Source of the DNA: Actinomycetospora sp. TBRC 11914
Lineage (GTDB): Bacteria; Actinomycetota; Actinomycetes; Mycobacteriales; Pseudonocardiaceae
NCBI RefSeq assembly: GCF_012933465.1
Contig: NZ_JABBND010000009.1
Span: 62,001 to 126,000, forward strand
DNA: 64,000 nt
Direction: 5' to 3'
Within the stretch, counting starts at the first letter, position 1. Each line of letters starts with the position of its first letter. The notes under the pieces are model-generated. The model was given only the letters and a program-made list of their open reading frames with translations, did no database searches and was not told where the DNA came from. A program made the position numbers and the translations under genes. This document shows, in pieces, positions 1-64,000 of this stretch.

Positions 1-152
1 GCGAGGCCTTCACGATGTCGTTCGCCGGGCGCGGCTTCGTCATCGTGCAGCCCTCCGAGGAACTGCCGCAGAGCGCGATCAGCGGGACCGGCGGCGGCGA
101 CCAGACCGGCGTCGGCGGCGTCGCGGGCGTGCTCGGCGGCTTCCTGCGCTAG
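1..152 (+). CDS. AIM24 family protein, C-terminal end (partial)
   Basis: Only the last 49 codons are present, in the frame that begins at base 3 and ends with TAG at 150-152. The segment reads EAFTMSFAGRGFVIVQPSEE followed by a Gly-rich tail ending in GGVLGGFLR-like sequence. The pattern of a small hydrophobic strand, then FVIVQPSE, then a glycine-rich end resembles the C terminus of actinobacterial AIM24/TIGR00266 beta-barrel proteins, whose biochemical role is unknown. The 56 bases between its stop and the next start leave room for a separate promoter. Family assignment rests on a short segment, so it is moderately confident only. Confidence 0.6.
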   Translation, partial: EAFTMSFAGRGFVIVQPSEELPQSAISGTGGGDQTGVGGVAGVLGGFLR

Positions 153-208
153 ACGTCCCGGGCCGGTGCCTTGACCTGAATCGGCGTCGAGGTTGCACGG
201 TCGTCGGC

Positions 209-937
209 ATGACCATCCTGCGACCTCCCGTGACGAACGGCGAGCTGCACCGGCTGATGTCGCTCATGACCGGCGACGAGAAGCACTCGGCCGCCGCCAC
301 CTCGACGCTGGACGTGCTGCACGTCCTCTACGACCGCGTGCTGCACGTCGACCCGGCCCACCCCGACGACCCGGCCCGCGACCGCTTCCTGCTCTCCAAG
401 GGCCACGGCCCGATGGCGTACTACGCCGTCCTCGCCGCCCACGGCTTCCTCGACGAGGCCGAGCTCCCCGGCTGGGCGACGCACGGCTCGCGGCTGGGTC
501 TCCACCCCGACCGCACACTCATCCCCGGCGTGGAGATCGGCAGCGGCTCCCTCGGGCACGGCCTGCCGCTCGCGATGGGCACCGCGCTCGGCCTGCGCGC
601 GCGGCGGATCACCCGTCCCGACGGCGGCCCGCGCGTGGTCGTGCTCGTCGGCGACGCCGAGCTCGACGAGGGCTCCAACCACGAGGCCATCGCCTACGCC
701 GGGCGGCGCGGGCTCGCGAACCTCACCGCGGTCGTCGTCGACAACGTCTCGTCGACCCACGGCTGGCCCGGCCTGTGGACCGAGACCGGGCTCGCCGAGC
801 GCTTCCTCGTCGAGGGCTGGCGCGCGATCACGGTCGACGGCCGCGACCACGACGCGGTCGAGCTCGCCCTGGACGCGGCCCACGACGACCGGCCGCTGGC
901 CGTCGTCGCCCGCGTCGAACCGAAGGAGGCCTCGTGA
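209..937 (+). CDS. Transketolase, N-terminal (TPP-binding) subunit
   Basis: 242-residue protein equivalent to the N-terminal half of transketolase. Visible family features are LLSKGHGPMAYYAVLA near residue 63, the GSLGHGLPLAMG segment near residue 113, and GDAELDEGSNHEA near residue 150, which corresponds to the thiamine diphosphate/Mg binding motif. It should act with the product of the next gene, whose GTG start overlaps this stop (GTGA), implying translational coupling and a two-subunit enzyme. Transketolases move two-carbon units between sugar phosphates. Split forms are known in archaea and bacteria, and some serve specialised sugar pathways. Substrate cannot be read from sequence. Confidence 0.88.
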   Translation: MTILRPPVTNGELHRLMSLMTGDEKHSAAATSTLDVLHVLYDRVLHVDPAHPDDPARDRFLLSKGHGPMAYYAVLAAHGFLDEAELPGWATHGSRLGLHPDRTLIPGVEIGSGSLGHGLPLAMGTALGLRARRITRPDGGPRVVVLVGDAELDEGSNHEAIAYAGRRGLANLTAVVVDNVSSTHGWPGLWTETGLAERFLVEGWRAITVDGRDHDAVELALDAAHDDRPLAVVARVEPKEAS

Positions 938-1857
938 CCGCCACGCTCGCCGTCCCGACCACCATGCGCGAGGCGTTCCTGCACGCCGCCGCGGACCTCG
1001 TCCACGCCGACGACCGGGTCGCGCTCGTGCTCGCCGACATCTCCGCCGGCGCCGACCCGGTCCCCGCCCTGGCCGCGCGCCACCCCGACCGCGTGGTCAA
1101 CGTCGGCATCCGCGAGCAGCTCATGGTCGGCGTCGCCGGCGGTCTGGCGCTGGCCGGGGTGCGGCCGATCGTCCACTCCTACGCGCCCTTCGCGGTCGAG
1201 CGGCCCTACGAGCAGCTCAAGGTCGACCTCGGTCACCAGGGCAGCGGCGCGGTGCTCGTCTCGATCGGCGCGTCCTACGACGTCGGGTCGGGCGGGCGCA
1301 CCCACGAGGCCCCCGAGGACGTGGCGCTGATCGACACGCTGCCGGGCTGGACGGTCCACGTCCCGGGCCATCCCGACGAGGCCGACCGGCTCGTCCGCGA
1401 CGCGGTCGCCGCCGACGGCCTCGTCTACCTGCGGCTCTCCGACGCGACCAACGCGGCGCCGCACCACGGCGCCGGGCTGGTGACGGTGCGGCGGGGCACC
1501 GAGGGGGTCGTCGTCGCCGTCGGGCCGGTCCTCGACACCGTGCTCGCGGCGGTGGCCCGCGCCGGCCGCGACCTCACGGTGCTCTACACGACGACGCCGC
1601 GGCCCTTCGACGCGGCCGGGCTGCGGGCCGCGGTCGACGCGCTGGCCCCGAAGCACGCGGCCGCGCCGACCGTCACGGTGGTCGAGCCCTACCTCGCGGG
1701 CACGTCCGCGCGGGTGGTGGCCGAGGCGCTCGCCGACCGTCCGCACCGCCAGGTGATGCTCGGGACCCGCCGCGAGGAGCTCCGGCTCTACGGCACGCGG
1801 GCCGAGCACGACGCCGCGCACGGCCTCGACGTCCGCCAGGTGGCTGACGCCTTGTGA
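934..1857 (+). CDS. Transketolase, C-terminal (pyrimidine-binding) subunit
   Basis: 307-residue partner of the preceding gene. The GTG start at 934 was chosen because it overlaps the upstream stop and gives MTATLAVPTTMREAFLHAAA, the usual start of the transketolase pyrimidine-binding domain. The segment NVGIREQLMVGVAGGLALAG near residue 56 carries the conserved catalytic glutamate region. A C-terminal transketolase domain follows. The last codons (VADAL plus TGA) lie inside palindromic repeat A1, and the gene converges on lysS, so the repeat probably ends both transcripts. This is a heterotetrameric-type transketolase half rather than a complete enzyme. Confidence 0.87.
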   Translation: MTATLAVPTTMREAFLHAAADLVHADDRVALVLADISAGADPVPALAARHPDRVVNVGIREQLMVGVAGGLALAGVRPIVHSYAPFAVERPYEQLKVDLGHQGSGAVLVSIGASYDVGSGGRTHEAPEDVALIDTLPGWTVHVPGHPDEADRLVRDAVAADGLVYLRLSDATNAAPHHGAGLVTVRRGTEGVVVAVGPVLDTVLAAVARAGRDLTVLYTTTPRPFDAAGLRAAVDALAPKHAAAPTVTVVEPYLAGTSARVVAEALADRPHRQVMLGTRREELRLYGTRAEHDAAHGLDVRQVADAL

Positions 1858-1909
1858 GCACTAAGTGTCGCTATACCGACAGTTAGTGCTCACGAGCCGT
1901 CAGGCACCT
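1838..1909. repeat. Palindromic element A1 (nested inverted repeat, likely bidirectional terminator)
   Basis: A 72-bp element starting AGGTGG and ending GCACCT, so its ends form a short inverted repeat. Inside, GTGAGCACTAA (1854-1864) pairs perfectly with TTAGTGCTCAC (1883-1893), and the inner GTCG/CGAC extend the stem around a loop containing CTATA. Both converging genes end inside it: the transketolase TGA at 1855-1857 and the lysS TAA at 1883-1885. Copies A2 (36867-36939) and A3 (47965-48036) have the same ends and core. The position between convergent genes suggests transcription termination. Confidence 0.85.
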
Positions 1910-3619
1910 CCGCACCGCCTCCGGCCCGGCGGCCAGGAGCAGCGTCGGGAGCCGCGGGCCGGTGTCGGAGCCGACGAGGAGCCGGTAGAGCAGCACGAAG
2001 AACCGGCGCTGGGCGGCCTTGAGCTCGTCCGTGGGCCTGGTGTCCATCGGTAGGCCCGCCTGGACCTTCGGCACGCCGTAGACCAGCGTCGTCAGGCCGT
2101 CCAGCGACCAGTCCTGCTCCAGCCCCTCGAGCAGGAGCCGCAGCGACTCGCGGTCGGTGTCGTCCAGCGACGCGAGCAGCTCCTCGTCGGGCGCGGCGAG
2201 CAGCCGGGTGTGCGACTCCTCGGGCATGTAGTGCTCGACCCAGTGCTCGGCGCAGTCGAGCCGCGGCCGCAGGTCGTCGAGCGTGACCGGGTCCTCCGGG
2301 TCGCCCGGCACCAGTCCCGACAACAGCCGGCCGAGCTGCTCGGGGTCGCCGGTGGTCACGTCGACGACGGAGGTGAGCGTCCGGAAGGGGACCGGCTGCG
2401 GCGTCGTCGGGAGCGCCCGCTCCGCCGTCGTCACCGAGCGGGCGTGCCCGAGCGCCTCGATCGCGCCGGTGGTGCCCGCCGCGACCTTGCGCGAGAGCGC
2501 GTCCCACTCGTCGTAGAGCCGGGAGAGCTCGGCGTCGAACGCCACCTTGATCGCCTGGTTGGGACGACGGCGGGCGTAGAGCCAGCGCAGCAGCGGCGCC
2601 TCGAAGACCTCGAGCGCCGACGACGGCGTCGGGACGCCACCCTTCGACGACGACATCTTCGCCTGCCCGGAGATGCCGACGAACGCGTACATCGGCCCGA
2701 TCGGCTGCCGGCCGCCGAAGACCTCGCGGACCAGCAGACCGCCGACCTCGTACGACGAGCCCGGCGACGAGTGGTCCACCCCGCTCGGCTCGAAGTCGAC
2801 GCCCTCGAACGCCCAGCGCATCGGCCAGTCGACCTTCCAGACCAGCTTGCCGCGGGTGAACTCGCGCAGCAGCACCGTCTCCGACGACCCGCAGGCGCAG
2901 GTGAAGGTCATCTCGGTGGTCGCGTCGTCGTAGGCGACGATCGTGGTGTCGTCGGTCCCGCACGCGCCGCAGTAGGGCTTGTAGGGGAAGTACTCCCCCG
3001 TCGTGGACCCCACCGCCTCGTCGGGGTCGACGCCGGCGTCGCCGCCCTCGGCAGCCCCCTCGGAGTCGGGCCCCTTCCTCGTCCGGAACCGGCCCAGCAC
3101 CTCGTCGATGCGCGCCCGCTCGCGCATCGCGAGCAGCGTCGGCTCGACGTAGGCGCCGGAGGTGTACATCTGCGTCTGGCTGATGCCCCGGAACGGGACG
3201 CCGAGGCGCTCCAGCGCGTCGACCATCGGGGCCTTGAAGTGCTCGGCCCAGTTCTCGTGCGCGCTGCCGCGCGGCGCCGGCACCGAGGTGAGCGGCTTGC
3301 CGATGTGCTCGGCCCACGAGTCGTCGATCCCGTCGACGCCCTTCGGCACGCGGCGGTAGCGGTCGAAGTCGTCCCACGAGATGAGGTGCTCGCAGGCGAT
3401 CCCGCGGCGCCGGATCTCGTCGGCGACGAGGTGCGGGGTGAGGACCTCGCGCAGGTTCCCCAGGTGGATGGGTCCCGACGGCGAGAGGCCCGACGCGCAC
3501 ACGATCGTCCGGTCGGCGTCGCCCTCCTTCTCGTGGGTGGCGATCACCTCGTCGGCGAGGGTCGCCACCCAGTCCTGCGAGGTCGACTCGGCCGCCTCGC
3601 CGCCCCGGCGTCGGCTCAC
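1883..3619 (-). CDS. lysS: Lysine--tRNA ligase, class I (archaeal type)
   Basis: 578-residue class I LysRS, which charges tRNA-Lys in the cytoplasm. The Rossmann-fold signatures are visible: SGLSPSGPIHLGNLRE (HIGH-type motif) near residue 42 and AKMSSSKGG (KMSKS-type motif). A Cys cluster, CGACGT followed by CACGSSE, lies between them. The GTG start at 3619 overlaps the stop of the upstream FAH-family gene (GTGA), giving MSRRRGGEAA. A longer in-frame reading to 4423 is an artefact. The stop and last codons are supplied by repeat A1. In the mycobacterial order I recall, this slot downstream of the FAH gene holds gltX, so the synthetase differs here. Confidence 0.93.
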   Translation of the reverse strand: MSRRRGGEAAESTSQDWVATLADEVIATHEKEGDADRTIVCASGLSPSGPIHLGNLREVLTPHLVADEIRRRGIACEHLISWDDFDRYRRVPKGVDGIDDSWAEHIGKPLTSVPAPRGSAHENWAEHFKAPMVDALERLGVPFRGISQTQMYTSGAYVEPTLLAMRERARIDEVLGRFRTRKGPDSEGAAEGGDAGVDPDEAVGSTTGEYFPYKPYCGACGTDDTTIVAYDDATTEMTFTCACGSSETVLLREFTRGKLVWKVDWPMRWAFEGVDFEPSGVDHSSPGSSYEVGGLLVREVFGGRQPIGPMYAFVGISGQAKMSSSKGGVPTPSSALEVFEAPLLRWLYARRRPNQAIKVAFDAELSRLYDEWDALSRKVAAGTTGAIEALGHARSVTTAERALPTTPQPVPFRTLTSVVDVTTGDPEQLGRLLSGLVPGDPEDPVTLDDLRPRLDCAEHWVEHYMPEESHTRLLAAPDEELLASLDDTDRESLRLLLEGLEQDWSLDGLTTLVYGVPKVQAGLPMDTRPTDELKAAQRRFFVLLYRLLVGSDTGPRLPTLLLAAGPEAVRRCLTAREH

Positions 3620-4419
3620 GGGCGGTCCCTCACCGGGTTCGTCAGCGTGCCGATGCCCTCCACCGTCACCGAGACGGTCTGCCCGTCGACCATGGGGCCG
3701 ACCCCGGCCGGCGTGCCGGTGAGGATGGTGTCGCCGGGCAGCAGCGTCATGACCCGGCTGATGTAGGCGATCTGCTTCTCGATGCCGTGGATGAGCATCG
3801 ACGTCCGCGACTTCTGCACCGAGGCGCCGTCGAGCGTGGTCTCGATCGCCAGGTCGGACGGGTCCAGCGTCGTCTCGATCCACGGGCCGAGCGGGCAGAA
3901 CGTGTCGTAGCCCTTGGCGCGGGTCCACTGGCCGTCGGAGGACTGCAGGTCGCGGGCGGTGACGTCGTTCGCGACGGTGTAGCCGAGGACGACGTCCTTC
4001 GCGCGCGCCTCGGGCACGTCGCGGCAGGGCTGCCCGATGACGACGGCGAGCTCGCCCTCGTAGTCCACGCGCTGCGAGTCCGGCGGGCGCTGGATGGGCA
4101 GGCCCGGCCCGATCACGCTGGTCGAGGGCTTGAGGAAGATCAGCGGGTTGGCCGGGGCGTCGCCGCCGCCCATCTCGGCGACGTGCTCGGCGTAGTTCTT
4201 GCCGATGCAGACGACCTTCGAGGGCAGGATCGGGGCGAGCAGCCGGACGTCGGCGAGCGGCCAGGTGCGGCCGGTGAAGGTCGGGTCGCCGAACGGGTGC
4301 TCGGCGATCTCGGCGCAGACGTCGCCGGCGGTCGGCTCCCCGCCCCCGGTCGTCGGGGACTGGAGGGCGGCGAAGGAGACACCGTCGGGGTGGGCGATCC
4401 GAGCGAGACGCACGGTCAC
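3616..4419 (-). CDS. Fumarylacetoacetate hydrolase family protein
   Basis: 267-residue FAH-superfamily enzyme of the short type, similar to 2-hydroxyhepta-2,4-diene-1,7-dioate isomerase/acylpyruvase proteins. Characteristic segments are GKNYAEHVAEMG, the metal-binding YEGELAVVIGQ, NDVTARDLQ and TGTPAGVGPM near the C terminus. The GTG at 4419 (MTVRLARIAH) is preferred. Its stop overlaps the lysS start by 4 bp. These enzymes hydrolyse or isomerise acylpyruvate-like compounds and use Mg or Mn. The natural substrate is unclear. The gene matches the position I recall for Rv2993c in M. tuberculosis. Confidence 0.88.
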   Translation of the reverse strand: MTVRLARIAHPDGVSFAALQSPTTGGGEPTAGDVCAEIAEHPFGDPTFTGRTWPLADVRLLAPILPSKVVCIGKNYAEHVAEMGGGDAPANPLIFLKPSTSVIGPGLPIQRPPDSQRVDYEGELAVVIGQPCRDVPEARAKDVVLGYTVANDVTARDLQSSDGQWTRAKGYDTFCPLGPWIETTLDPSDLAIETTLDGASVQKSRTSMLIHGIEKQIAYISRVMTLLPGDTILTGTPAGVGPMVDGQTVSVTVEGIGTLTNPVRDRP

Positions 4420-4424
4420 CCACC

Positions 4425-5393
4425 CTATCCCCGGCGCCCGACCCGCCCGGCGACCACGGGCTCGGACTCGTCGACCCACGCCCAGGGGTCCTGCAGCGCC
4501 CGGCCGAGCTCGCGGTTCAGCGTCGCGACGTCGGTGCGCCGCAGCGCCGCCAGCCACACGCCCCGGTCCGTCCAGGTCCAGGCCAGCCGGGGCCACGTCG
4601 GGTCCGGGGTCGCGGGCGCGGCGGCGCGCAGGGCGCGGGCCACGGCGACGTGCACGACGGTGCTGAGGTCCTTCCCGGCGCCGAGCCAGTCGAGCTCCCG
4701 CTCGTCCTCGCCGAGCGCGAGCCGCAGCCGGGTCCGCACCGCCCGGCCCTCCTCGGCGAGGTCGACCGCGACGAGCCGCACCGCGAGGGCGTCGCCGGCG
4801 AGCCGGTCGAGGTCCGCGACCTGCGCGGCGAGGGTGTCCGCGAGCTGCTCGGTGTGGGAGTCGTGGACGGCGAGCGCGCGCAGGTGCTGCGCCGGGTCGA
4901 GCCCGGGGTGCCAGTACGGCGCCTCCTCGACGGCCGTGAGCACCGAGTCCACGGTCACCGGCTCCCCCGCGTCGGCGGCGGCCTCGAGGAGGTCGACGGG
5001 GCGGGGTGCGTGGGGGGCGAAGAGCCCGGTGCGGTCGAGGATCCCGACGATGCGCGCGAGCTCGGCCCGTCCCGACGCCGAGAGCTCCGGCACGGAGTCC
5101 GGGTCGGGCTCGGGGCGGGGGGTCCGGTGGACCGGCCGGGCCGGTCGGTGCACCTGCCACCCACCGACGGGGCCGGAGTGGCGCAGGGCCCGGGCCTCGC
5201 GGCCCCGGCGGTGGTGCCGCACGGCCACCGTCGAGAACCCGACGAGGACCACGGCGGCGAGGACGAACAGCACGAGGCCCGACGCGCCCATCTCCCGGTT
5301 CTGCAGCCCGAGCACGACGAAGTACGCCGTGATCCCCAGACCGCAGGCACCCCAGAGCAGGGCGAGGACGTCGTCGATCGACGGGCCCCGCAC
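4425..5393 (-). CDS. Predicted membrane protein of unknown function
   Basis: 322 residues starting at a GTG 4 bases downstream of the leuB stop, so probably in the same transcript. Two hydrophobic segments near residues 5-27 and 39-60 predict a membrane hairpin anchor. A basic stretch (HHRRGREAR) and a long soluble C-terminal region rich in Ala, Leu, Asp and Glu follow. No enzyme motif or named family was recognised. The middle contains AELARIVGILDRTGLF and a WTWTDRGVWLAALR segment that look like folded cytosolic domain. Coding is supported by codon bias and tight packing between leuB and the FAH gene. Confidence 0.75.
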   Translation of the reverse strand: MRGPSIDDVLALLWGACGLGITAYFVVLGLQNREMGASGLVLFVLAAVVLVGFSTVAVRHHRRGREARALRHSGPVGGWQVHRPARPVHRTPRPEPDPDSVPELSASGRAELARIVGILDRTGLFAPHAPRPVDLLEAAADAGEPVTVDSVLTAVEEAPYWHPGLDPAQHLRALAVHDSHTEQLADTLAAQVADLDRLAGDALAVRLVAVDLAEEGRAVRTRLRLALGEDERELDWLGAGKDLSTVVHVAVARALRAAAPATPDPTWPRLAWTWTDRGVWLAALRRTDVATLNRELGRALQDPWAWVDESEPVVAGRVGRRG

Positions 5394-5397
5394 CGTC

Positions 5398-6444
5398 TCA
5401 GGCCAGGCTGCGCGACCCCGTCGAGGACGAGACGAGCGCGGCGAGCCGGTCGCCGACCGCCGACGTCCCGCCGGGGTTCTGGTGGTCGCGGGTGGCGAGG
5501 TCGAACGCGACGGCGGCCTCGACGCGGCGGGCGAGCTCCGGCTCGCCGAGGTGGTCGAGCAGCAGCGCGACCGAGAGGACGGCCGCCGTCGGGTCGGCGA
5601 TGCCCTTGCCCGCGATGTCGGGCGCCGAGCCGTGGACCGGCTCGAACATGCTGGGGTTCGCGCGGCTGACGTCGAGGTTGCCCGAGGCCGCGAGCCCGAT
5701 ACCGCCGGTCACGGCGGCCGCGAGGTCGGTGAGGATGTCGCCGAAGAGGTTGTCGGTGACGATCACGTCGTACCGCGACGGGTCTGTGACAAGGTGGATC
5801 GTCGTGGAGTCGACGTGCTGGTAGTCGACCGACACGTCGGGGTGCTCGAGCGAGACCTCCTCGACCACGCGCGACCACAGCGAGCCGGCGTGGGTGAGGA
5901 CGTTGGTCTTGTGGACCAGCGTCAGCTTGCGACGCGGGCGGTTCGCGGCGCGGGTGAACGCGTCGCGGACGACGCGCTCCACGCCGAACGCCGTGTTGAT
6001 GCTGACCTCGGTCGCGATCTCCTGCGGGGTGTCCTTGCGGAGCAGCCCGCCGGTGCCGGCGTACGGGCCCTCGGTGCCCTCGCGGACGACGACGAGGTCG
6101 ATCTCCGGCTGGGCCGACAGCGGGCCGCGGACGCCGGGGTAGAGCCGCGCCGGGCGCAGGTTGACGTGGTGGTCGAGCTCGAAGCGCAGCCGCAGGAGCA
6201 GCCCCCGCTCGAGGATGCCGCTGGGCACCGACGGGTCGCCCACCGCGCCGAGCAGGATCGCGTCGTGGTCGCGCAGCTCGGTGAGCACCGACTCCGGCAG
6301 GAGCTCACCGGTCGAGTGCCAGCGGGCGGCGCCGAGGTCGTAGTGGGTCGACTCGATCTGGGGCGCGACCTCGCCGAGGACCTTCAGCGCCTCCCCGACG
6401 ACCTCGGGTCCGATGCCGTCCCCGGGAACCACCGCGAGTCGCAT
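5398..6444 (-). CDS. leuB: 3-isopropylmalate dehydrogenase
   Basis: 348 residues, the normal length for actinobacterial LeuB. It oxidatively decarboxylates 3-isopropylmalate to 2-oxoisocaproate with NAD, the third step of leucine synthesis. Visible motifs are [12 protein letters not shown] at the N terminus, [20 protein letters not shown] (substrate arginines), [13 protein letters not shown] (Mg-binding aspartates) and [15 protein letters not shown] near the C terminus. It lies downstream of serA on the same strand with a 142-base gap, near ilvC, ilvN and ilvB, so branched-chain amino acid genes are grouped. Confidence 0.96.
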
Positions 6445-6586
6445 GACCAGACTTCCTCCCCCGACGGGCCGACCTCGATGGTGCGACCGGGCTCACCTGC
6501 GGTGGAGGCTACCGCGCGTGTCGAAGGGGCTCCGCACCGGATCACCCGCTCGACGGTCGCGCCGGATCGACCTCACCCGTTCGGGG

Positions 6587-8182
6587 TCAGCCGAAGGGGA
6601 TCAACCGGGTGGTCCGGGCGCCGAGCGCCTGCCCGATCGGGGCCAGGACCTCCTCGCCGACGGGCTGGTCGACGCGCAGCAGGATGAGTGACGACGCCTT
6701 GTCGGTCGTCTGGGACATCTGGGCGGCCTCGATGTTGATGTCCGATTCCCCCAACAGGGTCCCGACGGTGCCCAGGGCACCCGGGCGGTCGGCGTACTCG
6801 ACGAGCAGGACGTGGCCCTCGGCGCGGATGTCGAAGGAGCGGCCGTTGACCTCGACGAGCTTCTCGACCTGGTCGCGGCCGGTCAGGGTCCCGGAGACGG
6901 TCACGGCCTCGCGGCCGTCGTGCAGCCCCCGCAGGGTCACCATGCTGCGGTGGTTCGGGCTCTCGGTGGCGGTCTCGACGTCGACGGTCACCCCCCGCTC
7001 CTGCGCGAGGGCGGGAGCGTTGACGAAGGTGACCGGCTCGTCGACGACCTCGCCGAAGACCCCGCGCAGCGCGGCCAGCCCCAGCACCGCGACGTCCTCG
7101 TGGGCGAGCTCGCCGCGGACCTGCACCGTGATGCCGGACGGCTGCCCGACCAGCGTCGAGAGCAGCGTCCCGAGCTTCTGAGTGAGGCCCAGCCAGGGCC
7201 GGACCTCCTCGCCGACCGTGCCGCCCTGGACGTTGACGGCGTCGGGCACGAAGTCGCCGCGCAGCGCGCGCAGCACGCTGTGGGCGACGTCGGTGCCCGC
7301 GCGGTCCTGGGCCTCGGCGGTCGACGCGCCGAGGTGGGGCGTGGCGGTGACCTGCTCGAGCTCGAAGAGCGGGCTGGAGGTGGTGGGCTCGGTGACGTAG
7401 ACGTCGACGCCCGCCCCGGCGACGTGCCCGGAGCGGATGGCCTCGGCCAGCGCCTCCTCGTCGACGAGGCCGCCGCGGGCGGCGTTGACGATGATCACGC
7501 CGGGCTTGGTCTTCGCGAGCGCCTCCTTGCCGATGAGCCCCTGCGTCTCCGGGGTCTTCGGTAGGTGGATCGTCATCATGTCGGCCCGGGCGAGCAGCTC
7601 GTCGAGCCCGACGAGCTCGATGCCCAGCTGGGTGGCGCGACTTGCCGGGAGGTAGGGGTCGTAGGCGATGACGTGGGCGTCGAACGCGGAGATGCGGGCG
7701 GCGAACAGCTGGCCGATCTTGCCGAGGCCGACGACGCCGACCGTCTTGCCCTGGATCTCCACGCCCGAGTACCTCGAGCGCGCCCACTCGCCGCGGCGCA
7801 GGCTCGCGTCGGCGGCCGGGATGTGGCGCGCGGTGGCGAGGAGCAGCGCGAGGGCGTGCTCGGCGGCCGAGACGATGTTCGAGGTGGGGGCGTTGACGAC
7901 CATGACGCCGGCCGCGGTGGCGGCGGGGACGTCGACGTTGTCCAGCCCGACGCCGGCGCGGCCCACCACGGTCAGCCTGGTCTGGGCCGCGAACACCTCG
8001 GCGTCGACCTGGGTGGCGCTGCGGACGAGGAGGGCGTCGGCGTCCCCGACGGCCGCAAGCAGCGCGTCCCGGTCGGTGCCGTCGACCTGCCGGACCTCGA
8101 CCTCGTCGCCGAACACCTCCAGCGTCGACGGCGCGAGCTTCTCGGCCATCAGGACGACGGGCCTGGCGTTCGGCGGGGTCAC
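6587..8182 (-). CDS. serA: D-3-phosphoglycerate dehydrogenase
   Basis: 531 residues with the long type-I architecture of actinobacterial SerA: substrate and NAD-binding domains, an intervening (ASB) domain and a C-terminal ACT domain that senses serine. Seen are VGLGKIGQLFAAR (nucleotide-binding), NAARGGLVDEEAL, TPHLGAST with the catalytic His, and the ACT segment beginning HVLLVEYADRPGALG. The GTG at 8182 (MTPPNARPVVLMAEK) was chosen because AGGAG lies about a dozen bases upstream and it matches family starts; an upstream ATG would add 32 poor residues. It catalyses the first step of serine synthesis. Confidence 0.95.
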   Translation of the reverse strand: MTPPNARPVVLMAEKLAPSTLEVFGDEVEVRQVDGTDRDALLAAVGDADALLVRSATQVDAEVFAAQTRLTVVGRAGVGLDNVDVPAATAAGVMVVNAPTSNIVSAAEHALALLLATARHIPAADASLRRGEWARSRYSGVEIQGKTVGVVGLGKIGQLFAARISAFDAHVIAYDPYLPASRATQLGIELVGLDELLARADMMTIHLPKTPETQGLIGKEALAKTKPGVIIVNAARGGLVDEEALAEAIRSGHVAGAGVDVYVTEPTTSSPLFELEQVTATPHLGASTAEAQDRAGTDVAHSVLRALRGDFVPDAVNVQGGTVGEEVRPWLGLTQKLGTLLSTLVGQPSGITVQVRGELAHEDVAVLGLAALRGVFGEVVDEPVTFVNAPALAQERGVTVDVETATESPNHRSMVTLRGLHDGREAVTVSGTLTGRDQVEKLVEVNGRSFDIRAEGHVLLVEYADRPGALGTVGTLLGESDINIEAAQMSQTTDKASSLILLRVDQPVGEEVLAPIGQALGARTTRLIPFG

Positions 8183-8353
8183 GGTGTGCGGCGCTCCTGG
8201 GTCGGCGGCTTCGGGCGCACGCCGAGGACCCGGGGCGAGCACGTCGGCGTGCCGGTGGGTCATCGTGCCCACGGTCACGCGACCTTATCGCCGCCTTTGT
8301 GATCCAGCTCTCATGGTCCCCCCGGGCCCGCCGCCCCGGCCCCGGCCCCGGCT

Positions 8354-8475
8354 GGAAGCAATGGCGCATCCCTCCCGTGTGGCGGGAGCACGGCGCCATC
8401 CGCTCAGGGACGCGCCCCCATCCCGCCTGGAGCAATGGCGCATTGCTCCCACCGGGTGACAGAACGGCGCCACTG
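8354..8475. repeat. Palindromic repeats B1 and B2 downstream of the AbiEi/DUF559-like gene
   Basis: The 381-base space between serA and the next gene holds two related imperfect palindromes and no gene. B1 (8354-8400) begins GGAAGCAATGGCGCAT and folds with GCGCCAT at 8393-8399. B2 (about 8429-8475) begins GGAGCAATGGCGCAT and ends in GGCGCCACT. The reverse complement of B1's outer arm, ATGCGCCATTGCTTCC, is identical to the outer arm of B3 and B4 on the other side of the adjacent gene, so the copies are inverted across it. They could form terminators or be mobile palindromes. Bases 8476-8563 are otherwise featureless. Confidence 0.8.
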
Positions 8476-8563
8476 GCTCGCAGCGCCGGTCCCGCGCCCG
8501 GAACCCGACCACCGACCCCGACACCCGACACCCGACCCCCGACGCCCGCCCGACCGACCTGCG

Positions 8564-9541
8564 TCACGCGCTCCGCGGCAGGTCGGGCTGCCACCGCACG
8601 AGCGGGGTCGGCAGGTTCGCGGCGACCCGGATCGCGTCGAGGACGTCCTGGTACAGACCGGCTGGGTCCCGCGCGATCCGACTCGGCCGAATCCCGTACA
8701 CGTGCAGCCCAGCCGACCGGTAGGCGCGGTGCTGCCGCTCGGTCTCCACGACCTGGTCCGCCGTCGAGAAGTGGTGCTCCGTCGAGTCGATCGGGAGGAC
8801 GAGCCCGATCTCCGGCACGTAGGCGTCCGCGATCCCGAGCAGACCGGTGGCATCGCTGAGGCGCACGTTGAACACCACGCTCTGCGGCAGGTCGGGGTGC
8901 TCCGACCACCACGCGTGGAAGTCGAACTCCGCTGCCGAGCGGGCGCCGTCCTCAGCGGCCCGCAGCACCGCTCGTGGGGTGGCGCTCCCCCGCTGGGACC
9001 CGGCGTCGAGCTCTTCGAGGAGCGTCCCGACGAGGAGCATTCTCCGCTGCACGGGCTCGGTGAGGATCGCCGCGATGTCGGAGCGGTCCCGCATCCGGCG
9101 CGCCGCGTCGAGGACACATCGCTCGACGGGCGCCACCGGCAGCTCGTCCCGGACGATGGCCGGACGGAGGCGAGTGGTGCGCTCGACCCGGATCGTCGGC
9201 GTCGACTGGACCCGCATCCCCGCGGGGACGAGCAGGTGGACCGCCGCCGGCAGCTCGCCGCGCCGGAGCAGGTGGGCGCGGGCGGCGTCGAGCCCGGTGA
9301 GGAGCGCCCGGTCGCCGGCGTAGACGAGTCCCGCCCGCACGAGCTGGCGTCTGGTCGGCGTGCCGGTACTCAGCCGGACGGTCGCGGGAGCCATCAACGT
9401 CCACGGGCCGTCGTCCTGACACCAGCGGTAGATGGTGCTCTCCGGCATGCCCAGGCCCATCAGGGTCCGGACGTGGATGGTGTCGTCGACGGCCGCCTCG
9501 CGGATGCGTCCCATCTCCGCGGCCCACCTGCCTCGCCTCAT
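8564..9541 (-). CDS. AbiEi-like / DUF559-like protein (nuclease-fold related)
   Basis: 325 residues. The N-terminal part (VDDTIHVRTLMGLGMPESTI then WTLMAPATVRLS) resembles the winged-helix domain of AbiEi-type proteins. The C-terminal part, AEFDFHAWWSEHPDL, IADAYVPEIGLVLPIDST and a terminal helix, resembles the VSR-like PD-(D/E)XK fold of DUF559 proteins. At the usual Glu-x-Asp core the sequence is PID, so one expected acidic residue is missing and the nuclease may be inactive. ATG at 9541 is preferred; reading further upstream runs into repeats B3/B4. Repeats bracket the gene on both sides. Such genes are common accessory genes in Actinobacteria; their function is not established. Confidence 0.75.
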   Translation of the reverse strand: MRRGRWAAEMGRIREAAVDDTIHVRTLMGLGMPESTIYRWCQDDGPWTLMAPATVRLSTGTPTRRQLVRAGLVYAGDRALLTGLDAARAHLLRRGELPAAVHLLVPAGMRVQSTPTIRVERTTRLRPAIVRDELPVAPVERCVLDAARRMRDRSDIAAILTEPVQRRMLLVGTLLEELDAGSQRGSATPRAVLRAAEDGARSAAEFDFHAWWSEHPDLPQSVVFNVRLSDATGLLGIADAYVPEIGLVLPIDSTEHHFSTADQVVETERQHRAYRSAGLHVYGIRPSRIARDPAGLYQDVLDAIRVAANLPTPLVRWQPDLPRSA

Positions 9542-9690
9542 GTCCGAAGCGTGCTGGGGTCCGGCGCGGCGCCGTGAGCGTCGAGCGAACGGGTTGGGGA
9601 CAACCCGGGCCCCACTGCCGGTGGGGACGAACGACGACGGCGGACGTACCAACGCGGTACGTCCGCCGTCGTCGTCACCGCTCCGCGGGT

Positions 9691-9815
9691 GAGCGGCGCC
9701 GTCCTGGCACCCGATGCCAGGAATGCGCCATTGCTTCCGGACGGGGCGGCCGCACACCTGCGAGCGAACGGCGCCGTTCTGGCACCGGACGCCAGGAATG
9801 CGCCATTGCTTCCGG
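9691..9815. repeat. Palindromic repeats B3 and B4 upstream of the AbiEi/DUF559-like gene
   Basis: Two near-identical units about 75 bases apart. In B3, GGCGCCGTCCTGGCA (9696-9710) pairs at 13 of 15 positions with TGCCAGGAATGCGCC (9716-9730). In B4, GGCGCCGTTCTGGC (9771-9784) pairs with GCCAGGAATGCGCC (9792-9805). Both continue into ATTGCTTCCGGAC. They are inverted copies of B1/B2. They lie between the ilvC stop at 9839 and the start of the AbiEi/DUF559-like gene at 9541. Bases 9542-9690 contain no recognised signal apart from a short self-complementary ACGACGGCGGACGTACC stretch near 9633-9672. Confidence 0.82.
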
Positions 9816-9838
9816 ACCGGGGCGACCGGCCAGGACAC

Positions 9839-10882
<1,044 letters not shown>

Positions 10883-11383
10883 CTAACGGTTGGCGGCGAT
10901 GGCCCGCGGACCGCGGGAGAGCGCCACCATGCCCGACTGCACGATCTCGCGGATGCCGTAGGGCTCGAGCATCCGCCGCAGCGCCGACAGCTTGTCGGCG
11001 GTGCCGGTGGCCTCGACGGTGACGGCGTCGGGGGCGACGTCGACCACCTTGGCCCGGAACATCTGGGTCACCTCGAGCACCTGGGAGCGCACGGTGGCGT
11101 CCGCGCGCACCTTGAGCATCACCAGCTCGCGCTGGACCGACGTGGCCGGCTCCAGCTCGACGATCTTGATGACGTTCACCAGCTTGTTGAGCTGCTTGGT
11201 GACCTGCTCGAGGGGGAACTCGTCGACGCTCACGCAGATGGTCATCCGCGAGATGCCGGCCTCCTCGGTCGGCCCGACCGCGAGCGACTGGATGTTGTAG
11301 CCGCGACGGGAGAACAGACCCGAGATGCGGGCCAGCACGCCGGGCTTGTCCTCGACGAGGACGGAGAGGGTGTGGTCGGTCAT
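10883..11383 (-). CDS. ilvN: Acetolactate synthase, small regulatory subunit
   Basis: 166 residues with an N-terminal ACT domain (HTLSVLVEDKPGVLARISGL, then FSRRGYNIQSLAVGP) and a C-terminal regulatory half (ELVMLKVRADATVRSQVLEV). It binds valine and controls the catalytic subunit IlvB. Its ATG at 11383 shares one base with the ilvB stop (TGATG), so translation is coupled, fitting a fixed complex. The length and domain order are typical of actinobacterial IlvN. Confidence 0.96.
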   Translation of the reverse strand: MTDHTLSVLVEDKPGVLARISGLFSRRGYNIQSLAVGPTEEAGISRMTICVSVDEFPLEQVTKQLNKLVNVIKIVELEPATSVQRELVMLKVRADATVRSQVLEVTQMFRAKVVDVAPDAVTVEATGTADKLSALRRMLEPYGIREIVQSGMVALSRGPRAIAANR

Positions 11384-13287
11384 CAGGCCCCGTCCTCGCG
11401 CTCGAGGTTGGTGACGACCTCGTCGGCCCCGCCGGCCTCGGGGTCGTCGAACAGCGGGCGGATGTCCCGCGCCGCCATGATCTGGTCGTTGCCGGTGCCG
11501 GCGGCGACCATCGGCCAGACCTGGGCGTCCGCGCCGACGGTGAAGTCGATGACGACGGGGCGGTCGGTGATCGCCATGGCCTGGTTGATCACGCGGTCGA
11601 CGTCGTCGCGCGACTCGCACCGCAGGCCCTCGCAGCCCAGCGCCTCGGCGAGCATGACGAAGTCCGGCACCCGGTGCTTGTGCGTGCCGAGCTCGGTGTT
11701 CGAGTAGCGCTCGCCGTAGAACAGCGTCTGCCACTGCCGGACCATGCCGAGGTTGCCGTTGTTGATGACGGCGACCTTGATCGGGATGCCCTCGATCGCG
11801 CAGGTGGCGAGCTCCTGGTTGGTCATCTGGAAGCAGCCGTCGCCGTCGATGCACCAGACGGTGGTGTCGGGCTTCCCGACCTTCGCACCCATGGCCGCCG
11901 GCACGCCGTAGCCCATGGTCCCGGCGCCGCCGGAGTTGAGCCAGGTACGCGGGTGCTCGTAGCCGATGAACTGCGCCGCCCACATCTGGTGCTGCCCGAC
12001 GCCCGCGGCGTAGATCGCCTCCGGCCCGGCGATCCTGCCGATCCGCTCGATGACGTACTCCGGCGAGAGCGTGCCGTCGGCCGGCTCGTCGTAGCCGAGC
12101 GGGAAGGTCTCGCGCCAGGAGGTGAGCTGGTTCCACCAGGCGGTGAGGTCGGGGGTGCCGGTCTCGGCGGCCCGCAGCGCGGCGGTGAGCTCGCCGATGA
12201 CCTCGCGGGCGTCGCCGACGATCGGGACGTCCGCGACGCGGTTCTTGCCGATCTCGGCGGGGTCGATGTCGGCGTGCACGACCTTCGCCTCGGGCGCGAA
12301 CGTGGTCAGGTCCCCGGTCACGCGGTCGTCGAACCGGGCGCCCAGCGCCACGAGCAGGTCGGCCTTCTGCATCGCGGCGACGGCGGCGACGGTGCCGTGC
12401 ATGCCGGGCATGCCCAGGTTCTGCGGGTGCGAGTCGGGGAACGCGCCGCGCGCCATGAGGGTGGTGACGACGGGTGCCCCGGTCTCCCGGGCCAGCTCCA
12501 GCAGCTCGGCGGACGCCTCGGCCTTGACCACGCCGCCGCCGACGTAGAGGACGGGGCGCCGGGCCGCGGAGATCAGCCGGGCCGCCTCGCGGATCTGCTT
12601 GCCGTGGGGCTTCGTCGTCGGGCGGTACCCGGGGAGCTCCATCTGGGCCGGCCACGAGAACGTCGTCTGGGCCTGCAGCACGTCCTTGGGCAGGTCGACC
12701 AGGACGGGGCCCGGGCGGCCGGTGCCCGCGATGTGGAACGCCTCGGTGATCGCCCGCGGGATGTCGGCCGGGTCGGTCACCAGCATGTTGTGCTTGGTGA
12801 TCGGCAGCGTGATGCCGCAGATGTCGGCTTCCTGGAAGGCGTCGGTCCCGATCATCTTGCGCCCGACCTGACCGGTGATCGCGACGATCGGCACCGAGTC
12901 CAGCATCGCGTCGGCGAGCGGCGTGACCAGGTTGGTCGCGCCCGGGCCCGACGTCGCGATGCAGACGCCGACGCGCCCGGTGGCCTGCGCGTACCCGGTG
13001 GCGGCGTGGCCCGCGCCCTGCTCGTGGCGGACCAGGATGTGGCGCACGAGCGTGGAGTCGTAGAGCGGGTCGTAGGCCGGGAGGATCGCCCCGCCCGGGA
13101 TGCCGAAGACGACGTCGCAGCCCACGGCCTCGAGAGAGCGCACGAGGGACTGGGCCCCCGTCGCGGGGACGGGGTCGATGCGGGCCGGGCGGGGCGCCGC
13201 CGGGCGGGACGTCGGCTGGGCTGCCGTGTCCTGCTGCTCGGTCGGCGCGCCGGATCGCGGAGCGGGACGCGGTCTGGCGGTGGTCAT
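11383..13287 (-). CDS. ilvB: Acetolactate synthase, large catalytic subunit
   Basis: 634 residues. This TPP enzyme makes acetolactate from two pyruvates, or acetohydroxybutyrate, the first common step of valine, leucine and isoleucine synthesis. Seen are [11 protein letters not shown], the catalytic glutamate in [30 protein letters not shown], and the TPP/Mg motif beginning [12 protein letters not shown] with [12 protein letters not shown]. The first 45 residues are a Pro/Ala/Arg-rich extension. It heads ilvBNC and is preceded by a leader peptide and a transcription attenuator. Confidence 0.97.
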
Positions 13288-13343
13288 CGGTGATCAGCCT
13301 CTGGTCGGGACGAGCCGGGGGTGGACACGCCGGCGTGGAACAC

Positions 13344-13370
13344 AAAAAGGCCCCCGCCGCCGGGAGGCGG
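13344..13370 (-). terminator. ilvBNC attenuator hairpin
   Basis: Read on the minus strand, a GC-rich hairpin built on CCGCC...GGCGG with further G-C and G-T pairs is followed directly by TTTTTG. It sits between the 14-residue leader peptide and the ilvB start, the layout of a translation-coupled transcription attenuator. The antiterminator partner was not folded in detail. Low Ile/Leu/Val charging should stall a ribosome on the leader and favour readthrough. Confidence 0.8.
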
Positions 13371-13416
13371 AGAGGGCAGGCGCGTCAGATGTCTCGGGCA
13401 GCGAGCACGGAGCTCG

Positions 13417-13461
13417 TCAGACGCTGACGCGCCCGGCGAGTACGAGAATTCGCTCCAGCAT
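13417..13461 (-). CDS. ilvB leader peptide
   Basis: A 14-codon ORF reading MLERILVLAGRVSV then TGA. Seven of 14 residues are Ile, Leu or Val, including the run ILVL. It closely resembles the ilvB leader peptides I recall from Streptomyces (with a RILVLGKRVG core), so the peptide itself is conserved among actinobacteria. It ends about 47 bases before the attenuator hairpin. No strong Shine-Dalgarno is visible, so it may be leaderless or weakly initiated. Its role is regulatory: ribosome position reports branched-chain aminoacyl-tRNA supply. Confidence 0.85.
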   Translation of the reverse strand: MLERILVLAGRVSV

Positions 13462-13530
13462 GGCGGCCACGGTAGCACGGCGCCCGCGGGGCCCGGCCAG
13501 GCCTGGCCGGAGTGATCCATGACCCGCGCG

Positions 13531-14982
13531 TCACCGGGTCGGGGCCGTGAGGCCGGTCAGCGGGAACTCGAGCACGCTGCCCGGATCGTCGAGGGTGCCG
13601 GTGCGCGAGCCGGACTGCGGCCCGGCCTGCCCGTCGCTGTCGGTGGCGACGTAGAGGTGGGTGTGGTCGGCGCTGAGGGCGACGTCGCGGTAGCGGTTGC
13701 GGGTGCGGAAGAGCTGGATCGTGTCGCCGCGGAGGGAGCCACCGTCGCCGGTCAGCGGGAAGACGAAGACCGACCCGGTCTTCAACGCCGGCACGAGGAG
13801 CGCGTTGGCCACCGCGGGGTCGGGGGCGCCCTCCGCGGGGAGGTAGTCGAGGGCGGCGGGGGCGATCGAGGGCCAGCAGAGGTAGTAGTCGTCCGGCGTG
13901 CACTGCGGGTCCTGGAAGTTGTGCCCGGTCGGCACCGTGTACATCGTCCGGAGCGGCTCGACGTAGTCGGGGGAGTTCCAGACGGTCTCGGGCGGGCCAC
14001 GTGGCACGCTCGGCGGGTCCTGGTAGTCGTCGTACGTCAGTTGGGGGCAGTCGGGGGCGGCCGACCAGTCCGCGTACCGGTAGGCCTGGTCGTCGCGGAA
14101 CCCGGACACGTACGGCCAGCCGTAGTTCGCCCCGGGCCGGAGCAGGTTGATCTCGTCGTCGCTCTTGGGGCCGTGCTCGTCGGAGAAGATCCGGCCACCC
14201 GGGCCCACCGCGAGGCCCTGGGGGTTGCGGTGGCCGTAGGTGACGACGTGGCTGCGCACGCCGTGGATCACCGGGTTGTCGGATGGCACCGAGCCGTCGA
14301 GGTCGATGCGCAGGACCTTCCCGGCGTACGTGCTCCAGTCCTTCGCCGCGACCTGCGCCGCGGTGGGGAGATCCTGGGACCGGATCGGCTGGCAGGCCCG
14401 GTCGAACTGGTTGTTGCCCTGGTCGCCGAGGGAGTACCAGAGCTTCTGGTCCGGCCCGAGGATCAGCCGTCCCCCGTCGTGGTCGTGGCTGGCGGGGAGC
14501 CCGCTGATCACCTCGACCGGCGCCGAGAGGGTGCCGCCCGGATCGCGGTGATAACGCACGATCTTGGCGCGGAGGTCCTCGGCGGGCGGCGGGACGGCGT
14601 CGTAGGTGTAGGCGACGAACGCCGAGTCGCCCGCGAACGCGAGGCCGAGCAGACCGTCCTGCGCGCCGCTCGCGGAAGCGTCCGGGACGGTCAGCGCCAC
14701 CGTGCGTGTGCCGTCCGCCGGGCTGATCCGGTCGACGCGCTTGCCGATCTTCTCGGTGACCCAGAGCCAGCCGTCGGGACCCCAGACCAGCTCCCACGGC
14801 GCGGCCAGTCCGGTGGTGAGCACGCGCATGCCGGGCACGGGCGGCGTGCCGGCCAGGCGGGGAGGTGGGCTCCCGCAGGCCGCGAGCACGGTCGCCACGG
14901 CGAGCGCGAGCAGCGGCAGGACGCGTCGCGGGCGCCGGCGCGCACCACCGGTCCCACCACCGCACGCTCCGCTGCGCCACAT
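13531..14982 (-). CDS. PQQ-dependent sugar dehydrogenase-like lipoprotein (glucose/sorbosone dehydrogenase family)
   Basis: 483 residues. The N terminus has a basic stretch, hydrophobic helix and lipobox (VATVLAACGSPP), so it is probably a lipoprotein on the outer face of the membrane. The remainder is a six-bladed propeller of the glucose/sorbosone dehydrogenase family: GLAAPWELVWGPDGWLWVTE, SHDHDGGRLILGPDQKLWYS, TYGHRNPQGLAVGPGG and DEHGPKSDDEINLLRPGANY. The ATG at 14982 with GAGGGG upstream is the start; the frame runs open far upstream but that is antisense to ilvD. These proteins oxidise sugars when PQQ is bound. No PQQ synthesis gene is present here. Confidence 0.88.
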   Translation of the reverse strand: MWRSGACGGGTGGARRRPRRVLPLLALAVATVLAACGSPPPRLAGTPPVPGMRVLTTGLAAPWELVWGPDGWLWVTEKIGKRVDRISPADGTRTVALTVPDASASGAQDGLLGLAFAGDSAFVAYTYDAVPPPAEDLRAKIVRYHRDPGGTLSAPVEVISGLPASHDHDGGRLILGPDQKLWYSLGDQGNNQFDRACQPIRSQDLPTAAQVAAKDWSTYAGKVLRIDLDGSVPSDNPVIHGVRSHVVTYGHRNPQGLAVGPGGRIFSDEHGPKSDDEINLLRPGANYGWPYVSGFRDDQAYRYADWSAAPDCPQLTYDDYQDPPSVPRGPPETVWNSPDYVEPLRTMYTVPTGHNFQDPQCTPDDYYLCWPSIAPAALDYLPAEGAPDPAVANALLVPALKTGSVFVFPLTGDGGSLRGDTIQLFRTRNRYRDVALSADHTHLYVATDSDGQAGPQSGSRTGTLDDPGSVLEFPLTGLTAPTR

Positions 14983-15127
14983 CGGTCCGTCCCCTCGCGG
15001 CTCCCGATGACACCGGGGCGGACCCCACCGACCCGGACCGACCAGGCTAGCGCCGCGGTGGCGCCCACGGCACCGCCTCGAGGGCATGCGGCGGCGACCC
15101 CGGCCGCCGGCTGGCACCATCGCGGAG

Positions 15128-15868
15128 GTGAGCGAGGAGCGGGGGACGACCGCGGCGCCGGCGGAGGACGTCGAGGAGACGGCGGCGTCCGGGGCGGTGT
15201 CGCGCGACGGGCGGGACCGCGCGGACGACCAGGTCGTCCACCCCGACGCGCGCCCGGCGACGTTCCGGGCGGTCCCGACGGTCGCGCTGGTCGCGATCGG
15301 GTTCCTCGCGCTCTGCCTCTCCCCCATCGCGTTCCAGGGCGGTGTGTGGTTCCTGCTGTTCCTGATCCCGCTCGCGGCGGCCGTCTGGGTGGTGCGCTCG
15401 CGGACGCGGGTCGACGCCGGGGGCGTGCACGTGCGGCGGGTCCTGGGCACGCGGTCTCTGGCGTGGTCGGACGTGACGACGCTGCGCCTCGACCAGCGCC
15501 GGTGGGTGCGCGCGGTCCCGCGCGAGGGCGCCGACCTCGAGCTGCGCGGGGTCCGCATCCGCGACCTCGGCCGCGTCGGGGAGGCCAGCGGCGGCCGGAT
15601 CAGCGCGCCGAGCCCCGCCGACGCCGAGGCCGCCGCGGAGCACGCCCGCGAGCTGGAGGCCGCCCGGATGCGGGTCGCCCGGCTCCGCGACCAGCAGGAC
15701 GCCGACGGACCGGGCACCGCGCGGGCGGAGGCCGAGCAGGCCGACGGCGGCGGGGTCGGGGGTTTGGACGCCGAGCCCGGCGCCTCCGACGGCGAGGCGA
15801 CGCGGAGCACCGACGGTCCCGAGACCGGCACCGGTGGCACCAGCGGCAGCGACACCCACCACTCCTGA
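15128..15868 (+). CDS. PH-domain membrane protein (CFP-6-like)
   Basis: 246 residues from the GTG at 15128 (MSEERGTTAAP). An acidic N-terminal tail is followed by two hydrophobic helices (VALVAIGFLALCLSPIAF and VWFLLFLIPLAAAVWVV) and a bacterial PH-like domain (TRVDAGGVHVRRVLGTRSLA, WSDVTTLRLDQRRWV). A long Ala/Glu/Asp/Gly-rich tail ends the protein. The arrangement and position match the low-molecular-weight antigen CFP-6 gene Rv3004 as I recall it. Function is unknown. It lies 92 bases upstream of ilvD on the same strand. Confidence 0.8.
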   Translation: MSEERGTTAAPAEDVEETAASGAVSRDGRDRADDQVVHPDARPATFRAVPTVALVAIGFLALCLSPIAFQGGVWFLLFLIPLAAAVWVVRSRTRVDAGGVHVRRVLGTRSLAWSDVTTLRLDQRRWVRAVPREGADLELRGVRIRDLGRVGEASGGRISAPSPADAEAAAEHARELEAARMRVARLRDQQDADGPGTARAEAEQADGGGVGGLDAEPGASDGEATRSTDGPETGTGGTSGSDTHHS

Positions 15869-15960
15869 CCACGGGGCGGCCCGAGCGCCGCGGGCACGCG
15901 ATCACCGCGGCGTAACCTCGCCGGTCGTACCCCCCCGCGTCCGTTCCAGGAGGACCTGCC

Positions 15961-17802
15961 GTGCCGCCGCTCCGTTCCCGCGTCACCACCCAGGGCCGCA
16001 ACGCCGCCGGCGCCCGCGCGCTGTGGCGGGCCACCGGCATGACCGACGACGACTTCGGCAAGCCGCTCGTGGCCATCGCGAACTCCTACACGCAGTTCGT
16101 GCCCGGTCACGTCCACCTCAAGGAGCTCGGCGAGCTGGTCGCGGGCGCGGTGCGCGAGGCCGGCGGCATCGCGCGGGAGTTCCACACCATCGCCGTCGAC
16201 GACGGCATCGCGATGGGCCACGGCGGGATGCTCCACTCGCTGCCGAGCCGTGAGGTGATCGCGGACGCCGTCGAGCACATGGTCCAGGGCCACGCCGTGG
16301 ACGCCCTGGTGTGCATCTCGAACTGCGACAAGATCACCCCGGGCATGCTCAACGCGGCGATGCGGCTCGACATCCCCACGGTCTTCGTCTCCGGCGGGCC
16401 GATGGAGGCCGGGAAGGCCGTCGTCGTCGGGGGCGTCGCGCAGGCCCCGACCGACCTCATCACCGCCATCTCGGCCAGTGCCTCGAGCGAGGTCACCGAC
16501 GACGGCCTCACCGAGGTCGAGCGCTCCGCCTGCCCGACCTGCGGCTCCTGCTCGGGCATGTTCACGGCGAACTCGATGAACTGCCTCACCGAGGCGCTCG
16601 GGCTCTCCCTGCCCGGCAACGGCTCCACCCTCGCCACGCACGCCGCCCGCAAGGCGCTCTTCGAGCGCGCGGGTCGCACCGTGGTCGAGCTGGCGCGCCG
16701 GTGGTACGAGCACGACGACGAGTCGGCCCTGCCCCGGAACGTCGCCGGCAAGCACGCGTTCGAGAACGCGATGGCCCTCGACGTCGCGATGGGCGGCTCC
16801 ACGAACACCGTGCTGCACATCCTCGCGGCGGCCCACGAGGCCGGCCTGGACTTCACCCTCGCCGACATCGACGCGGTCAGCCGCCGCGTGCCCTGCCTGT
16901 CCAAGGTCGCCCCGAACTCCAGCTACCACATGGAGGACGTGCACCGGGCCGGCGGCATCCCCGCGATCCTCGGCGAGCTCGACCGGGCCGGGATGCTCCA
17001 CCGCGACGTCCACGCGGTCCACGCCGAGAGCCTCGAGCAGTGGCTCGGGCACTGGGACGTCCGCGGCGCGCGGCCCTCCGAGGAGGCCGTCGAGCTGTAC
17101 CACGCGGCGCCGGGCGGGGTCCGGACCACCGAGCCGTTCTCGACGTCGAACCGCTGGAGCTCGCTCGACACCGACGCCGCCACCGGCTGCATCCGCGACG
17201 CCGCCCACGCCCACTCCGCCGACGGCGGCCTCGCCGTGCTCACCGGCAACCTCTCCACCGAGGGCGCGGTCATCAAGAGCGCCGGCCTGCCCGAGGACGG
17301 GCGGCACTTCCAGGGCCCTGCGCGCGTCGTGGACTCCCAGGAGCAGGCCGTCTCGATCATCCTCAACCGCGAGGTGCAGCCGGGCGACGTCGTCGTCGTG
17401 CGCTACGAGGGCCCCGCCGGCGGGCCGGGCATGCAGGAGATGCTGCACCCGACGGCGTTCCTCAAGGGCGCCGGCCTCGGCGCGGTGTGCGCGCTCATCA
17501 CCGACGGACGGTTCTCGGGCGGCTCGTCGGGCATCAGCGTCGGGCACATCTCGCCCGAGGCCGCGGCCGGCGGCGCGATCGCGCTCGTCGAGAACGGCGA
17601 CCAGATCCTCATCGACGTCGACTCCCGCCGCATCGAGCTGCTCGTCGACGACGACGTGCTCGCCGAGCGCCGCGCCAAGATGGAGGCCTCGGAGCGCCCC
17701 TGGCAGCCCGCCCAGGAACGGCACCGGGAGCTCACGAGCGCCCTGCGCGCCTACGCGAAGCTCGTGACCTCGGGCGCCACCGGCGCCGTCCGGCAGCTCT
17801 GA
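15961..17802 (+). CDS. ilvD: Dihydroxy-acid dehydratase
   Basis: 613 residues. It dehydrates 2,3-dihydroxyisovalerate and 2,3-dihydroxy-3-methylvalerate to the 2-oxo acids of valine and isoleucine. The Fe-S ligand cysteines are in [12 protein letters not shown] and [19 protein letters not shown]. Other family blocks are [11 protein letters not shown]-like [17 protein letters not shown] and [22 protein letters not shown] at 15961 follows AGGAGG 8 bases upstream, a strong ribosome site. It completes the ilvBNC/ilvD set close to ilvBNC but on the opposite strand. In M. tuberculosis ilvD is not at this place, so it is an addition to the conserved order. Confidence 0.96.
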
Positions 17803-17809
17803 GCCGGGC

Positions 17810-18460
17810 TCAGCGGAACGCGAGGAGCACGGTCAGGCCGGTCCCGACGCCGATGATCGTGCACGTGACGCCGACCGGTGTCTGGGCCCGGAACCAGGCA
17901 CGGTCGGCGTCGCCGCTGAGGCGCCCGGGCCCGACCAGCACGACGACGGCCGCGAGCACCAGCCCGAACAACGGCCCCTCGACGGGCCCGACGGCCATCG
18001 CGGCCCACGCCGCGGGGAGGCTCACGCCCAGCGCGACCACGCCGATCGCCAGGAGCGCCGCCCCGGCGAACGACGCGAACACCCCGAGCCCGACGAGCAC
18101 CCCGGCGACGAGCTGCGCCCACCCGTAGGCGGTCACGAGCGGCGACACCGGCGCGAAGCCGTACCCGGCGACGAGCGCGGCGACGGCGTCGGCGGCCCCG
18201 TGCCCGCGCGGCAGGTCGAACAGCGCCCGCGCACCCCCGAGCAGCGCGGTGAGCCCGAGCACGACCCGGACGACCAGCAGCCCGACGTCGGCACCCCACG
18301 GCCGCACGACGACCGCCCGCGTCGGGATTGGCTCGTCCGACGGGCCGCCGAGCGCGTCGTCACCGACCCGCCACGGGAACACCGCGGTGTCGCTCGGCGC
18401 GCCCTCGAATCCGAAGACCGAGGCCGGCTCCCCGGTCACGGTGGATCTGCGCCAGCCCAC
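17810..18460 (-). CDS. DoxX-like membrane protein
   Basis: 216 residues. After a 50-residue soluble start (the first residues MGWRRSTVTGEPASVFGFEG) there are four hydrophobic helices: VGLLVVRVVLGLTALLGGAR, PLVTAYGWAQLVAGVLVGLG, FASFAGAALLAIGVVALGVS and a C-terminal one. The RVVLGLTALLGGARALF segment followed by GYGFAPV is typical of DoxX/DoxD proteins. It converges on ilvD with 7 bases between stops. In the mycobacterial order I recall, the DoxX protein Rv3005c sits next to the CFP-6 gene, as here. DoxX proteins have been linked to redox protection; the role here is not known. Confidence 0.82.
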   Translation of the reverse strand: MGWRRSTVTGEPASVFGFEGAPSDTAVFPWRVGDDALGGPSDEPIPTRAVVVRPWGADVGLLVVRVVLGLTALLGGARALFDLPRGHGAADAVAALVAGYGFAPVSPLVTAYGWAQLVAGVLVGLGVFASFAGAALLAIGVVALGVSLPAAWAAMAVGPVEGPLFGLVLAAVVVLVGPGRLSGDADRAWFRAQTPVGVTCTIIGVGTGLTVLLAFR

Positions 18461-18517
18461 GGACGGAGCCTAGAACGCCCCGTTCGGGTGATCACGCCGC
18501 CACGCGGGCGGAACGAT

Positions 18518-19456
18518 CTAGTACTGCCCGACGACGAGGTTGGGCGGGTCCTGCCCGGCCCGCACCGCCTCGAGCTGGGTGGCGACGACGCGGTAGGCGC
18601 GGTCGAGGTGCCCCGGCACGCTGCCCCCGACGTGCGGGGTGAGCAGCAGGCCCGGCGCCGACCAGAGCGGGTGGTCGGCGGGCAGCGGCTCGGGGTCGGT
18701 GACGTCGACGGCGGCCCGCAGCCGCCCGGCCGCCAGCTCGGCGAGCAGCGCGTCGGTCTGCACGACGGGGCCGCGGGCGGCGTTCACGAGCAGCGCACCG
18801 TCGGCCATGGCGGCGAGGAAGTCGGCGTCGACCAGGCCCCGCGTGGCGTCGGTGAGGGGCACGAGGAGCACGACGACGTCGGCCTCGGGCAACAGGCCGG
18901 GCAGCTCGTCGACCCCGTGCACGCCCTCGCGCGCCCTCGTCCCGACCCGCGTCACCGACCCCACCTCGAACGGCGCGAGCCGGCGTGCGGTCTGCTCCGC
19001 GAGGTCGCCCGCCCCGACGAGCAGCACCCGCTTGCCGGTGAGGGTGTCGGTGACGTGCTGGTCCCACGTCCCGGTCAGCTGGTTCCGCACGAAGGCCGGG
19101 ATCTCCCGGACCACCGCGAGGATCGTCGCGAGCACCCACTCCGCGGTGACCCCGCCGTGGGCGCCCTGGCAATCGGAGAGGGCGACCCCCTCGGGGAGGT
19201 GTCCGACGAACCTCTCCGCACCCGCCGAGAGCAGCTGGACCAGCCGCACCTTGGGGCAGGCCCGGATCATGGCCGCCGCGGCGTCCTGCGCGAGGAACCC
19301 GGGGATGAGCACCTCGGCCTCGGCCGCCTCGGGCGGGAGGCCCTCGGGCCCGGCGGACTCGTCGTAGCGCACCGCCCGGACGCCCTCGAGCGACGACAGG
19401 GCGCGCTCCCCGACCTCGTCGGGCACCAGCACGATCAGCTCGCTGTTCTCGGCCAT
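18518..19456 (-). CDS. D-isomer specific 2-hydroxyacid dehydrogenase
   Basis: 312 residues. NAD-dependent 2-hydroxyacid dehydrogenase with the nucleotide-binding loop VLLVGAGDLAEQTARRLAPF, the arginine-containing NAARGPVVQTDALLAELA, DVTDPEPLPADHPLW and catalytic His in LLTPHVGGSVPGHLD. The substrate-binding half (LSAGAERFVGHLPEGVALSD) is of the less-characterised type often annotated phosphoglycerate dehydrogenase or hydroxypyruvate reductase. Since serA is already present with its ACT domain, this is more likely a general 2-oxoacid reductase. It is transcribed away from the following lipoprotein gene, with 61 bases between starts. Confidence 0.86.
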   Translation of the reverse strand: MAENSELIVLVPDEVGERALSSLEGVRAVRYDESAGPEGLPPEAAEAEVLIPGFLAQDAAAAMIRACPKVRLVQLLSAGAERFVGHLPEGVALSDCQGAHGGVTAEWVLATILAVVREIPAFVRNQLTGTWDQHVTDTLTGKRVLLVGAGDLAEQTARRLAPFEVGSVTRVGTRAREGVHGVDELPGLLPEADVVVLLVPLTDATRGLVDADFLAAMADGALLVNAARGPVVQTDALLAELAAGRLRAAVDVTDPEPLPADHPLWSAPGLLLTPHVGGSVPGHLDRAYRVVATQLEAVRAGQDPPNLVVGQY

Positions 19457-19517
19457 CGCCCGCCAGGCTAGACCGGTTCACGGTGCGCTCAGCCGCCGAC
19501 GCCTAGGCTGTCCGCCC

Positions 19518-20735
19518 GTGTCCGGTCCGTCGCCCCGCGTGCCCGGCAGGCGACGTGGGCGACCACGCGCGGTGCGCGGCGCCGCCGCTGTGCTGCTGGT
19601 GGTCCTCGCCCTGCTCGTCGCGGGCTGCGCCCGCTTCCCCGACGCGTCGTCGCAGCCCTGGCGCGACAACCCGGAGATCGGTCCGGAGAAGGTCCCGTCG
19701 CCGCAGTCGCCCGCCCCCTCGGAGCCCGCGCCCCCCGCCGGCCAGCCGCCGAACGGGCCCGCGGCCGCGCCGGGCCCCTGCGTCGACCCCGACCCGCAGG
19801 TGGTGGCGACGTGCCTCGGGCCGATCGCCGCGGTCGTGACGCTGCCCGGTGGCCAGGCCGCGCTCGTCGCCGAGCGCACCACCGGCCGCATCCTGCGCGT
19901 CGCGCCCGACACGGCGCCGCAGGTCATCGCGACGGTGCCCGTCGACGCCGCCGGCGACGGCGGGCTGACCGGCCTCGCGCTCTCCCCCACCTACGCCGAG
20001 GACCAGCTGGTCTACGCGTACGCGACGACGGCGTCCGGGAACGCGGTGCTGCGCGTCGCGCAGGGCGACGTGCCGAAGCCGATCCTCTCCGGCATCCCCC
20101 GCGGCGCCTCGGGCAACCGCGGCGCGATCGGCGTGGAGCCGACGGGGACGCTGCTCGTCGCCACCGGCGACGCCGGCGACCCGGCCTCCGCCGCCGCCCC
20201 GACCTCGCTCGCGGGCAAGCTGCTCCGCCTCGACCCGTTCGGCCGGCCCGCGCCGGGCGACCCGGTCCCGACGTCGCCGGTGGTCGGCTCCGGGCTGCAC
20301 TCCCCCGGCGACGTGTGCCCCGACGCCGCCTCCACCACGACCTGGGTGACCGACCGCGCGGGCACCCGCGACGTCCTGCTGGCCGTGCGGCCGGGCTCGG
20401 TGCCCGGCGCCGCCGCGGCCGCCGCGCCGGCGTGGACGTGGCCGGACCGTCCCGGCGTCGACGGGTGCGCCGCCGGCGGCGGCTCGCTGTTCGTCGGACT
20501 GAACGACACCAAGGCCGTCTTCGTGCTGAAGCCGACGGCCGAGGGACGCTTCGTCGGCACCCCGGAGACCGTCCTCCCGAACACCTACGGGCGCATCTCC
20601 GGGGCCGACCTCGCGTCCGACGGCATGCTCTGGCTCGGCACCGTGAACAAGGACCCGGGCGGCACCCCGGGCGCCACGGACGACCGGGTCATCCGCATCC
20701 GCCCGCCCTCGGGCGGCGGCTCGGGTCCCGACTAG
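19518..20735 (+). CDS. LppZ-like lipoprotein, sugar dehydrogenase propeller family
   Basis: 405 residues from GTG at 19518. Basic N terminus, hydrophobic helix and lipobox (ALLVAGCARFPD) predict a lipoprotein. A Pro-rich linker follows, then a glucose/sorbosone-dehydrogenase-type propeller (GDGGLTGLALSPTYAEDQLV, GASGNRGAIGVEPTGTLLVA, GDAGDPASA). The conserved catalytic histidine of soluble glucose dehydrogenases is not obvious. Gene order (next to DoxX and CFP-6 homologues) matches LppZ, Rv3006, as I recall it. It is a second propeller lipoprotein within 5 kb of the one at 13531-14982 but only distantly similar. Confidence 0.83.
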   Translation: MSGPSPRVPGRRRGRPRAVRGAAAVLLVVLALLVAGCARFPDASSQPWRDNPEIGPEKVPSPQSPAPSEPAPPAGQPPNGPAAAPGPCVDPDPQVVATCLGPIAAVVTLPGGQAALVAERTTGRILRVAPDTAPQVIATVPVDAAGDGGLTGLALSPTYAEDQLVYAYATTASGNAVLRVAQGDVPKPILSGIPRGASGNRGAIGVEPTGTLLVATGDAGDPASAAAPTSLAGKLLRLDPFGRPAPGDPVPTSPVVGSGLHSPGDVCPDAASTTTWVTDRAGTRDVLLAVRPGSVPGAAAAAAPAWTWPDRPGVDGCAAGGGSLFVGLNDTKAVFVLKPTAEGRFVGTPETVLPNTYGRISGADLASDGMLWLGTVNKDPGGTPGATDDRVIRIRPPSGGGSGPD

Positions 20736-20962
20736 GCGCTCCGCACGACGTTTCCCGTCGCTGCCACCCCTCCGTAGAGAAGTTCGTCCAGCCGACGCTC
20801 CTCCTCGGCGATCCGCTCGCGGATCGGCTGCGCGAGTGGGTCGAGATCGCGGTCGACGTCCGGTGGCAGGTCGCTCAGCTCGACCTCGGCCTCCTGGATG
20901 CGGGTCCGGATGCCGACCGCCACCCGTGCCGTGTCGATCTGCGCGTGCCACGTCGCCGACAC
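20732..20962 (-). CDS. Hypothetical ORF after an in-frame TAG, possibly the 3' part of the upstream gene
   Basis: 76 residues from a GTG at 20962 (MSATWHAQIDTARVAVGIRT). The charged stretch IQEAEVELSDLPPDVDRDLD and AEEERRLDELLYGG look coding, with strong GC at third positions. However the same frame is open and equally coding-like from 21106, immediately after the TAG that ends the upstream gene, with no start codon in the 48 codons before this GTG. So this may be the distal half of one gene split by an amber stop. No family recognised. Its stop overlaps the end of the convergent LppZ-like gene by 4 bases. Confidence 0.4.
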   Translation of the reverse strand: MSATWHAQIDTARVAVGIRTRIQEAEVELSDLPPDVDRDLDPLAQPIRERIAEEERRLDELLYGGVAATGNVVRSA

Positions 20963-21106
20963 CGCGTCCCTGATCGCGACGTATTCGCGTTGTCGTGACA
21001 GCCCGAGCGCCCCCCGACCGTTGTCGACGAAGGCCGCCGCGGCGACGCCGTCGGGCTGGAGCTGCCCGACGGCCTTGGCGACCGAGGCCCGGGCCGCCTC
21101 CCGCTG

Positions 21107-21919
21107 CTAGTCGTAGCCGAAGCTCGCGATGAACCCGAGCGTGAGCAGGTGCAGGCACACCATCCGGTCCCAGCGTCGCCTCGGCTCCTTGCCGGGTTCC
21201 CGCGCCTCGTGCGGGGCCATGCCCAGGAAGAAGTCGAGGAGGACCCCGATGCTGCGCCTCTGGTCGACGAGGCTCGTCGACGGATCGCCGCCCGCGCCGT
21301 CGCCATCACTCCGGGGGAACGGGACCACGGCGTCCCGCACCAGCTCCCAGTAGCGGGTCCAGGTGAAGGGATGGCGCTCGTCGTCGGTCCCGGAGCCGGA
21401 GTCGGCGCTGTGGTCGAGCAGGGCCCGGAAGGCGTCGTTCGCGAAGTGGTCGCGGCCCGGCATGTCGTCCCGGGGCGTGAGATCGCTGTTGGTCGTGGCC
21501 CAGAAGAAGCTCTTGACGAAGCGGAGGAAGTCCAGCTCCTTCTGCTCGTCACTGATCCGGGCGTCGATGAAGACTGCCTCGCGCTCGAACGAGCGCGCCG
21601 CGATGAGCAGGTTGAGGAAGCGGAAGACCATCGAGTGGAAGAAGTATTGATCCTGTGATCGGTGGATGTCGGCACCGTCGAACTTGAGCCAGCGGTACTC
21701 GCCCGCGTAGGCCTGACTCATGCGCCGGTCCCAGTCGACCGCTGCCTCGAGCAACCGGGCGTGGTAACGACCCACCAGCTTCGTGAGCTTCTTCCGCTGG
21801 TCCCACTCGTGCTGCTTCCGCAGCAACAGGGTGTCGCCCCAGACGCGTGTCTGAAAGGTGACCAACGCCGTCACCAAGGACACACCCGCCGAGATGAGGA
21901 TGGTGATCAAGCTGCTCAC
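21107..21919 (-). CDS. Membrane-anchored protein of unknown function
   Basis: 270 residues from GTG at 21919, chosen because it places the hydrophobic helix SLITILISAGVSLVTALVTF at the N terminus; an ATG at 21988 is possible. The helix is followed by a basic, coiled region (LLLRKQHEWDQRKKLTKLVG) and a large soluble part with many aromatic residues (SQDQYFFHSMVFRFLNLLIA, FVKSFFWATTNSDL). Base composition is lower in GC than neighbours and codon bias weaker, suggesting acquisition by transfer. Ends with FGYD and TAG, after which the frame stays open for 124 codons. No family was recognised. Confidence 0.65.
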   Translation of the reverse strand: MSSLITILISAGVSLVTALVTFQTRVWGDTLLLRKQHEWDQRKKLTKLVGRYHARLLEAAVDWDRRMSQAYAGEYRWLKFDGADIHRSQDQYFFHSMVFRFLNLLIAARSFEREAVFIDARISDEQKELDFLRFVKSFFWATTNSDLTPRDDMPGRDHFANDAFRALLDHSADSGSGTDDERHPFTWTRYWELVRDAVVPFPRSDGDGAGGDPSTSLVDQRRSIGVLLDFFLGMAPHEAREPGKEPRRRWDRMVCLHLLTLGFIASFGYD

Positions 21920-22088
21920 GTGCGGCCCCCGTCTGCTGCGGTCGGGGACGCCCCTCCACTCCCCGATCGGTTCGCAGTGTGGGAGCACCGGCGGCGCGCC
22001 GGGACGCCGCTGCGTAGAACTGCGTAGTACCGCCCACCCGGGAGGAGCAGGAGACGGCTCTCCGTCCTACGCACGCCTACCGACACAG

Positions 22089-22139
22089 CCACGGCCCCGC
22101 CTCCGGCACCGGGGCAGCGGTGCGGGGACGGGGCCGTGG
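22089..22139 (-). terminator. Strong hairpin downstream of the Ser-rich secreted protein gene
   Basis: CCACGGCCCCG (22089-22099) pairs perfectly with CGGGGCCGTGG (22129-22139) around a G/C-rich loop. It lies about 125 bases beyond the stop of the minus-strand gene at 22263, so it may end that transcript. The rest of the 343-base space from 21920 to 22262 contains no gene or other signal I recognise; it also carries the upstream region of the membrane protein gene ending at 21919. Confidence 0.65.
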
Positions 22140-22262
22140 ATGGGGGGAGCGGACGGATCCCGCCGGAGGCGCCCAACCGTGTCGGAGTCGGTCGGACGGG
22201 CCGGCGTGGGGGGGACCGCCGCGGTCCGGGGTGGGGAGCCCCGGACGGTCATCGGGGAGCGA

Positions 22263-22916
22263 TCAGGAGAAGGAGAGCAGGCTGGACTGCGGCGCGCTGC
22301 CGCCCAGGGCGGAGCCCCAGTGCGTGACGTCGGCCTTGCCGTTGTCGACGGCGTGCGTCAGGTCGTTCTTCATGAGCCCGAACTGCTCGCTCGCCTCGTG
22401 GGAGGTGAGGCCGTCCTTCGCCGCGGCGGCCCAGTTGGTGCGGGCGTGCGAGGCGTCGACGCCCGCGTTCGAGAGCGCGTGGCCGGTGTCGGTCGCCATG
22501 TCGGAGATCGGCAGCGACGACGGCGCCGACGGCACCGAGGAGAACGACGGGGCCGAGGACAGCGACGGGGCCGAGGGCAGCGACGACGGCGCCTTGCTCT
22601 TCAGCGTGGACGCAGCGTGGGAGGCCTTGTCCTGCGTGTCGGAGGCGTGCTCCTTCATCGAGGACGACACGTCGTGCGCCGAGGTGTGCGAGACCTTCGA
22701 GAACGGGGACGACTTCGCGGCGTCCTGGACCTCGTGCGACCCCTGGCTGACGTGCTCCTTGATGTCCTGCGTCGAGGGCGCGTGCGGCGCCGGCGACGCG
22801 AACGCCAGGGATGCGGTGCCGCCGGCGAGGGCGAGCGCCGCGGCAGCCGTGAAGGCCCCCCGGCCGGCGAGGCGGGTGGCGTGGGACGACGAGTGGGGAG
22901 CGTGGTGAGCGCCCAT
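22263..22916 (-). CDS. Secreted Ser/Ala-rich protein of unknown function
   Basis: 217 residues. The N terminus has a His/Arg-rich start, hydrophobic core (GAFTAAAALALAGGTASLAF) and an Ala-Ser-Pro-Ala cleavage-like site, a Sec-type signal peptide. The mature part is rich in Ser, His, Ala and Lys, with a low-complexity stretch of Ser-Ala-Pro and Leu-Ser-Ser units around residues 105-135. The C-terminal segment DGLTSHEASEQFGLMKNDLT may be folded. A very strong ribosome site (TAGGAGGAGG) precedes the ATG and an AT-richer stretch lies 60-130 bases upstream, so it may be highly expressed. No family recognised. Confidence 0.7.
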   Translation of the reverse strand: MGAHHAPHSSSHATRLAGRGAFTAAAALALAGGTASLAFASPAPHAPSTQDIKEHVSQGSHEVQDAAKSSPFSKVSHTSAHDVSSSMKEHASDTQDKASHAASTLKSKAPSSLPSAPSLSSAPSFSSVPSAPSSLPISDMATDTGHALSNAGVDASHARTNWAAAAKDGLTSHEASEQFGLMKNDLTHAVDNGKADVTHWGSALGGSAPQSSLLSFS

Positions 22917-23135
22917 GCGAAGGCCTCCTCCTATCGGTGTTAGCGGATACGACCGGTCGGCGGATCAAGGTGCCTCCGCCCGGAGCCCAGCCACGAGCTG
23001 TTCTCCGTACACCCCAACGGATGAGTCCTATTTGGGTTACGGATCGGTCACGGCGAGTCTGCCGGAGTAGCGGAGGTCACCCTGCGCGATCGGACGACAC
23101 GACCGGTGATCACGGGGGGCCACGCCGAGAACGAC

Positions 23136-23181
23136 GCGAGGGGAACCCCGGCCGCGTGGAGCGGCCGGGAATTCCCCTCGC
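23136..23181. repeat. Palindromic repeat E1, likely gatB terminator
   Basis: GCGAGGGGAA (23136-23145) pairs with TTCCCCTCGC (23172-23181) and the inner CCCGGCCGC/GCGGCCGGG extends the stem around a five-base loop. It starts 25 bases beyond the gatB stop on the minus strand. Two more copies with the same GCGAGGGGA...TCCCCTCGC ends, E2 and E3, lie at 41675-41787, so this is a dispersed family as well as a possible terminator. Confidence 0.75.
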
Positions 23182-23205
23182 GAGTGGGACGGTGGGGGCG
23201 GCGGT

Positions 23206-24720
23206 CTACGACGAGGCGCCGACCCGCTCCAGCACCAGTTCGTTGACGCGGGCCGCGTCCGCCTGCCCGCGCGTCGCCTTCATCACCGCGCCGACGATCG
23301 CGCCCGCGGCCTTCGTCTTGCCCGCCCGGATCTTCTCCGCGACGGCCGGCTGCGCGGCGAGGGCCTCGTCGACGGCGGCGGTGAGGGCGGAGTCGTCGCT
23401 GACGACCGCGAGCCCGCGCCCGGCGACGACGTCGTCCGGCGATCCCTCCCCGGCCAGCACCCCGTCGACGACCTGACGGGCCAGCTTGTTGGTCAGCGTC
23501 CCCTCGGACACCAGGGCGATGACCCGCGCGACCTGCTCCGGGGTGATCGCGAGCTCGGTGAGCGCGACGCCCTGGGTGTTGGCCTGCTGCGCGAGGTAGG
23601 ACACCCACCACGACCGGGCCGACTCCGAGGACGCCCCCGCGTCCACCGTCGCGGCGACGAGGTCGAGCGCGTCGGCGTTGACCAGGTCCCGCAGCTCCTC
23701 GTCCGAGAGGCCCCAGTCGGACTGGATGCGCGCCCGGCGCTCCCACGGCCGCTCGGGCAGCTCCTTCCGCAGCCCCTCGACCCACTCCGCCGACGGCTCG
23801 ATCGGCACGAGGTCGGGCTCGGGGAAGTAGCGGTAGTCGGCGAGCGTCTCCTTCGCGCGGCCCGGCGAGGTGGTGCCGGACTGCTCGTCGAAGTGCCGGG
23901 TCTCCTGCCGCACCGTGCCGCCGGAGAGCAGCACGCCCGCCTGGCGGCCCATCTCGTAGCGCACCGCCCGCTCGACCGAGCGCAGCGAGTTGACGTTCTT
24001 GGTCTCGGTGCGGGTGCCGAACGTCGACGAGCCCTTCGGCATCAGCGAGACGTTCGCGTCACAGCGCATCGACCCCTGGTCCATGCGCACGTCGGACACT
24101 CCGAGGCCCTTGACGACGTCGCGCAGGGCCGAGACGTAGGCCCGCGCCACCTCGGGCGCCCGCGTGCCGGCGCCGACGATCGGCCGGGTGACGATCTCGA
24201 TCAGCGGGACGCCGGCGCGGTTGTAGTCGAGCAGCGAGTAGTCGGCGCCGTGGATGCGGCCGGTGGCGCCGCCCATGTGCAGCGACTTCCCGGTGTCCTC
24301 CTCCATGTGCGCGCGCTCGATCTCCACCCGCCACGTCGACCCGTCGTCGAGCGGCACGTCGAGGTACCCGTCGAAGACGATCGGGTCCTCGTACTGGGAG
24401 ATCTGGAAGTTCTTCGGCATGTCCGGGTAGAAGTAGTTCTTCCGGGCGAAGCCGCTGCGCTCGCGCACCGAGCAGTTCAGCGCGAGGCCGATGGTCACCG
24501 CGCTCTCGACCGCGCGGGCGTTGACCCGCGGCAGCGCGCCGGGCAGGCCGAGGCACACCGGGCAGATGTTGGTGTTGGGCTCCGCGCCGAACTCGTTGCG
24601 GCACCCGCAGAACATCTTCGTCGCGGTGTTGAGCTCGACGTGCACCTCGAGCCCCATCACGGGGTCGAAGCGCTCGCAGACCTCCTCGACGGTGTACGGG
24701 GCGGCCTCGACGGTGGTCAT
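23206..24720 (-). CDS. gatB: Asp-tRNA(Asn)/Glu-tRNA(Gln) amidotransferase subunit B
   Basis: 504 residues. GatB binds mischarged Glu-tRNA-Gln (or Asp-tRNA-Asn) and activates the glutamate or aspartate side chain for amidation with ammonia from GatA. Seen are [10 protein letters not shown], the zinc cysteines CGC and CPVC near residues 37-55, [19 protein letters not shown], and the C-terminal YqeY-like helical tail domain ([20 protein letters not shown]). The ATG at 24720 overlaps the gatA stop (ATGA). It is the last gene of gatC-gatA-gatB, ended by the E1 palindrome. Confidence 0.97.
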
Positions 24721-26270
24721 GACGCTCCCTGCAGGGCGGCGGGATCGGGGACGGTCGACGCGAACGGCACGCCCGACGCGGTGTCCCGGGCGAGCTCGTA
24801 GGCCGCACCGACGCGATAGGCGCGGTCGTCGGCGAGCGCGGGCGTCATCACCTGCAGCCCCACCGGCATGCCGTCCTCGGCGGCCAGGCCGCACGGCACG
24901 GACAGTCCCGCGATACCCGCGAGGTTCGCCGGGATCGTGCAGAGGTCGGCGAGGTACATCGACACCGGGTCGTCCACGCGGTCGCCGATCGGGAAGGCGG
25001 TCGTGGGCACCGTCGGGGACACGAGCACGTCGCAGCGCTCGAACGCCGCGCTGAAGTCCCGGACGACGAGCGTGCGCACCTTCTGCGCCTTGCCGTACAG
25101 CGCGTCGTACGACCCGGCCGAGAGCGCGTGGGTGCCGATCATGATGCGGCGCTTCACCTCGGCGCCGAACCCGGCCTCCCGCGTGGCCGACATGACCTCG
25201 TCGGTGGAGCGCGACCCGTCGTCGCCGACGCGCAGGCCGTAGCGCATCGCGTCGAAGCGGGCGAGGTTCGACGACGCCTCGCTCGGCGCGATGAGGTAGT
25301 ACGCCGGCAGGCCGAGGGTGAACGAGGGGCACGAGACCTCGACGACCTCGGCGCCCAGCTCCGTGAGCACCCGGACGGCGTCGGTGAAGGCCGAGAGCAC
25401 CCCGGTCTGGAAGCCCTCCCCGGAGAGCTCGTTCACCACGCCCACGCGCACGCCCGCGAGGTCGCCGCGCGCGCCGGCCAGGGCCGCCTCGACGACGGGC
25501 GGGAGCGGGGCGTCGATCGAGGTCTGGTCGCAGGGATCGTGCCCGCCGACCACCTCGTGCAGCATCGCGGCGTCGAGCACGGTGCGCCCGAACGGCCCGA
25601 TCTGGTCGAGCGAGGACGAGAACGCCACCAGCCCGTACCGCGAGACCGTGCCGTAGGTCGGCTTCACCCCGACCGTGCCGGTGAAGGCGCCGGGCTGACG
25701 GATCGACCCGCCGGTGTCGCTCCCGAGCGCCAGCGGCGTCTCGCCCACCGCGGTCGCCGCGGCCGACCCGCCGCTGGACCCGCCGGGCACCCGCGCGGGG
25801 TCCCAGGGGTTGCGGACGGCGCCGTAGGCGGAGTTCTCGTTCGACCCGCCCATCGCGAACTCGTCGAGGTTGGTCTTGCCCAGCGGGACCAGGCCCGCCT
25901 CGCGCAGCCGGCGCACGACGGTGGCGTCGTAGGGCGGCCGCCAGCCGTCGAGGATCCGCGACGCGCACGTGGTCGGCATGTCGCGGGTGATCATGTTGTC
26001 CTTGATCGCCACCGGCACGCCGGCGAGCGGGCCGCGGACGGTGCCGGCGGCGATCTCGTCGTCGACGGCGGCCGCGGCCGCGAGCGCCGCGTCCGCGGCG
26101 ACGTGCAGGAACGCGTTCAGCCCGGTCCGCTCGACCGCCTCGATGCGCTCCAGGTGCGCGCGGGTCACCTCGACCGACGAGACCTCCCGGGCCTGCACGC
26201 GGCGGGCGAGCTCGGCGGCGTCGAGGCGCGTCAGGTCCTCGGCCCCGGGACCGTTGTCGGCGCTGCTCAC
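24717..26270 (-). CDS. gatA: Asp-tRNA(Asn)/Glu-tRNA(Gln) amidotransferase subunit A
   Basis: 517-residue amidase-signature enzyme that releases ammonia from glutamine. The catalytic Lys is in [10 protein letters not shown], the cis-Ser in [20 protein letters not shown] and the nucleophile Ser in [16 protein letters not shown]. The GTG start at 26270 overlaps the gatC stop by 4 bases and the end overlaps gatB, so the three subunits are made from one coupled operon. Length is normal for the family. Confidence 0.97.
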
Positions 26271-26563
26271 GGCTCCTCCCCCAGGATGCGCGGGACGCGG
26301 AAGCGGCCCTCCTCGGCGGCGGGGGCGCCCGCGAGGACGGCCTCCCGGTCGAGGGACGGCTCGGGCTCGTCGGCCCGCAGGACGTTCGTCAGCGGGGCGA
26401 CGTGGCTGGTGGGCGGGACGTCGTCGTCGATCTCCGACACCCGGCCGACGGTGTCGAGGATGGCGTCGAGCTGGCCGGAGAACACGTCGAGCTCGTCGTC
26501 GGTGACGGCCAGCCGGGCCAGTCGGGCGAGATGGGCGACGTCGGAGCGCGTGATGTCGGACAT
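26267..26563 (-). CDS. gatC: Asp-tRNA(Asn)/Glu-tRNA(Gln) amidotransferase subunit C
   Basis: 98-residue GatC, the small subunit that wraps around GatA and stabilises the complex. It has the family start [19 protein letters not shown], then [20 protein letters not shown] and [23 protein letters not shown] at 26563 is preceded by GGAGG 5 bases upstream. It is the promoter-proximal gene of gatCAB. Confidence 0.95.
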
Positions 26564-26915
26564 GATCCTCCGAGTGGGGACCTGGTCAGGCCCCGTGACG
26601 TACCTGGGTCGATCCATCCTAGGCGTCACGCGTCGGGCTCCTCGACGCGGTTTCGGCACGCCCACCCCGGACCGGATCGCCTCCCCCGACCAGGTTTACC
26701 ACCGCTCCGCGCTGCCCACCTCCCGCCGGGCCCCCACCCCGGGTCCTCGCTCCGTGTCGGGCGTGACTGGCACACTCGCCGCGCCCGCCGGAGTGCGCGA
26801 CGCCGACGGGCTCGTCGGCGTGCCCGCCGTGGCGCGCCCGACCCTGCCGGCACGGCGGTGTGGCGGTGCTGGCGGTGCTGGCGGTGGCGGGACGACCACC
26901 GGGGACGGAGGCGGC
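26564..26915. other. Intergenic region between divergent gatC and ACT-domain genes
   Basis: 352 bases holding the promoters of gatCAB (minus) and the ACT-domain gene (plus). CGTGACG at 26594-26600 faces CGTCACG at 26624-26630 as an inverted repeat 31 bases upstream of gatC, with CCTGG/CCTAGG inside it; this may be an operator or a 5' RNA hairpin. Near 26862-26890 the motif GGCGGTGCT is repeated in tandem. Long translated frames here have no family similarity and were not called. Confidence 0.5.
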
Positions 26916-27593
26916 GTGACCTACCTGCTGCGAGTGGTGCTGCCCGACCGACCGGGCACCCTCGGCGCGGTCGCGTCGGCGCTCGGCGGCGAGGGGGCGG
27001 ACATCCTGTCCGTGGACGTCGTGGAGCGCCACCAGGGTGTGGCCGTGGACGACCTGGTGGTCGACCTCCCGGCGGCCCGGCCGCCGGACGTGCTCATCAC
27101 CGCCGCCGAGTCGGTGCGCGACGTGACCGTCGAGTCGGTGCGCCCGTTCTTCGGCCCGCTCGACACCGCCCGCGAGCTGGAGCTCGTCGAGGCCGTGGCC
27201 GCCGACCCCGACCGCGGGATCGCGCTGCTCGCCGACGCCGTACCCCGGATCTTCCGGTCCGCGTGGGCGATGGTGGTGGAGGCCTCGACCGGCGACGTCT
27301 GGGGCGACGGTGGGACCCGCGTGCACCGCGTCGCGGCGAGCTCGGCGGCACCGGAGACCGACGCGGAGACCCTCCCCTGGCTGCCGCTGGCCAAGGCGAC
27401 GGTGCTCGACCCGACCGGCGGCCACGAGGTCCCCTCGGCCTGGACCGACCTGGACACCGAGCTCGCGGCCGCCCCGCTGGGGCGGCCGGACCGGGCCCTG
27501 GTGCTCGGCCGACCCGGCGGGCCCGGGTTCCGCCCGTCGGAGCTGGCGCGGATCTCCCACCTCGCGGGGATCGTCGCCACCATGACCGGCTGA
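26916..27593 (+). CDS. ACT-domain protein
   Basis: 225 residues from GTG at 26916, preceded by GGAGG. The N-terminal ACT domain (TYLLRVVLPDRPGTLGAVAS, GADILSVDVVERHQGVAVDD) is a small-ligand, usually amino-acid, binding fold. The remainder (RSAWAMVVEASTGDVWGDGG and a C-terminal GFRPSELARISHLAGIVATM) has no enzyme motif I know. It is divergent from gatC, the same arrangement as Rv3013 beside gatC in M. tuberculosis as I recall. A regulatory or ligand-sensing role is an inference. Confidence 0.83.
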   Translation: MTYLLRVVLPDRPGTLGAVASALGGEGADILSVDVVERHQGVAVDDLVVDLPAARPPDVLITAAESVRDVTVESVRPFFGPLDTARELELVEAVAADPDRGIALLADAVPRIFRSAWAMVVEASTGDVWGDGGTRVHRVAASSAAPETDAETLPWLPLAKATVLDPTGGHEVPSAWTDLDTELAAAPLGRPDRALVLGRPGGPGFRPSELARISHLAGIVATMTG

Positions 27594-27612
27594 GCCCCGC
27601 GACCCGTCGTGC

Positions 27613-28422
27613 TCAGCGGCGCGGCTCGGGGCGGATGCCGCGCAGGCCGGCCAGGGTCGGACCCCAGCCCGGCCGGCGGCGCTCCGCCAGCCGCGGCGAG
27701 ACCGCCTGGCCGAGGGCGTAGCGGACCAGCTCCTCGTTGCCGGTGGCGAGCCAGGTGCCGTCGGGACCCTTGAGCGTGTCCTCGAAGCCCATGCGGGTGT
27801 CGAGGTTGTTGCGGCGCGCGTAGTCCAGCACCGGCCAGGCGCCGCCCTCCTCGCCGTGGAGCAGGATCGGGACCGACATCGGCCCGAGCGCCTTGAGGAT
27901 GCGGACGGCCTCGGCGACGGCGGTGTCGGGGTCGGTCACCGTGACCTCGGCGAGCACCCGGACCGTGCCGCGCGGGACGCCGGCCTGCTTGAGCTGGACG
28001 GCGTCGCCGGTGGTCCACACCCCGAGCTCGATACCGATCCCGACGGAGTCGAGCGCCTCGCAGACGATCTCCCAGCCGCGCTCGTGGACGTTGACCGAGG
28101 CGACGTCGGGGCGGGCGTGGTCGGGCAGGCGGGACCACTGCTGCACCAGGTCGGTGCGCTTGAACGGGTCGGGCTCCACCCAGCGCGCGGTGGTCACGCC
28201 GATCTCCATCGACGGGGCGGCCTGGCGGATCGCCCCCACCACGGCGCCGATGGGCCCGGGGTCGAGGCTCTCCTGCCCGTCGGTGTCGCGCGGGTGCACG
28301 TGAAAGCTCGTCACCCCGAGCGCCGCGACCGCCCGGGCGTCCCGGGCGAGGTGACGGGGCGTCATCGGGACCGCGGGGTAGACGTCGGCGGGGCGGGCGC
28401 CGTTGGGGCAGCACTGGAGCAC
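27613..28422 (-). CDS. BKACE family 3-keto-5-aminohexanoate cleavage-type enzyme
   Basis: 269 residues of the DUF849/BKACE family, zinc enzymes that split beta-keto acids with acetyl-CoA. Seen are LQCCPNGAR at the start, the metal-binding FHVHPRDTDGQESL, GVTTARW and LLHGEEGGAW. The GTG at 28422 is preferred over a longer frame to 28551 because GGGAGGTG lies 8 bases upstream and it matches family starts. The substrate is unknown, as in most BKACE members. A near-perfect 12-base tandem repeat (CGTCTGCACGTG, 28518-28541) lies about 100 bases upstream and could be a regulator site. It is not part of the mycobacterial order at this point. Confidence 0.85.
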   Translation of the reverse strand: MLQCCPNGARPADVYPAVPMTPRHLARDARAVAALGVTSFHVHPRDTDGQESLDPGPIGAVVGAIRQAAPSMEIGVTTARWVEPDPFKRTDLVQQWSRLPDHARPDVASVNVHERGWEIVCEALDSVGIGIELGVWTTGDAVQLKQAGVPRGTVRVLAEVTVTDPDTAVAEAVRILKALGPMSVPILLHGEEGGAWPVLDYARRNNLDTRMGFEDTLKGPDGTWLATGNEELVRYALGQAVSPRLAERRRPGWGPTLAGLRGIRPEPRR

Positions 28423-28560
28423 CTGCGCGTCACCTCCCCGTCCGTGCCCGGTGCCGCTCGCGCGGCAGTGCGACCAGGATATGGGACCAGCTTCAACCTT
28501 CTCCGCTGCGACATCAACGTCTGCACGTGCGTCTGCACGCGTTTCGGCCACATCCCACCC

Positions 28561-28576
28561 GTCCGCCGGAGCGGAC
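28561..28576 (-). terminator. Small hairpin downstream of ligA
   Basis: GTCCGCCGGAGCGGAC is a perfect 6-bp stem with a CGGA tetraloop, located 27 bases past the ligA stop. No T-run follows, so it could be an RNA 3' end or a weak terminator only. Confidence 0.45.
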
Positions 28577-28602
28577 GCCGCAGAGTGACCGCCCCCGGCG
28601 AG

Positions 28603-30804
<2,202 letters not shown>

Positions 30805-31899
30805 TCACCAGGACGAGGGCGGGTCCGCGAACGCCTGCGCCAGCTCGACGCTGCGCGCCATCGCGGACCGGGCCCACGCCGGGCTCGCCCCCGCCAGCCC
30901 GCAGGCGGGCGTGACGACGGCCCGGTCGGCCAGCCGCGCCCGGTCGAACCCGAGGCGGTCGGCGAGCTCCAGCGCCGGCCGCGCGAGGTCCGCCAGCTCC
31001 GGGCGGCCGTCCGGGTCGGTCGAGGGCACCACCCCCAGCCACAGCTCGGTGGGCGCGTCCCACAGCTCGCCGAGGGCGTCGAGCACGGGGCCCGAGCGGT
31101 CCAGGGCGGTGAGGTCGACGGCCACCGCGTCCGCGCCGCTCGCCCCGAGCAGCGCCAGCGGCGGCGTCGGGTGGCAGCAGTGGACGACGACGCCGGCCGC
31201 GCCCGCCCCCCGGGCCGCCTCCACCAGCGTCCCCAGCCCGGCCCGCGCGTCGGCGCCGGGCACCGCGCGCACCGTGCCGTACCCGCTCGGGGTGGGCAGC
31301 GAGCCGGCGAGGACGGCGGGCAGCGTCGGCTCGTCGAGCTGCACCACCACCTCGGCGCCCGTCCGGCGGCCGAGCTCGGCGACGTGGCCGCGCAGCCCCT
31401 CGGCGAGGCTCTCGGTGAACTCCGCGACCGCGCCCGGATCGGTCAGCACCCGGTTGCCGTTGCGCAGCTCCACCCCCGCCGCGAGCGTCCACGGGCCGGC
31501 GACCTGGGTCTTCACCCGGCGCGGGGTCGCGCCCGCCTCGCCCAGGGCCTCGTCGAGCGCGTCGACGTCGCGGGCGAGGAGCTCGACACCCCGCCGGTGC
31601 TGCGCCCCGGGCCGGGCGGTGACCCGGTACCCCGACGGCCACACCTCGACGGCGAGGTCGACCAGCAGCGCGGCCGCCCGCCCGACCATGTCGGCACCGA
31701 CACCGCGCGCGGGCAGCTCCGGGACGTGCGGGAAGCCGGGCAGCTCGCCGACGACGGTGCGCGCGGCCTCCCGCTGGTCGGTCCCCGGCAGCGAGCCCAG
31801 TCCGGTGGCACGCTCCTCCGGGGCGAGGGGCGCGTCCGGCACCGCGGCCGGGGTATCGGCCTGGTCCACCTCGGGCACGACGAGCAGGGGATCGCTCAC
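30805..31899 (-). CDS. Methionine synthase, vitamin-B12 independent family (MetE C-terminal-like)
   Basis: 364 residues from GTG at 31899 (MSDPLLVVPEV). It matches only the C-terminal catalytic domain type of cobalamin-independent methionine synthase: GSLPGTDQREAARTVVGELP, KTQVAGPWTLAAGVEL, EVVVQLDEPTLPAVLAGSLP, VVVHCCHPTPP with probable zinc Cys/His ligands, and a late TPACGLAGASP with another Cys. Single-domain relatives are widespread in Actinobacteria next to ligA (Rv3015c as I recall) and lack the N-terminal folate domain, so the methyl donor and acceptor are uncertain. Confidence 0.82.
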   Translation of the reverse strand: MSDPLLVVPEVDQADTPAAVPDAPLAPEERATGLGSLPGTDQREAARTVVGELPGFPHVPELPARGVGADMVGRAAALLVDLAVEVWPSGYRVTARPGAQHRRGVELLARDVDALDEALGEAGATPRRVKTQVAGPWTLAAGVELRNGNRVLTDPGAVAEFTESLAEGLRGHVAELGRRTGAEVVVQLDEPTLPAVLAGSLPTPSGYGTVRAVPGADARAGLGTLVEAARGAGAAGVVVHCCHPTPPLALLGASGADAVAVDLTALDRSGPVLDALGELWDAPTELWLGVVPSTDPDGRPELADLARPALELADRLGFDRARLADRAVVTPACGLAGASPAWARSAMARSVELAQAFADPPSSW

Positions 31900-31930
31900 G
31901 CCCCAGGTGTACCCGAGACCGAGGAGGGCC

Positions 31931-32767
31931 GTGACGGGCGGGGACGGGCAACGGGGCCGCACCGGGCGCCTGGTGGGCATCGGCGCCGTCAGCGGGGTCG
32001 TCGGGGGGCTGCTGGGCGGTGGCAACGGGGTGCTGACCGTCCCCGCGCTCGCCCACGACACCTCGCTGTCCCGCCCGGCGGTCCACGGCACCTCCACGCT
32101 CGCGGCGACGCCGGTGTGCGTGGCCGGCGCGCTGGTGTACTGGCTGGCCGGCGGCACCATCGACCTGACCGCGGGCGCCGGGATGATCGTCGGCGGGATG
32201 GTCGGCGGGGTCTGGGGCGCGAGGCTGGTGGCGCGCGCCTCGGACACGGTGCTGCGCGTCCTGCTGATCGCGATCCTCGCGCTCACCGCCGCCAAGCTCT
32301 ACCTCGACGCGGCCGGGCTCGACCCGGCCGACGGCGCCGCCGTCGTCCCCGCGCCGCTGCTCGCGACCCCGTGGTTCGTGGTGCCGGCGGGCCTCGTCGT
32401 CGGCGTCGTCGTCGGCGCCTGGGCCGGGGCGATGGGCCTGGGCGGTGGCCTGCTCGCGGTGCCCGCGCTGGTGCTGCTCTTCGGCGTCGACCTCCACACC
32501 GCGGCGGGGACCTCGCTGCTCGTCTTCGCGCCGAACTCCCTGGTGGGCGGGCTCGCGCACCGGCGGCAGGGCACCGCCGACCTGCGCATCGCGACCCTGG
32601 TCGGGCTCGCCGCCGTCCCCGGCGCCGTCGGCGGTGCGTTCCTGGCGCTCGCCCTGGGCAACGCGGTGGTCGGGCTCGTGTTCGGCACGTTCGCGCTGGT
32701 GATGGCCGTGCGGGAGGTCGCCCTGCTCGTCCGGCACCGGCGCGCCCCGGCCCGCGCGCCCGGGTAG
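31931..32767 (+). CDS. TSUP family transporter (TauE/SafE type)
   Basis: 278 residues from GTG at 31931, with GAGGAGGG just upstream. Two repeats of the TSUP fold are visible, each with a glycine-rich start: SGVVGGLLGGGNGVLTVPAL and WAGAMGLGGGLLAVPALVLL. About eight hydrophobic helices follow the usual spacing. Family members export sulfite, sulfoacetate or organosulfonates across the membrane; the substrate here cannot be told. Start is 32 bases from the divergent MetE-like gene, so a sulfur-linked role is possible but unproven. Confidence 0.87.
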   Translation: MTGGDGQRGRTGRLVGIGAVSGVVGGLLGGGNGVLTVPALAHDTSLSRPAVHGTSTLAATPVCVAGALVYWLAGGTIDLTAGAGMIVGGMVGGVWGARLVARASDTVLRVLLIAILALTAAKLYLDAAGLDPADGAAVVPAPLLATPWFVVPAGLVVGVVVGAWAGAMGLGGGLLAVPALVLLFGVDLHTAAGTSLLVFAPNSLVGGLAHRRQGTADLRIATLVGLAAVPGAVGGAFLALALGNAVVGLVFGTFALVMAVREVALLVRHRRAPARAPG

Positions 32768-32784
32768 GGCACCCTGGGAGCACG

Positions 32785-33612
32785 ATGCCCCACCTCGACG
32801 AAGCCACCTGGCGGGCCCGGGCGCGGGCCCACGCGGAGCGCGCCGACGCGCTGACCGCGGGCCACCGCGCCCGGCGGGAGCGTCGCGAGAGCCACCCCGT
32901 CGAGGACTTCCTGTTCACCTACTACCCGACGCGGCCGGGGCGGCTGCGGATCTGGCACCCGGGGGCCGACGTCGTGCTCGCCGGCGCCGGCGAGCGCGCC
33001 GGGTGGAAGCACTACGTGCCCGACGGGAGCCGCGTCGACGCCGCGTCGATCCGGCCGGAGACGGTCGCCTTCGTCCGGGACCTGCTCACGGCCACGGCGT
33101 CCCGGCCGGCCCACCTGGGCTGCTTCGGGCTGCACGAATGGGCGATGGTCTACCGGGACCGCGACACCCGCCACCCGGTGCCGCTGCGGCTCGGGCCCGA
33201 GGGCACCGACGCCGTCGTCGAGGACCACCGGCTGCGCTGCACCCACCACGACGCCTACCGCTTCTTCACCGCCGGGGCCGCCCCCCGCAACGCCGGGCGC
33301 CCCACCCGGGAGGGACAGGTCGCCGTCGAGCAGCCGGGGTGCCTGCACGCGACGATGGACCTCTACAAGTGGGCGACGAAGCTCGGCCCGCTCGTGCCCG
33401 GCGAGCTGCTGCTGGACACCTTCGAGCTGGCCCGCGACGTCCGCGTCCTCGACATGCGGGCCTCGCCCTACGACCTCACCGCCCTCGGCCACCCGCCCGT
33501 CCGCATCGAGACGGCGGCGGGGAAGGCCGAGTACACCCGCGCCCAGCAGGGCTTCGCGGCACGCGGCGCGGTGCTGCGGGCGCGGCTGCTGGAGATCGTC
33601 GCCGACCGCTAG
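32785..33612 (+). CDS. Protein of the family usually annotated 3-methyladenine DNA glycosylase
   Basis: 275 residues. Sequence blocks HPVEDFLFTYYPTRPGRLRI WHPG, LGCFGLHEWAMVYR, RCTHHDAYRFFTAGAAP and LHATMDLYKWATKLGPLVPG are those of an actinobacterial family that automatic annotation calls 3-methyladenine DNA glycosylase. No helix-hairpin-helix or Mpg fold motif is visible, so I regard this function as unproven. It follows the TSUP gene with 17 bases and is followed by a glycosyltransferase with 9 bases, so the three may be co-transcribed. Starts with ATG at 32785. Confidence 0.72.
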   Translation: MPHLDEATWRARARAHAERADALTAGHRARRERRESHPVEDFLFTYYPTRPGRLRIWHPGADVVLAGAGERAGWKHYVPDGSRVDAASIRPETVAFVRDLLTATASRPAHLGCFGLHEWAMVYRDRDTRHPVPLRLGPEGTDAVVEDHRLRCTHHDAYRFFTAGAAPRNAGRPTREGQVAVEQPGCLHATMDLYKWATKLGPLVPGELLLDTFELARDVRVLDMRASPYDLTALGHPPVRIETAAGKAEYTRAQQGFAARGAVLRARLLEIVADR

Positions 33613-33621
33613 GGTGCCGCG

Positions 33622-34692
33622 ATGCTGGTGCAGGTGGAGTTGCCGGAGAACATGGACGTCGCGGCCCACGAGGCGGCGAACGCCCGGGACGAGGTGCCGG
33701 ACCGTACGCCGTACGGCCTGCACCACCTCGAGGACGACCCGGACGTGCACGTGCAGTTCCGCCCGTCGCTGCGCCGCCCGGCCCTGCAGTGGGTGTCGCG
33801 CAAGGTGCGCAACCGGCTCGACGGCTTCGAGCCGGTCGCCGTCGCGGCGTCGGCCCTCTCCCCCGCGCGCCGCCGCGCCGACGCGGTGCTCTGCATGGAC
33901 GAGCACACCGGCTTCCCGGCCGCGCTCGTGCCGGGCGGGCCGCCCACCGTCGCGAACATCGTCTGGGCGGGCCGGCCGGAGCGCTACGACCGCGTGCAGC
34001 GGGCGACGGTCGGGCGCGCGATCCGGCGGCTCTCCGGGGTGGTCACGCAGGCGGCCGGCGCCGACGCCGACCTCACCGAGGCCTGGGACCTCGACCCCGC
34101 CCGGGTCCACCACATCCGGCTGGGCATCGACACGGACTTCTTCCCGCCGCAGCCGTGGGACGAGGCGACCCCGACGGTCGCGAGCGTCGGCGACGACCAG
34201 TTCCGCGACCACCCGCTGCTCGTCGACGCGGTCACCCGCGTCCGGAAGCGCGGGGTCCCCGCCCGCCTCGAGCTCGGCACCACCCGCAGCGACGTCGACG
34301 TGCCCGACGAGCTCGGCGTGCTGCACCGGCGCCGCATGGAGGGCGCGGTGCGGGCCATGTACCGGCGCTCGTCGGTGATCGCCGTGGCGCTGCAGCCGAC
34401 CCGGCGCGGCAGCGGCTCCACCGTGGTCCTCGAGGCGGCGGCGAGCGGACGGCCCGTCGTCGTCACCCGCAACCCGGCGATGGAGGGCCTGGTGGAGCAC
34501 GGGGTGCGCGGCCTGCTCGTCGACCCCGAGGACCCCGAGGCCATGGCGGACGGGATCGCCGAGCTGCTCGCCGACCCCGAGCGCGCCCGCGCCATGGGCG
34601 AGGCCGCCCGGGAATGGGTCACCGCCGAGCACAGCAGCGCGGTGATGGCGTCCGACCTCCGCGCCGTGCTGCGGGCCGCGACCGGCGCCTGA
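33622..34692 (+). CDS. Glycosyltransferase, GT-B fold (GT4-like)
   Basis: 356 residues. The C-terminal half has the GT4 pattern: [60 protein letters not shown]. The N-terminal half is less typical ([20 protein letters not shown]) and lacks a clear acceptor motif. An N-terminal aldose or nucleoside sugar donor cannot be inferred. It is the last gene of the run from TSUP and is followed by a Zur-like site 30 bases past its stop. Confidence 0.82.
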
Positions 34693-34721
34693 CGTCCCGG
34701 GAACACTCCTCGGTCGGTTGC

Positions 34722-34736
34722 TGTTAATGACAATCA
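34722..34736 (+). promoter_or_regulatory. Zur-box-like operator
   Basis: TGTTAATGACAATCA matches the actinobacterial Zur consensus that I recall (TGAAAATGATTTTCA) at 11 of 15 positions, including the TG/CA ends and central AATGA. It lies 24 bases upstream of the rpmG start in an AT-rich patch. The controlled genes are cysteine-free L33 and L36, the classic Zur-regulated zinc-sparing ribosomal proteins. Confidence 0.8.
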
Positions 34737-34759
34737 GAACCGACAAGGGGAGGGCAGAG

Positions 34760-34924
34760 ATGGCGAGGAACGACGTCCGACCGATCGTGAAGCTGCGCTC
34801 GACGGCGGGGACGGGCACCACCTACGTGACCCGCAAGAACCGTCGCAACGACCCCGACCGGCTGGTGCTGCGCAAGTTCGACCCGCGCGTGCGCCGGCAC
34901 GTGGACTTCCGTGAAGAGCGCTGA
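34760..34924 (+). CDS. rpmG: 50S ribosomal protein L33, cysteine-free paralogue
   Basis: 54 residues: [19 protein letters not shown], then [15 protein letters not shown] and [16 protein letters not shown]. The L33 family pattern is clear, but the two Cys-x-x-Cys pairs of the zinc-binding form are absent; the protein has no Cys. It is the C-minus form that replaces the zinc protein when zinc is scarce. The start at 34760 follows AGGGCAG. It is paired with rpmJ 15 bases downstream and preceded by a Zur-like site. Confidence 0.92.
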
Positions 34925-34939
34925 GGACAGGAGACGACC

Positions 34940-35062
34940 ATGAAGGTGCGTGCATCGCTCAAGGCGCTCAAGCAGAAGCCGGGCGCGAGCGTCGTCCGTC
35001 GCCACGGGCGCACCGTGGTGATCAACAAGACGAACCCGAAGGGCAAGGCCCGCCAGGGCTGA
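34940..35062 (+). CDS. rpmJ: 50S ribosomal protein L36, cysteine-free paralogue
   Basis: 40 residues: [20 protein letters not shown], then [21 protein letters not shown]36 normally carries a Cys3-His zinc site; this copy has no Cys, like the alternative L36 (YkgO type). It starts 15 bases after rpmG with GGAG seven bases upstream, so the two are one operon. It helps keep ribosome assembly going and frees zinc under limitation. It is too short for a length-filtered gene list. Confidence 0.92.
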
Positions 35063-35069
35063 GCCCGGC

Positions 35070-35366
35070 TCAGGACCCCGGGTCGGTGACGCGCAGCAGC
35101 AGGGCGACGAACGCGTCGGCCTGCAGGCGCCCACCGGCCCGGACCTCGCCGCCCCGGCGCTCGTCGTCGGCGACGAGCTCCGCGGCCACCCGGTCCAGGG
35201 CCCGCAGCAGGGGCTGGGCGAGCTCGGCGGAGATGTCGCCGGCGAGGTCCAGCGTCCCGTCGGGCCGCCGCTCGGTGCGGATGCTGGCGAAGGCGTCGCG
35301 CAGCACGGTGCGGGGCTCGCCGGCGACGAGGTCGGGCTCGGAGTCAGGGTCGGGGTCGGGGCTCAT
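35070..35366 (-). CDS. Small acidic hypothetical protein
   Basis: 98 residues starting at ATG 35366 (MSPDPDPDSEPDLVAGEP). A short Asp/Pro-rich start is followed by an alpha-helical region (LRDAFASIRTERRPDGTLDL, GDISAELAQPLLRALDRVAA). No family recognised. It converges on rpmJ with 7 bases between stops. Codon bias is typical of the window, so it is probably real. It is preceded by a hairpin shared with the PRC-barrel gene side. Confidence 0.6.
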   Translation of the reverse strand: MSPDPDPDSEPDLVAGEPRTVLRDAFASIRTERRPDGTLDLAGDISAELAQPLLRALDRVAAELVADDERRGGEVRAGGRLQADAFVALLLRVTDPGS

Positions 35367-35393
35367 CGACGACGGGGCTTTCCTGCCACTGGA

Positions 35394-35418
35394 TGCAAGC
35401 AAGGACGCTTCGCTTGCA
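35394..35418 (-). terminator. Hairpin between PRC-barrel gene and the small acidic gene
   Basis: TGCAAGC (35394-35400) pairs perfectly with GCTTGCA (35412-35418) around an 11-base loop; the loop itself contains GCTTC partly complementary to GAAGC. It follows the PRC-barrel gene stop by 10 bases on the minus strand, so it probably ends that transcript, or attenuates reading into the next gene. Confidence 0.6.
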
Positions 35419-35427
35419 CGGGGTAGG

Positions 35428-35781
35428 TCAGCGGCGGGCCAGCCGGCGCCCGGTGCGCGGCCCGTAGTCCAGCCCGTAGTGCGCGAAGATCGCCGGCTCG
35501 TCCTCCACCGGGAGCTCGCCGTCGGTGTCGATCGACGGGGCGTCCTTCGCGAGGTCCTTCGCGACGGTGACCTTGACGTGGTCCGGGTGGACCAGCGCGC
35601 CGCGGATCGGCACGAACGCCAGGCGCTTGCGGTTGAACAGGCCCAGCTCGACGGTGACGAACGACGGCTCGTCGGTGGCCGTGTCGTAGTACACCGCCTC
35701 CATGTCGCCGATCTTCGCCCCCGACGGGTCGACGACCTTCTTGCCCAGCCAGTCGCGGATGTTCTCGGCCTCGAACGCCAT
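35428..35781 (-). CDS. PRC-barrel domain protein
   Basis: 117 residues. The first 80 form a PRC-barrel (RDWLGKKVVDPSGAKIGDME, then AVYYDTATDEPSFVTVELGL and KRLAFVPIRGALVHPDHVKV), a small beta-barrel also found in photosynthetic reaction centres and RimM. A short tail (YGLDYGPRTGRRLARR) follows. In Actinobacteria such stand-alone proteins are common and their role is unknown. It lies downstream of mnmA with 25 bases between, so it may be read through from that gene. Confidence 0.82.
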   Translation of the reverse strand: MAFEAENIRDWLGKKVVDPSGAKIGDMEAVYYDTATDEPSFVTVELGLFNRKRLAFVPIRGALVHPDHVKVTVAKDLAKDAPSIDTDGELPVEDEPAIFAHYGLDYGPRTGRRLARR

Positions 35782-35806
35782 GGGCGCCGATCATAGGGGC
35801 GCGGGG

Positions 35807-36865
35807 TCAGGCCGTGGCGGTGATCGTCGCCGAGCCGAGCACGCGGTCGTCGTCGTAGACCACCACCGCCTGCCCGGGGGCGACCCCCCGGAGGGGCTCG
35901 TGGAGTTCGGCGGTCAGCGAGCCCTCGGACACCGTCACCCGCGCCGGCGCCAGGCCCCCGTGGGCGCGCACCTGCACGACGACGTCGTCGACGGTCCCCC
36001 ACGGCGCGTGCCACACCGGGCGCCCGGCCGCGACCGACCGGACGTCGAGCTCCTCCGCCGGGCCGACGCGGACCTGCCGCGACACCGGCTCGATGCCCAG
36101 CACGTAGCGCGGCCGGCCGTCCGGGGCGGGCCGGTCGAGACCGAGCCCGTGGCGCTGCCCGACCGTGAACCCCGCGACGCCGGTGTGCCGGCCGAGCACC
36201 GCGCCGGAGGCCGCGTCGACCAGCTCGCCCGGGGCCTGCTCGAGGCGCTCGTCGAGGAACCCCCGGGTGTCGCCGGAGGGGATGAAGCAGATGTCGTGGC
36301 TGTCGGGCTTCTCGGCGACGACGAGCCCGCGGCGCGCGGCCTCGGCCCGGACCTCGGACTTGTGCGAGTCCCCGAGCGGGAACACCGCGTGCGCCAGCTG
36401 CTCGGCGGTGAGCACCCCGAGCACGTAGGACTGGTCCTTCCCGGCGTCGGCGGCGCGGCGCAGGACCCCGTCGGTGAGGCGCGCGTAGTGCCCGGTGACG
36501 ACGGCGTCGAACCCCAGCGCGAGCGCCCGGTCCAGCACCGCCGAGAACTTGATCTTCTCGTTGCACCGCAGGCAGGGGTTCGGGGTGCGCCCGGCCGCGT
36601 ACTCGGCGACGAACGGCTCCACGACGTCGGCGCTGAACCGCGCGGCCATGTCCCACACGTAGAACGGGAGGCCGAGGACGTCGGCGCAGCGCCGGGCGTC
36701 GTGGGAGTCCTCCACCGAGCAGCACCCGCGGGCGCCCTCGCGCATCGTCGCGGGCTTCGCCGAGAGCGCGAGGTGCACCCCGACGACGTCGTGGCCCGCG
36801 TCGCGGGCGCGCGCGGCGGCGACCGCCGAGTCGACCCCGCCGCTCATCGCGGCCAGGACCCTCAC
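35807..36865 (-). CDS. mnmA: tRNA-specific 2-thiouridylase MnmA
   Basis: 352 residues from a GTG at 36865. MnmA puts sulfur on U34 of tRNA-Lys, -Glu and -Gln. Seen are the ATP-pyrophosphatase loop [13 protein letters not shown], catalytic Cys region [14 protein letters not shown], second Cys in [15 protein letters not shown], and the tRNA-binding VGQRHGLGL block. It follows the cysteine desulfurase gene, which supplies the sulfur, with palindromic element A2 filling nearly the whole gap. Length matches actinobacterial MnmA. Confidence 0.96.
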
Positions 36866-36866
36866 G

Positions 36867-36939
36867 AGGTGCCTCCGGCTCGTGAGCAGAAAGTGTCGCT
36901 ATAGCGGCACTTTCTGCTCACGGGCGCGCCAGCGCACCT
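36867..36939. repeat. Palindromic element A2
   Basis: A 73-bp element with ends AGGTGC and GCACCT. Core arms CGTGAGCAGAAAGTG (36881-36895) and CACTTTCTGCTCACG (36908-36922) pair over 15 bp, with CGCTATAGCG in the middle. Both flanks (AGGTGCCTCCGGCTCG and GGGCGCG...AGCGCACCT) also occur in A3 in reverse orientation. It fits between the cysteine desulfurase stop (36942) and the mnmA start (36865) almost exactly, and could form an RNA hairpin that separates expression of the two genes. Confidence 0.87.
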
Positions 36940-36941
36940 AT

Positions 36942-38135
36942 TCATGACCGCGCCAGCGCCCCCCGGGCGCGCTCCACGACGGGCCCGATCGCCGCCACGG
37001 CCGCGTCCACGTCCGCGGCGGTCGAGCTGTGGCCGAGCGAGAACCGCAGCGAGCCCCGCGCGGCCGCCTCGTCGACACCCATGGCCAGCAGGACGTGGGA
37101 GGGCCGCGCCACCCCGGCGGTGCACGCCGAACCGGTGGAGCACTCGATCTCGTGGGCGTCGAGCAGCATGAGCAGGCTGTCGCCCTCGCAGCCCGGGAAC
37201 GACAGGTGGGCGTTGCCGGGCAGCCGGGCCGGGCCCCCGCCGACCGGTGCCGCGTCGAGCGGGACGCCGTTCAGCGTCGCGTCGGGGACCTCGCCGACCA
37301 GCCGGGCCACGAGGTCGTCGCGCAGCGCCGCGAGCTCCACGGTCCGCCGCGGGGCGTCGTCCACGGCCGCGCGCACCGCGGCCGCCAGGGCGACCGTGCC
37401 GGCGACGTCGAGGGTGCCCGAGCGGACGTCGCGCTCCTGACCGCCGCCGTGCAGCAGCGGGACGCAGGAGGCGTCTCGGCGCAGCAGCAGCGCGCCGACC
37501 CCGACGGGGCCGCCGAGCTTGTGCCCGGTGAGCGAGAGCGCGTCGGCGCCCGAGGCCGCGAAGTCGACCGGCAGCGAGCCCACGGCCTGGACCGCGTCGG
37601 TGTGCAGCGGCACGTCGAAGGAGTGCGCGACGTCGGCCAGCGCCCGGATGTCGTTGACGGTGCCGACCTCGTTGTTGGCCCACATCACGCTGACGACCGC
37701 GATCTCGCCGGCGTGGGCGGCGAGCAGCGCGCGGAGCTCCTCGGGGTCCACCCGGCCGGCCGCGTCGACGGCGAGGACGTGCATCGTCGCGCCCTCGTGC
37801 TCGGCGAGCCACTCCGCGGCGTCGAGGACCGCGTGGTGCTCGACGGCCGAGACCACCACCCCGGTCCGCCGCGGGTCGGCCGCCCGACGGGCCCAGAACA
37901 CGCCCTTGAGCGCGAGGTTGTCGGCCTCGGTGCCGCCGGTCGCGAGGACGACCTCCGTGGGCAGCGCGCCGACCGCCTCGGCGATCGTCTCGCGGGCCTC
38001 CTCGACCTCCTTGCGCGCCCGGCGCCCCGCCGTGTGGAGCGAGGAGGGGTTGCCGACGCGGCCGAGCGCCTCGGTGTACCGGGCGACGGCCACGGGCAGC
38101 ATCGGCGTCGTGGCCGCGTGGTCGAGGTAGGTCAT
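36942..38135 (-). CDS. Cysteine desulfurase (IscS/NifS-like)
   Basis: 397-residue PLP enzyme that removes sulfur from cysteine as a persulfide. The start [20 protein letters not shown], the PLP lysine segment [20 protein letters not shown] and the persulfide cysteine in [20 protein letters not shown] are clear. The ATG at 38135 is preferred over one at 38177. It sits immediately upstream of mnmA, so delivery of sulfur for tRNA thiolation is the likely main role, as in the iscS-trmU pair of mycobacteria. A 15-bp hairpin separates it from etfA. Confidence 0.95.
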
Positions 38136-38199
38136 CGCCGAACGAGCGTAATCCTCCTGATGGGCGAGCGCTCCCACGGTCTCGCCGAGCGGTCACGAG

Positions 38200-38235
38200 C
38201 GAAGGGCCCCTCCGGTGCTCCGGAGGGGCCCTTCG
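38200..38235 (-). terminator. Perfect hairpin after etfBA
   Basis: CGAAGGGCCCCTCCG (38200-38214) and CGGAGGGGCCCTTCG (38221-38235) form a 15-bp perfect stem with a six-base GTGCTC loop. It lies 23 bases beyond the etfA stop and upstream of the cysteine desulfurase gene on the minus strand. No T-run follows; actinobacterial terminators often lack one. Confidence 0.8.
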
Positions 38236-38257
38236 CCCGATCAGGGACGGCCGCGGG

Positions 38258-39217
38258 TCACGAGGACCGCTTGCCGACCTCCTCGGTCAACTGCGGGGCC
38301 ACCGAGAACAGGTCGCCCACGATGCCGAAGTCGGCGATCTCGAAGATCGGCGCCTCCGGGTCCTTGTTGACCGCGACGATCGTCTTCGAGGTCTGCATGC
38401 CGGCCCGGTGCTGGATCGCGCCGGAGATGCCCAGCGCCAGGTACAGCTGCGGGGACACGGTCTTGCCGGTCTGCCCGACCTGGAACTGGTTCGGGTAGTA
38501 GCCGGAGTCGACCGCGGCGCGCGAGGCGCCGACGGCGGCGTGCAGCGAGTCGGCGAGCTTCTCGACGACCTCGAAGTTCTCCGCCGAGCCGACCCCGCGG
38601 CCACCGGAGACGACGACGGTCGCCTCGGTGAGCTCCGGACGGTCGCCGCCGACGATCGGGGCCCGGTTCGAGACCTTGGCCGAGCGCGCGGCGTCGATCG
38701 CGGGGACCTCGACGGTCTCCTGCGTCCCGGCCCCGGCGGCCTCCTCGACCTCGATCGAGCCCGAGCGCCACGAGACGATCGCGGTGTCGGTGGTGGCGTG
38801 CGACTGCACGGTGAACGCGCCACCGAAGATCGAGTGCTGGCCGTTGCGGTCGCCGTCGATGTCGACGAGGTCGTTCAGCCACCCGGAGTTGGTGCGCACC
38901 GCCAGGCGGCCCGCGACCTCCCGGCCGTCGGCGCCGGCCGGGATCAGCACCGCGGGCGGCGAGACGCGCTCGACCAGGGCGGCCAGCACGTCGACCTGCG
39001 GCGTCGACAGGTAGTTCACGGCGTCGTCGGACTCGGCGACGTAGACCTTCTCCGCGCCGTGGGCGGCGAGGCCCTCGGCCAGCTTGGTCGCGGTGCCGGG
39101 CGTGCCGACGACGACCGCGGAGGGCTCACCGAGGCGGCGGGCCGCGGTCAGCATCTCGTACGTGTTCTTCTTGATCTCGCCGTCGACGTGGTCGACGAGG
39201 ACCAGTACCTCACTCAT
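38258..39217 (-). CDS. etfA: Electron transfer flavoprotein subunit alpha
   Basis: 319 residues. EtfA binds FAD and, with EtfB, carries electrons from acyl-CoA dehydrogenases to the membrane quinone pool. The C-terminal FAD domain is visible: [80 protein letters not shown]. It follows etfB with 31 bases between. The pair is next to the cysteine desulfurase and mnmA genes as in mycobacteria. Confidence 0.96.
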
Positions 39218-39248
39218 GGTGTCTCCTCGCTCGCTCGTGGACGGGTGC

Positions 39249-40031
39249 TCAGATGAGCTTCTGACCGACGAGGAACTCGGCGATCTTCTGACCGCCGTCG
39301 CCCTCGTCCTCGACCTTCTGGCCGCCCGACTTCGGCGGGCGCGGCGCGAACGAGTCGACCTGGACGAGCGAGCCCGCGAGCCCGACCTCCGAGGCGTCGA
39401 GCCCGAGGTCGGAGATTCCGAGTGTGCTCACCGGCTTCTTCTTGGCGGCCATGATCCCCTTGAACGACGGGTACCGCGGCTCGTTGATCTTCTCGGCGAC
39501 GCTCACGACGGCGGGCAGCGACGCGGTGACGTCGCAGGTGCCCTCGTCGGTCTCCCGCTTCACCGTGGCGGAGCCGTCGGCGACCGAGAGCTCGTTGGCG
39601 TGGGTGAGCGACGGCCACCCCAGCACCTCGCCGACCATCCCGGCCATGGCGCCGCTGCGGCCGTCGGTGGCCTCGTTGCCGGCGATCACGAGGTCGACGT
39701 CGCCGACCGTGCCGATCGCCTTCGCGAGGACCTTCGCGGTGGCCACGGCGTCGGAGCCGTGGATCGCGTCGTCGTTCACGTGGACCGCCTTGTCCGCGCC
39801 CATCGAGAGGGCCTTGCGGACGGCGTCGGTGGCGCGGTCGGGTCCGGCGGTCAGGATCGTGACCTCGGCGTCCCCGGCCTCCTTGATCTTGAGCGCCTCC
39901 TCCACGGCGCGCTCGTTGATCTCGTCCAGCACCGCGTCCGACGAGGCGCGGTCCAGGGTCTTGTCGCCGTCGGAGAGCGTCCGCTCCGACCAGGTGTCCG
40001 GCACCTGCTTGATCAGCACGACGATGTTCAT
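39249..40031 (-). CDS. etfB: Electron transfer flavoprotein subunit beta
   Basis: 260 residues. EtfB contributes the AMP site and the docking loop for acyl-CoA dehydrogenases. Seen are NIVVLIKQVPDTWSERTLSD at the start, LDEINERAVEEALKIKEAGD, and the signature region VIAGNEATDGRSGAMAGMVG. It is first in etfB-etfA. Its upstream region has a TTACTCGCCGGTAG motif 55 bases before the ATG, one of three related palindromic sites, suggesting control by a fatty-acid-type TetR regulator. Confidence 0.96.
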   Translation of the reverse strand: MNIVVLIKQVPDTWSERTLSDGDKTLDRASSDAVLDEINERAVEEALKIKEAGDAEVTILTAGPDRATDAVRKALSMGADKAVHVNDDAIHGSDAVATAKVLAKAIGTVGDVDLVIAGNEATDGRSGAMAGMVGEVLGWPSLTHANELSVADGSATVKRETDEGTCDVTASLPAVVSVAEKINEPRYPSFKGIMAAKKKPVSTLGISDLGLDASEVGLAGSLVQVDSFAPRPPKSGGQKVEDEGDGGQKIAEFLVGQKLI

Positions 40032-40085
40032 GGGTCCTCTGTGACCTCCTGTGCCTGCGAATCCCGTGACCGCCGGCAGCCGTTG

Positions 40086-40204
40086 TTACTCGCCGGTAGT
40101 CATTCGCTCCGAGCCGACTGTCCCACGATCACGTTCCGAGGGCGACGTGGCGTACCCCTCTCATGTTACCCGCGAGTAGGTAGTAGGGACCTACTGGCCG
40201 GTAA
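40086..40204. promoter_or_regulatory. Three TetR-type operator-like sites between etfB and a small protein gene
   Basis: Three 14-base copies of TTAC-(C/T)(C/G)GC(C/G)(A/G)-GTAG occur: TTACTCGCCGGTAG (40086-40099), TTACCCGCGAGTAG (40166-40179) and, on the minus strand, TTACCGGCCAGTAG (40191-40204). Sites two and three face each other as an inverted repeat spanning 40165-40205. The TTAC-N6-GTAA shape is that of TetR-family operators controlling fatty-acid oxidation genes in Actinobacteria. They lie between divergent etfB and the 50-residue protein gene, so they may control both. Confidence 0.75.
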
Positions 40205-40260
40205 CTTGTGCCGCGTACCGTGAACCGGACAGATCGGATTCGCACCCCCAGGAGGACGCC

Positions 40261-40413
40261 GTGGCCGGCATCGTGGCGAAGGTCCAGGAGTTCCTGCGCA
40301 GCCCGCAGGGACGCAAGTACACCGACCAGGCGAAGCGCTACGCGCAGGACCCGAAGAACCGCGCGAAGGCCCAGGAGCTGTTCAAGCGGTTCGGCGGCGG
40401 CAAGAAGCACTGA
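40261..40413 (+). CDS. Small basic protein of 50 residues, unknown function
   Basis: 50 residues from GTG at 40261: MAGIVAKVQEFLRSPQGRKY, then TDQAKRYAQDPKNRAKAQEL and FKRFGGGKKH. The start has a strong AGGAGG eight bases upstream. The amphipathic helices and basic tail suggest a nucleic-acid- or membrane-binding protein, but nothing more can be said. Similar tiny proteins are found across Actinobacteria in my recollection. It is divergent from etfB and shares its operator-rich promoter region, and ends 10 bases from the convergent amidohydrolase stop. Too short for length-filtered gene lists. Confidence 0.8.
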   Translation: MAGIVAKVQEFLRSPQGRKYTDQAKRYAQDPKNRAKAQELFKRFGGGKKH

Positions 40414-40422
40414 CGCCGGGCG

Positions 40423-41646
40423 TCAGGCGAGGGCGACCGGCACACCAGCGCGCCGCACCGCCCGCAGCCGCGCCGACAGACCGTCCAGCCCGCCGTCGCC
40501 GTCCAGCGACCCGGAGACCACGCACAGGTCGGCCGCCAGCCCGGGTGACACCCGACCGGTGACGTCGCCGAGCCCGAGAAGCCGCGCGCCCGCCGACGTC
40601 GAGGCGGCGACGACCGCCTCCGGGGACATCCCGCAGGCCGCCATGAGCGGCAACTCCTCGAGGTTGCGACCGTGCGGGCCCACCCCCGAGTCGGTGCCCA
40701 TCGCGATCCGGACCCCCGCCTCGACGGCCCGGCGGATCGACTCGGTGTGCACGTCGACCACGGCCGCCGCCTTCGCCACCACCTCGGCGGGCAGCCGGGC
40801 CCCCGCCGCGGCCGCCTCGAGGACGGCCCGCGGGGCCACCAGCGTCGGGACCAGCACGGTGTCGCGCTCCAGCATCAGGGCGATCGCCTCGTCGTCGAGG
40901 AAGATGCCGTGCTCGATCGAGCGCACCCCGGCGCGGACCGCGTTCTTGATCCCGGTCGCGCCCTGCGCGTGGGACATGACCTCCCGGCCCTGCGCGGCGG
41001 CCTCCGCGACGACGACCGCGATCTCCTCCGGGGAGAACTGCGAGTGCTCCGGGTCGTCGCCCGGGGACAGCACGCCGCCCGTCGTGCAGATCTTGACGAC
41101 GTCGGCGCCGGCCCGGAGCACCTCGCGCACCTTGAGCCGCACGCCCTCGACGCCGTCGGCGACCCCGCTCGGCCGGCCGGGGTGCGGCAGCGACAAGGGG
41201 ACGCAGTGCCCCGAGGGCATCCAGCCGTCGGAGTGCCCGCCGGTCTGGCCCAGGATCGACACCGCGATGCGCATCCGCGGGCCGGCGACCAGCCCGTCGG
41301 CCACCGCCTGGCGGACCCCCGCGTCGGCGCCGCCGGCGTCGCGCACCGTCGTCACCCCCGCCCGCAGCGTGGCGGTGAGGTTCCGCGCGGCCGCGAAGAA
41401 CTGGTAGGAGAACGGCGTCGTCACCCGGGAGAGCAGGTCGACCCCGGAGCTGGTGACGTGGACGTGGGCGTCGACGAAGCCGGGCGTCACGGTCGCGCCG
41501 GTGCAGTCGAGGGCCTCGTCGCCGTCCAGCCCGGGCCCGACGTCGAGGACCGTGCCGGTCGCCGTGTCGACGACGACGTCGGCGGTGGCCGCCGCCGCAC
41601 CGGTCCCGTCGAGCACCTCGCCGCCGTGCAGGAGCAGCCGTGCCAT
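40423..41646 (-). CDS. Amidohydrolase family protein
   Basis: 407 residues. A metal-dependent hydrolase of the imidazolonepropionase-like group. The barrel metal ligands are visible: TPGFVDAHVHVTSSG (HxH), GVTTVRDAGGADAG, EVMSHAQGATGIKNAVRAGV, RSIEHGIFLDDEA and IAMGTDSGVGPHGRN (final Asp). N- and C-terminal parts form the usual beta-sandwich. The lysine ligand of some groups is in RLKVREVLRAGADVVKICT. Substrates include prolidase-type dipeptides or cyclic amides; this one is unknown. Next upstream is a sodium:solute symporter, which might import its substrate. Confidence 0.87.
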   Translation of the reverse strand: MARLLLHGGEVLDGTGAAAATADVVVDTATGTVLDVGPGLDGDEALDCTGATVTPGFVDAHVHVTSSGVDLLSRVTTPFSYQFFAAARNLTATLRAGVTTVRDAGGADAGVRQAVADGLVAGPRMRIAVSILGQTGGHSDGWMPSGHCVPLSLPHPGRPSGVADGVEGVRLKVREVLRAGADVVKICTTGGVLSPGDDPEHSQFSPEEIAVVVAEAAAQGREVMSHAQGATGIKNAVRAGVRSIEHGIFLDDEAIALMLERDTVLVPTLVAPRAVLEAAAAGARLPAEVVAKAAAVVDVHTESIRRAVEAGVRIAMGTDSGVGPHGRNLEELPLMAACGMSPEAVVAASTSAGARLLGLGDVTGRVSPGLAADLCVVSGSLDGDGGLDGLSARLRAVRRAGVPVALA

Positions 41647-41674
41647 CGCCGTCGTCCTCCCTCAGCCGGCCAGA

Positions 41675-41787
41675 GCGCGAGGGGACCCCTCGGCCGCTCT
41701 AGTCGACCGAAGGTTCCCCTCGCGCGACCGATCCCGCCGGGCGAGGGGACGATTCGGTCGCTCTGTCCGCCCGAGGGGTCCCCTCGC
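41675..41787. repeat. Palindromic repeats E2 and E3
   Basis: Two units about 66 bases apart. E2: GCGCGAGGGGA (41675-41685) pairs with TCCCCTCGCGC (41715-41725). E3: GCGAGGGGA (41741-41749) pairs with TCCCCTCGC (41779-41787). Both contain the motif CGG(C/T)CGCTCT. The symporter stop codon (41699-41701) lies in the loop of E2, so about 30 C-terminal codons are made from repeat sequence. The third copy E1 lies at 23136-23181. Confidence 0.8.
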
Positions 41788-43189
41788 GCGGGCCGCCGCG
41801 GCGCCGCTCGAGCAGGGCGCCGAGGGCGACGACGACGAGGTTGGGCACCAGCGCGACGAGGCCCTCGTTCACCGTGCCGGCATAGGGGCCGAAGGTGAGC
41901 ACGACGACCACGACCTCGCCGACGACGAGGCCCGCGAGGATCGGCCGCAGCCCGACCCACCGCCGCGCGAACAGCGCCAGCGCGAGCGCCGGGACCAGCT
42001 GGTCGAGCCCGGAGTACGTGAGCAGCAGCAGGTTGGCCAGCAGGTCGGGGCGCACGATCGCGAGCACCAGCGCGAGGGCCGTGAGCCCGACGACCGAGAG
42101 CTGGTTGGTCACCGTCTGGCCGCGCACGGTGGTGGTGCGCACGACGTTGCGGGCCACCAGCGTCGACATCCCGATGAGGATCCCGGCCGCGGGCACCATC
42201 GCCGTCGCGGCCGTCGCCACGACCACCACGCCGACGAACCACGACGGGAACACCTGCCCGGCGAGCACGAGCAGGGCGCCGTTGCTGCTGGTCGAGGGCG
42301 GGAGCGCGGTCAGCGCGACGAAGCCGATGACCATCGGGATGGCCAGCGCCAGTGAGTAGATCGGCAGGTAGGCGTAGTTGCGGCGCACCGCGCGCTCGGA
42401 GCCGGCGGAGAGCAGCGCGGGCCAGGAGTGCGGCAACGTCAGGAACAGCACCCCGAGCGTGGAGGCGACCGTCGAGGAGATGAAGTACCCGGCGTCGTAC
42501 TCCCCCGCGTGGATCGTCAGCATCCGTGGCGCGTGGGCGAGCACGCTCTCGAACGTCGGCCCGATCCCGCCGTTCACCGCGGCCGGGATCACCGCGAGCA
42601 GGACGATCAGCACGACGAGCATGAGCGCGTCCTTGAGGTAGGACGTGGTCGCGACGCCGCGGATGCCGGCCCAGAGCACGAAGGCGACGACCAGCACGAA
42701 GGCGACGACCATGCTCAGCGTCCCGGAGGCCTTCTCCCCCGTCGCGAGCTGCACCGCGAGGCCGAGCCCGGTGATCTGCAGCTGCAGGTAGGGCAGCAGG
42801 AAGACCACGCCGAGCACGGCGACGAGGCCGCCGAAGGCCCGCGAGCCGAAGTGCTCGGCGAGGAAGTCGGCCTGGGTCACGTGCCCCTGCTCGCGCGCCC
42901 GCCGCCAGACGACCGGGCCGAGGAAGTACAGGCCCGCGTACGCCAGCGGGACGTAGGGCAGCGCGTAGAGCGCGGCCGCGCCCCCGGCGAAGGCGAGGCC
43001 AGCCATGCCGAGGAACGTGAAGGTCGTGAAGACCTCGCCGGCCTGGAGGAACCACATCGTCCAGGACCCGAACCTCCGGCCCCCGACCGCCCAGTCGGAG
43101 ACGTCGGTGATGGCTCCCCGCCGCCCGAGCAGCCCGACGCCGGCGATGACGAGGATCCCGACGAGCGTGACGACCAGGGTGGTGCTCAT
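41699..43189 (-). CDS. Sodium:solute symporter family transporter
   Basis: 496 residues with about 13 hydrophobic helices. The SSS-family pattern is seen in SDWAVGGRRFGSWTMWFLQA (first helix pair), VPLAYAGLYFLGPVVWRRAR, GHVTQADFLAEHFGSRAFGG and LLTYSGLDQLVPALALALFA. It imports a small organic solute with sodium; the solute is unknown. The ATG at 43189 overlaps the stop of the DUF3311 gene (ATGA). The last 30 residues are hydrophilic (GPREGTPRADRATESSPR and on) and encoded by palindromes E3 and E2, probably an add-on without function. Confidence 0.9.
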   Translation of the reverse strand: MSTTLVVTLVGILVIAGVGLLGRRGAITDVSDWAVGGRRFGSWTMWFLQAGEVFTTFTFLGMAGLAFAGGAAALYALPYVPLAYAGLYFLGPVVWRRAREQGHVTQADFLAEHFGSRAFGGLVAVLGVVFLLPYLQLQITGLGLAVQLATGEKASGTLSMVVAFVLVVAFVLWAGIRGVATTSYLKDALMLVVLIVLLAVIPAAVNGGIGPTFESVLAHAPRMLTIHAGEYDAGYFISSTVASTLGVLFLTLPHSWPALLSAGSERAVRRNYAYLPIYSLALAIPMVIGFVALTALPPSTSSNGALLVLAGQVFPSWFVGVVVVATAATAMVPAAGILIGMSTLVARNVVRTTTVRGQTVTNQLSVVGLTALALVLAIVRPDLLANLLLLTYSGLDQLVPALALALFARRWVGLRPILAGLVVGEVVVVVLTFGPYAGTVNEGLVALVPNLVVVALGALLERRRGGPREGTPRADRATESSPRPAGSVARGEPSVD

Positions 43190-43410
43190 CGGCGCTCCTC
43201 CTCGTCGTCGGGACCCCGCGTGGTCTCGACGATCGCCAGGACGGGCGTGATGAGCAGGACCAGCACGCCCATCCACACCATGATCGAGGGCAGCCCGAAC
43301 CAGAGCGCCGGGCGGTTGACGAAGCCGAGCAGCGGCGAGGCCAGGAGCCCGACGGCGATGAGCACGAGCACCACGTAGCAGACGAGCGTCACGGGGCGTG
43401 GTCGGCGCAT
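43186..43410 (-). CDS. DUF3311 small membrane protein
   Basis: 74 residues with two hydrophobic helices (LVCYVVLVLIAVGLLASPLL and MVWMGVLVLLITPVLAIVET) and an acidic/basic tail. DUF3311 proteins are regularly encoded just before SSS-family symporters and are thought to be their small partner. The 4-base overlap with the symporter start supports this coupling. Confidence 0.87.
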   Translation of the reverse strand: MRRPRPVTLVCYVVLVLIAVGLLASPLLGFVNRPALWFGLPSIMVWMGVLVLLITPVLAIVETTRGPDDEEERR

Positions 43411-43455
43411 ACCCCACTGTGAGGTGCGTGTGGGGCGGAAGGCAACGGGCCGGGG

Positions 43456-43926
43456 TCAGTCCCGACGGTGCCGGCCGCCCGCCTCGCGGGCGGGGTGCGG
43501 GGCGCGGAGCGGCGCCGACGGGCGCGGCCGGGGCGACGGCACCGGGCGGTCGGCCGGGACCGGCGGCGCAGCGGGGCCCATCGGAGCGGCGCTCGACGGA
43601 GCGCTCGGAGACGCGGGCAGGGCGAGGCGCGCGGCCGCCGGCAGGGCCTTCGGGGCCGGCCCGTCGAGCCCACCGCGCAGGAGCCGGACGAGGGCCTCGT
43701 ACCACTGGACCAGCAGCGTCCAGGGCGTGGTCGGGACGCGGTCCTCCCGACGGCGCCGCGACACGACCTCACGGCAGGGGCGGCACACGTGCCGGGCGGT
43801 GGCGCCGAGCGGGGCGAGGTCGACGACGGTCCCGCACAGCCCCATCGGCGACTGGCCCGTCCGGTTGGCCTGCTCGAGCTCGGTGGCCATGACGGCGTGC
43901 TCGGCGCCGTCGGCGCGGGAGGTCAT
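43456..43926 (-). CDS. Hypothetical protein with a Cys-x-x-Cys motif
   Basis: 156 residues from ATG 43926 (MTSRADGAEHAVMATELEQA). The conserved-looking part is LCGTVVDLAPLGATARHVCR followed by PCREVVSRRRRED, giving Cys-x-x-Cys plus an earlier Cys, perhaps a metal site. The C-terminal 80 residues are Pro/Ala/Arg-rich and likely disordered. Longer starts at 44040 or 44073 are possible but add low-complexity sequence. No family recognised. It is divergent from the following methyltransferase gene. Confidence 0.6.
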   Translation of the reverse strand: MTSRADGAEHAVMATELEQANRTGQSPMGLCGTVVDLAPLGATARHVCRPCREVVSRRRREDRVPTTPWTLLVQWYEALVRLLRGGLDGPAPKALPAAARLALPASPSAPSSAAPMGPAAPPVPADRPVPSPRPRPSAPLRAPHPAREAGGRHRRD

Positions 43927-44141
43927 CGACAGCGGGCGATCACCCGGAGTCGGCGGCGGCCAGGAACCCCAGCCGGCTCCGCCCGCTCCGCCGACCGTCG
44001 ATCGCGCTCCGGGAACCGTTCGGCGCGCGTCGGTCGACATGGGTCCATTCTGCGGGCACGCGGCGCGACCCACCGCCCCACGCGTGCCGCCCGTGCGGGT
44101 GATTCTGCCGACCCCCGGACGCCGTCGAGGATGATGCGCCG

Positions 44142-44906
44142 GTGGAGACCGCCGAGACCCTGCCCCTCACCGGCGAGCGCACCGTCCCGGGCATCCGCCA
44201 CGAGAACTACTGGTTCCGCCGCCACGAGGCGGTCTACCGGGCGCTCGCCGGTGACTGCCGGGGCGCGACGGTCCTCGAGGCCGGTGTCGGGGAGGGCTAC
44301 GGGGCGGCGCTGCTGGGCGGGGTCGCGGACCGCGTGATCGCCCTCGAGCTCGACACCCCGACCGCCGCCCACGTCGCGCGCCGCTACGGCGGGGCGCTCC
44401 ACGTCGTCCGCGCCGACCTCGCGGCCCTGCCCCTGCCGGACGCCGCGGTCGACGTCGTCGTGACCCTCCAGGTGATCGAGCACCTGTGGGATCAACCCGG
44501 CTTCCTCCGGGAGTGCGCCCGCGTGCTGCGCCCCGGCGGGCGGCTGCACTGCTCCACACCGAACCGGCTCACGTTCTCCCCCGGCAACGCCCTGACCGAC
44601 CGGCCCCTCAACCCGTTCCACACCTACGAGCTCGCCGCGACCGACCTGGCCGCGCTGGTGCACGACGCCGGCCTCGCGGTCACGACGCTGCGGGGCCTGC
44701 ACCACGGCGCGCGGCTCGCCGAGCGCGACGCCCGCCACGGCGGCTCCCTCGTCGACGCCCAGGTGGCGCTGGCCGTCTCCGGCGAGCCGTGGCCGGACCG
44801 GCTGGCCGACGACGTGGCGCAGGTGGGCGTCGAGGAGTTCGACCTGCACGCCGACGACGTCGACGCCTCGCTGGACCTCGTCGTCAGCGCCGTGCGGCCG
44901 GCATGA
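44142..44906 (+). CDS. Class I SAM-dependent methyltransferase (MGLP-locus type)
   Basis: 254 residues from GTG at 44142. SAM-binding motifs are VLEAGVGEGYGAALLGG, RVIALELDTPTAAHVAR, DVVVTLQVIEHLWDQPGFLR and ARVLRPGGRLHCSTPNRLTF. The N-terminal LTGERTVPGIRHENYWFRRH is characteristic of this group. It lies upstream of the GH57 and GT4 genes, exactly the arrangement of Rv3030-Rv3031-Rv3032 as I recall it, where the methyltransferase is linked to methylglucose lipopolysaccharide. A sugar O-methyltransferase role is an inference from this context. Confidence 0.85.
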   Translation: METAETLPLTGERTVPGIRHENYWFRRHEAVYRALAGDCRGATVLEAGVGEGYGAALLGGVADRVIALELDTPTAAHVARRYGGALHVVRADLAALPLPDAAVDVVVTLQVIEHLWDQPGFLRECARVLRPGGRLHCSTPNRLTFSPGNALTDRPLNPFHTYELAATDLAALVHDAGLAVTTLRGLHHGARLAERDARHGGSLVDAQVALAVSGEPWPDRLADDVAQVGVEEFDLHADDVDASLDLVVSAVRPA

Positions 44907-44959
44907 GGCCGAGCTCTACCGCTCGGTAACCTGCTCGGGCGACGACGGAGAGGGGCGGC

Positions 44960-46477
44960 ATGGGCGGCAGCGAGGGCACGTTCTGCCTCGTGCTGCACTC
45001 CCACCTGCCCTGGCTGGCCCGCCACGGCGCCTGGCCCGTCGGCGAGGACTGGCTCTACCAGGCCTGGGCGCACTCCTACCTGCCCGTCGTCGACGTCCTG
45101 CACCGCCTGGCCGAGCAGGGGCGGCGCGACCTGCTGACCCTCGGCGTCACCCCGGTGCTCGCCGCGCAGCTCGACCACCCCTACTGCCTGCGCGCGATGC
45201 ACTCGTGGCTGGCCGACTGGCAGCTGCGCGCGCACACCACCCACCGCCGCCTGCCCGAGGTCGCCGCCCGTGAGCACCGCGCGGCCGCGGGTGCGCTGCG
45301 CACCTTCGAGGAGACCTGGCGCCACGGCGCGTCGCCGGTGTTCCGCTCCCTGGCCGACGACGGCGTCGTCGAGCTCCTCGGCGGCCCGGCCACCCACCCG
45401 TTCGGCCCGCTGCTGCCCGGCCGGGTGCGCCGCTTCCTGCTCGACGGCGGCCTGCGCGACACCGCGCGTCGTCTCGGCCGCCGGCCGGAGGGCATCTGGG
45501 CCCCGGAGTGCGGCTACGCCCCGGGCATGGAGCACGACTACGCCGCCGCGGGGGTGCGCCGCTTCCTCGTCGACGGGCCGGCGATGCGCGGGGACACGGG
45601 GGCCGCGCACCCGGTGGACGGCACGGACGTCGTCGCCTTCGGCCGCGACCTCGACGTCACCTACCGCGTGTGGTCGCCCCGCGCCGGCTACCCGGGCGGC
45701 GCCGACTACCGCGACTTCCACGCCTTCGACCACGCCTCCGGGTTCAAGCCGTACCGGGTGACCGGCAGGCGGATCGCCGAGAAGGCGCCCTACGACCCGG
45801 AGCGCGCCGCGGCCGCCGTCGCGCGGGACGCGGCGGACTTCGTCGGCGTCGTCGTCGAGCGCCTGCGCGACCTGCGGCGCCGGCGTGGCCGGCCGGGGCT
45901 CGTCGTCGCCGCCTACGACACCGAGCTCTTCGGCCACTGGTGGCACGAGGGCCCGGCGTGGCTGGAGCAGGTCCTGACGCTGCTCCCGGCCGCCGGGGTG
46001 CACGTGACGACGCTGCGCGGGGCCGTCGAGGCCGGGCACGTCGAGGAGCCGGTGGTGCTGCCCGCGTCGTCGTGGGGCTCGGGCAAGGACTGGCGGGTGT
46101 GGGACGGCGCCGCGGTGGCCGACGTGGTCGCCGGCAACGACGACGTCGCCCGCCGGCTGCTCGCCGCCGTCGACGGCGTGGACCGCCCGGCCGGGCGCGA
46201 CCGGGTCCTCGACACGCTCGCCGTCCAGGCCGCCCTGGCCCTGTCCAGCGACTGGGCGTTCATGGTCACGAAGGACTCGGCGGCGCACTACGCCCGGCGC
46301 CGGGCCGCGGCGCACCGCGACCGGGTCCGGGAGCTCACCGACCTCCTCCCGGCGGGCCGGCACGCCGAGGCCGCCCGCCGCGCGGCGGAGTTCGCCGCGC
46401 AGGACGACCTGTTCGGCCACCTCGACGCCCGGGCCCTGACGCGGGCCCGCGACCGCGAGCTGGTGGCCGCCCGATGA
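44960..46477 (+). CDS. GH57 family alpha-1,4-glucan branching-type enzyme
   Basis: 505 residues. Family 57 signatures are clear: FCLVLHSHLPWLARHGAWPV (first motif), RPEGIWAPECGYAPGMEHDY carrying the catalytic Glu, and RPGLVVAAYDTELFGHWWHE carrying the catalytic Asp. A helical C-terminal domain (LALSSDWAFMVTKDSAAHYA) follows. GH57 enzymes of this size are branching enzymes or 4-alpha-glucanotransferases on alpha-1,4-glucans. It overlaps the following GT4 gene by 4 bases (ATGA), so the two act together. Homologue of Rv3031 by position and domain. Confidence 0.92.
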   Translation: MGGSEGTFCLVLHSHLPWLARHGAWPVGEDWLYQAWAHSYLPVVDVLHRLAEQGRRDLLTLGVTPVLAAQLDHPYCLRAMHSWLADWQLRAHTTHRRLPEVAAREHRAAAGALRTFEETWRHGASPVFRSLADDGVVELLGGPATHPFGPLLPGRVRRFLLDGGLRDTARRLGRRPEGIWAPECGYAPGMEHDYAAAGVRRFLVDGPAMRGDTGAAHPVDGTDVVAFGRDLDVTYRVWSPRAGYPGGADYRDFHAFDHASGFKPYRVTGRRIAEKAPYDPERAAAAVARDAADFVGVVVERLRDLRRRRGRPGLVVAAYDTELFGHWWHEGPAWLEQVLTLLPAAGVHVTTLRGAVEAGHVEEPVVLPASSWGSGKDWRVWDGAAVADVVAGNDDVARRLLAAVDGVDRPAGRDRVLDTLAVQAALALSSDWAFMVTKDSAAHYARRRAAAHRDRVRELTDLLPAGRHAEAARRAAEFAAQDDLFGHLDARALTRARDRELVAAR

Positions 46478-47706
46478 GGGTCCTGCTCGTGTCGTGGGAG
46501 TACCCGCCGGTGGTGGTCGGCGGGCTCGGGCGCCACGTCGGCGCGCTGGCGACGCACCTGGCCGCGGCCGGGCACGACGTCGTCGTCCTCACCCGCCAGC
46601 CCACCGGCACCGACGCCGCGACGCACCCGACGACGGACACCGTGGTGGACGGCGTGCGCGTGCTGCGCGTGGCCGAGGACCCGCCGCACCTGGAGTTCGT
46701 GCACGACCTCGTCGCCTGGACCCTCGGGCTCGGCCACGCCCTGGTCCGGCCCGCGCTCGGGCTGCTGCGCGACTGGCACCCCGACGTCGTGCACGCCCAC
46801 GACTGGCTCGTCGCGCACGCCGCGATCGCGCTGCGCGAGCTGGCCGGCGCGCCGCTGGTGGCGACGGTCCACGCCACCGAGGCGGGCCGGCACGGCGGCT
46901 GGCTCTCCGCGCCGCTCAACCGGCAGGTGCACTCCGTGGAGTGGTGGCTCGCGCAGGCCGCCGACGCGCTCGTGACCTGCTCGCACGCCATGCGCGAGGA
47001 GGTCGCGGGGCTCTTCGACGTCGACGCGGAGGGGATCACGGTGCTGCACAACGGCATCGACCCCCGCGGCTGGGCCGGCCCGTCCGCGCCGGTCGGCGGC
47101 ACCCCGACGCTGGTCACGTTCGGCCGGCTGGAGTGGGAGAAGGGCGTCCAGGACGTCATCGCCGCACTCCCCGCGATCCGGCGCGCCCACCCGGGGACGC
47201 GGCTGCTGGTGGCCGGGTCCGGGTCGCACGCCGGTTGGCTGGCCGACCGGGCCCGCGCGGCCCGCGTGCGCCGGGCGGTGACGATGCTCGGCCACGTCGA
47301 CGACGCCGCCCTGACCGCCCTGCTCGGGCGGGCGTCGGCCGTGGTGCTACCCAGCCGCTACGAGCCCTTCGGGATCGTCGCGCTCGAGGCCGCGGCCGCC
47401 GGGGCCCCGCTGGTCGCCTCGCGGGCCGGGGGACTCGGCGAGGTGGTGCTCGACGGCGTCACGGGCCTGTCCTTCGACCCGGCCGACGTCGCGGGGTGCG
47501 CGGTCGCCGTCGTCGCGGCCCTGGACGACCCGGCCGCGGCGCACCGCCGGGCCCTCGCGGCGCGCGACCGACTGGACACCGACTTCGCCTGGCCGGCGAT
47601 CGCCGCGGACACCGCCGCGCTCTACGCCCGCACCCGGCGTCGGGAGGCGACGGTGCCGCCGGGCCGGCCGAAGATCCCGACCGGGAACGTGTTCGGCCGG
47701 GGCTGA
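46474..47706 (+). CDS. Glycosyltransferase family 4 (alpha-1,4-glucosyltransferase type)
   Basis: 410 residues. The GT-B fold is seen from RVLLVSWEYPPVVVGGLGRH at the start (glycogen-synthase-like), through DVVHAHDWLVAHAAIALREL and TFGRLEWEKGVQDVIAALPA, to the donor site SAVVLPSRYEPFGIVALEAA with the E-x7-E motif. It should transfer glucose from a nucleotide sugar to an alpha-glucan. Coupled to the GH57 gene by an ATGA overlap, it matches Rv3032, which extends methylglucose lipopolysaccharide and glycogen chains in M. tuberculosis as I recall. Confidence 0.93.
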   Translation: MRVLLVSWEYPPVVVGGLGRHVGALATHLAAAGHDVVVLTRQPTGTDAATHPTTDTVVDGVRVLRVAEDPPHLEFVHDLVAWTLGLGHALVRPALGLLRDWHPDVVHAHDWLVAHAAIALRELAGAPLVATVHATEAGRHGGWLSAPLNRQVHSVEWWLAQAADALVTCSHAMREEVAGLFDVDAEGITVLHNGIDPRGWAGPSAPVGGTPTLVTFGRLEWEKGVQDVIAALPAIRRAHPGTRLLVAGSGSHAGWLADRARAARVRRAVTMLGHVDDAALTALLGRASAVVLPSRYEPFGIVALEAAAAGAPLVASRAGGLGEVVLDGVTGLSFDPADVAGCAVAVVAALDDPAAAHRRALAARDRLDTDFAWPAIAADTAALYARTRRREATVPPGRPKIPTGNVFGRG

Positions 47707-47747
47707 GGGGTTTCCGGGGGCGTCGGTCGCGGGCAATCGGACCGTCG

Positions 47748-47966
47748 ATGACCACCGCAGCGAACGACCCCGACGGCCCCGACGCGGCGGCGCGCGAGGA
47801 CCCGCGCGCGGCCGTCGACGACCTCGAGTCCGCCGTGGTCCACGGACCCGACGGCGACACCCCGGACCCCGCCGAGGACGACGACCCGCCGTCGCCGGCG
47901 TTCGACCTCGACCTCGAGCCCGAGGACCAGGGCACCGCGGAGGCGGCGGCGGGGAATCCGGAATAG
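47748..47966 (+). CDS. Small acidic protein, unknown function
   Basis: 72 residues from ATG at 47748. It begins MTTAANDPDGPDAAAREDPR and is about one-third Asp plus Glu, with several Pro, so it is probably disordered. No family recognised. It follows the GT4 gene by 41 bases on the same strand, a position where mycobacteria also have small genes. Its TAG stop overlaps the first bases of palindromic element A3. Coding is supported by codon bias only. Confidence 0.5.
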   Translation: MTTAANDPDGPDAAAREDPRAAVDDLESAVVHGPDGDTPDPAEDDDPPSPAFDLDLEPEDQGTAEAAAGNPE

Positions 47967-48036
47967 GTGCGCTTCGCGCCCGTGAGCACTTTCTGGTGCC
48001 ATGACACCAGAAAGTGCTCACGAGCCGGAGGCACCT
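47965..48036. repeat. Palindromic element A3
   Basis: A 72-bp element with ends AGGTGC (47965-47970) and GCACCT (48031-48036). The core arms CGTGAGCACTTTCTGGTG (47981-47998) and CACCAGAAAGTGCTCACG (48005-48022) pair over 18 bp with a CCATGA loop. It lies between converging genes and contains the TGA of the minus-strand acyltransferase gene (48018-48020), with the TAG of the plus-strand gene at its edge. Likely terminates transcription from both sides. Confidence 0.87.
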
Positions 48037-48764
48037 CGCGCGGTCTCCGCCGCCCTCGCCTGTTTGCGGGCGATGTCCGCCAGCGCCGCCCGCTCCGACG
48101 CGGCGGCCTCGTAGTCGGCGATCCGGTCCCGGACGACCCGCGCCGGCGCCCCCACCGCCACGGCGAAGTCCGGGATGATCCCCCGCACCACCGCGTGCGC
48201 GCCGAGCACGCAGCCGCGCCCGACCACCGCGCCGCGCAGCACGGTGACCTTGGTCCCGATCCAGGTCTCCGGGCCGATGCGCACCGGGCTCTTGACGATG
48301 CCCTGGTCCTTGATCGGGACGTGGACGTCCTCGTAGCGGTGGTCGAAGTCGCAGATGTAGATCCAGTCGGCGAGCAGCGTCGAGGCCCCGAACTCGATGT
48401 CGAGATAGCCGTTGACGGTGTTCTCGGCCCCGAACACCGCCTTGTCGCCGATGCGCAGCGAGCCCTCGTGGCAGCGGATCCGCGTCCGGTCGCCGAGGTG
48501 GACGAACCGCCCGATCTCCAGGCGCCCCAGGCCCGGCCGGCACTCCAGGGACACGCCCTTGCCGAGGAACACCATCCCGCGCAGCACGATGTGCGGCTGC
48601 CGGATCCGGAGCCTGGCCAGCCGCCAGTAGCGCACCAGGTACCACGGCGTCCACGCCCGGTGCCGGACGATCCAGCGCAGCGAGGCCCAGGAGAACAGCC
48701 GTGCCTGCGCCGGGTCGTGCCGTGTCGCCCAGCGGGCCCTGTCCGGATGCCGGCTCCGACTCAC
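48018..48764 (-). CDS. Hexapeptide-repeat acyltransferase
   Basis: 248 residues. After a helical start (FSWASLRWIVRHRAWTPWYL) the C-terminal two-thirds is a left-handed beta-helix with hexapeptide repeats (IVLRGMVFLGKGVSLECRPG, LEIGRFVHLGDRTRIRCHEG, VRIGPETWIGTKVTVLRGAV) and an IIPDFAVAVGAPARVVRDR cap. Such enzymes acetylate sugars. It lies opposite the GT4 gene end, like Rv3034c in the mycobacterial methylglucose lipopolysaccharide locus as I recall, so acylation of that polysaccharide is a reasonable guess. Its last residues are coded by element A3. Confidence 0.87.
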   Translation of the reverse strand: MSRSRHPDRARWATRHDPAQARLFSWASLRWIVRHRAWTPWYLVRYWRLARLRIRQPHIVLRGMVFLGKGVSLECRPGLGRLEIGRFVHLGDRTRIRCHEGSLRIGDKAVFGAENTVNGYLDIEFGASTLLADWIYICDFDHRYEDVHVPIKDQGIVKSPVRIGPETWIGTKVTVLRGAVVGRGCVLGAHAVVRGIIPDFAVAVGAPARVVRDRIADYEAAASERAALADIARKQARAAETARGASGS

Positions 48765-48804
48765 CCGCGGCAGGATACGGCGGCGCCGGCGCGGGGACGG
48801 CAGG

Positions 48805-49665
48805 ATGCCCCGCGTGGATGCTCCGGGTCGCAGCGTCGTCGTGGTCGGCAGCGTGAACCTCGACCTGGTCGCCCGCGTCGGTCACCTCCCCCGGCCCGGT
48901 GAGACGCTGCCCGCCCACGGGCTCTCGCGCCACCCCGGCGGCAAGGGCGCCAACCAGGCGCTGGCCGCCGCACGGCTCGGCGCTCACGTGTCGCTCGTCG
49001 GCGCGGTCGGTGACGACCCGTTCGCCGGCGAGGCCCTGGCCCTGCTGCGCGACGGCGGGGTCGACCTCACCCGCGTCGTGACCGTGGCCGACCGGCCGAC
49101 CGGCACCGCGCTCATCCAGGTCGACGACGACGGCGAGACCACGATCGTCGTCGACGCCGGCGCCAACGCCTCGGTGACGGTGCCGGCGGGCCTCAGCGCC
49201 GACGTCGTGATGACCGTCCTCGAGGTGCCCGACGAGGCCGTCGCGGCCGCCGTCGCCGTCCCCGGGTTCTCGGTGCTCAACGCCGCGCCCGCCCACGCCG
49301 TCCCCGACGAGGTGCTCGCGGGCGTCGACCTGCTCTCGGTGAACGCCGAGGAGCACGAGGTCCTCGGGCGCACCGCCGACCTCGACGCGCTGCCGGCCGT
49401 CGCGGTCACCCACGGCGCCGCGGGGGCGAGGTTGCGGCGGTACGGCCGCGAGGTCGCGACCGCGGAACCCCCCGCCGTGCAGGCCGTCGACGGCACCGGC
49501 GCGGGCGACGCGTTCACCGCGGCGCTCGCCCTGGCCCTCGCCGGGGGTCTCGACGACGGGTCCGCGCTGCGGCGGGGCTGTGCGGTCGGCGCGCTCGCGG
49601 CGACCCGCGCCGGCGCCCAGCCCGCGCTGCCCACGTCCGCCGAGCTCGAGGAGATCTCCGCATGA
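48805..49665 (+). CDS. rbsK: Ribokinase, PfkB family
   Basis: 286 residues. Phosphorylates ribose to ribose 5-phosphate, or a related sugar. PfkB signatures are VVVVGSVNLDLVARVGHLPR, HPGGKGANQALAAARLGAHV and AVDGTGAGDAFTAALALALA with the catalytic Asp. The start at ATG 48805 or GTG 48814 (MDAPGRS) is uncertain. Its stop overlaps the start of the nucleoside hydrolase gene (ATGA), so the pair can release ribose from nucleosides and then phosphorylate it. Confidence 0.9.
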   Translation: MPRVDAPGRSVVVVGSVNLDLVARVGHLPRPGETLPAHGLSRHPGGKGANQALAAARLGAHVSLVGAVGDDPFAGEALALLRDGGVDLTRVVTVADRPTGTALIQVDDDGETTIVVDAGANASVTVPAGLSADVVMTVLEVPDEAVAAAVAVPGFSVLNAAPAHAVPDEVLAGVDLLSVNAEEHEVLGRTADLDALPAVAVTHGAAGARLRRYGREVATAEPPAVQAVDGTGAGDAFTAALALALAGGLDDGSALRRGCAVGALAATRAGAQPALPTSAELEEISA

Positions 49666-50606
49666 CCCCGCTCATCGTCGACACCGACCCCGGCGTCGAC
49701 GACGCGTTCGCCCTCGCCGTCGCCGCCCGCAGCCCGGAGATCGACCTGCGCGCGGTGACCACCGTGCACGGCAACGTCACGGTGGACCGGACCACCGACA
49801 ACGCCCGCCGGCTGCTCGGGACGTTCGGCCGCGCGGACGTCCCGGTCGGGCGCGGCGCGGACCGGCCGCTGGTCCACTTGCTCGGCCGCCGCTCCGCCGG
49901 CATCCACGGCACCGACGGCCTGGGCGGGCGGGCCGCGGACTTCGGCCCGCCGGTCGACGAGTCGTCACTGCGGGCCGTGGCGCTCATGGCGTCGGTCATC
50001 GAGGCGTCCGAGGAGCCGGTGGTGATCGCCGCGATCGGCCCGCTCACGAACATCGCGACGCTGCTCTCCGCCCGGCCGGACCTCGAGGAGAGCATCGCGC
50101 GGTTCGTGCTCATGGGCGGGTCGATCGGCTACGGCGGGAACGTGTCCGCGGCCGCGGAGTTCAACGTGTGGGCCGACCCGGAGGCCGCGCGGCGGGTGCT
50201 CGCGGGATCGGTCGTCCCGACGACGATGGTCCCGCTCGACCTCACGATGCGGATCACGGTGAGCGCGGCGTGGCTCGACGAGCTCGCGGCGTGCGGGCCG
50301 GTGGGGGCCGCGCTGGCCGCCACCCGCGAGTCCTACCTCGCCGCCTACTCCGCCCGGTTCGGCCACGCCGCGATGGCGGTGCACGACGCCGTCGCGCTGC
50401 TGGAGGCGATCACCCCGGGGACGGTGTCGGCGACCCCGCTCCCGATCGACGTCGACACCTCCACCGGCCCCGGGCGCGGCACCACGATCGGCGACCTCCG
50501 CGGACCCGAGGCGGCGGCGACCGACGGCGCGCGCCCGGTCGACGTCGCGCTGGACGCCGACCCGGACGCCGTGCGCGCCGAGCTCTGGCGCCGCCTCACG
50601 GGGTGA
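49662..50606 (+). CDS. Nucleoside hydrolase (inosine/uridine-preferring type)
   Basis: 314 residues. The calcium-binding motif DTDPGVDDAFAL at the N terminus is diagnostic. Other blocks are VHGNVTVDRTTDNARRLL, AIGPLTNIATLL, LMGGSIGYGGNVSAAAEFNV (WADPEAA follows) and MVPLDLTMRITV. It cleaves ribonucleosides to base and ribose. Coupled to ribokinase by a 4-base overlap. Its 3' end overlaps the convergent MFS gene by 11 bases. Confidence 0.93.
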   Translation: MTPLIVDTDPGVDDAFALAVAARSPEIDLRAVTTVHGNVTVDRTTDNARRLLGTFGRADVPVGRGADRPLVHLLGRRSAGIHGTDGLGGRAADFGPPVDESSLRAVALMASVIEASEEPVVIAAIGPLTNIATLLSARPDLEESIARFVLMGGSIGYGGNVSAAAEFNVWADPEAARRVLAGSVVPTTMVPLDLTMRITVSAAWLDELAACGPVGAALAATRESYLAAYSARFGHAAMAVHDAVALLEAITPGTVSATPLPIDVDTSTGPGRGTTIGDLRGPEAAATDGARPVDVALDADPDAVRAELWRRLTG

Positions 50607-52233
50607 CGGGCGCGTCCACGGAGTCGTCCGCGGTGATGTTGGCCCGCTGCGCGGTCCCGCCGAGCGCCACGGCCGCGAGCAGCGCCGCGACCAGCGCGCT
50701 CACCGCGCAGACGACGTAGCCGATCGAGTACGCGTCGCCGAGCGCGGCGAACGCGACGTCGTGCAGCGGGTTGCCGGGGACGCTGACCTGCCCCAGCGGC
50801 CCCGACTCGATCGCGCCGGCCGCGGCGGGCGGGGCCTTGGCGACGAAGGTCCCGACGGCGGCGTCGAGCGACGGGTCGGCCTGCCGCTCGGCCGCGATCA
50901 CCGAGGCGGCCCGGCTCAGCGCCACGGCGCCGATGATCGCCGGGCCGAGGGTGAACCCGAAGTCGCGCAACTGGCTCGTCGTCCCCGACGCCATGCCGGC
51001 GAGGTGTGGCGGCACGGTGTTGACCGCGACCGCCGTGACCCCGGAGAGCGCGAAGGCGAATCCGATCCCGATGACGGCGAGCGGCGCGATCACCGGGGCG
51101 AGGGAGTGGTCGGCGACCCCGAGCGTCGACATCCACACGTCGCCCACCCCGATGAGCAGGAAGCCGAGGCCCAGCGGCCAGCGCGGGTCGAAGGAGTCGA
51201 TCACCTTCGCGGTGAGCGGCATGAGGACCAGCGCGAAGCCCTGCAGGAGCACGAACGCGGTCGCCGTCTCCAGCGGGCTGAAGTCCTGGATCGCCGAGAG
51301 CCGGATGCTCGTGGCGTAGGCGGTCCCGAGGAACGCGAACATCCCGAGCACCGTCACCACGGAGTTGACCGAGAACGCCCGGCTGCGGAAGAGGTCGAGG
51401 CGCAGCAGCGGGGCCCGGGAGCGCCGCTCGGCGGCGAGGAACAGGACGAAGAAGACGGCCGCCACCACGAAGGCGCCGATGATGGTGCCGTCGGAGAACC
51501 CGGTGGTCGACCCCTGGATCACCGCGAACAGCAGGGCGAACAGCGCGATCGCGATGGTGGCCTGCCCGCCCCAGTCCAGCGAGCGGCCCTCCGGCGACGA
51601 CGAGTTCTGCGCGGCGAGCCCGATCAGCGCGCTGGCCACGGCGAGGATGCCGACCGCGACGAACGCCCAGCGCCACGCGGCCGTCTCGCTGCCGCCCCAG
51701 GGCAGCTGCGTGACCAGGCCGCCCAGCAGCGGGGACACGAAACCGCCCGAGGACAGGCCGGCGGCCCAGATCGCGATGCCCTTGGCCCGGCTGCGGACGT
51801 CGTGGGTGCCGGCGGCGACCATGGCCAGCGTCGTCGGGAACAGCACGGCCGCGCCGATCCCGGCCAGGGCCTGGCCGGTCCAGAGGATCGGGATCGCGGC
51901 GGCGCTGCCCGACGTCGGCGTCAGCACGCTGATCAGCTCGCCGACCGCCAGGAGCAGGCTGCCGCCGATCAGCAGCCGCTTGCGCCCGAAGAGGTCGCCG
52001 AGCACGCCGAAGGTCAGCTCGAGCAGCGTCACCGGCACGAGGAACGCGTCGGAGATCCACGTCAGTTGCGACGAGGTGGTGTGCAGGTCCTCCTGGAAGA
52101 GCCCGTTGAGCACGGCCGGGATGGCGAGGCCGACCTGGGCGACGAGCACGGCGAAGGTGGTCGCGACGCGGGTGCCCGTCGTCAGGGACGGGGTGTGGAC
52201 GGCGACCCGGGCCGGGGCGGTGGGCGCGGACAT
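50596..52233 (-). CDS. MFS transporter, DHA2 (14-helix drug:proton antiporter) family
   Basis: 545 residues from ATG 52233; a GTG at 52248 would add five residues. Fourteen hydrophobic helices are visible, and the DHA2-type motifs WISDAFLVPVTLLELTFGVL, GDLFGRKRLLIGGSLLLAVG and LAGIGAAVLFPTTLAMVAAG follow the family order. It probably exports a toxic or natural compound. No regulator is adjacent. The gene converges on the nucleoside hydrolase gene with an 11-base overlap. Confidence 0.9.
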   Translation of the reverse strand: MSAPTAPARVAVHTPSLTTGTRVATTFAVLVAQVGLAIPAVLNGLFQEDLHTTSSQLTWISDAFLVPVTLLELTFGVLGDLFGRKRLLIGGSLLLAVGELISVLTPTSGSAAAIPILWTGQALAGIGAAVLFPTTLAMVAAGTHDVRSRAKGIAIWAAGLSSGGFVSPLLGGLVTQLPWGGSETAAWRWAFVAVGILAVASALIGLAAQNSSSPEGRSLDWGGQATIAIALFALLFAVIQGSTTGFSDGTIIGAFVVAAVFFVLFLAAERRSRAPLLRLDLFRSRAFSVNSVVTVLGMFAFLGTAYATSIRLSAIQDFSPLETATAFVLLQGFALVLMPLTAKVIDSFDPRWPLGLGFLLIGVGDVWMSTLGVADHSLAPVIAPLAVIGIGFAFALSGVTAVAVNTVPPHLAGMASGTTSQLRDFGFTLGPAIIGAVALSRAASVIAAERQADPSLDAAVGTFVAKAPPAAAGAIESGPLGQVSVPGNPLHDVAFAALGDAYSIGYVVCAVSALVAALLAAVALGGTAQRANITADDSVDAPVTP

Positions 52234-52321
52234 GGTGAGCAGTGTCACGATCGGGTGGGTGGCGGCCCACGGCCCTTCCGGTGACCGGAAGCACTATCCG
52301 GGATCCTGATCGTTGCAGACG

Positions 52322-53524
52322 CTATGCGGGCTCGCAGACGTACGCCCGGGCGCCCCGACCCACGCGGGCGAGCACGACCGTGGCGGCGCGGGGGCCGGCG
52401 AGCTTGAGGCTCGGCCGGAGCCGGTCGGGGTCGACGTCGAGGCCGCGGACGAGGATCTCGACGCGGCCGACCCCGCGGCGGCGCAGCGCCCGGCGGAGCT
52501 GCTTCTCGCCGTACGGCCCGTGCTCGAGCACCCGGAACGCGCGGCCGACGTCAGGCGGGTGGTCGCCGGTGAGGTAGGCCAGGTGCGGGTCGAGCTGCCC
52601 GAGGCCGTGGCGGGCGGCGAACTGGCGGACGAGCCCGGCGCGCACGACGGCCCCGTCGGGGTCGACGAGCCACTCCCCGACCTCGCGGGTGGGGCAGGTG
52701 TCGTCGTCGAGGTCGGTCAGCCCGTAGCCGGCGCCGTCGGTGCGCAGCACGGTGGCCCGGCGCCGGGGCCCATCGGGGTCGAGGAGGCCGGCCGACCACA
52801 GCGCCGCCTCGCGCACCCGGCCGTCGAGGGAGACGAGCTCGACCTCGCGGGCCCACGGGACGAGCGCGGGGTCGAGGCCGGGTGCGGTGGAGACGACGAG
52901 GTCGGTGTCAGCGGTGTCGCATCGCAGGCGTTCAGTGTCCGGAAATCCACACTCACGCCTCCGCGCCAGCACGTCCAACGGCGGCGTCATCTCCTCCGGA
53001 CGGCGTACGCGACGGCCGCTCGGCGTCCGGCGGGCCGGGTCGGCCACGAGCACGGCGCCGGGCGGCAGGGGCGGGGCCAGCGCGTCCGCCCGGATCAGCC
53101 GCGCCCCCGGCACGTTGGCCCGCGCCATGGCCAGCCGGACCGGGTCGAGGTCGGCGCCGACCACCCGGTCCAGGGCCGCCGACAGTACCGCCGTCTCCAC
53201 GCCCACCGAGCAGGTCACGTCGGCCACCACGCGGTCGGCCGCCACCGCCGCCAGCCGCGCCGCCCGGTGCTCCGCGACCGGGAGCGCCGTCGCCTGCTCC
53301 AGCGCGTCCGCGGTCCAGAGCCAGCCGTCGGGGAAGCGGCCGGCCGCCCGGGCCCGCAGCAGCGCCGTCTCCAGGAGCGCGCCCGCGTGCTCCTCCCCGG
53401 CCAGCCGACGCGCCGCCGCCACGTCGCGCAGCCGGTCCCCGCTCGGGGCGAACGCCGTGAGGGCCGCGACCCCGGCACCCGACGTCAGGAACCCGACGTC
53501 GGGAACCGTGAAGGAGAACGCCAC
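52322..53524 (-). CDS. THUMP-like domain class I methyltransferase, with repeat D1 inside
   Basis: 400 residues. The middle holds a SAM fold (VADVTCSVGVETAVLSAALD, VVGADLDPVRLAMARANVPG) and the C-terminal THUMP-like domain VEILVRGLDVDPDRLRPSLK ends the protein. The conserved DPARRTPSGRRVRRPEEMTP is present. Target RNA or other substrate is unknown. At about residues 194-208 the family's usual smooth continuation into VVSTAPGLDPALVPWA is interrupted by FPDTERLRCDTADTD, which is encoded by palindromic repeat D1. The protein stays in frame, so it may still work. Confidence 0.82.
   Translation of the reverse strand: MAFSFTVPDVGFLTSGAGVAALTAFAPSGDRLRDVAAARRLAGEEHAGALLETALLRARAAGRFPDGWLWTADALEQATALPVAEHRAARLAAVAADRVVADVTCSVGVETAVLSAALDRVVGADLDPVRLAMARANVPGARLIRADALAPPLPPGAVLVADPARRTPSGRRVRRPEEMTPPLDVLARRRECGFPDTERLRCDTADTDLVVSTAPGLDPALVPWAREVELVSLDGRVREAALWSAGLLDPDGPRRRATVLRTDGAGYGLTDLDDDTCPTREVGEWLVDPDGAVVRAGLVRQFAARHGLGQLDPHLAYLTGDHPPDVGRAFRVLEHGPYGEKQLRRALRRRGVGRVEILVRGLDVDPDRLRPSLKLAGPRAATVVLARVGRGARAYVCEPA
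52903..52941 (-). repeat. Palindromic repeat D1, inside a coding sequence
   Basis: 39 bases matching D2 (53552-53590, reverse orientation) at 37 positions. It includes GGTGTCAGCGGTGTCGC and GTTCAGTGTCCG. Located inside the THUMP-like methyltransferase gene in the sense encoding PDTERLRCDTADT. Differences from D2 are at the inner CGCTGAC stem, which is broken here (CGCAGGC). Confidence 0.85.
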
Positions 53525-53551
53525 CCGGCCCTCCGCGACGGTGTGCCGATA

Positions 53552-53590
53552 CGGACACTGAACGTCAGCGATGCGACACCGCTGACACCG
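53552..53590 (+). repeat. Palindromic repeat D2, upstream of the THUMP-like methyltransferase gene
   Basis: CGGACACTGAACGTCAGCG then ATGCGACACCGCTGACACCG. The inner GTCAGCG and CGCTGAC form a 7-bp stem with a nine-base loop. It sits in the 70-base space between the upstream methyltransferase stop (53595) and the THUMP-like gene start (53524), so it may act as terminator or upstream regulatory hairpin. Inverted copy D1 lies 600 bases away in the gene. Confidence 0.85.
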
Positions 53591-53594
53591 GGCC

Positions 53595-54542
53595 CTACAG
53601 CGCCACCGGCGGCGCCGGCTTCACCCCGGTGACCAGTGCGTTGTAGAAGAGCCCGCGCGGGACGACCTTCGAGAGCACCGTCTCGTCGAGCCACGACAGC
53701 CGCTGCCAGGACCGGTAGGCGAACATGGCCCACGGGAAGCCGAGCTTCTCCGGGGGCACGGCCGCCTCGAACGTCCGCACCGGCCAGCCGAACAGCGCCG
53801 CGGCGAGCTCCTCGGTCACGCACCGCACGTCGACGGCGCCCGCCGCGAGCGCGAACCGCTCCAGGCGCTCGGGGGTGAACGTGTGCTGGTCGACGACCGC
53901 CTCCAGCGCCGCCGCCCGGGACGACTCGTCGAGCTCGGCCTGCGGGCGCCGCCAGGACCGCAGCGGGCCGAGCCGGGTCAGGTTCGTCGTCGCCCACCAC
54001 GTGGCCTGGCCGAGCTTGCGGGCGTACCAGTCGCCGAGCGTCGTCGGCTCGCCCGCGAACACGAACCGCCCGCCGGGCCGCAGCACCCGGAGGATCTCGC
54101 GGAACGCCTGGTCGAGGTCGGGGATGTGGTGCAGGACGGCGTGCCCGACGACGAGGTCGACCGACGCGTCGGGCATCGGGATCGTCTCGGCGTCGGCGAC
54201 GCGGCCCTCGACGTCCAGACCCAGCCCCTCGGCGTTGCGGACGGCCACCTCGACCATGCCGGGCGAGAGGTCGGTGACGGTGCCCTTCTTCGCGACGCCG
54301 CCCTGCATGAGGTTGAGCAGGAAGAACCCGGTGCCGCAGCCGAGCTCGAGGGCGTGCTCGAAGGGGCCGGGGTCCGGGGACACCGCGCGGAAGCGGTCGA
54401 CCGCGAAGGTGATGCAGCGCTCGTCGTACGAGATCGACCACTTCTCGTCGTACGTGCCCGCCTCCCAGTCGTGGTAGAGCACGTTGGCGAGCTTGGGGTC
54501 GTCGAAGGCCGCGTCCACCTCGGCCTGCGTGGGGTTCACCAT
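53595..54542 (-). CDS. Class I SAM-dependent methyltransferase
   Basis: 315 residues. SAM-binding motif HALELGCGTGFFLLNLMQGG, VTDLSPGMVEVAVRNAEGLG, DLVVGHAVLHHIPDLDQAFR and EILRVLRPGGRFVFAGEP. The N-terminal block DPKLANVLYHDWEAGTYDEK is typical of a conserved actinobacterial group whose substrate is not known. It starts 2 bases after the enoyl-CoA hydratase stop, so they share a transcript. Confidence 0.88.
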   Translation of the reverse strand: MVNPTQAEVDAAFDDPKLANVLYHDWEAGTYDEKWSISYDERCITFAVDRFRAVSPDPGPFEHALELGCGTGFFLLNLMQGGVAKKGTVTDLSPGMVEVAVRNAEGLGLDVEGRVADAETIPMPDASVDLVVGHAVLHHIPDLDQAFREILRVLRPGGRFVFAGEPTTLGDWYARKLGQATWWATTNLTRLGPLRSWRRPQAELDESSRAAALEAVVDQHTFTPERLERFALAAGAVDVRCVTEELAAALFGWPVRTFEAAVPPEKLGFPWAMFAYRSWQRLSWLDETVLSKVVPRGLFYNALVTGVKPAPPVAL

Positions 54543-54544
54543 CG

Positions 54545-55324
54545 TCAGCGCCCCAGGAACTGGGCCTTGCCGGGCCCGTTCTCGACGAAGCTGCGCATCC
54601 CGATGACCTGGTCCTCGGTGCCGAAGAGCGCTGCGAACACCTCGGACTCGAAGTCGAGGCCGTCGCGCAGATCCATGCCCAGCCCGCGGTCGACGGCGTT
54701 CTTGGCGGCGGCGAGCGCCCGGGTGGGGCCGTTCGCGAACTGCTCGGCCCAGGCGCGGGCCCGAGTGTAGACCTCGTCCGGCGGCACGATCTCGTCGACG
54801 ATCCCCAGCTCCAGGGCCTCCGGCGCCTTGACGAAGCGGCCCGAGAAGATCAGGTCCTTGGCCTTGGCCGGGCCGATGAGCCGCGCGAGCCGCTGGGTGC
54901 CGCCGCCGCCGGGGATGATGCCGAGCAGGATCTCGGGCAGGCCGACGGTGGCGTTGTCGCCGGCGATCCGGCGGTCGCAGGAGAGCGCGATCTCGAACCC
55001 GCCGCCCAGCGCGTAGCCGGTCAGCGCGCAGACGGTGGGCTTGGGGATCTCCGAGACGGCGCCGAAGCCGTGGGAGAGCTCGCGGGAGCGGGCCGCCATC
55101 TGGGAGTAGGAGAGGTCGGCCATCTCCTTGACGTCGGCGCCCGCCGCGAGGACCTTCTCGCCGCCGTAGACGACGACGGAGCGCACGTCCTCGCGCTGCG
55201 CCGCCTCCGACGCGATCTGCGCCAGCTCCACGTTCACCTGCCGGTTGACCGCGTTCATGGGCGGCCGGTCCAGGCGGATGGTGCCGACGCCGCCGTCGAC
55301 CTCGAGGCGCACGAACTCCGTCAC
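54545..55324 (-). CDS. Enoyl-CoA hydratase/isomerase family protein
   Basis: 259 residues from GTG at 55324 (MTEFVRLEVDGGVGTIRLDR). The crotonase fold is clear: AAGADVKEMADLS, CALTGYALGGGFEIALSCDR with the first catalytic Glu, and GLPEILLGIIPGGGGTQRLA with the second. Both acidic residues of hydratases are present, so it should hydrate 2-enoyl-CoA in fatty-acid oxidation. It begins 26 bases after the ABC ATPase stop and is followed closely by a methyltransferase. Confidence 0.93.
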   Translation of the reverse strand: MTEFVRLEVDGGVGTIRLDRPPMNAVNRQVNVELAQIASEAAQREDVRSVVVYGGEKVLAAGADVKEMADLSYSQMAARSRELSHGFGAVSEIPKPTVCALTGYALGGGFEIALSCDRRIAGDNATVGLPEILLGIIPGGGGTQRLARLIGPAKAKDLIFSGRFVKAPEALELGIVDEIVPPDEVYTRARAWAEQFANGPTRALAAAKNAVDRGLGMDLRDGLDFESEVFAALFGTEDQVIGMRSFVENGPGKAQFLGR

Positions 55325-55350
55325 TGTGTCTCCTTCGTCGCCGTGTGCGG

Positions 55351-56211
55351 CTAGTACTTGCGGTAGGCGGTGAACCGGCCGCGTCGGCTGAGCAGCTCGA
55401 GCGGCTGGTCGAACGCCACGGAGAGGTTCTCCGAGGTCATGACGTCGTCCAGGAGCCCCTGGGCGACGATCCGGCCCTCGCGCAGCAGCATGGCGTGCGT
55501 GAAGCCCGGCGGGATCTCCTCGACGTGGTGGGTGACCATCACCATCGTCGGGCCGTCCGGGTCGGCGGCGAGCGCGGTCAGCCCGGCGACCAGGTCCTCC
55601 CGGCCGCCGAGGTCGAGGCCCGCGGCGGGCTCGTCGAGCAGCAGCAGTTCCGGATCGGTCATCAGCGCCCGCGCGAGCAGCGTCCGCTGGCGCTCGCCGG
55701 AGGACAGCGTCCCGTACTCGCGGTCGGCGAGCTGGAGGGCGCCGAGCACCTCGAGCATGGCCTCGGCGCGCTCCTCGTCGATCGCCTCGTAGCTCTCGCG
55801 CCAGCTCCCGAGGACGCCGTAGCCCGCGCTGCGGACGACGTCGCGCACCGGTTCGTCGGACGGCACGCGCCCCGCGAGGCTCGACGACGCGAGCCCGATC
55901 CGTTCCCGCAGGTCGAACACGTTGACCCGGCCCATCCGCTCGCCGAGCAGGTCGACGGTGCCGGTGGTGGCGTGCATCTCGGCGGCGGCCAGCCGCAGCA
56001 GCGTCGTCTTGCCCGCCCCGTTCGGGCCGATGACGACCCAGCGCTCGTCGAGCTCCACCGACCACGTGATGTCCGCGAGCAGCGTGTTCCCTCCGCGACG
56101 CACCGAGACGTCGCGCATCCGGACCATCTCGTCGGCGTGCGGGCGGTCGTCCGGCGGGGTCGTCGGGGCGAGTTCGAGGTGCGCGGGCGGCACCGGACGC
56201 GGGGCACTCAC
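55351..56211 (-). CDS. ABC transporter ATP-binding protein (ModF/YlmA-like)
   Basis: 286 residues from GTG at 56211. Walker A GPNGAGKTTLLRLAAAEM, Q-loop region DLRERIGLASSSLAGRVPSD, signature TLSSGERQRTLLARALMTDP, Walker B LLLLDEPAAGLDLGGRED and the switch His in MVTHHVEEIPPGFTHAMLLR are complete. No permease is adjacent; stand-alone ATPases of this type occur in many Actinobacteria. The function is unknown. It is divergent from glgX with 72 bases between starts. Confidence 0.88.
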   Translation of the reverse strand: MSAPRPVPPAHLELAPTTPPDDRPHADEMVRMRDVSVRRGGNTLLADITWSVELDERWVVIGPNGAGKTTLLRLAAAEMHATTGTVDLLGERMGRVNVFDLRERIGLASSSLAGRVPSDEPVRDVVRSAGYGVLGSWRESYEAIDEERAEAMLEVLGALQLADREYGTLSSGERQRTLLARALMTDPELLLLDEPAAGLDLGGREDLVAGLTALAADPDGPTMVMVTHHVEEIPPGFTHAMLLREGRIVAQGLLDDVMTSENLSVAFDQPLELLSRRGRFTAYRKY

Positions 56212-56283
56212 GTGGCCATCCTCTCCGATCCGTTCCGTCGCGGGCCGTGTGGGCCGGGTACGGATCCGGCACGATCGATCGTC

Positions 56284-58362
56284 ATGCGCCCCACCAGCCA
56301 GGGGACCGTCGAGCCTGCGGCGGCCCTCCCGACCGACACGCCCGCCGGCGCCGTCCTGCGCGCCGACGGGGTCCTCGCCGTCGCCGTCCCCGCCGCCGCG
56401 AGCGCCGAGGCGGTGGAGCTCTGCCTGCTCGCCGGCGAGGGCGGCGAACGTCGGGTCGAGCTGGCCCGCGACGCCGCCGACGGCTGGTGGCGCGGGTCGA
56501 TCCCGGGCGTCGCCGCTGGTCAGGGCTACGGGCTGCGGGTCCACGGGCCGTGGTCGCCGCGGACGGGTGTGCGCACCGACCCGGCCAAGCTGCTGGTCGA
56601 CCCGTGGGCGAAGCGGGTCGGCGGCCGGTTCACCGACCTGTCCGCGGCCCTCGCACACGCCGGCGACGACCCGTTCGGGCCGCGCTCGGGGGTCGACTCG
56701 GCGGGCTCGGTCCCCTTCGCGGTGGCGACGGGGCCGGTGGCGCCCGCGGCGGTGGAGCGGCCGGCCGTGCCGTGGCGCGACACCGTCCTCTACGAGACCC
56801 ACGTGCGCGATCTCACGATGCGCCACCCCGAGGTCCCCCCGGAGCTGCGCGGGACCTACGGGGGCGTCGCGCACCCGGCCGTCGTCGACCACCTGCGCCG
56901 CCTCGGCGTCACCACCGTCGAGCTGCTGCCGGTGTTCGCCAACGCCCCCGAGCCGTCGCTGATGACCCGCGGGCGGCGCAACCACTGGGGCTACTCGACG
57001 CTGGCCTACCTGGCCCCGGAGCCGCGGTACGCCGCGGTTCCCGGACAGGAGGTCGCCGAGGTCCGGGCGATGGTCGACGCGCTGCACGCCGCCGGGCTCG
57101 AGGTGGTGCTCGACGTCGTGTTCAACCACACCTGCGAGGGCGGGGTCGGCGGGCCGTCGCTGTCGTGGCGAGGGCTGGACGCCCCGTCGTGGTACCAGCT
57201 CTCGGCCGACGGCCGGGACATCGACCTCACCGGCTGCGGCAACACCCTCGACGCCGGGTCGCCGCTGGTGGCACGGCTCGTCCTCGACTGCCTGCGGTAC
57301 TGGGTCACGACGATGGGCGTGGACGGGTTCCGCTTCGACCTCGCCTCGACGCTGGGGCGCCCGGGCGGGTCGGCGTTCTCCCCGCACGCGCCGCTGCTCA
57401 CGGCGATCGCCGAGGACCCGGTGCTCGCGTCGGTCAAGCTGATCGCCGAGCCGTGGGACGCGACCGGGGAGGGCTACCAGGTCGGCGGGTTCGGGCCGGC
57501 GTGGGCGGAGTGGAACGGGCGCTACCGCGACGGCGTGCGCGACTTCTGGCGGGGCCACGGGCCGGTGAGCGAGATCGTCACCCGGTTCGCGGGCTCGTCG
57601 GACCTGTACTGGCCGGCGCGGGGCCCGGCGGCGTCGGTCGACTTCGTGACCGCCCACGACGGCTTCACCCTGCGCGACCTCGTCTCCTACGACCACAAGC
57701 ACAACGCGGCCCACGGCGAGGACAACCGCGACGGCACCGACGACAACCGCTCGTGGAACAGCGGGGTCGAGGGGCCGTCGTCCGATGCGGCCGTCGAGGC
57801 TCTGCGCGGGCGCCGGATGCGCAACCTGCTCGCGACCCTCGGGCTCTCGGCCGGCACGCCGATGCTGCTCGGCGGTGACGAGCTCGGGCACACCCAGCTC
57901 GGCGACAACAACGCCTACTGCATGGACGACGAGACGTCGTGGCGGGACTGGTCCGACCGGTCGATGGTGCCCTTCGTGGAGCGGGTGTTCGCGCTGCGCC
58001 GGTCGGTCCCGGAGCTGCGCCGCGACGACTTCTACTACGGCCACTCCGGGCTCGCCGAGGGCGAGGTGCCCGACATCGTGTGGCTCTCCGAGACCGCCCG
58101 GGAGCTCGGGCCGACGGACTGGGCCGACCCGCGGCGCACGCTCGTGGTCCGGGTCCGCTCGGCGTCGTCGCTGCTGGTGGTGCTGCACGCGGGGCACGAG
58201 CCGGTCGACGTGGTGCTGCCGTCCCGGTTCGGGGACACGGCGTGGACGCCGGTGCTCGACTCCCGCTCCCCCGACGGCGAGCCCGCCGACCCCGCCGCGC
58301 TGGCCGCCGGCTCGCGGACCGTGGTCCCGCCGCACACGTTCCTGGCGTTCCGCTCGACGTAG
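56284..58362 (+). CDS. glgX: Glycogen debranching enzyme, GlgX/isoamylase type
   Basis: 692 residues, GH13 with an N-terminal CBM48-like sandwich (GLRVHGPWSPRTGVRTDPAK). Catalytic-site motifs are EVVLDVVFNHT, MGVDGFRFDLASTL (nucleophile Asp), KLIAEPWDATGEGYQVGGFG (acid/base Glu) and SVDFVTAHDGFTLRDLVSYD. It cleaves alpha-1,6 branches of glycogen or limit dextrins, feeding linear chains to the phosphorylase coded downstream. The start at ATG 56284 is favoured. The other genes of alpha-glucan use, glgP and glgE, lie just beyond the DUF559-type pseudogene. Confidence 0.95.
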   Translation: MRPTSQGTVEPAAALPTDTPAGAVLRADGVLAVAVPAAASAEAVELCLLAGEGGERRVELARDAADGWWRGSIPGVAAGQGYGLRVHGPWSPRTGVRTDPAKLLVDPWAKRVGGRFTDLSAALAHAGDDPFGPRSGVDSAGSVPFAVATGPVAPAAVERPAVPWRDTVLYETHVRDLTMRHPEVPPELRGTYGGVAHPAVVDHLRRLGVTTVELLPVFANAPEPSLMTRGRRNHWGYSTLAYLAPEPRYAAVPGQEVAEVRAMVDALHAAGLEVVLDVVFNHTCEGGVGGPSLSWRGLDAPSWYQLSADGRDIDLTGCGNTLDAGSPLVARLVLDCLRYWVTTMGVDGFRFDLASTLGRPGGSAFSPHAPLLTAIAEDPVLASVKLIAEPWDATGEGYQVGGFGPAWAEWNGRYRDGVRDFWRGHGPVSEIVTRFAGSSDLYWPARGPAASVDFVTAHDGFTLRDLVSYDHKHNAAHGEDNRDGTDDNRSWNSGVEGPSSDAAVEALRGRRMRNLLATLGLSAGTPMLLGGDELGHTQLGDNNAYCMDDETSWRDWSDRSMVPFVERVFALRRSVPELRRDDFYYGHSGLAEGEVPDIVWLSETARELGPTDWADPRRTLVVRVRSASSLLVVLHAGHEPVDVVLPSRFGDTAWTPVLDSRSPDGEPADPAALAAGSRTVVPPHTFLAFRST

Positions 58363-58383
58363 GTGGAGCCGGGCGCCGCCGGA

Positions 58384-58427
58384 GTCAGCGGCACCGCGCA
58401 CGCCCGGGTGCGCGCCGTGCCACTGAC
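58384..58427. repeat. Palindromic repeat C1, upstream of the DUF559-type gene
   Basis: GTCAGCGGCAC (58384-58394) pairs at 10 of 11 positions with GTGCCACTGAC (58417-58427), and the inner CGCGCAC/GTGCGCG pair perfectly. It lies 22 bases past the glgX stop and 56 bases before the DUF559-type gene, so it may end the glgX transcript. It shares GCGCCGTGCCACTGAC with C2 on the far side of that gene. Confidence 0.85.
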
Positions 58428-58483
58428 ATCGTGGCCGGTGCAGGACGTGGGAGCCGCCGCGGCCCGCGGGGCGTCGAACCCCC

Positions 58484-59405
58484 GTGAGCACCCTCCCCGC
58501 CGGCGCCGCACGGCTCCGGGCGCAGATGCTGGACCAGGACGGCGTGGCGACCGTCCGGCAGGCGAAGGACGCGGGCTAACTCCCGCGCCGCGATCGCCGG
58601 GAAGGTCCGGCGCGGCGAGTGGGAACGCCCGGCCCACGGCGTCCTGCGCACGACCGAGCACCCGGTGACGCCACGGTCGCGCATCCGCGTCGCCATGCTC
58701 TCGATCGGACCGGACGCGACGCTCGTCGGGCGGTCGGCCGCGTACTGGTGGCAGATGACGGACACCGCACCCGTCGACGTGGAGATCGCGGTGCCGCAGC
58801 GGAACCAGCCACGTCCGCGCCCGGGCGTAACGGTGACGCGGCGGGCCGTCCCCGACCGGGACCGCGTCGCCGTCGACGGGCTCCTCGTCACCAAGAAGGC
58901 CGCCACCGTGCTCGCCACCGTCGCCGCCCTCGGCGTGGTCGCCGGGGCGAAGCTGATGGACCGGGTCCTGCAGCGCGGGATGGTCGCGCTCGACGCCCTG
59001 CGGGAGGTGCACGAGCGGACGCGGCACCGCTACGGCGCGGTGGTCGGCGGCGTCCTGCTGGCCCTGGCGGCGGGCGGGGCGCGCTCCGAGGCCGAACGGC
59101 TGGCGCACCGGGCCCTGCGCGGGGCGGGCATCACCGGGTGGCTCGCCGACCACCGCGTGGTGCTCCCCCGCCACGGACCGGCCCTGCTCGACCTCGCGTT
59201 CCTCGAGCAGCGGGTCCTCGTGGAGATCGACGGCTGGGCCTACCACCGCGATCTCCGGGCCTTCCTGCACGACTCCGCCCGCCAGAACGCCCTCGTGCTC
59301 GCCGGGTGGGTGGTGATCCGCACGAACTGGCACGAGCTGACGGAGCGCCCCGAACGGTTCGTCGGCACCGTGCGGGATGCGCTGGCCGAGCGCGCCCGCT
59401 CCTGA
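58484..59405 (+). pseudogene. DUF559-domain (VSR-like nuclease) gene with a frameshift
   Basis: The frame starts at GTG 58484 (MSTLPAGAARLRAQMLDQDG, then VATVRQAKDAG) and hits TAA at 58577. Homologous coding resumes in the +1 frame as ANSRAAIAGKVRRGEWERP and continues to 59405. A single extra G in the GGG run at 58573-58575 explains the break. The C-terminal DUF559 domain is intact: LLDLAFLEQRVLVEIDGWAY then HRDLRAFLHDSARQNALVLA, with the usual Asp, Glu-x-Asp and His residues. The N-terminal part resembles the AbiEi-like helix-turn-helix. Without the shift it would be about 306 residues. It may be a recent pseudogene or a sequencing error. Confidence 0.78.
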
Positions 59406-59406
59406 T

Positions 59407-59450
59407 GTCAGTGGCAGCCCGCACGGGCGGTGCAGCGCCGTGCCACTGAC
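59407..59450. repeat. Palindromic repeat C2, downstream of the DUF559-type gene
   Basis: GTCAGTGGCA (59407-59416) and TGCCACTGAC (59441-59450) form a perfect 10-bp stem. It starts two bases after the DUF559-type gene stop and lies 15 bases from the glgP stop, so it may be a bidirectional terminator. It is the partner of C1 across the gene and shares GCGCCGTGCCACTGAC in the same orientation. Confidence 0.85.
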
Positions 59451-59464
59451 TCCGCGGACCGGCC

Positions 59465-62002
59465 CTACGCGGGGAGGACCACCTTCCCCAGCTCCACCGG
59501 CGAGGCCAGCAGCCCGTTCGAGGGCAGCACCCGCACCGTGTAGCCGAGCACCCCCGCGTGCGGGAGCGGCATCGTCGCCTCGAACCGCTCCTGGCCGCCC
59601 GAGCCGCCCACGTGCGCCATCGGCGACACCACGGTCCCGGTGAGCTCGTCGGCGTCGTCGGCGCGCCCGACCACGGCCTGCACGAGCACGTCGGAGGTGT
59701 CCAGCCCCCCGAGCTCGACCGAGGCGCGCACCGTCATCGGCGCGCCCAGCACCGGCGTGTCCGCGGCCCCTGAGGCGTCGACCTCGGCCACCCGGACCGA
59801 CGGCCAGGCCGCGTCCAGCCGGGCCCGGAACTCCGCGAGCTCCTTGGCGCCCGCGAACCCGTCGCCGGAGACCTGACGGGCCGCGGCCGCCGCCGGCGCG
59901 TACCAGTCCTGGACGTAGTCCTTGACCATCCGCGAGGCCTGGACCTTCGGCGAGAGCGTCGCGAGGGTGTGGCGCACCAGGGCCGTCCAGCGGTCCGGGA
60001 CCCCGTCGGCGCCCCGGTCGTAGAACAGCGGCGCCACCTGGGTGGTGAGCAGGTCGTAGAGCGCGTTCGCCTCGATGTCGTCGCGGCGGTCGGGGTCGTC
60101 GACGCCGTCCGCCGTCGGGATGGCCCAGCCGTTGCGGCCGTCGTAGAGCTCGTCCCACCAGCCGTCGCGCACCGAGAGGTTGAGCCCGCCGTTGAGCGCC
60201 GACTTCATCCCCGAGGTGCCGCACGCCTCGAGCGGGCGCAGCGGGTTGTTCAGCCAGACGTCGCAGCCCCAGTAGAGGTAGCGGGCCATCGACATGTCGT
60301 AGTCGGGCAGGAAGACGATGCGGTGGCGGACGGCCGGGTCGTCGGCGAAGCGGACCATCTGCTGGATGAGGCTCTTGCCGGACTCGTCCGCGGGGTGCGA
60401 CTTGCCGGCGATCACCAGCTGCACCGGCCGCTCGGGGTCGAGCAGCAGGGCGCGCAGCCGCTCCGGGTCGCGGAGCATCAGCGTGAGCCGCTTGTAGGTC
60501 GGGACGCGGCGGGCGAAGCCGATGGTGAGCACCGACGGGTCGAACACCCGCTCGGTCCAGCCCAGCTCCGGCTCGGACGCGCCGCGCTCGAGCCAGGACG
60601 CCCGCACCCGCCGCCGGACCTCCTCGACCAGCCGCGCCCGCAGGGTGCCGCGCATCTCCCAGAGCAGGGAGTCGGACACCCCGAACAGCTCCGGACCCGC
60701 GCCCGCCGCCGCGGCACCCGCCGTCAGGCCCGCGATCTCCCGGGCGGTCCAGGTCGGGCCGTGCACACCGTTGGTCACCGAGCCGATCGGCACCTCCGGC
60801 GCGTCGAACCCGCCCCACAGCGACGAGAACATCCCGCGGGAGACCTCGCCGTGCAGCTGCGAGACGCCGTTGGAGCGCTGGGCGAGGCGCAGGCCCATGT
60901 GGGCCATGTTGAACATGTCGGTGTCGGGCTCCCGGCCCAGCGCGAGCACCCGCTCGGTGGAGATCCCCGGCAGCAGGTCGGCGTCGAAGTAGTGCTTGAC
61001 GAGCCCGATCGGGAAGCGGTCGATCCCGGCGGGCACCGGGGTGTGGGTGGTGAAGACGGTCCCGGCGCGCACCGCCGCCAGCGCCTGGTCGACGTCGAGG
61101 CCCGCGGTGGTCACGAGCTCACGCATCCGCTCGAGCCCGAGGAACCCGGCGTGGCCCTCGTTGGTGTGGAAGACCTCCGGCGCCGGGTGACCGGTCACCG
61201 AGCAGTACGCGCGCACCGCCCGCACGCCACCGACCCCGACGAGGATCTCCTGGCGGATGCGGTGCTCGGCGTCGCCGCCGTAGAGCCGGTCGGTGATCTG
61301 GCGCAGGTCGGCGTCGTTGTCCTCGATGTCGGCGTCGAGCAGCAGCAGCGGGACGCGCCCGACCGCCGCGACCCACACCCGCGCCCGCAGCACCCGGCCC
61401 TCGGGCATCGCGACGTGCACGAGGATCGGCGCCCCGTCCGCGTCGGCCAGCAGGTGCAGCGGCAGGCCCTGCGGGTCGAGGGCGGGGTAGTGCTCCTGCT
61501 GCCAGCCGTCGAGCGAGAGCGACTGCCGGAAGTAGCCGGAGCGGTAGAGCAGCCCGACCGCGATGAGCGGGACGCCGAGGTCGGAGGCCGCCTTGAGGTG
61601 GTCGCCGGCGAGGATGCCGAGGCCACCGGAGTAGTTCGGCAGCACCTCGGAGACGCCGAACTCCATGGAGAAGTAGCCGATCCCGGCGGGCAGCCCGGAG
61701 CCGCCCTTCTCCTGGTACCAGCGGGCGCCCGTGAGGTAGTCGCGCAGGTCGTCCGCGGCCTCGCGCACCCGCCCGACGAACGCCTCGTCGGCGGCGAGCT
61801 CGGACAGGCGCGACGGCGGCACCTCCCCGAGCAGGCGCACGGGGTCCCCGCCGGAGGCGCGCCAGGCCCCCTCGTCCACCGCCGCGAAGAGGTCCTGCGT
61901 GGGCCCGTGCCAGGTCCAGCGCAGGTTCGTCGCGAGGTCCTGCAGCGGCGCCAGCGGGGCCGGCAGCTGGGCTCGGACGGAGAATCGGCGCAGAGCTCTC
62001 AC
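59465..62002 (-). CDS. glgP: Alpha-glucan (glycogen) phosphorylase
   Basis: 845 residues from GTG at 62002 (MRALRRFSVRAQLPAPLAPL). It releases glucose 1-phosphate from alpha-1,4-glucans. The start of the phosphorylase fold (NYSGGLGILAGDHLKAASDL), the active-site AGKSHPADESGKSLIQQMVR, and the PLP lysine region EACGTSGMKSALNGGLNLSV are visible; DUF3417 forms the N terminus. This is the actinobacterial phosphorylase type lacking some muscle-type regulatory parts. It is divergent from glgE (83 bases between starts) and beside glgX, an alpha-glucan degradation and resynthesis group. Confidence 0.95.
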   Translation of the reverse strand: MRALRRFSVRAQLPAPLAPLQDLATNLRWTWHGPTQDLFAAVDEGAWRASGGDPVRLLGEVPPSRLSELAADEAFVGRVREAADDLRDYLTGARWYQEKGGSGLPAGIGYFSMEFGVSEVLPNYSGGLGILAGDHLKAASDLGVPLIAVGLLYRSGYFRQSLSLDGWQQEHYPALDPQGLPLHLLADADGAPILVHVAMPEGRVLRARVWVAAVGRVPLLLLDADIEDNDADLRQITDRLYGGDAEHRIRQEILVGVGGVRAVRAYCSVTGHPAPEVFHTNEGHAGFLGLERMRELVTTAGLDVDQALAAVRAGTVFTTHTPVPAGIDRFPIGLVKHYFDADLLPGISTERVLALGREPDTDMFNMAHMGLRLAQRSNGVSQLHGEVSRGMFSSLWGGFDAPEVPIGSVTNGVHGPTWTAREIAGLTAGAAAAGAGPELFGVSDSLLWEMRGTLRARLVEEVRRRVRASWLERGASEPELGWTERVFDPSVLTIGFARRVPTYKRLTLMLRDPERLRALLLDPERPVQLVIAGKSHPADESGKSLIQQMVRFADDPAVRHRIVFLPDYDMSMARYLYWGCDVWLNNPLRPLEACGTSGMKSALNGGLNLSVRDGWWDELYDGRNGWAIPTADGVDDPDRRDDIEANALYDLLTTQVAPLFYDRGADGVPDRWTALVRHTLATLSPKVQASRMVKDYVQDWYAPAAAAARQVSGDGFAGAKELAEFRARLDAAWPSVRVAEVDASGAADTPVLGAPMTVRASVELGGLDTSDVLVQAVVGRADDADELTGTVVSPMAHVGGSGGQERFEATMPLPHAGVLGYTVRVLPSNGLLASPVELGKVVLPA

Positions 62003-62085
62003 GCCGCACAAGCCTAGGCACACCCTCCCGACGCGCCGTCATCGCCCGTCCCCCCTGGATCGATTCCACCACTACGCTGCGTCGC

Positions 62086-64000
62086 GTGAGCGTGCTGGGG
62101 AAGTGGTGGGGGTCCGGACGACGCGCCGAGGACGCCCCGGACGGAGATCTCGAGGACCAGGGCGAGCCGACGACGGGCCCCGCGAGCGGCGGATTCGACC
62201 TCCTGCCGCACGGGTCAGAGGAGGCCTCCCGACGGCGGACCGGCCCCTGGAGCGGACGCTTCCGGGCCGTCCTGACCGGCCAGCGCGACGAGGGTCCCGA
62301 CGACGCCGGGCGCAGCCCGGCCGCCGAGCCGGCAGGCGGTCCCGCCGAGGCTCCCGCGGCTCCGCGCGCCGGGGACCTCCCGCCGCGCTACGACCCGCGC
62401 CAGCCCGCCCACCGGGGCCCGCTGCCGGGGTGGGGCTCGGCGCGCGACGTCGAGCTCGGCCCGCCCCCGCCGCCCGACGCCCCGGTGAACCCGGGCTCGC
62501 CGTCGGGACCCATCCCCGTCATCGGGCGCACCTCCCGGTCGTCGGTGGCGTTCGCCGACGACGCGGCGGCGCCGGACCGCCCCGACCTCGAGGCCTCCAT
62601 CGCGGCCGGCCCGACGATCCCCTCCGCGCCGATCCCGCCGGTCGCCCGCCAGACCCCGCGCCCGGCGCGCCCGACCTCCCCCGCGGGCCCGGCCGGCCAG
62701 GGCCCCGCGAACCGCTCCGCCGGCACGTCCGACGCCTCCGGGCCCGCCGCGCCGGCCTGGTCGCGGTCGAGCCCGACCGGCGGCTTCCGCGCCGTCGTCC
62801 CGCCGTGGCGCCGGCCCGTGGTGCCGCAGTCCGCGGCCGAGCCGCCCACCGCGCAGGCCCGGACCACCGCCGTGGAACGGCCCTCCCCCGAGGACGCGCC
62901 GACCGCGCTCACCGGTCGTCCGAGCGCTCGGTCGGCATCGAACACGGCCACATCGGGTAGGGCGCCCGACATGACCTCGTCCGCTGACCGGCCGACCGAC
63001 GACCACGGGACGTCCACGCCGGACGGTCCCGCGGCCGACTCGTCCCACGAGGCGCCGACGGCGACCACGGCGACCACGGCGGCCGCCGGGCGGCACGCGC
63101 GCTCCGCCACCGCGCTCGGCGCGGTGGAGCCGGTCGCCCCCGTGGCCCCGGTGCGCGCCGCCGACCCGGTGGAGCCGGTTCGCGCGGCCGACCCCGTGGA
63201 GCCGGCGCGCGCGGCCGACCCCGTGGAGCCGGTGCGCGCCGCCGACCCCGTGGAGCCGGTGCGCGCCGCCGACCCCGTGGAGCCGGTGCGCGACCCCGAC
63301 CCGCTGGACCCGTCGACCCCGGCCCCCACCAGCACCTGGGAGCCGTTCCCCCCGGCCTCGTCCGCTCTCTCCCCCGAGCCGGTGGAGGACGCCCCCGTCA
63401 CCGCCGACGAGCCCGCCCCGGCCGCGGAGGACACCCCGGCGGTCGAGGAGCCCGAGGTGGCCACCCCGACCGTCGACGAGACCGGCACCGCCACCCCCGC
63501 CCCCGGCACCCCGCCGGCGTCCACCACGGCGGCGGCGCTCGCCCAGACCGACCCCACACCGAACGCCGACCGGCCGACGCCCAGCCCCGCCACCGAGCCG
63601 ATCGCCTCCGAGCGCGCCCGGCTCGCCCAGGGCCGCCTCGGCATCGACGACGTCACGCCCGAGGTGTCGGGCGGGCGGTTCCCGTCGAAGGCCGTCGTCG
63701 GGGAGGTCGTCCCGGTGCAGGCCACGGTGTGGCGCGAGGGGCACGACGCCGTCGCCGCGACGCTGGTCTACCAGCGCTGCGCCGACGTCGACCACGCCGA
63801 CGCCCAGGCCGTCGCGATCGCGCCCACGGTCGGCGAGGAGCGCACCGTGCGCATGGCCGGCCTCGGGCCGGAGACCGACCGGTTCGCCGCGAGCCTGGTC
63901 GCCGACACCGAGGGCCTCTGGCGCTTCCGGGTGGACGCCTGGAGCGACCCGTGGGCGACGTGGCGCCACGCCGTCGAGGTCAAGGTCGCGGCCGGCCAGG
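62086..64000 (+). CDS. glgE: GlgE-type maltosyltransferase (alpha-1,4-glucan:maltose-1-phosphate), N-terminal part, with long extension (partial)
   Basis: The frame from GTG 62086 is open to the end of the window (638 codons, no stop). From residue about 516 the sequence GRLGIDDVTPEVSGGRFPSK, WREGHDAVAATLVYQ and LWRFRVDAWSDPWATWRHAV is the N-terminal domain of GlgE, which adds maltose from maltose 1-phosphate to alpha-glucan. The first 515 residues have no such domain. They are Pro, Ala, Asp, Glu and Ser-rich, likely disordered, with a 27-base tandem repeat coding AADPVEPVR. GlgE usually begins at the GRL block. The catalytic GH13 part lies beyond the window. Start codon choice is uncertain; a start nearer 63600 is not excluded. 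Confidence 0.8.
   Translation, partial: MSVLGKWWGSGRRAEDAPDGDLEDQGEPTTGPASGGFDLLPHGSEEASRRRTGPWSGRFRAVLTGQRDEGPDDAGRSPAAEPAGGPAEAPAAPRAGDLPPRYDPRQPAHRGPLPGWGSARDVELGPPPPPDAPVNPGSPSGPIPVIGRTSRSSVAFADDAAAPDRPDLEASIAAGPTIPSAPIPPVARQTPRPARPTSPAGPAGQGPANRSAGTSDASGPAAPAWSRSSPTGGFRAVVPPWRRPVVPQSAAEPPTAQARTTAVERPSPEDAPTALTGRPSARSASNTATSGRAPDMTSSADRPTDDHGTSTPDGPAADSSHEAPTATTATTAAAGRHARSATALGAVEPVAPVAPVRAADPVEPVRAADPVEPARAADPVEPVRAADPVEPVRAADPVEPVRDPDPLDPSTPAPTSTWEPFPPASSALSPEPVEDAPVTADEPAPAAEDTPAVEEPEVATPTVDETGTATPAPGTPPASTTAAALAQTDPTPNADRPTPSPATEPIASERARLAQGRLGIDDVTPEVSGGRFPSKAVVGEVVPVQATVWREGHDAVAATLVYQRCADVDHADAQAVAIAPTVGEERTVRMAGLGPETDRFAASLVADTEGLWRFRVDAWSDPWATWRHAVEVKVAAGQ
63151..63312 (+). repeat. 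27-bp tandem repeat coding for VRAADPVEP units
   Basis: Five copies of a 27-base unit (each reading V/A-R-A-A-D-P-V-E-P) run from 63151 to 63285 with very few base differences, followed by a diverged sixth (VRDPDPLDP) to 63312. They are in the GlgE-type frame. Copies 4 and 5 are identical in sequence, indicating recent expansion by slippage or unequal exchange. Confidence 0.9.

Follow-up and report, generated by a model that had tools for sequence, protein, structure and literature searches.

Why should the gene for a nuclease-like protein be enclosed by mirrored copies of a palindromic repeat? The question is raised by a locus of an Actinomycetospora genome (Pseudonocardiaceae, a family of soil bacteria): there, with ilvC and serA as its neighbours, a 325-aa open reading frame is flanked by four repeats of about 53 nt. 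The locus lies in a stretch of 64,000 nucleotides, referred to below as the window, which is contained in a 6.5-Mb assembly of 63 contigs. As far as we are aware, the RAYTs are the one class of enzyme with which scattered REP-type palindromes of bacteria have been connected. We consider it probable that the locus consists of an AbiEi-Vsr gene with inverted copies of its own palindrome, in a REP/RAYT-like arrangement in which a nuclease replaces the transposase, and that further copies are scattered in some species. The features of the locus are as follows, in window coordinates.

6587-8278: serA, a neighbour named from its translation
8354-8406, plus strand: repeat B1, 53 nt, with the GCAATGG box facing outward and the CGCC..CGCTC tail facing the gene
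8428-8480, plus strand: repeat B2, 74 nt after B1, its outer arm short of one base
8564-9541 including the stop codon, minus strand: gene for the 325-aa protein P0001, AbiEi-like DNA-binding plus Vsr/EDxHD-like nuclease
9631-9675, no strand assigned: hairpin with 20 perfect base pairs, 90-134 nt upstream of the gene's start codon and thus between the gene and B3
9686-9738, minus strand: repeat B3, mirrored
9761-9813, minus strand: repeat B4, mirrored, 75 nt from B3
9839-10855: ilvC, a neighbour named from its translation

The four repeats claimed in an earlier note on this DNA, mirrored and with one arm base missing from B2, were all located, and B1/B2 and B3/B4 lie on opposite sides of the reading frame, placing the gene inside mirrored palindromes as that note had described. 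Their scores against a covariance model of the repeat ranged from 54.6 to 75.5 bits.

The predicted structure of P0001 (pLDDT 92, with low confidence at residues 255-257) is made of two halves, a DNA-binding one of AbiEi type and a nuclease of Vsr/EDxHD type. Structure comparison of this model assigned an AbiEi-like fold to the N-terminal half and a Vsr-like nuclease fold to the C-terminal half, in line with the nuclease fold and DNA-binding-type N terminus that had been suggested from the sequence; matches to mitoribosomal proteins and ANT(2'') were set aside. Residues E205, D239, and H257, which we take to be catalytic, are conserved across the family, and among 60 proteins from outside the genus E205, N225, D239, and S253 were kept in all 60 and H257 in 59. 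PADLOC AbiEi models matched P0001. No Pfam model did, with DUF559 (PF04480) undetected up to E 1, and none of 32 family members matched DUF559 up to E 0.01. An adjacent AbiEii nucleotidyltransferase toxin was absent, the neighbours being ilvC and serA. A search for the Y1 transposase (PF01797) gave no match in the genome of the window (97% complete) and was positive in 5 of 14 known genomes used as a control; a Y1 transposase was therefore rejected as the driver of the repeats in this genome.

We examined the repeat, here called repeat B, across its own genome (G000). A pattern search allowing up to three mismatches gave 75 matches, compared with 54 for the reversed pattern. Twenty-nine units aligned without gaps to a consensus that begins GGCAGC and ends TTCGCnCA, and neither end carries a GTAG or CGTC tag in these 29 copies. 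The covariance model returned 82 rows at E<=1e-3, with 150 candidates scored, so that weak copies may be missed. The earlier note had asked whether the palindromes occur elsewhere without a gene, and they do: about 81 units form 45 clusters (15 single, 25 double, 4 triple, and 1 quadruple), mostly doublets. Within the scattered clusters the spacing is 74-76 nt in 31 of 36 cases, and the gene ends show the identical doublet spacing. A fold of repeat B into a single long hairpin had 84.6% of cells paired, but neither pairing nor covariation exceeded that of shuffles; this reading was therefore set aside, and two separate palindromic boxes fit better. The distribution could be taken for coincidence, meaning that a repeat family with no tie to the gene occupies whichever intergenic sites tolerate it, the flanks of P0001 among them. 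Such a reading would accommodate the 77 of about 81 units that lie away from the gene, as well as the finding that repeat B was present at only 1 of 12 AbiEi/DUF559 loci tested in this genome with the covariance model, namely the P0001 locus itself.

Whether coincidence suffices depends on how often related genes are bracketed. We locally aligned the 500 bp to the left of each gene with the reverse complement of the 500 bp to its right, and counted loci scoring at least 22 as bracketed. In the genus, 28 of 34 homologous loci were bracketed; these 34 (6 + 28, with L006 a marginal homolog and one other a gene fragment) belong mostly to five shared chromosomal sites. The loci below 22 were L003, L056, L059, L060, L077, and L082. 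Among overlapping control blocks of the window, 2 of 206 exceeded the cut-off, both at the P0001 locus. For loci of the genus matching Pfam DUF559, 20 of the 34 tested (drawn from 78 matches) reached 22. The corresponding controls, 994 blocks taken from four genomes, gave 7 such scores, 4 of which belong to the P0001 locus. Palindromes flanking several of the Pfam-DUF559 genes (for example L122, L123, L125, and L147, among L121-L148) carry GATC near their outer ends, unlike those of the P0001 family. A control block of genome G013, which scored 33.0, contains scattered hairpins around a LysR/SDR gene pair, like the flanks of the site-2 gene L074:

G013:C6:263266-265033: L106, LysR/SDR pair (gene names from translations) bracketed by two scattered hairpins

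A second bracketed gene with its own palindromes had also been proposed for the window, at about 58.7-59.4 kb. Mirrored palindromes are present there (58380-58430 and 59404-59454), but the bracketing is weaker, with a score of 20 that 0.9% of the 994 control blocks reach. The AbiEi/DUF559-type gene within this segment (58380-59454) shows no clear start codon for its full N terminus and is possibly decaying.

We looked beyond the genus with a profile of the P0001 family, which matched 163 of the 200 Pseudonocardiaceae genomes and 38 of 46 genera; the genus itself accounts for 10 of the matching genomes. Of the 61 best-scoring places outside the genus, we tested 60, one in G045 being left out. 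The cut-off of 22 was reached by 42 of the 60 loci, with 35 at 30 or higher; of 660 overlapping control blocks from 20 stretches, 2 reached it. One control block, L266 (score 38), is a pair of coding stretches, antiparallel and rich in gaps, and holds no palindromes of this kind; it was kept in the count. Fisher's test gave P ~6e-31 for the genus, with the blocks of the locus itself removed, and ~4e-51 outside it, values that related loci and overlapping blocks make overstate independence. The enrichment of palindromes beside DUF559/AbiEi-type genes that the earlier note had proposed to test is borne out in all three sets (28/34, 42/60, and 20/34 versus 2/206, 2/660, and 7/994), and the opposite outcome that it had named, no enrichment across related genomes, was not what we found. 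Clear brackets were lacking at 6 of the 34 genus loci and 18 of the 60 outside loci. A core motif, AAxGyNy'Cx'TT, which was picked after the outside-genus flanks had been seen, occurred 63 times in 60 kb of those flanks (0.3 expected) and 9 times in 200 kb of controls (1.2 expected). The flanks of 33 genus loci held three (0.1 expected), and the exact core is missing from the repeat B consensus.

The repeats also proved to be specific to individual genes. Left and right arms of the same gene had a median similarity score of 48 (29 genus loci), whereas paralogs within one genome had a median of 8.75 (18 pairs), comparable to unrelated background pairs (8.5; 315 pairs; P 0.53). Arms at the same site in other species were intermediate (19.5; 73 pairs), and in a cross-search Actinomycetospora arms also matched sister species. 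Judged by sequence similarity, the repeat tracks the gene rather than the genome, since both arms match while same-genome paralogs resemble background. Coincidence is difficult to reconcile with unrelated repeats beside paralogs of one genome and matching repeats on the two sides of one gene, and with bracketing of 28/34 genus loci and 42/60 outside loci, far above the control blocks (2/206 and 2/660); given these rates and this gene specificity, we regard it as very unlikely.

Scattered copies of a gene's own repeat were found in other genomes as well. In G004, 26 seed matches lie away from the gene; of 19 examined, 18 carry the gene-flank seed, most of them its tail too, and L179 does not. 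In all six genomes of a second genus, the gene-flank hairpin AACGGACCGTT...AACGGTCCGTT was counted 14, 12, 57, 88, 108, and 61 times; the reversed pattern gave 0, and elsewhere the hairpin was found 0 times in four genomes of other genera, once in G192, and 6 times in G126. Three arms of the second genus for which 400 kb were searched had 45-103 own matches, and five arms had no match outside that genus among the stretches cross-searched. Of 11 arms from other genera, L216, L254, L221, and L232 alone were matched within 10-20 kb of their own genome, and three had no match in any stretch cross-searched. Twenty 10-kb stretches about 30 kb from the genes included three (G115, G062, and a one-core stretch of G094) with cores like the gene flanks. 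The arm seed of G009 had 103 matches, which we count as partial support for scattering because sister families share this seed. At site 1 of G013, the model scored 43-52 bits for four gene copies and 33.6-36.2 bits for three others, and by this comparison the repeat looks confined to the gene. The 84 seed matches of G013 were rejected as copies of its site-1 gene repeat, and G013 was left out of the support because the scattered copies nearby are a different variant. In G002 and G005 an abundant seed, GTCAGCGGTGGCACA, had 51 and 73 matches (up to one mismatch), partly in 30-nt steps, and has so far been linked to no flanked gene. The likeness to RAYT/REP systems proposed in the earlier note is borne out insofar as some species carry scattered copies of the gene's own repeat, and the genome of the window yielded no Y1 transposase match.

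The placement of the copies bears on a regulatory alternative, in which the repeats are operators: the AbiEi-like half would act as a repressor at its own gene and at a scattered regulon, and the nuclease half would have another job or none. AbiEi antitoxins are reported (PMC7319586) to bind inverted repeats of the promoter from which they are themselves expressed, and the AbiEi fold of the N-terminal half and the PADLOC matches agree with such a role. Neither the 98 second-genus hairpins nor the seven G000 units examined fall inside called genes (home-made gene caller; coding fraction 0.77-0.90). Of these 98 hairpins, which include tandem copies and are not independent, 37 lie in convergent gaps and 13 in divergent ones; of the intergenic sequence counted, these two types of gap hold about 15% and about 39% of the bases, respectively. 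This bias, the mirrored repeats downstream of the gene, and the conserved nuclease residues all speak against operators. With repeats on both sides and few in divergent gaps, the regulatory reading is weakened, and we hold it to be distinctly unlikely.

In three second-genus genomes the copies concentrate around the gene. Copies near the gene, its own flanks included, numbered 24 in G149, 32 in G115, and 35 in G133 (200, 200, and 240 kb around), compared with 0, 0, and 2 far from it (200, 200, and 160 kb); exact copies in the whole genomes totalled 108, 57, and 88. The G133 region was picked after its copy list had been seen, the G149 and G115 regions before. The copies near the gene form dense arrays:

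L326-L337 (G133:C1:690001-930000), L286-L295 (G149), and L306-L315 (G115): closely packed copies of the gene's palindrome in intergenic DNA, reaching no farther than about 80-140 kb from the gene

The distance between shared flanks in these arrays differs by species, and the number of units probably differs likewise. In G094, 1 of 12 copies lies within 100 kb of the gene, so that clustering near the gene was rejected as a general rule. Clustering may be a regional effect, because the G149, G115, and G133 regions are syntenic and G094 is without it.

Comparison of relatives revealed differences in both repeats and genes. The repeat that G005 carries at 2894652 is missing at the matching place in G009, where the two genomes differ by a clean 64 nt. 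Conversely, G005 and G000 both lack a repeat that G009 has at 111600. No usable junction came out of comparing G062 with G094. Sixteen genomes have a close ilvC match, and in 10 of these a serA motif follows within 248-289 nt of ilvC and the gene is missing, which may reflect absence or loss. The gene tree places the site-2 gene of G006 together with the site-1 genes (100/97). A hairpin of the 9631-9675 type occurs within 330 nt upstream at 6 of 6 site-1 loci, 5 of 7 site-2 loci, and 0 of 17 others. It lies at -129 to -151 in L001, L002, L057, L058, and L072-L074; at the other four site-1 loci the first hairpin match is at a greater distance upstream, where it may represent the end of ilvC. 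The same type of hairpin also ends ilvC in G006, which is gene-free there, and among 409 kb of four genomes it was found at site 1 alone. It may be a terminator carried along as the unit moved. Taken as sequence evidence, the tree and the shared hairpin are best read as movement of the gene between site 1 and site 2.

This movement would also suit an IS-like transposon, with the repeats as its ends, the scattered copies as MITEs, and the nuclease acting as transposase or as partner of a transposase of the host or another element. The inverted ends, and their doublets resembling the scattered doublets, are as such an element would have them. Yet no target-site duplication was evident at the one clean 64-nt difference, the other compared sites being blurred, and most genes of the genus occupy a few shared sites and are divergent rather than near-identical. 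Moreover, we know of no member of the P0001 family that is a transposase. We consider a transposon unlikely.

The reading that we prefer, a nuclease gene accompanied by its own palindrome, suggests the following mechanism. The AbiEi-type half would recognise and bind the palindromic boxes of its own repeat, which suggest binding as a dimer, and the Vsr-like half would nick or cut at the repeat. Repair or strand transfer could then copy the repeat, as a single unit or a doublet, into other intergenic sites, while the bracketing repeats would keep enzyme and substrate linked and could let the whole unit move. More broadly, we lean toward the view that AbiEi-Vsr nucleases are an unrecognised repeat-propagating class, in which every gene propagates a palindrome of its own and evolves together with it, that most Pseudonocardiaceae carry gene-specific REP-like populations without need of Y1, and that in some species the spread favours the vicinity of the gene. 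If this is true, a second, unrelated enzyme class would imply that gene-repeat partnerships arose independently. It would also provide a candidate role for many AbiEi/DUF559-type proteins of these actinobacteria, and many enzyme-target pairs whose likely target can be read from the gene flanks.

Among known systems, REPtrons are the closest in arrangement. Passages of PMC3733652 describe them as a RAYT gene flanked by palindromes as monomers or dimers, and the P0001 unit resembles what these and parts of PMC8266576 report in both arrangement and scattering. The P0001 gene is flanked by a palindrome scattered in the same genome, as are the genes of G004 and the second genus, but not that at site 1 of G013, and the scattered copies are extragenic (0/98 and 0/7 in called genes). 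It differs in that the REPtron enzyme is an HuH Y1 protein (RAYT / TnpA-REP), whereas P0001 combines AbiEi and Vsr-like halves; in that the repeat B consensus ends without the GTAG/CGTC tag; and in that repeat B spans about 53 nt with two palindromic boxes, compared with 20-40 bp for REPs. Because enzyme class and end tag differ, the P0001 unit is not a RAYT/REPtron member. The same passages of PMC3733652 mention a CGTC class of REPs apparently without a dedicated transposase, and TIRtrons, in which a RAYT-like gene lies between long TIRs. The P0001 unit shares with TIRtrons a single gene between terminal inverted repeats, which in some cases make up moderately abundant families. TIRtrons, however, have a Y1 enzyme, whereas the P0001-type repeats are palindromic, often doubled, and present in up to 108 exact-pattern copies.

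Other comparisons concern the protein itself. P0001 shares the AbiEi antitoxin fold with AbiE type IV toxin-antitoxin systems, but has an extra nuclease half and ilvC and serA as neighbours in place of AbiEii. Its predicted fold and conserved acidic and His residues resemble Vsr and the EDxHD homing endonuclease I-Bth0305I, from which, as from DUF559, it differs in being bracketed by its own repeats; it also lies below Pfam DUF559 detection. A Vsr-like protein is described in Caulobacter, in passages of PMC12907096 that mention no such repeats. Among the literature matches listed (titles and abstract starts, with preprints outside the scope), there was no report of such a nuclease-palindrome unit. 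Its enzyme class and repeat type fit no family tested, while its arrangement has an analogue in the REPtrons.
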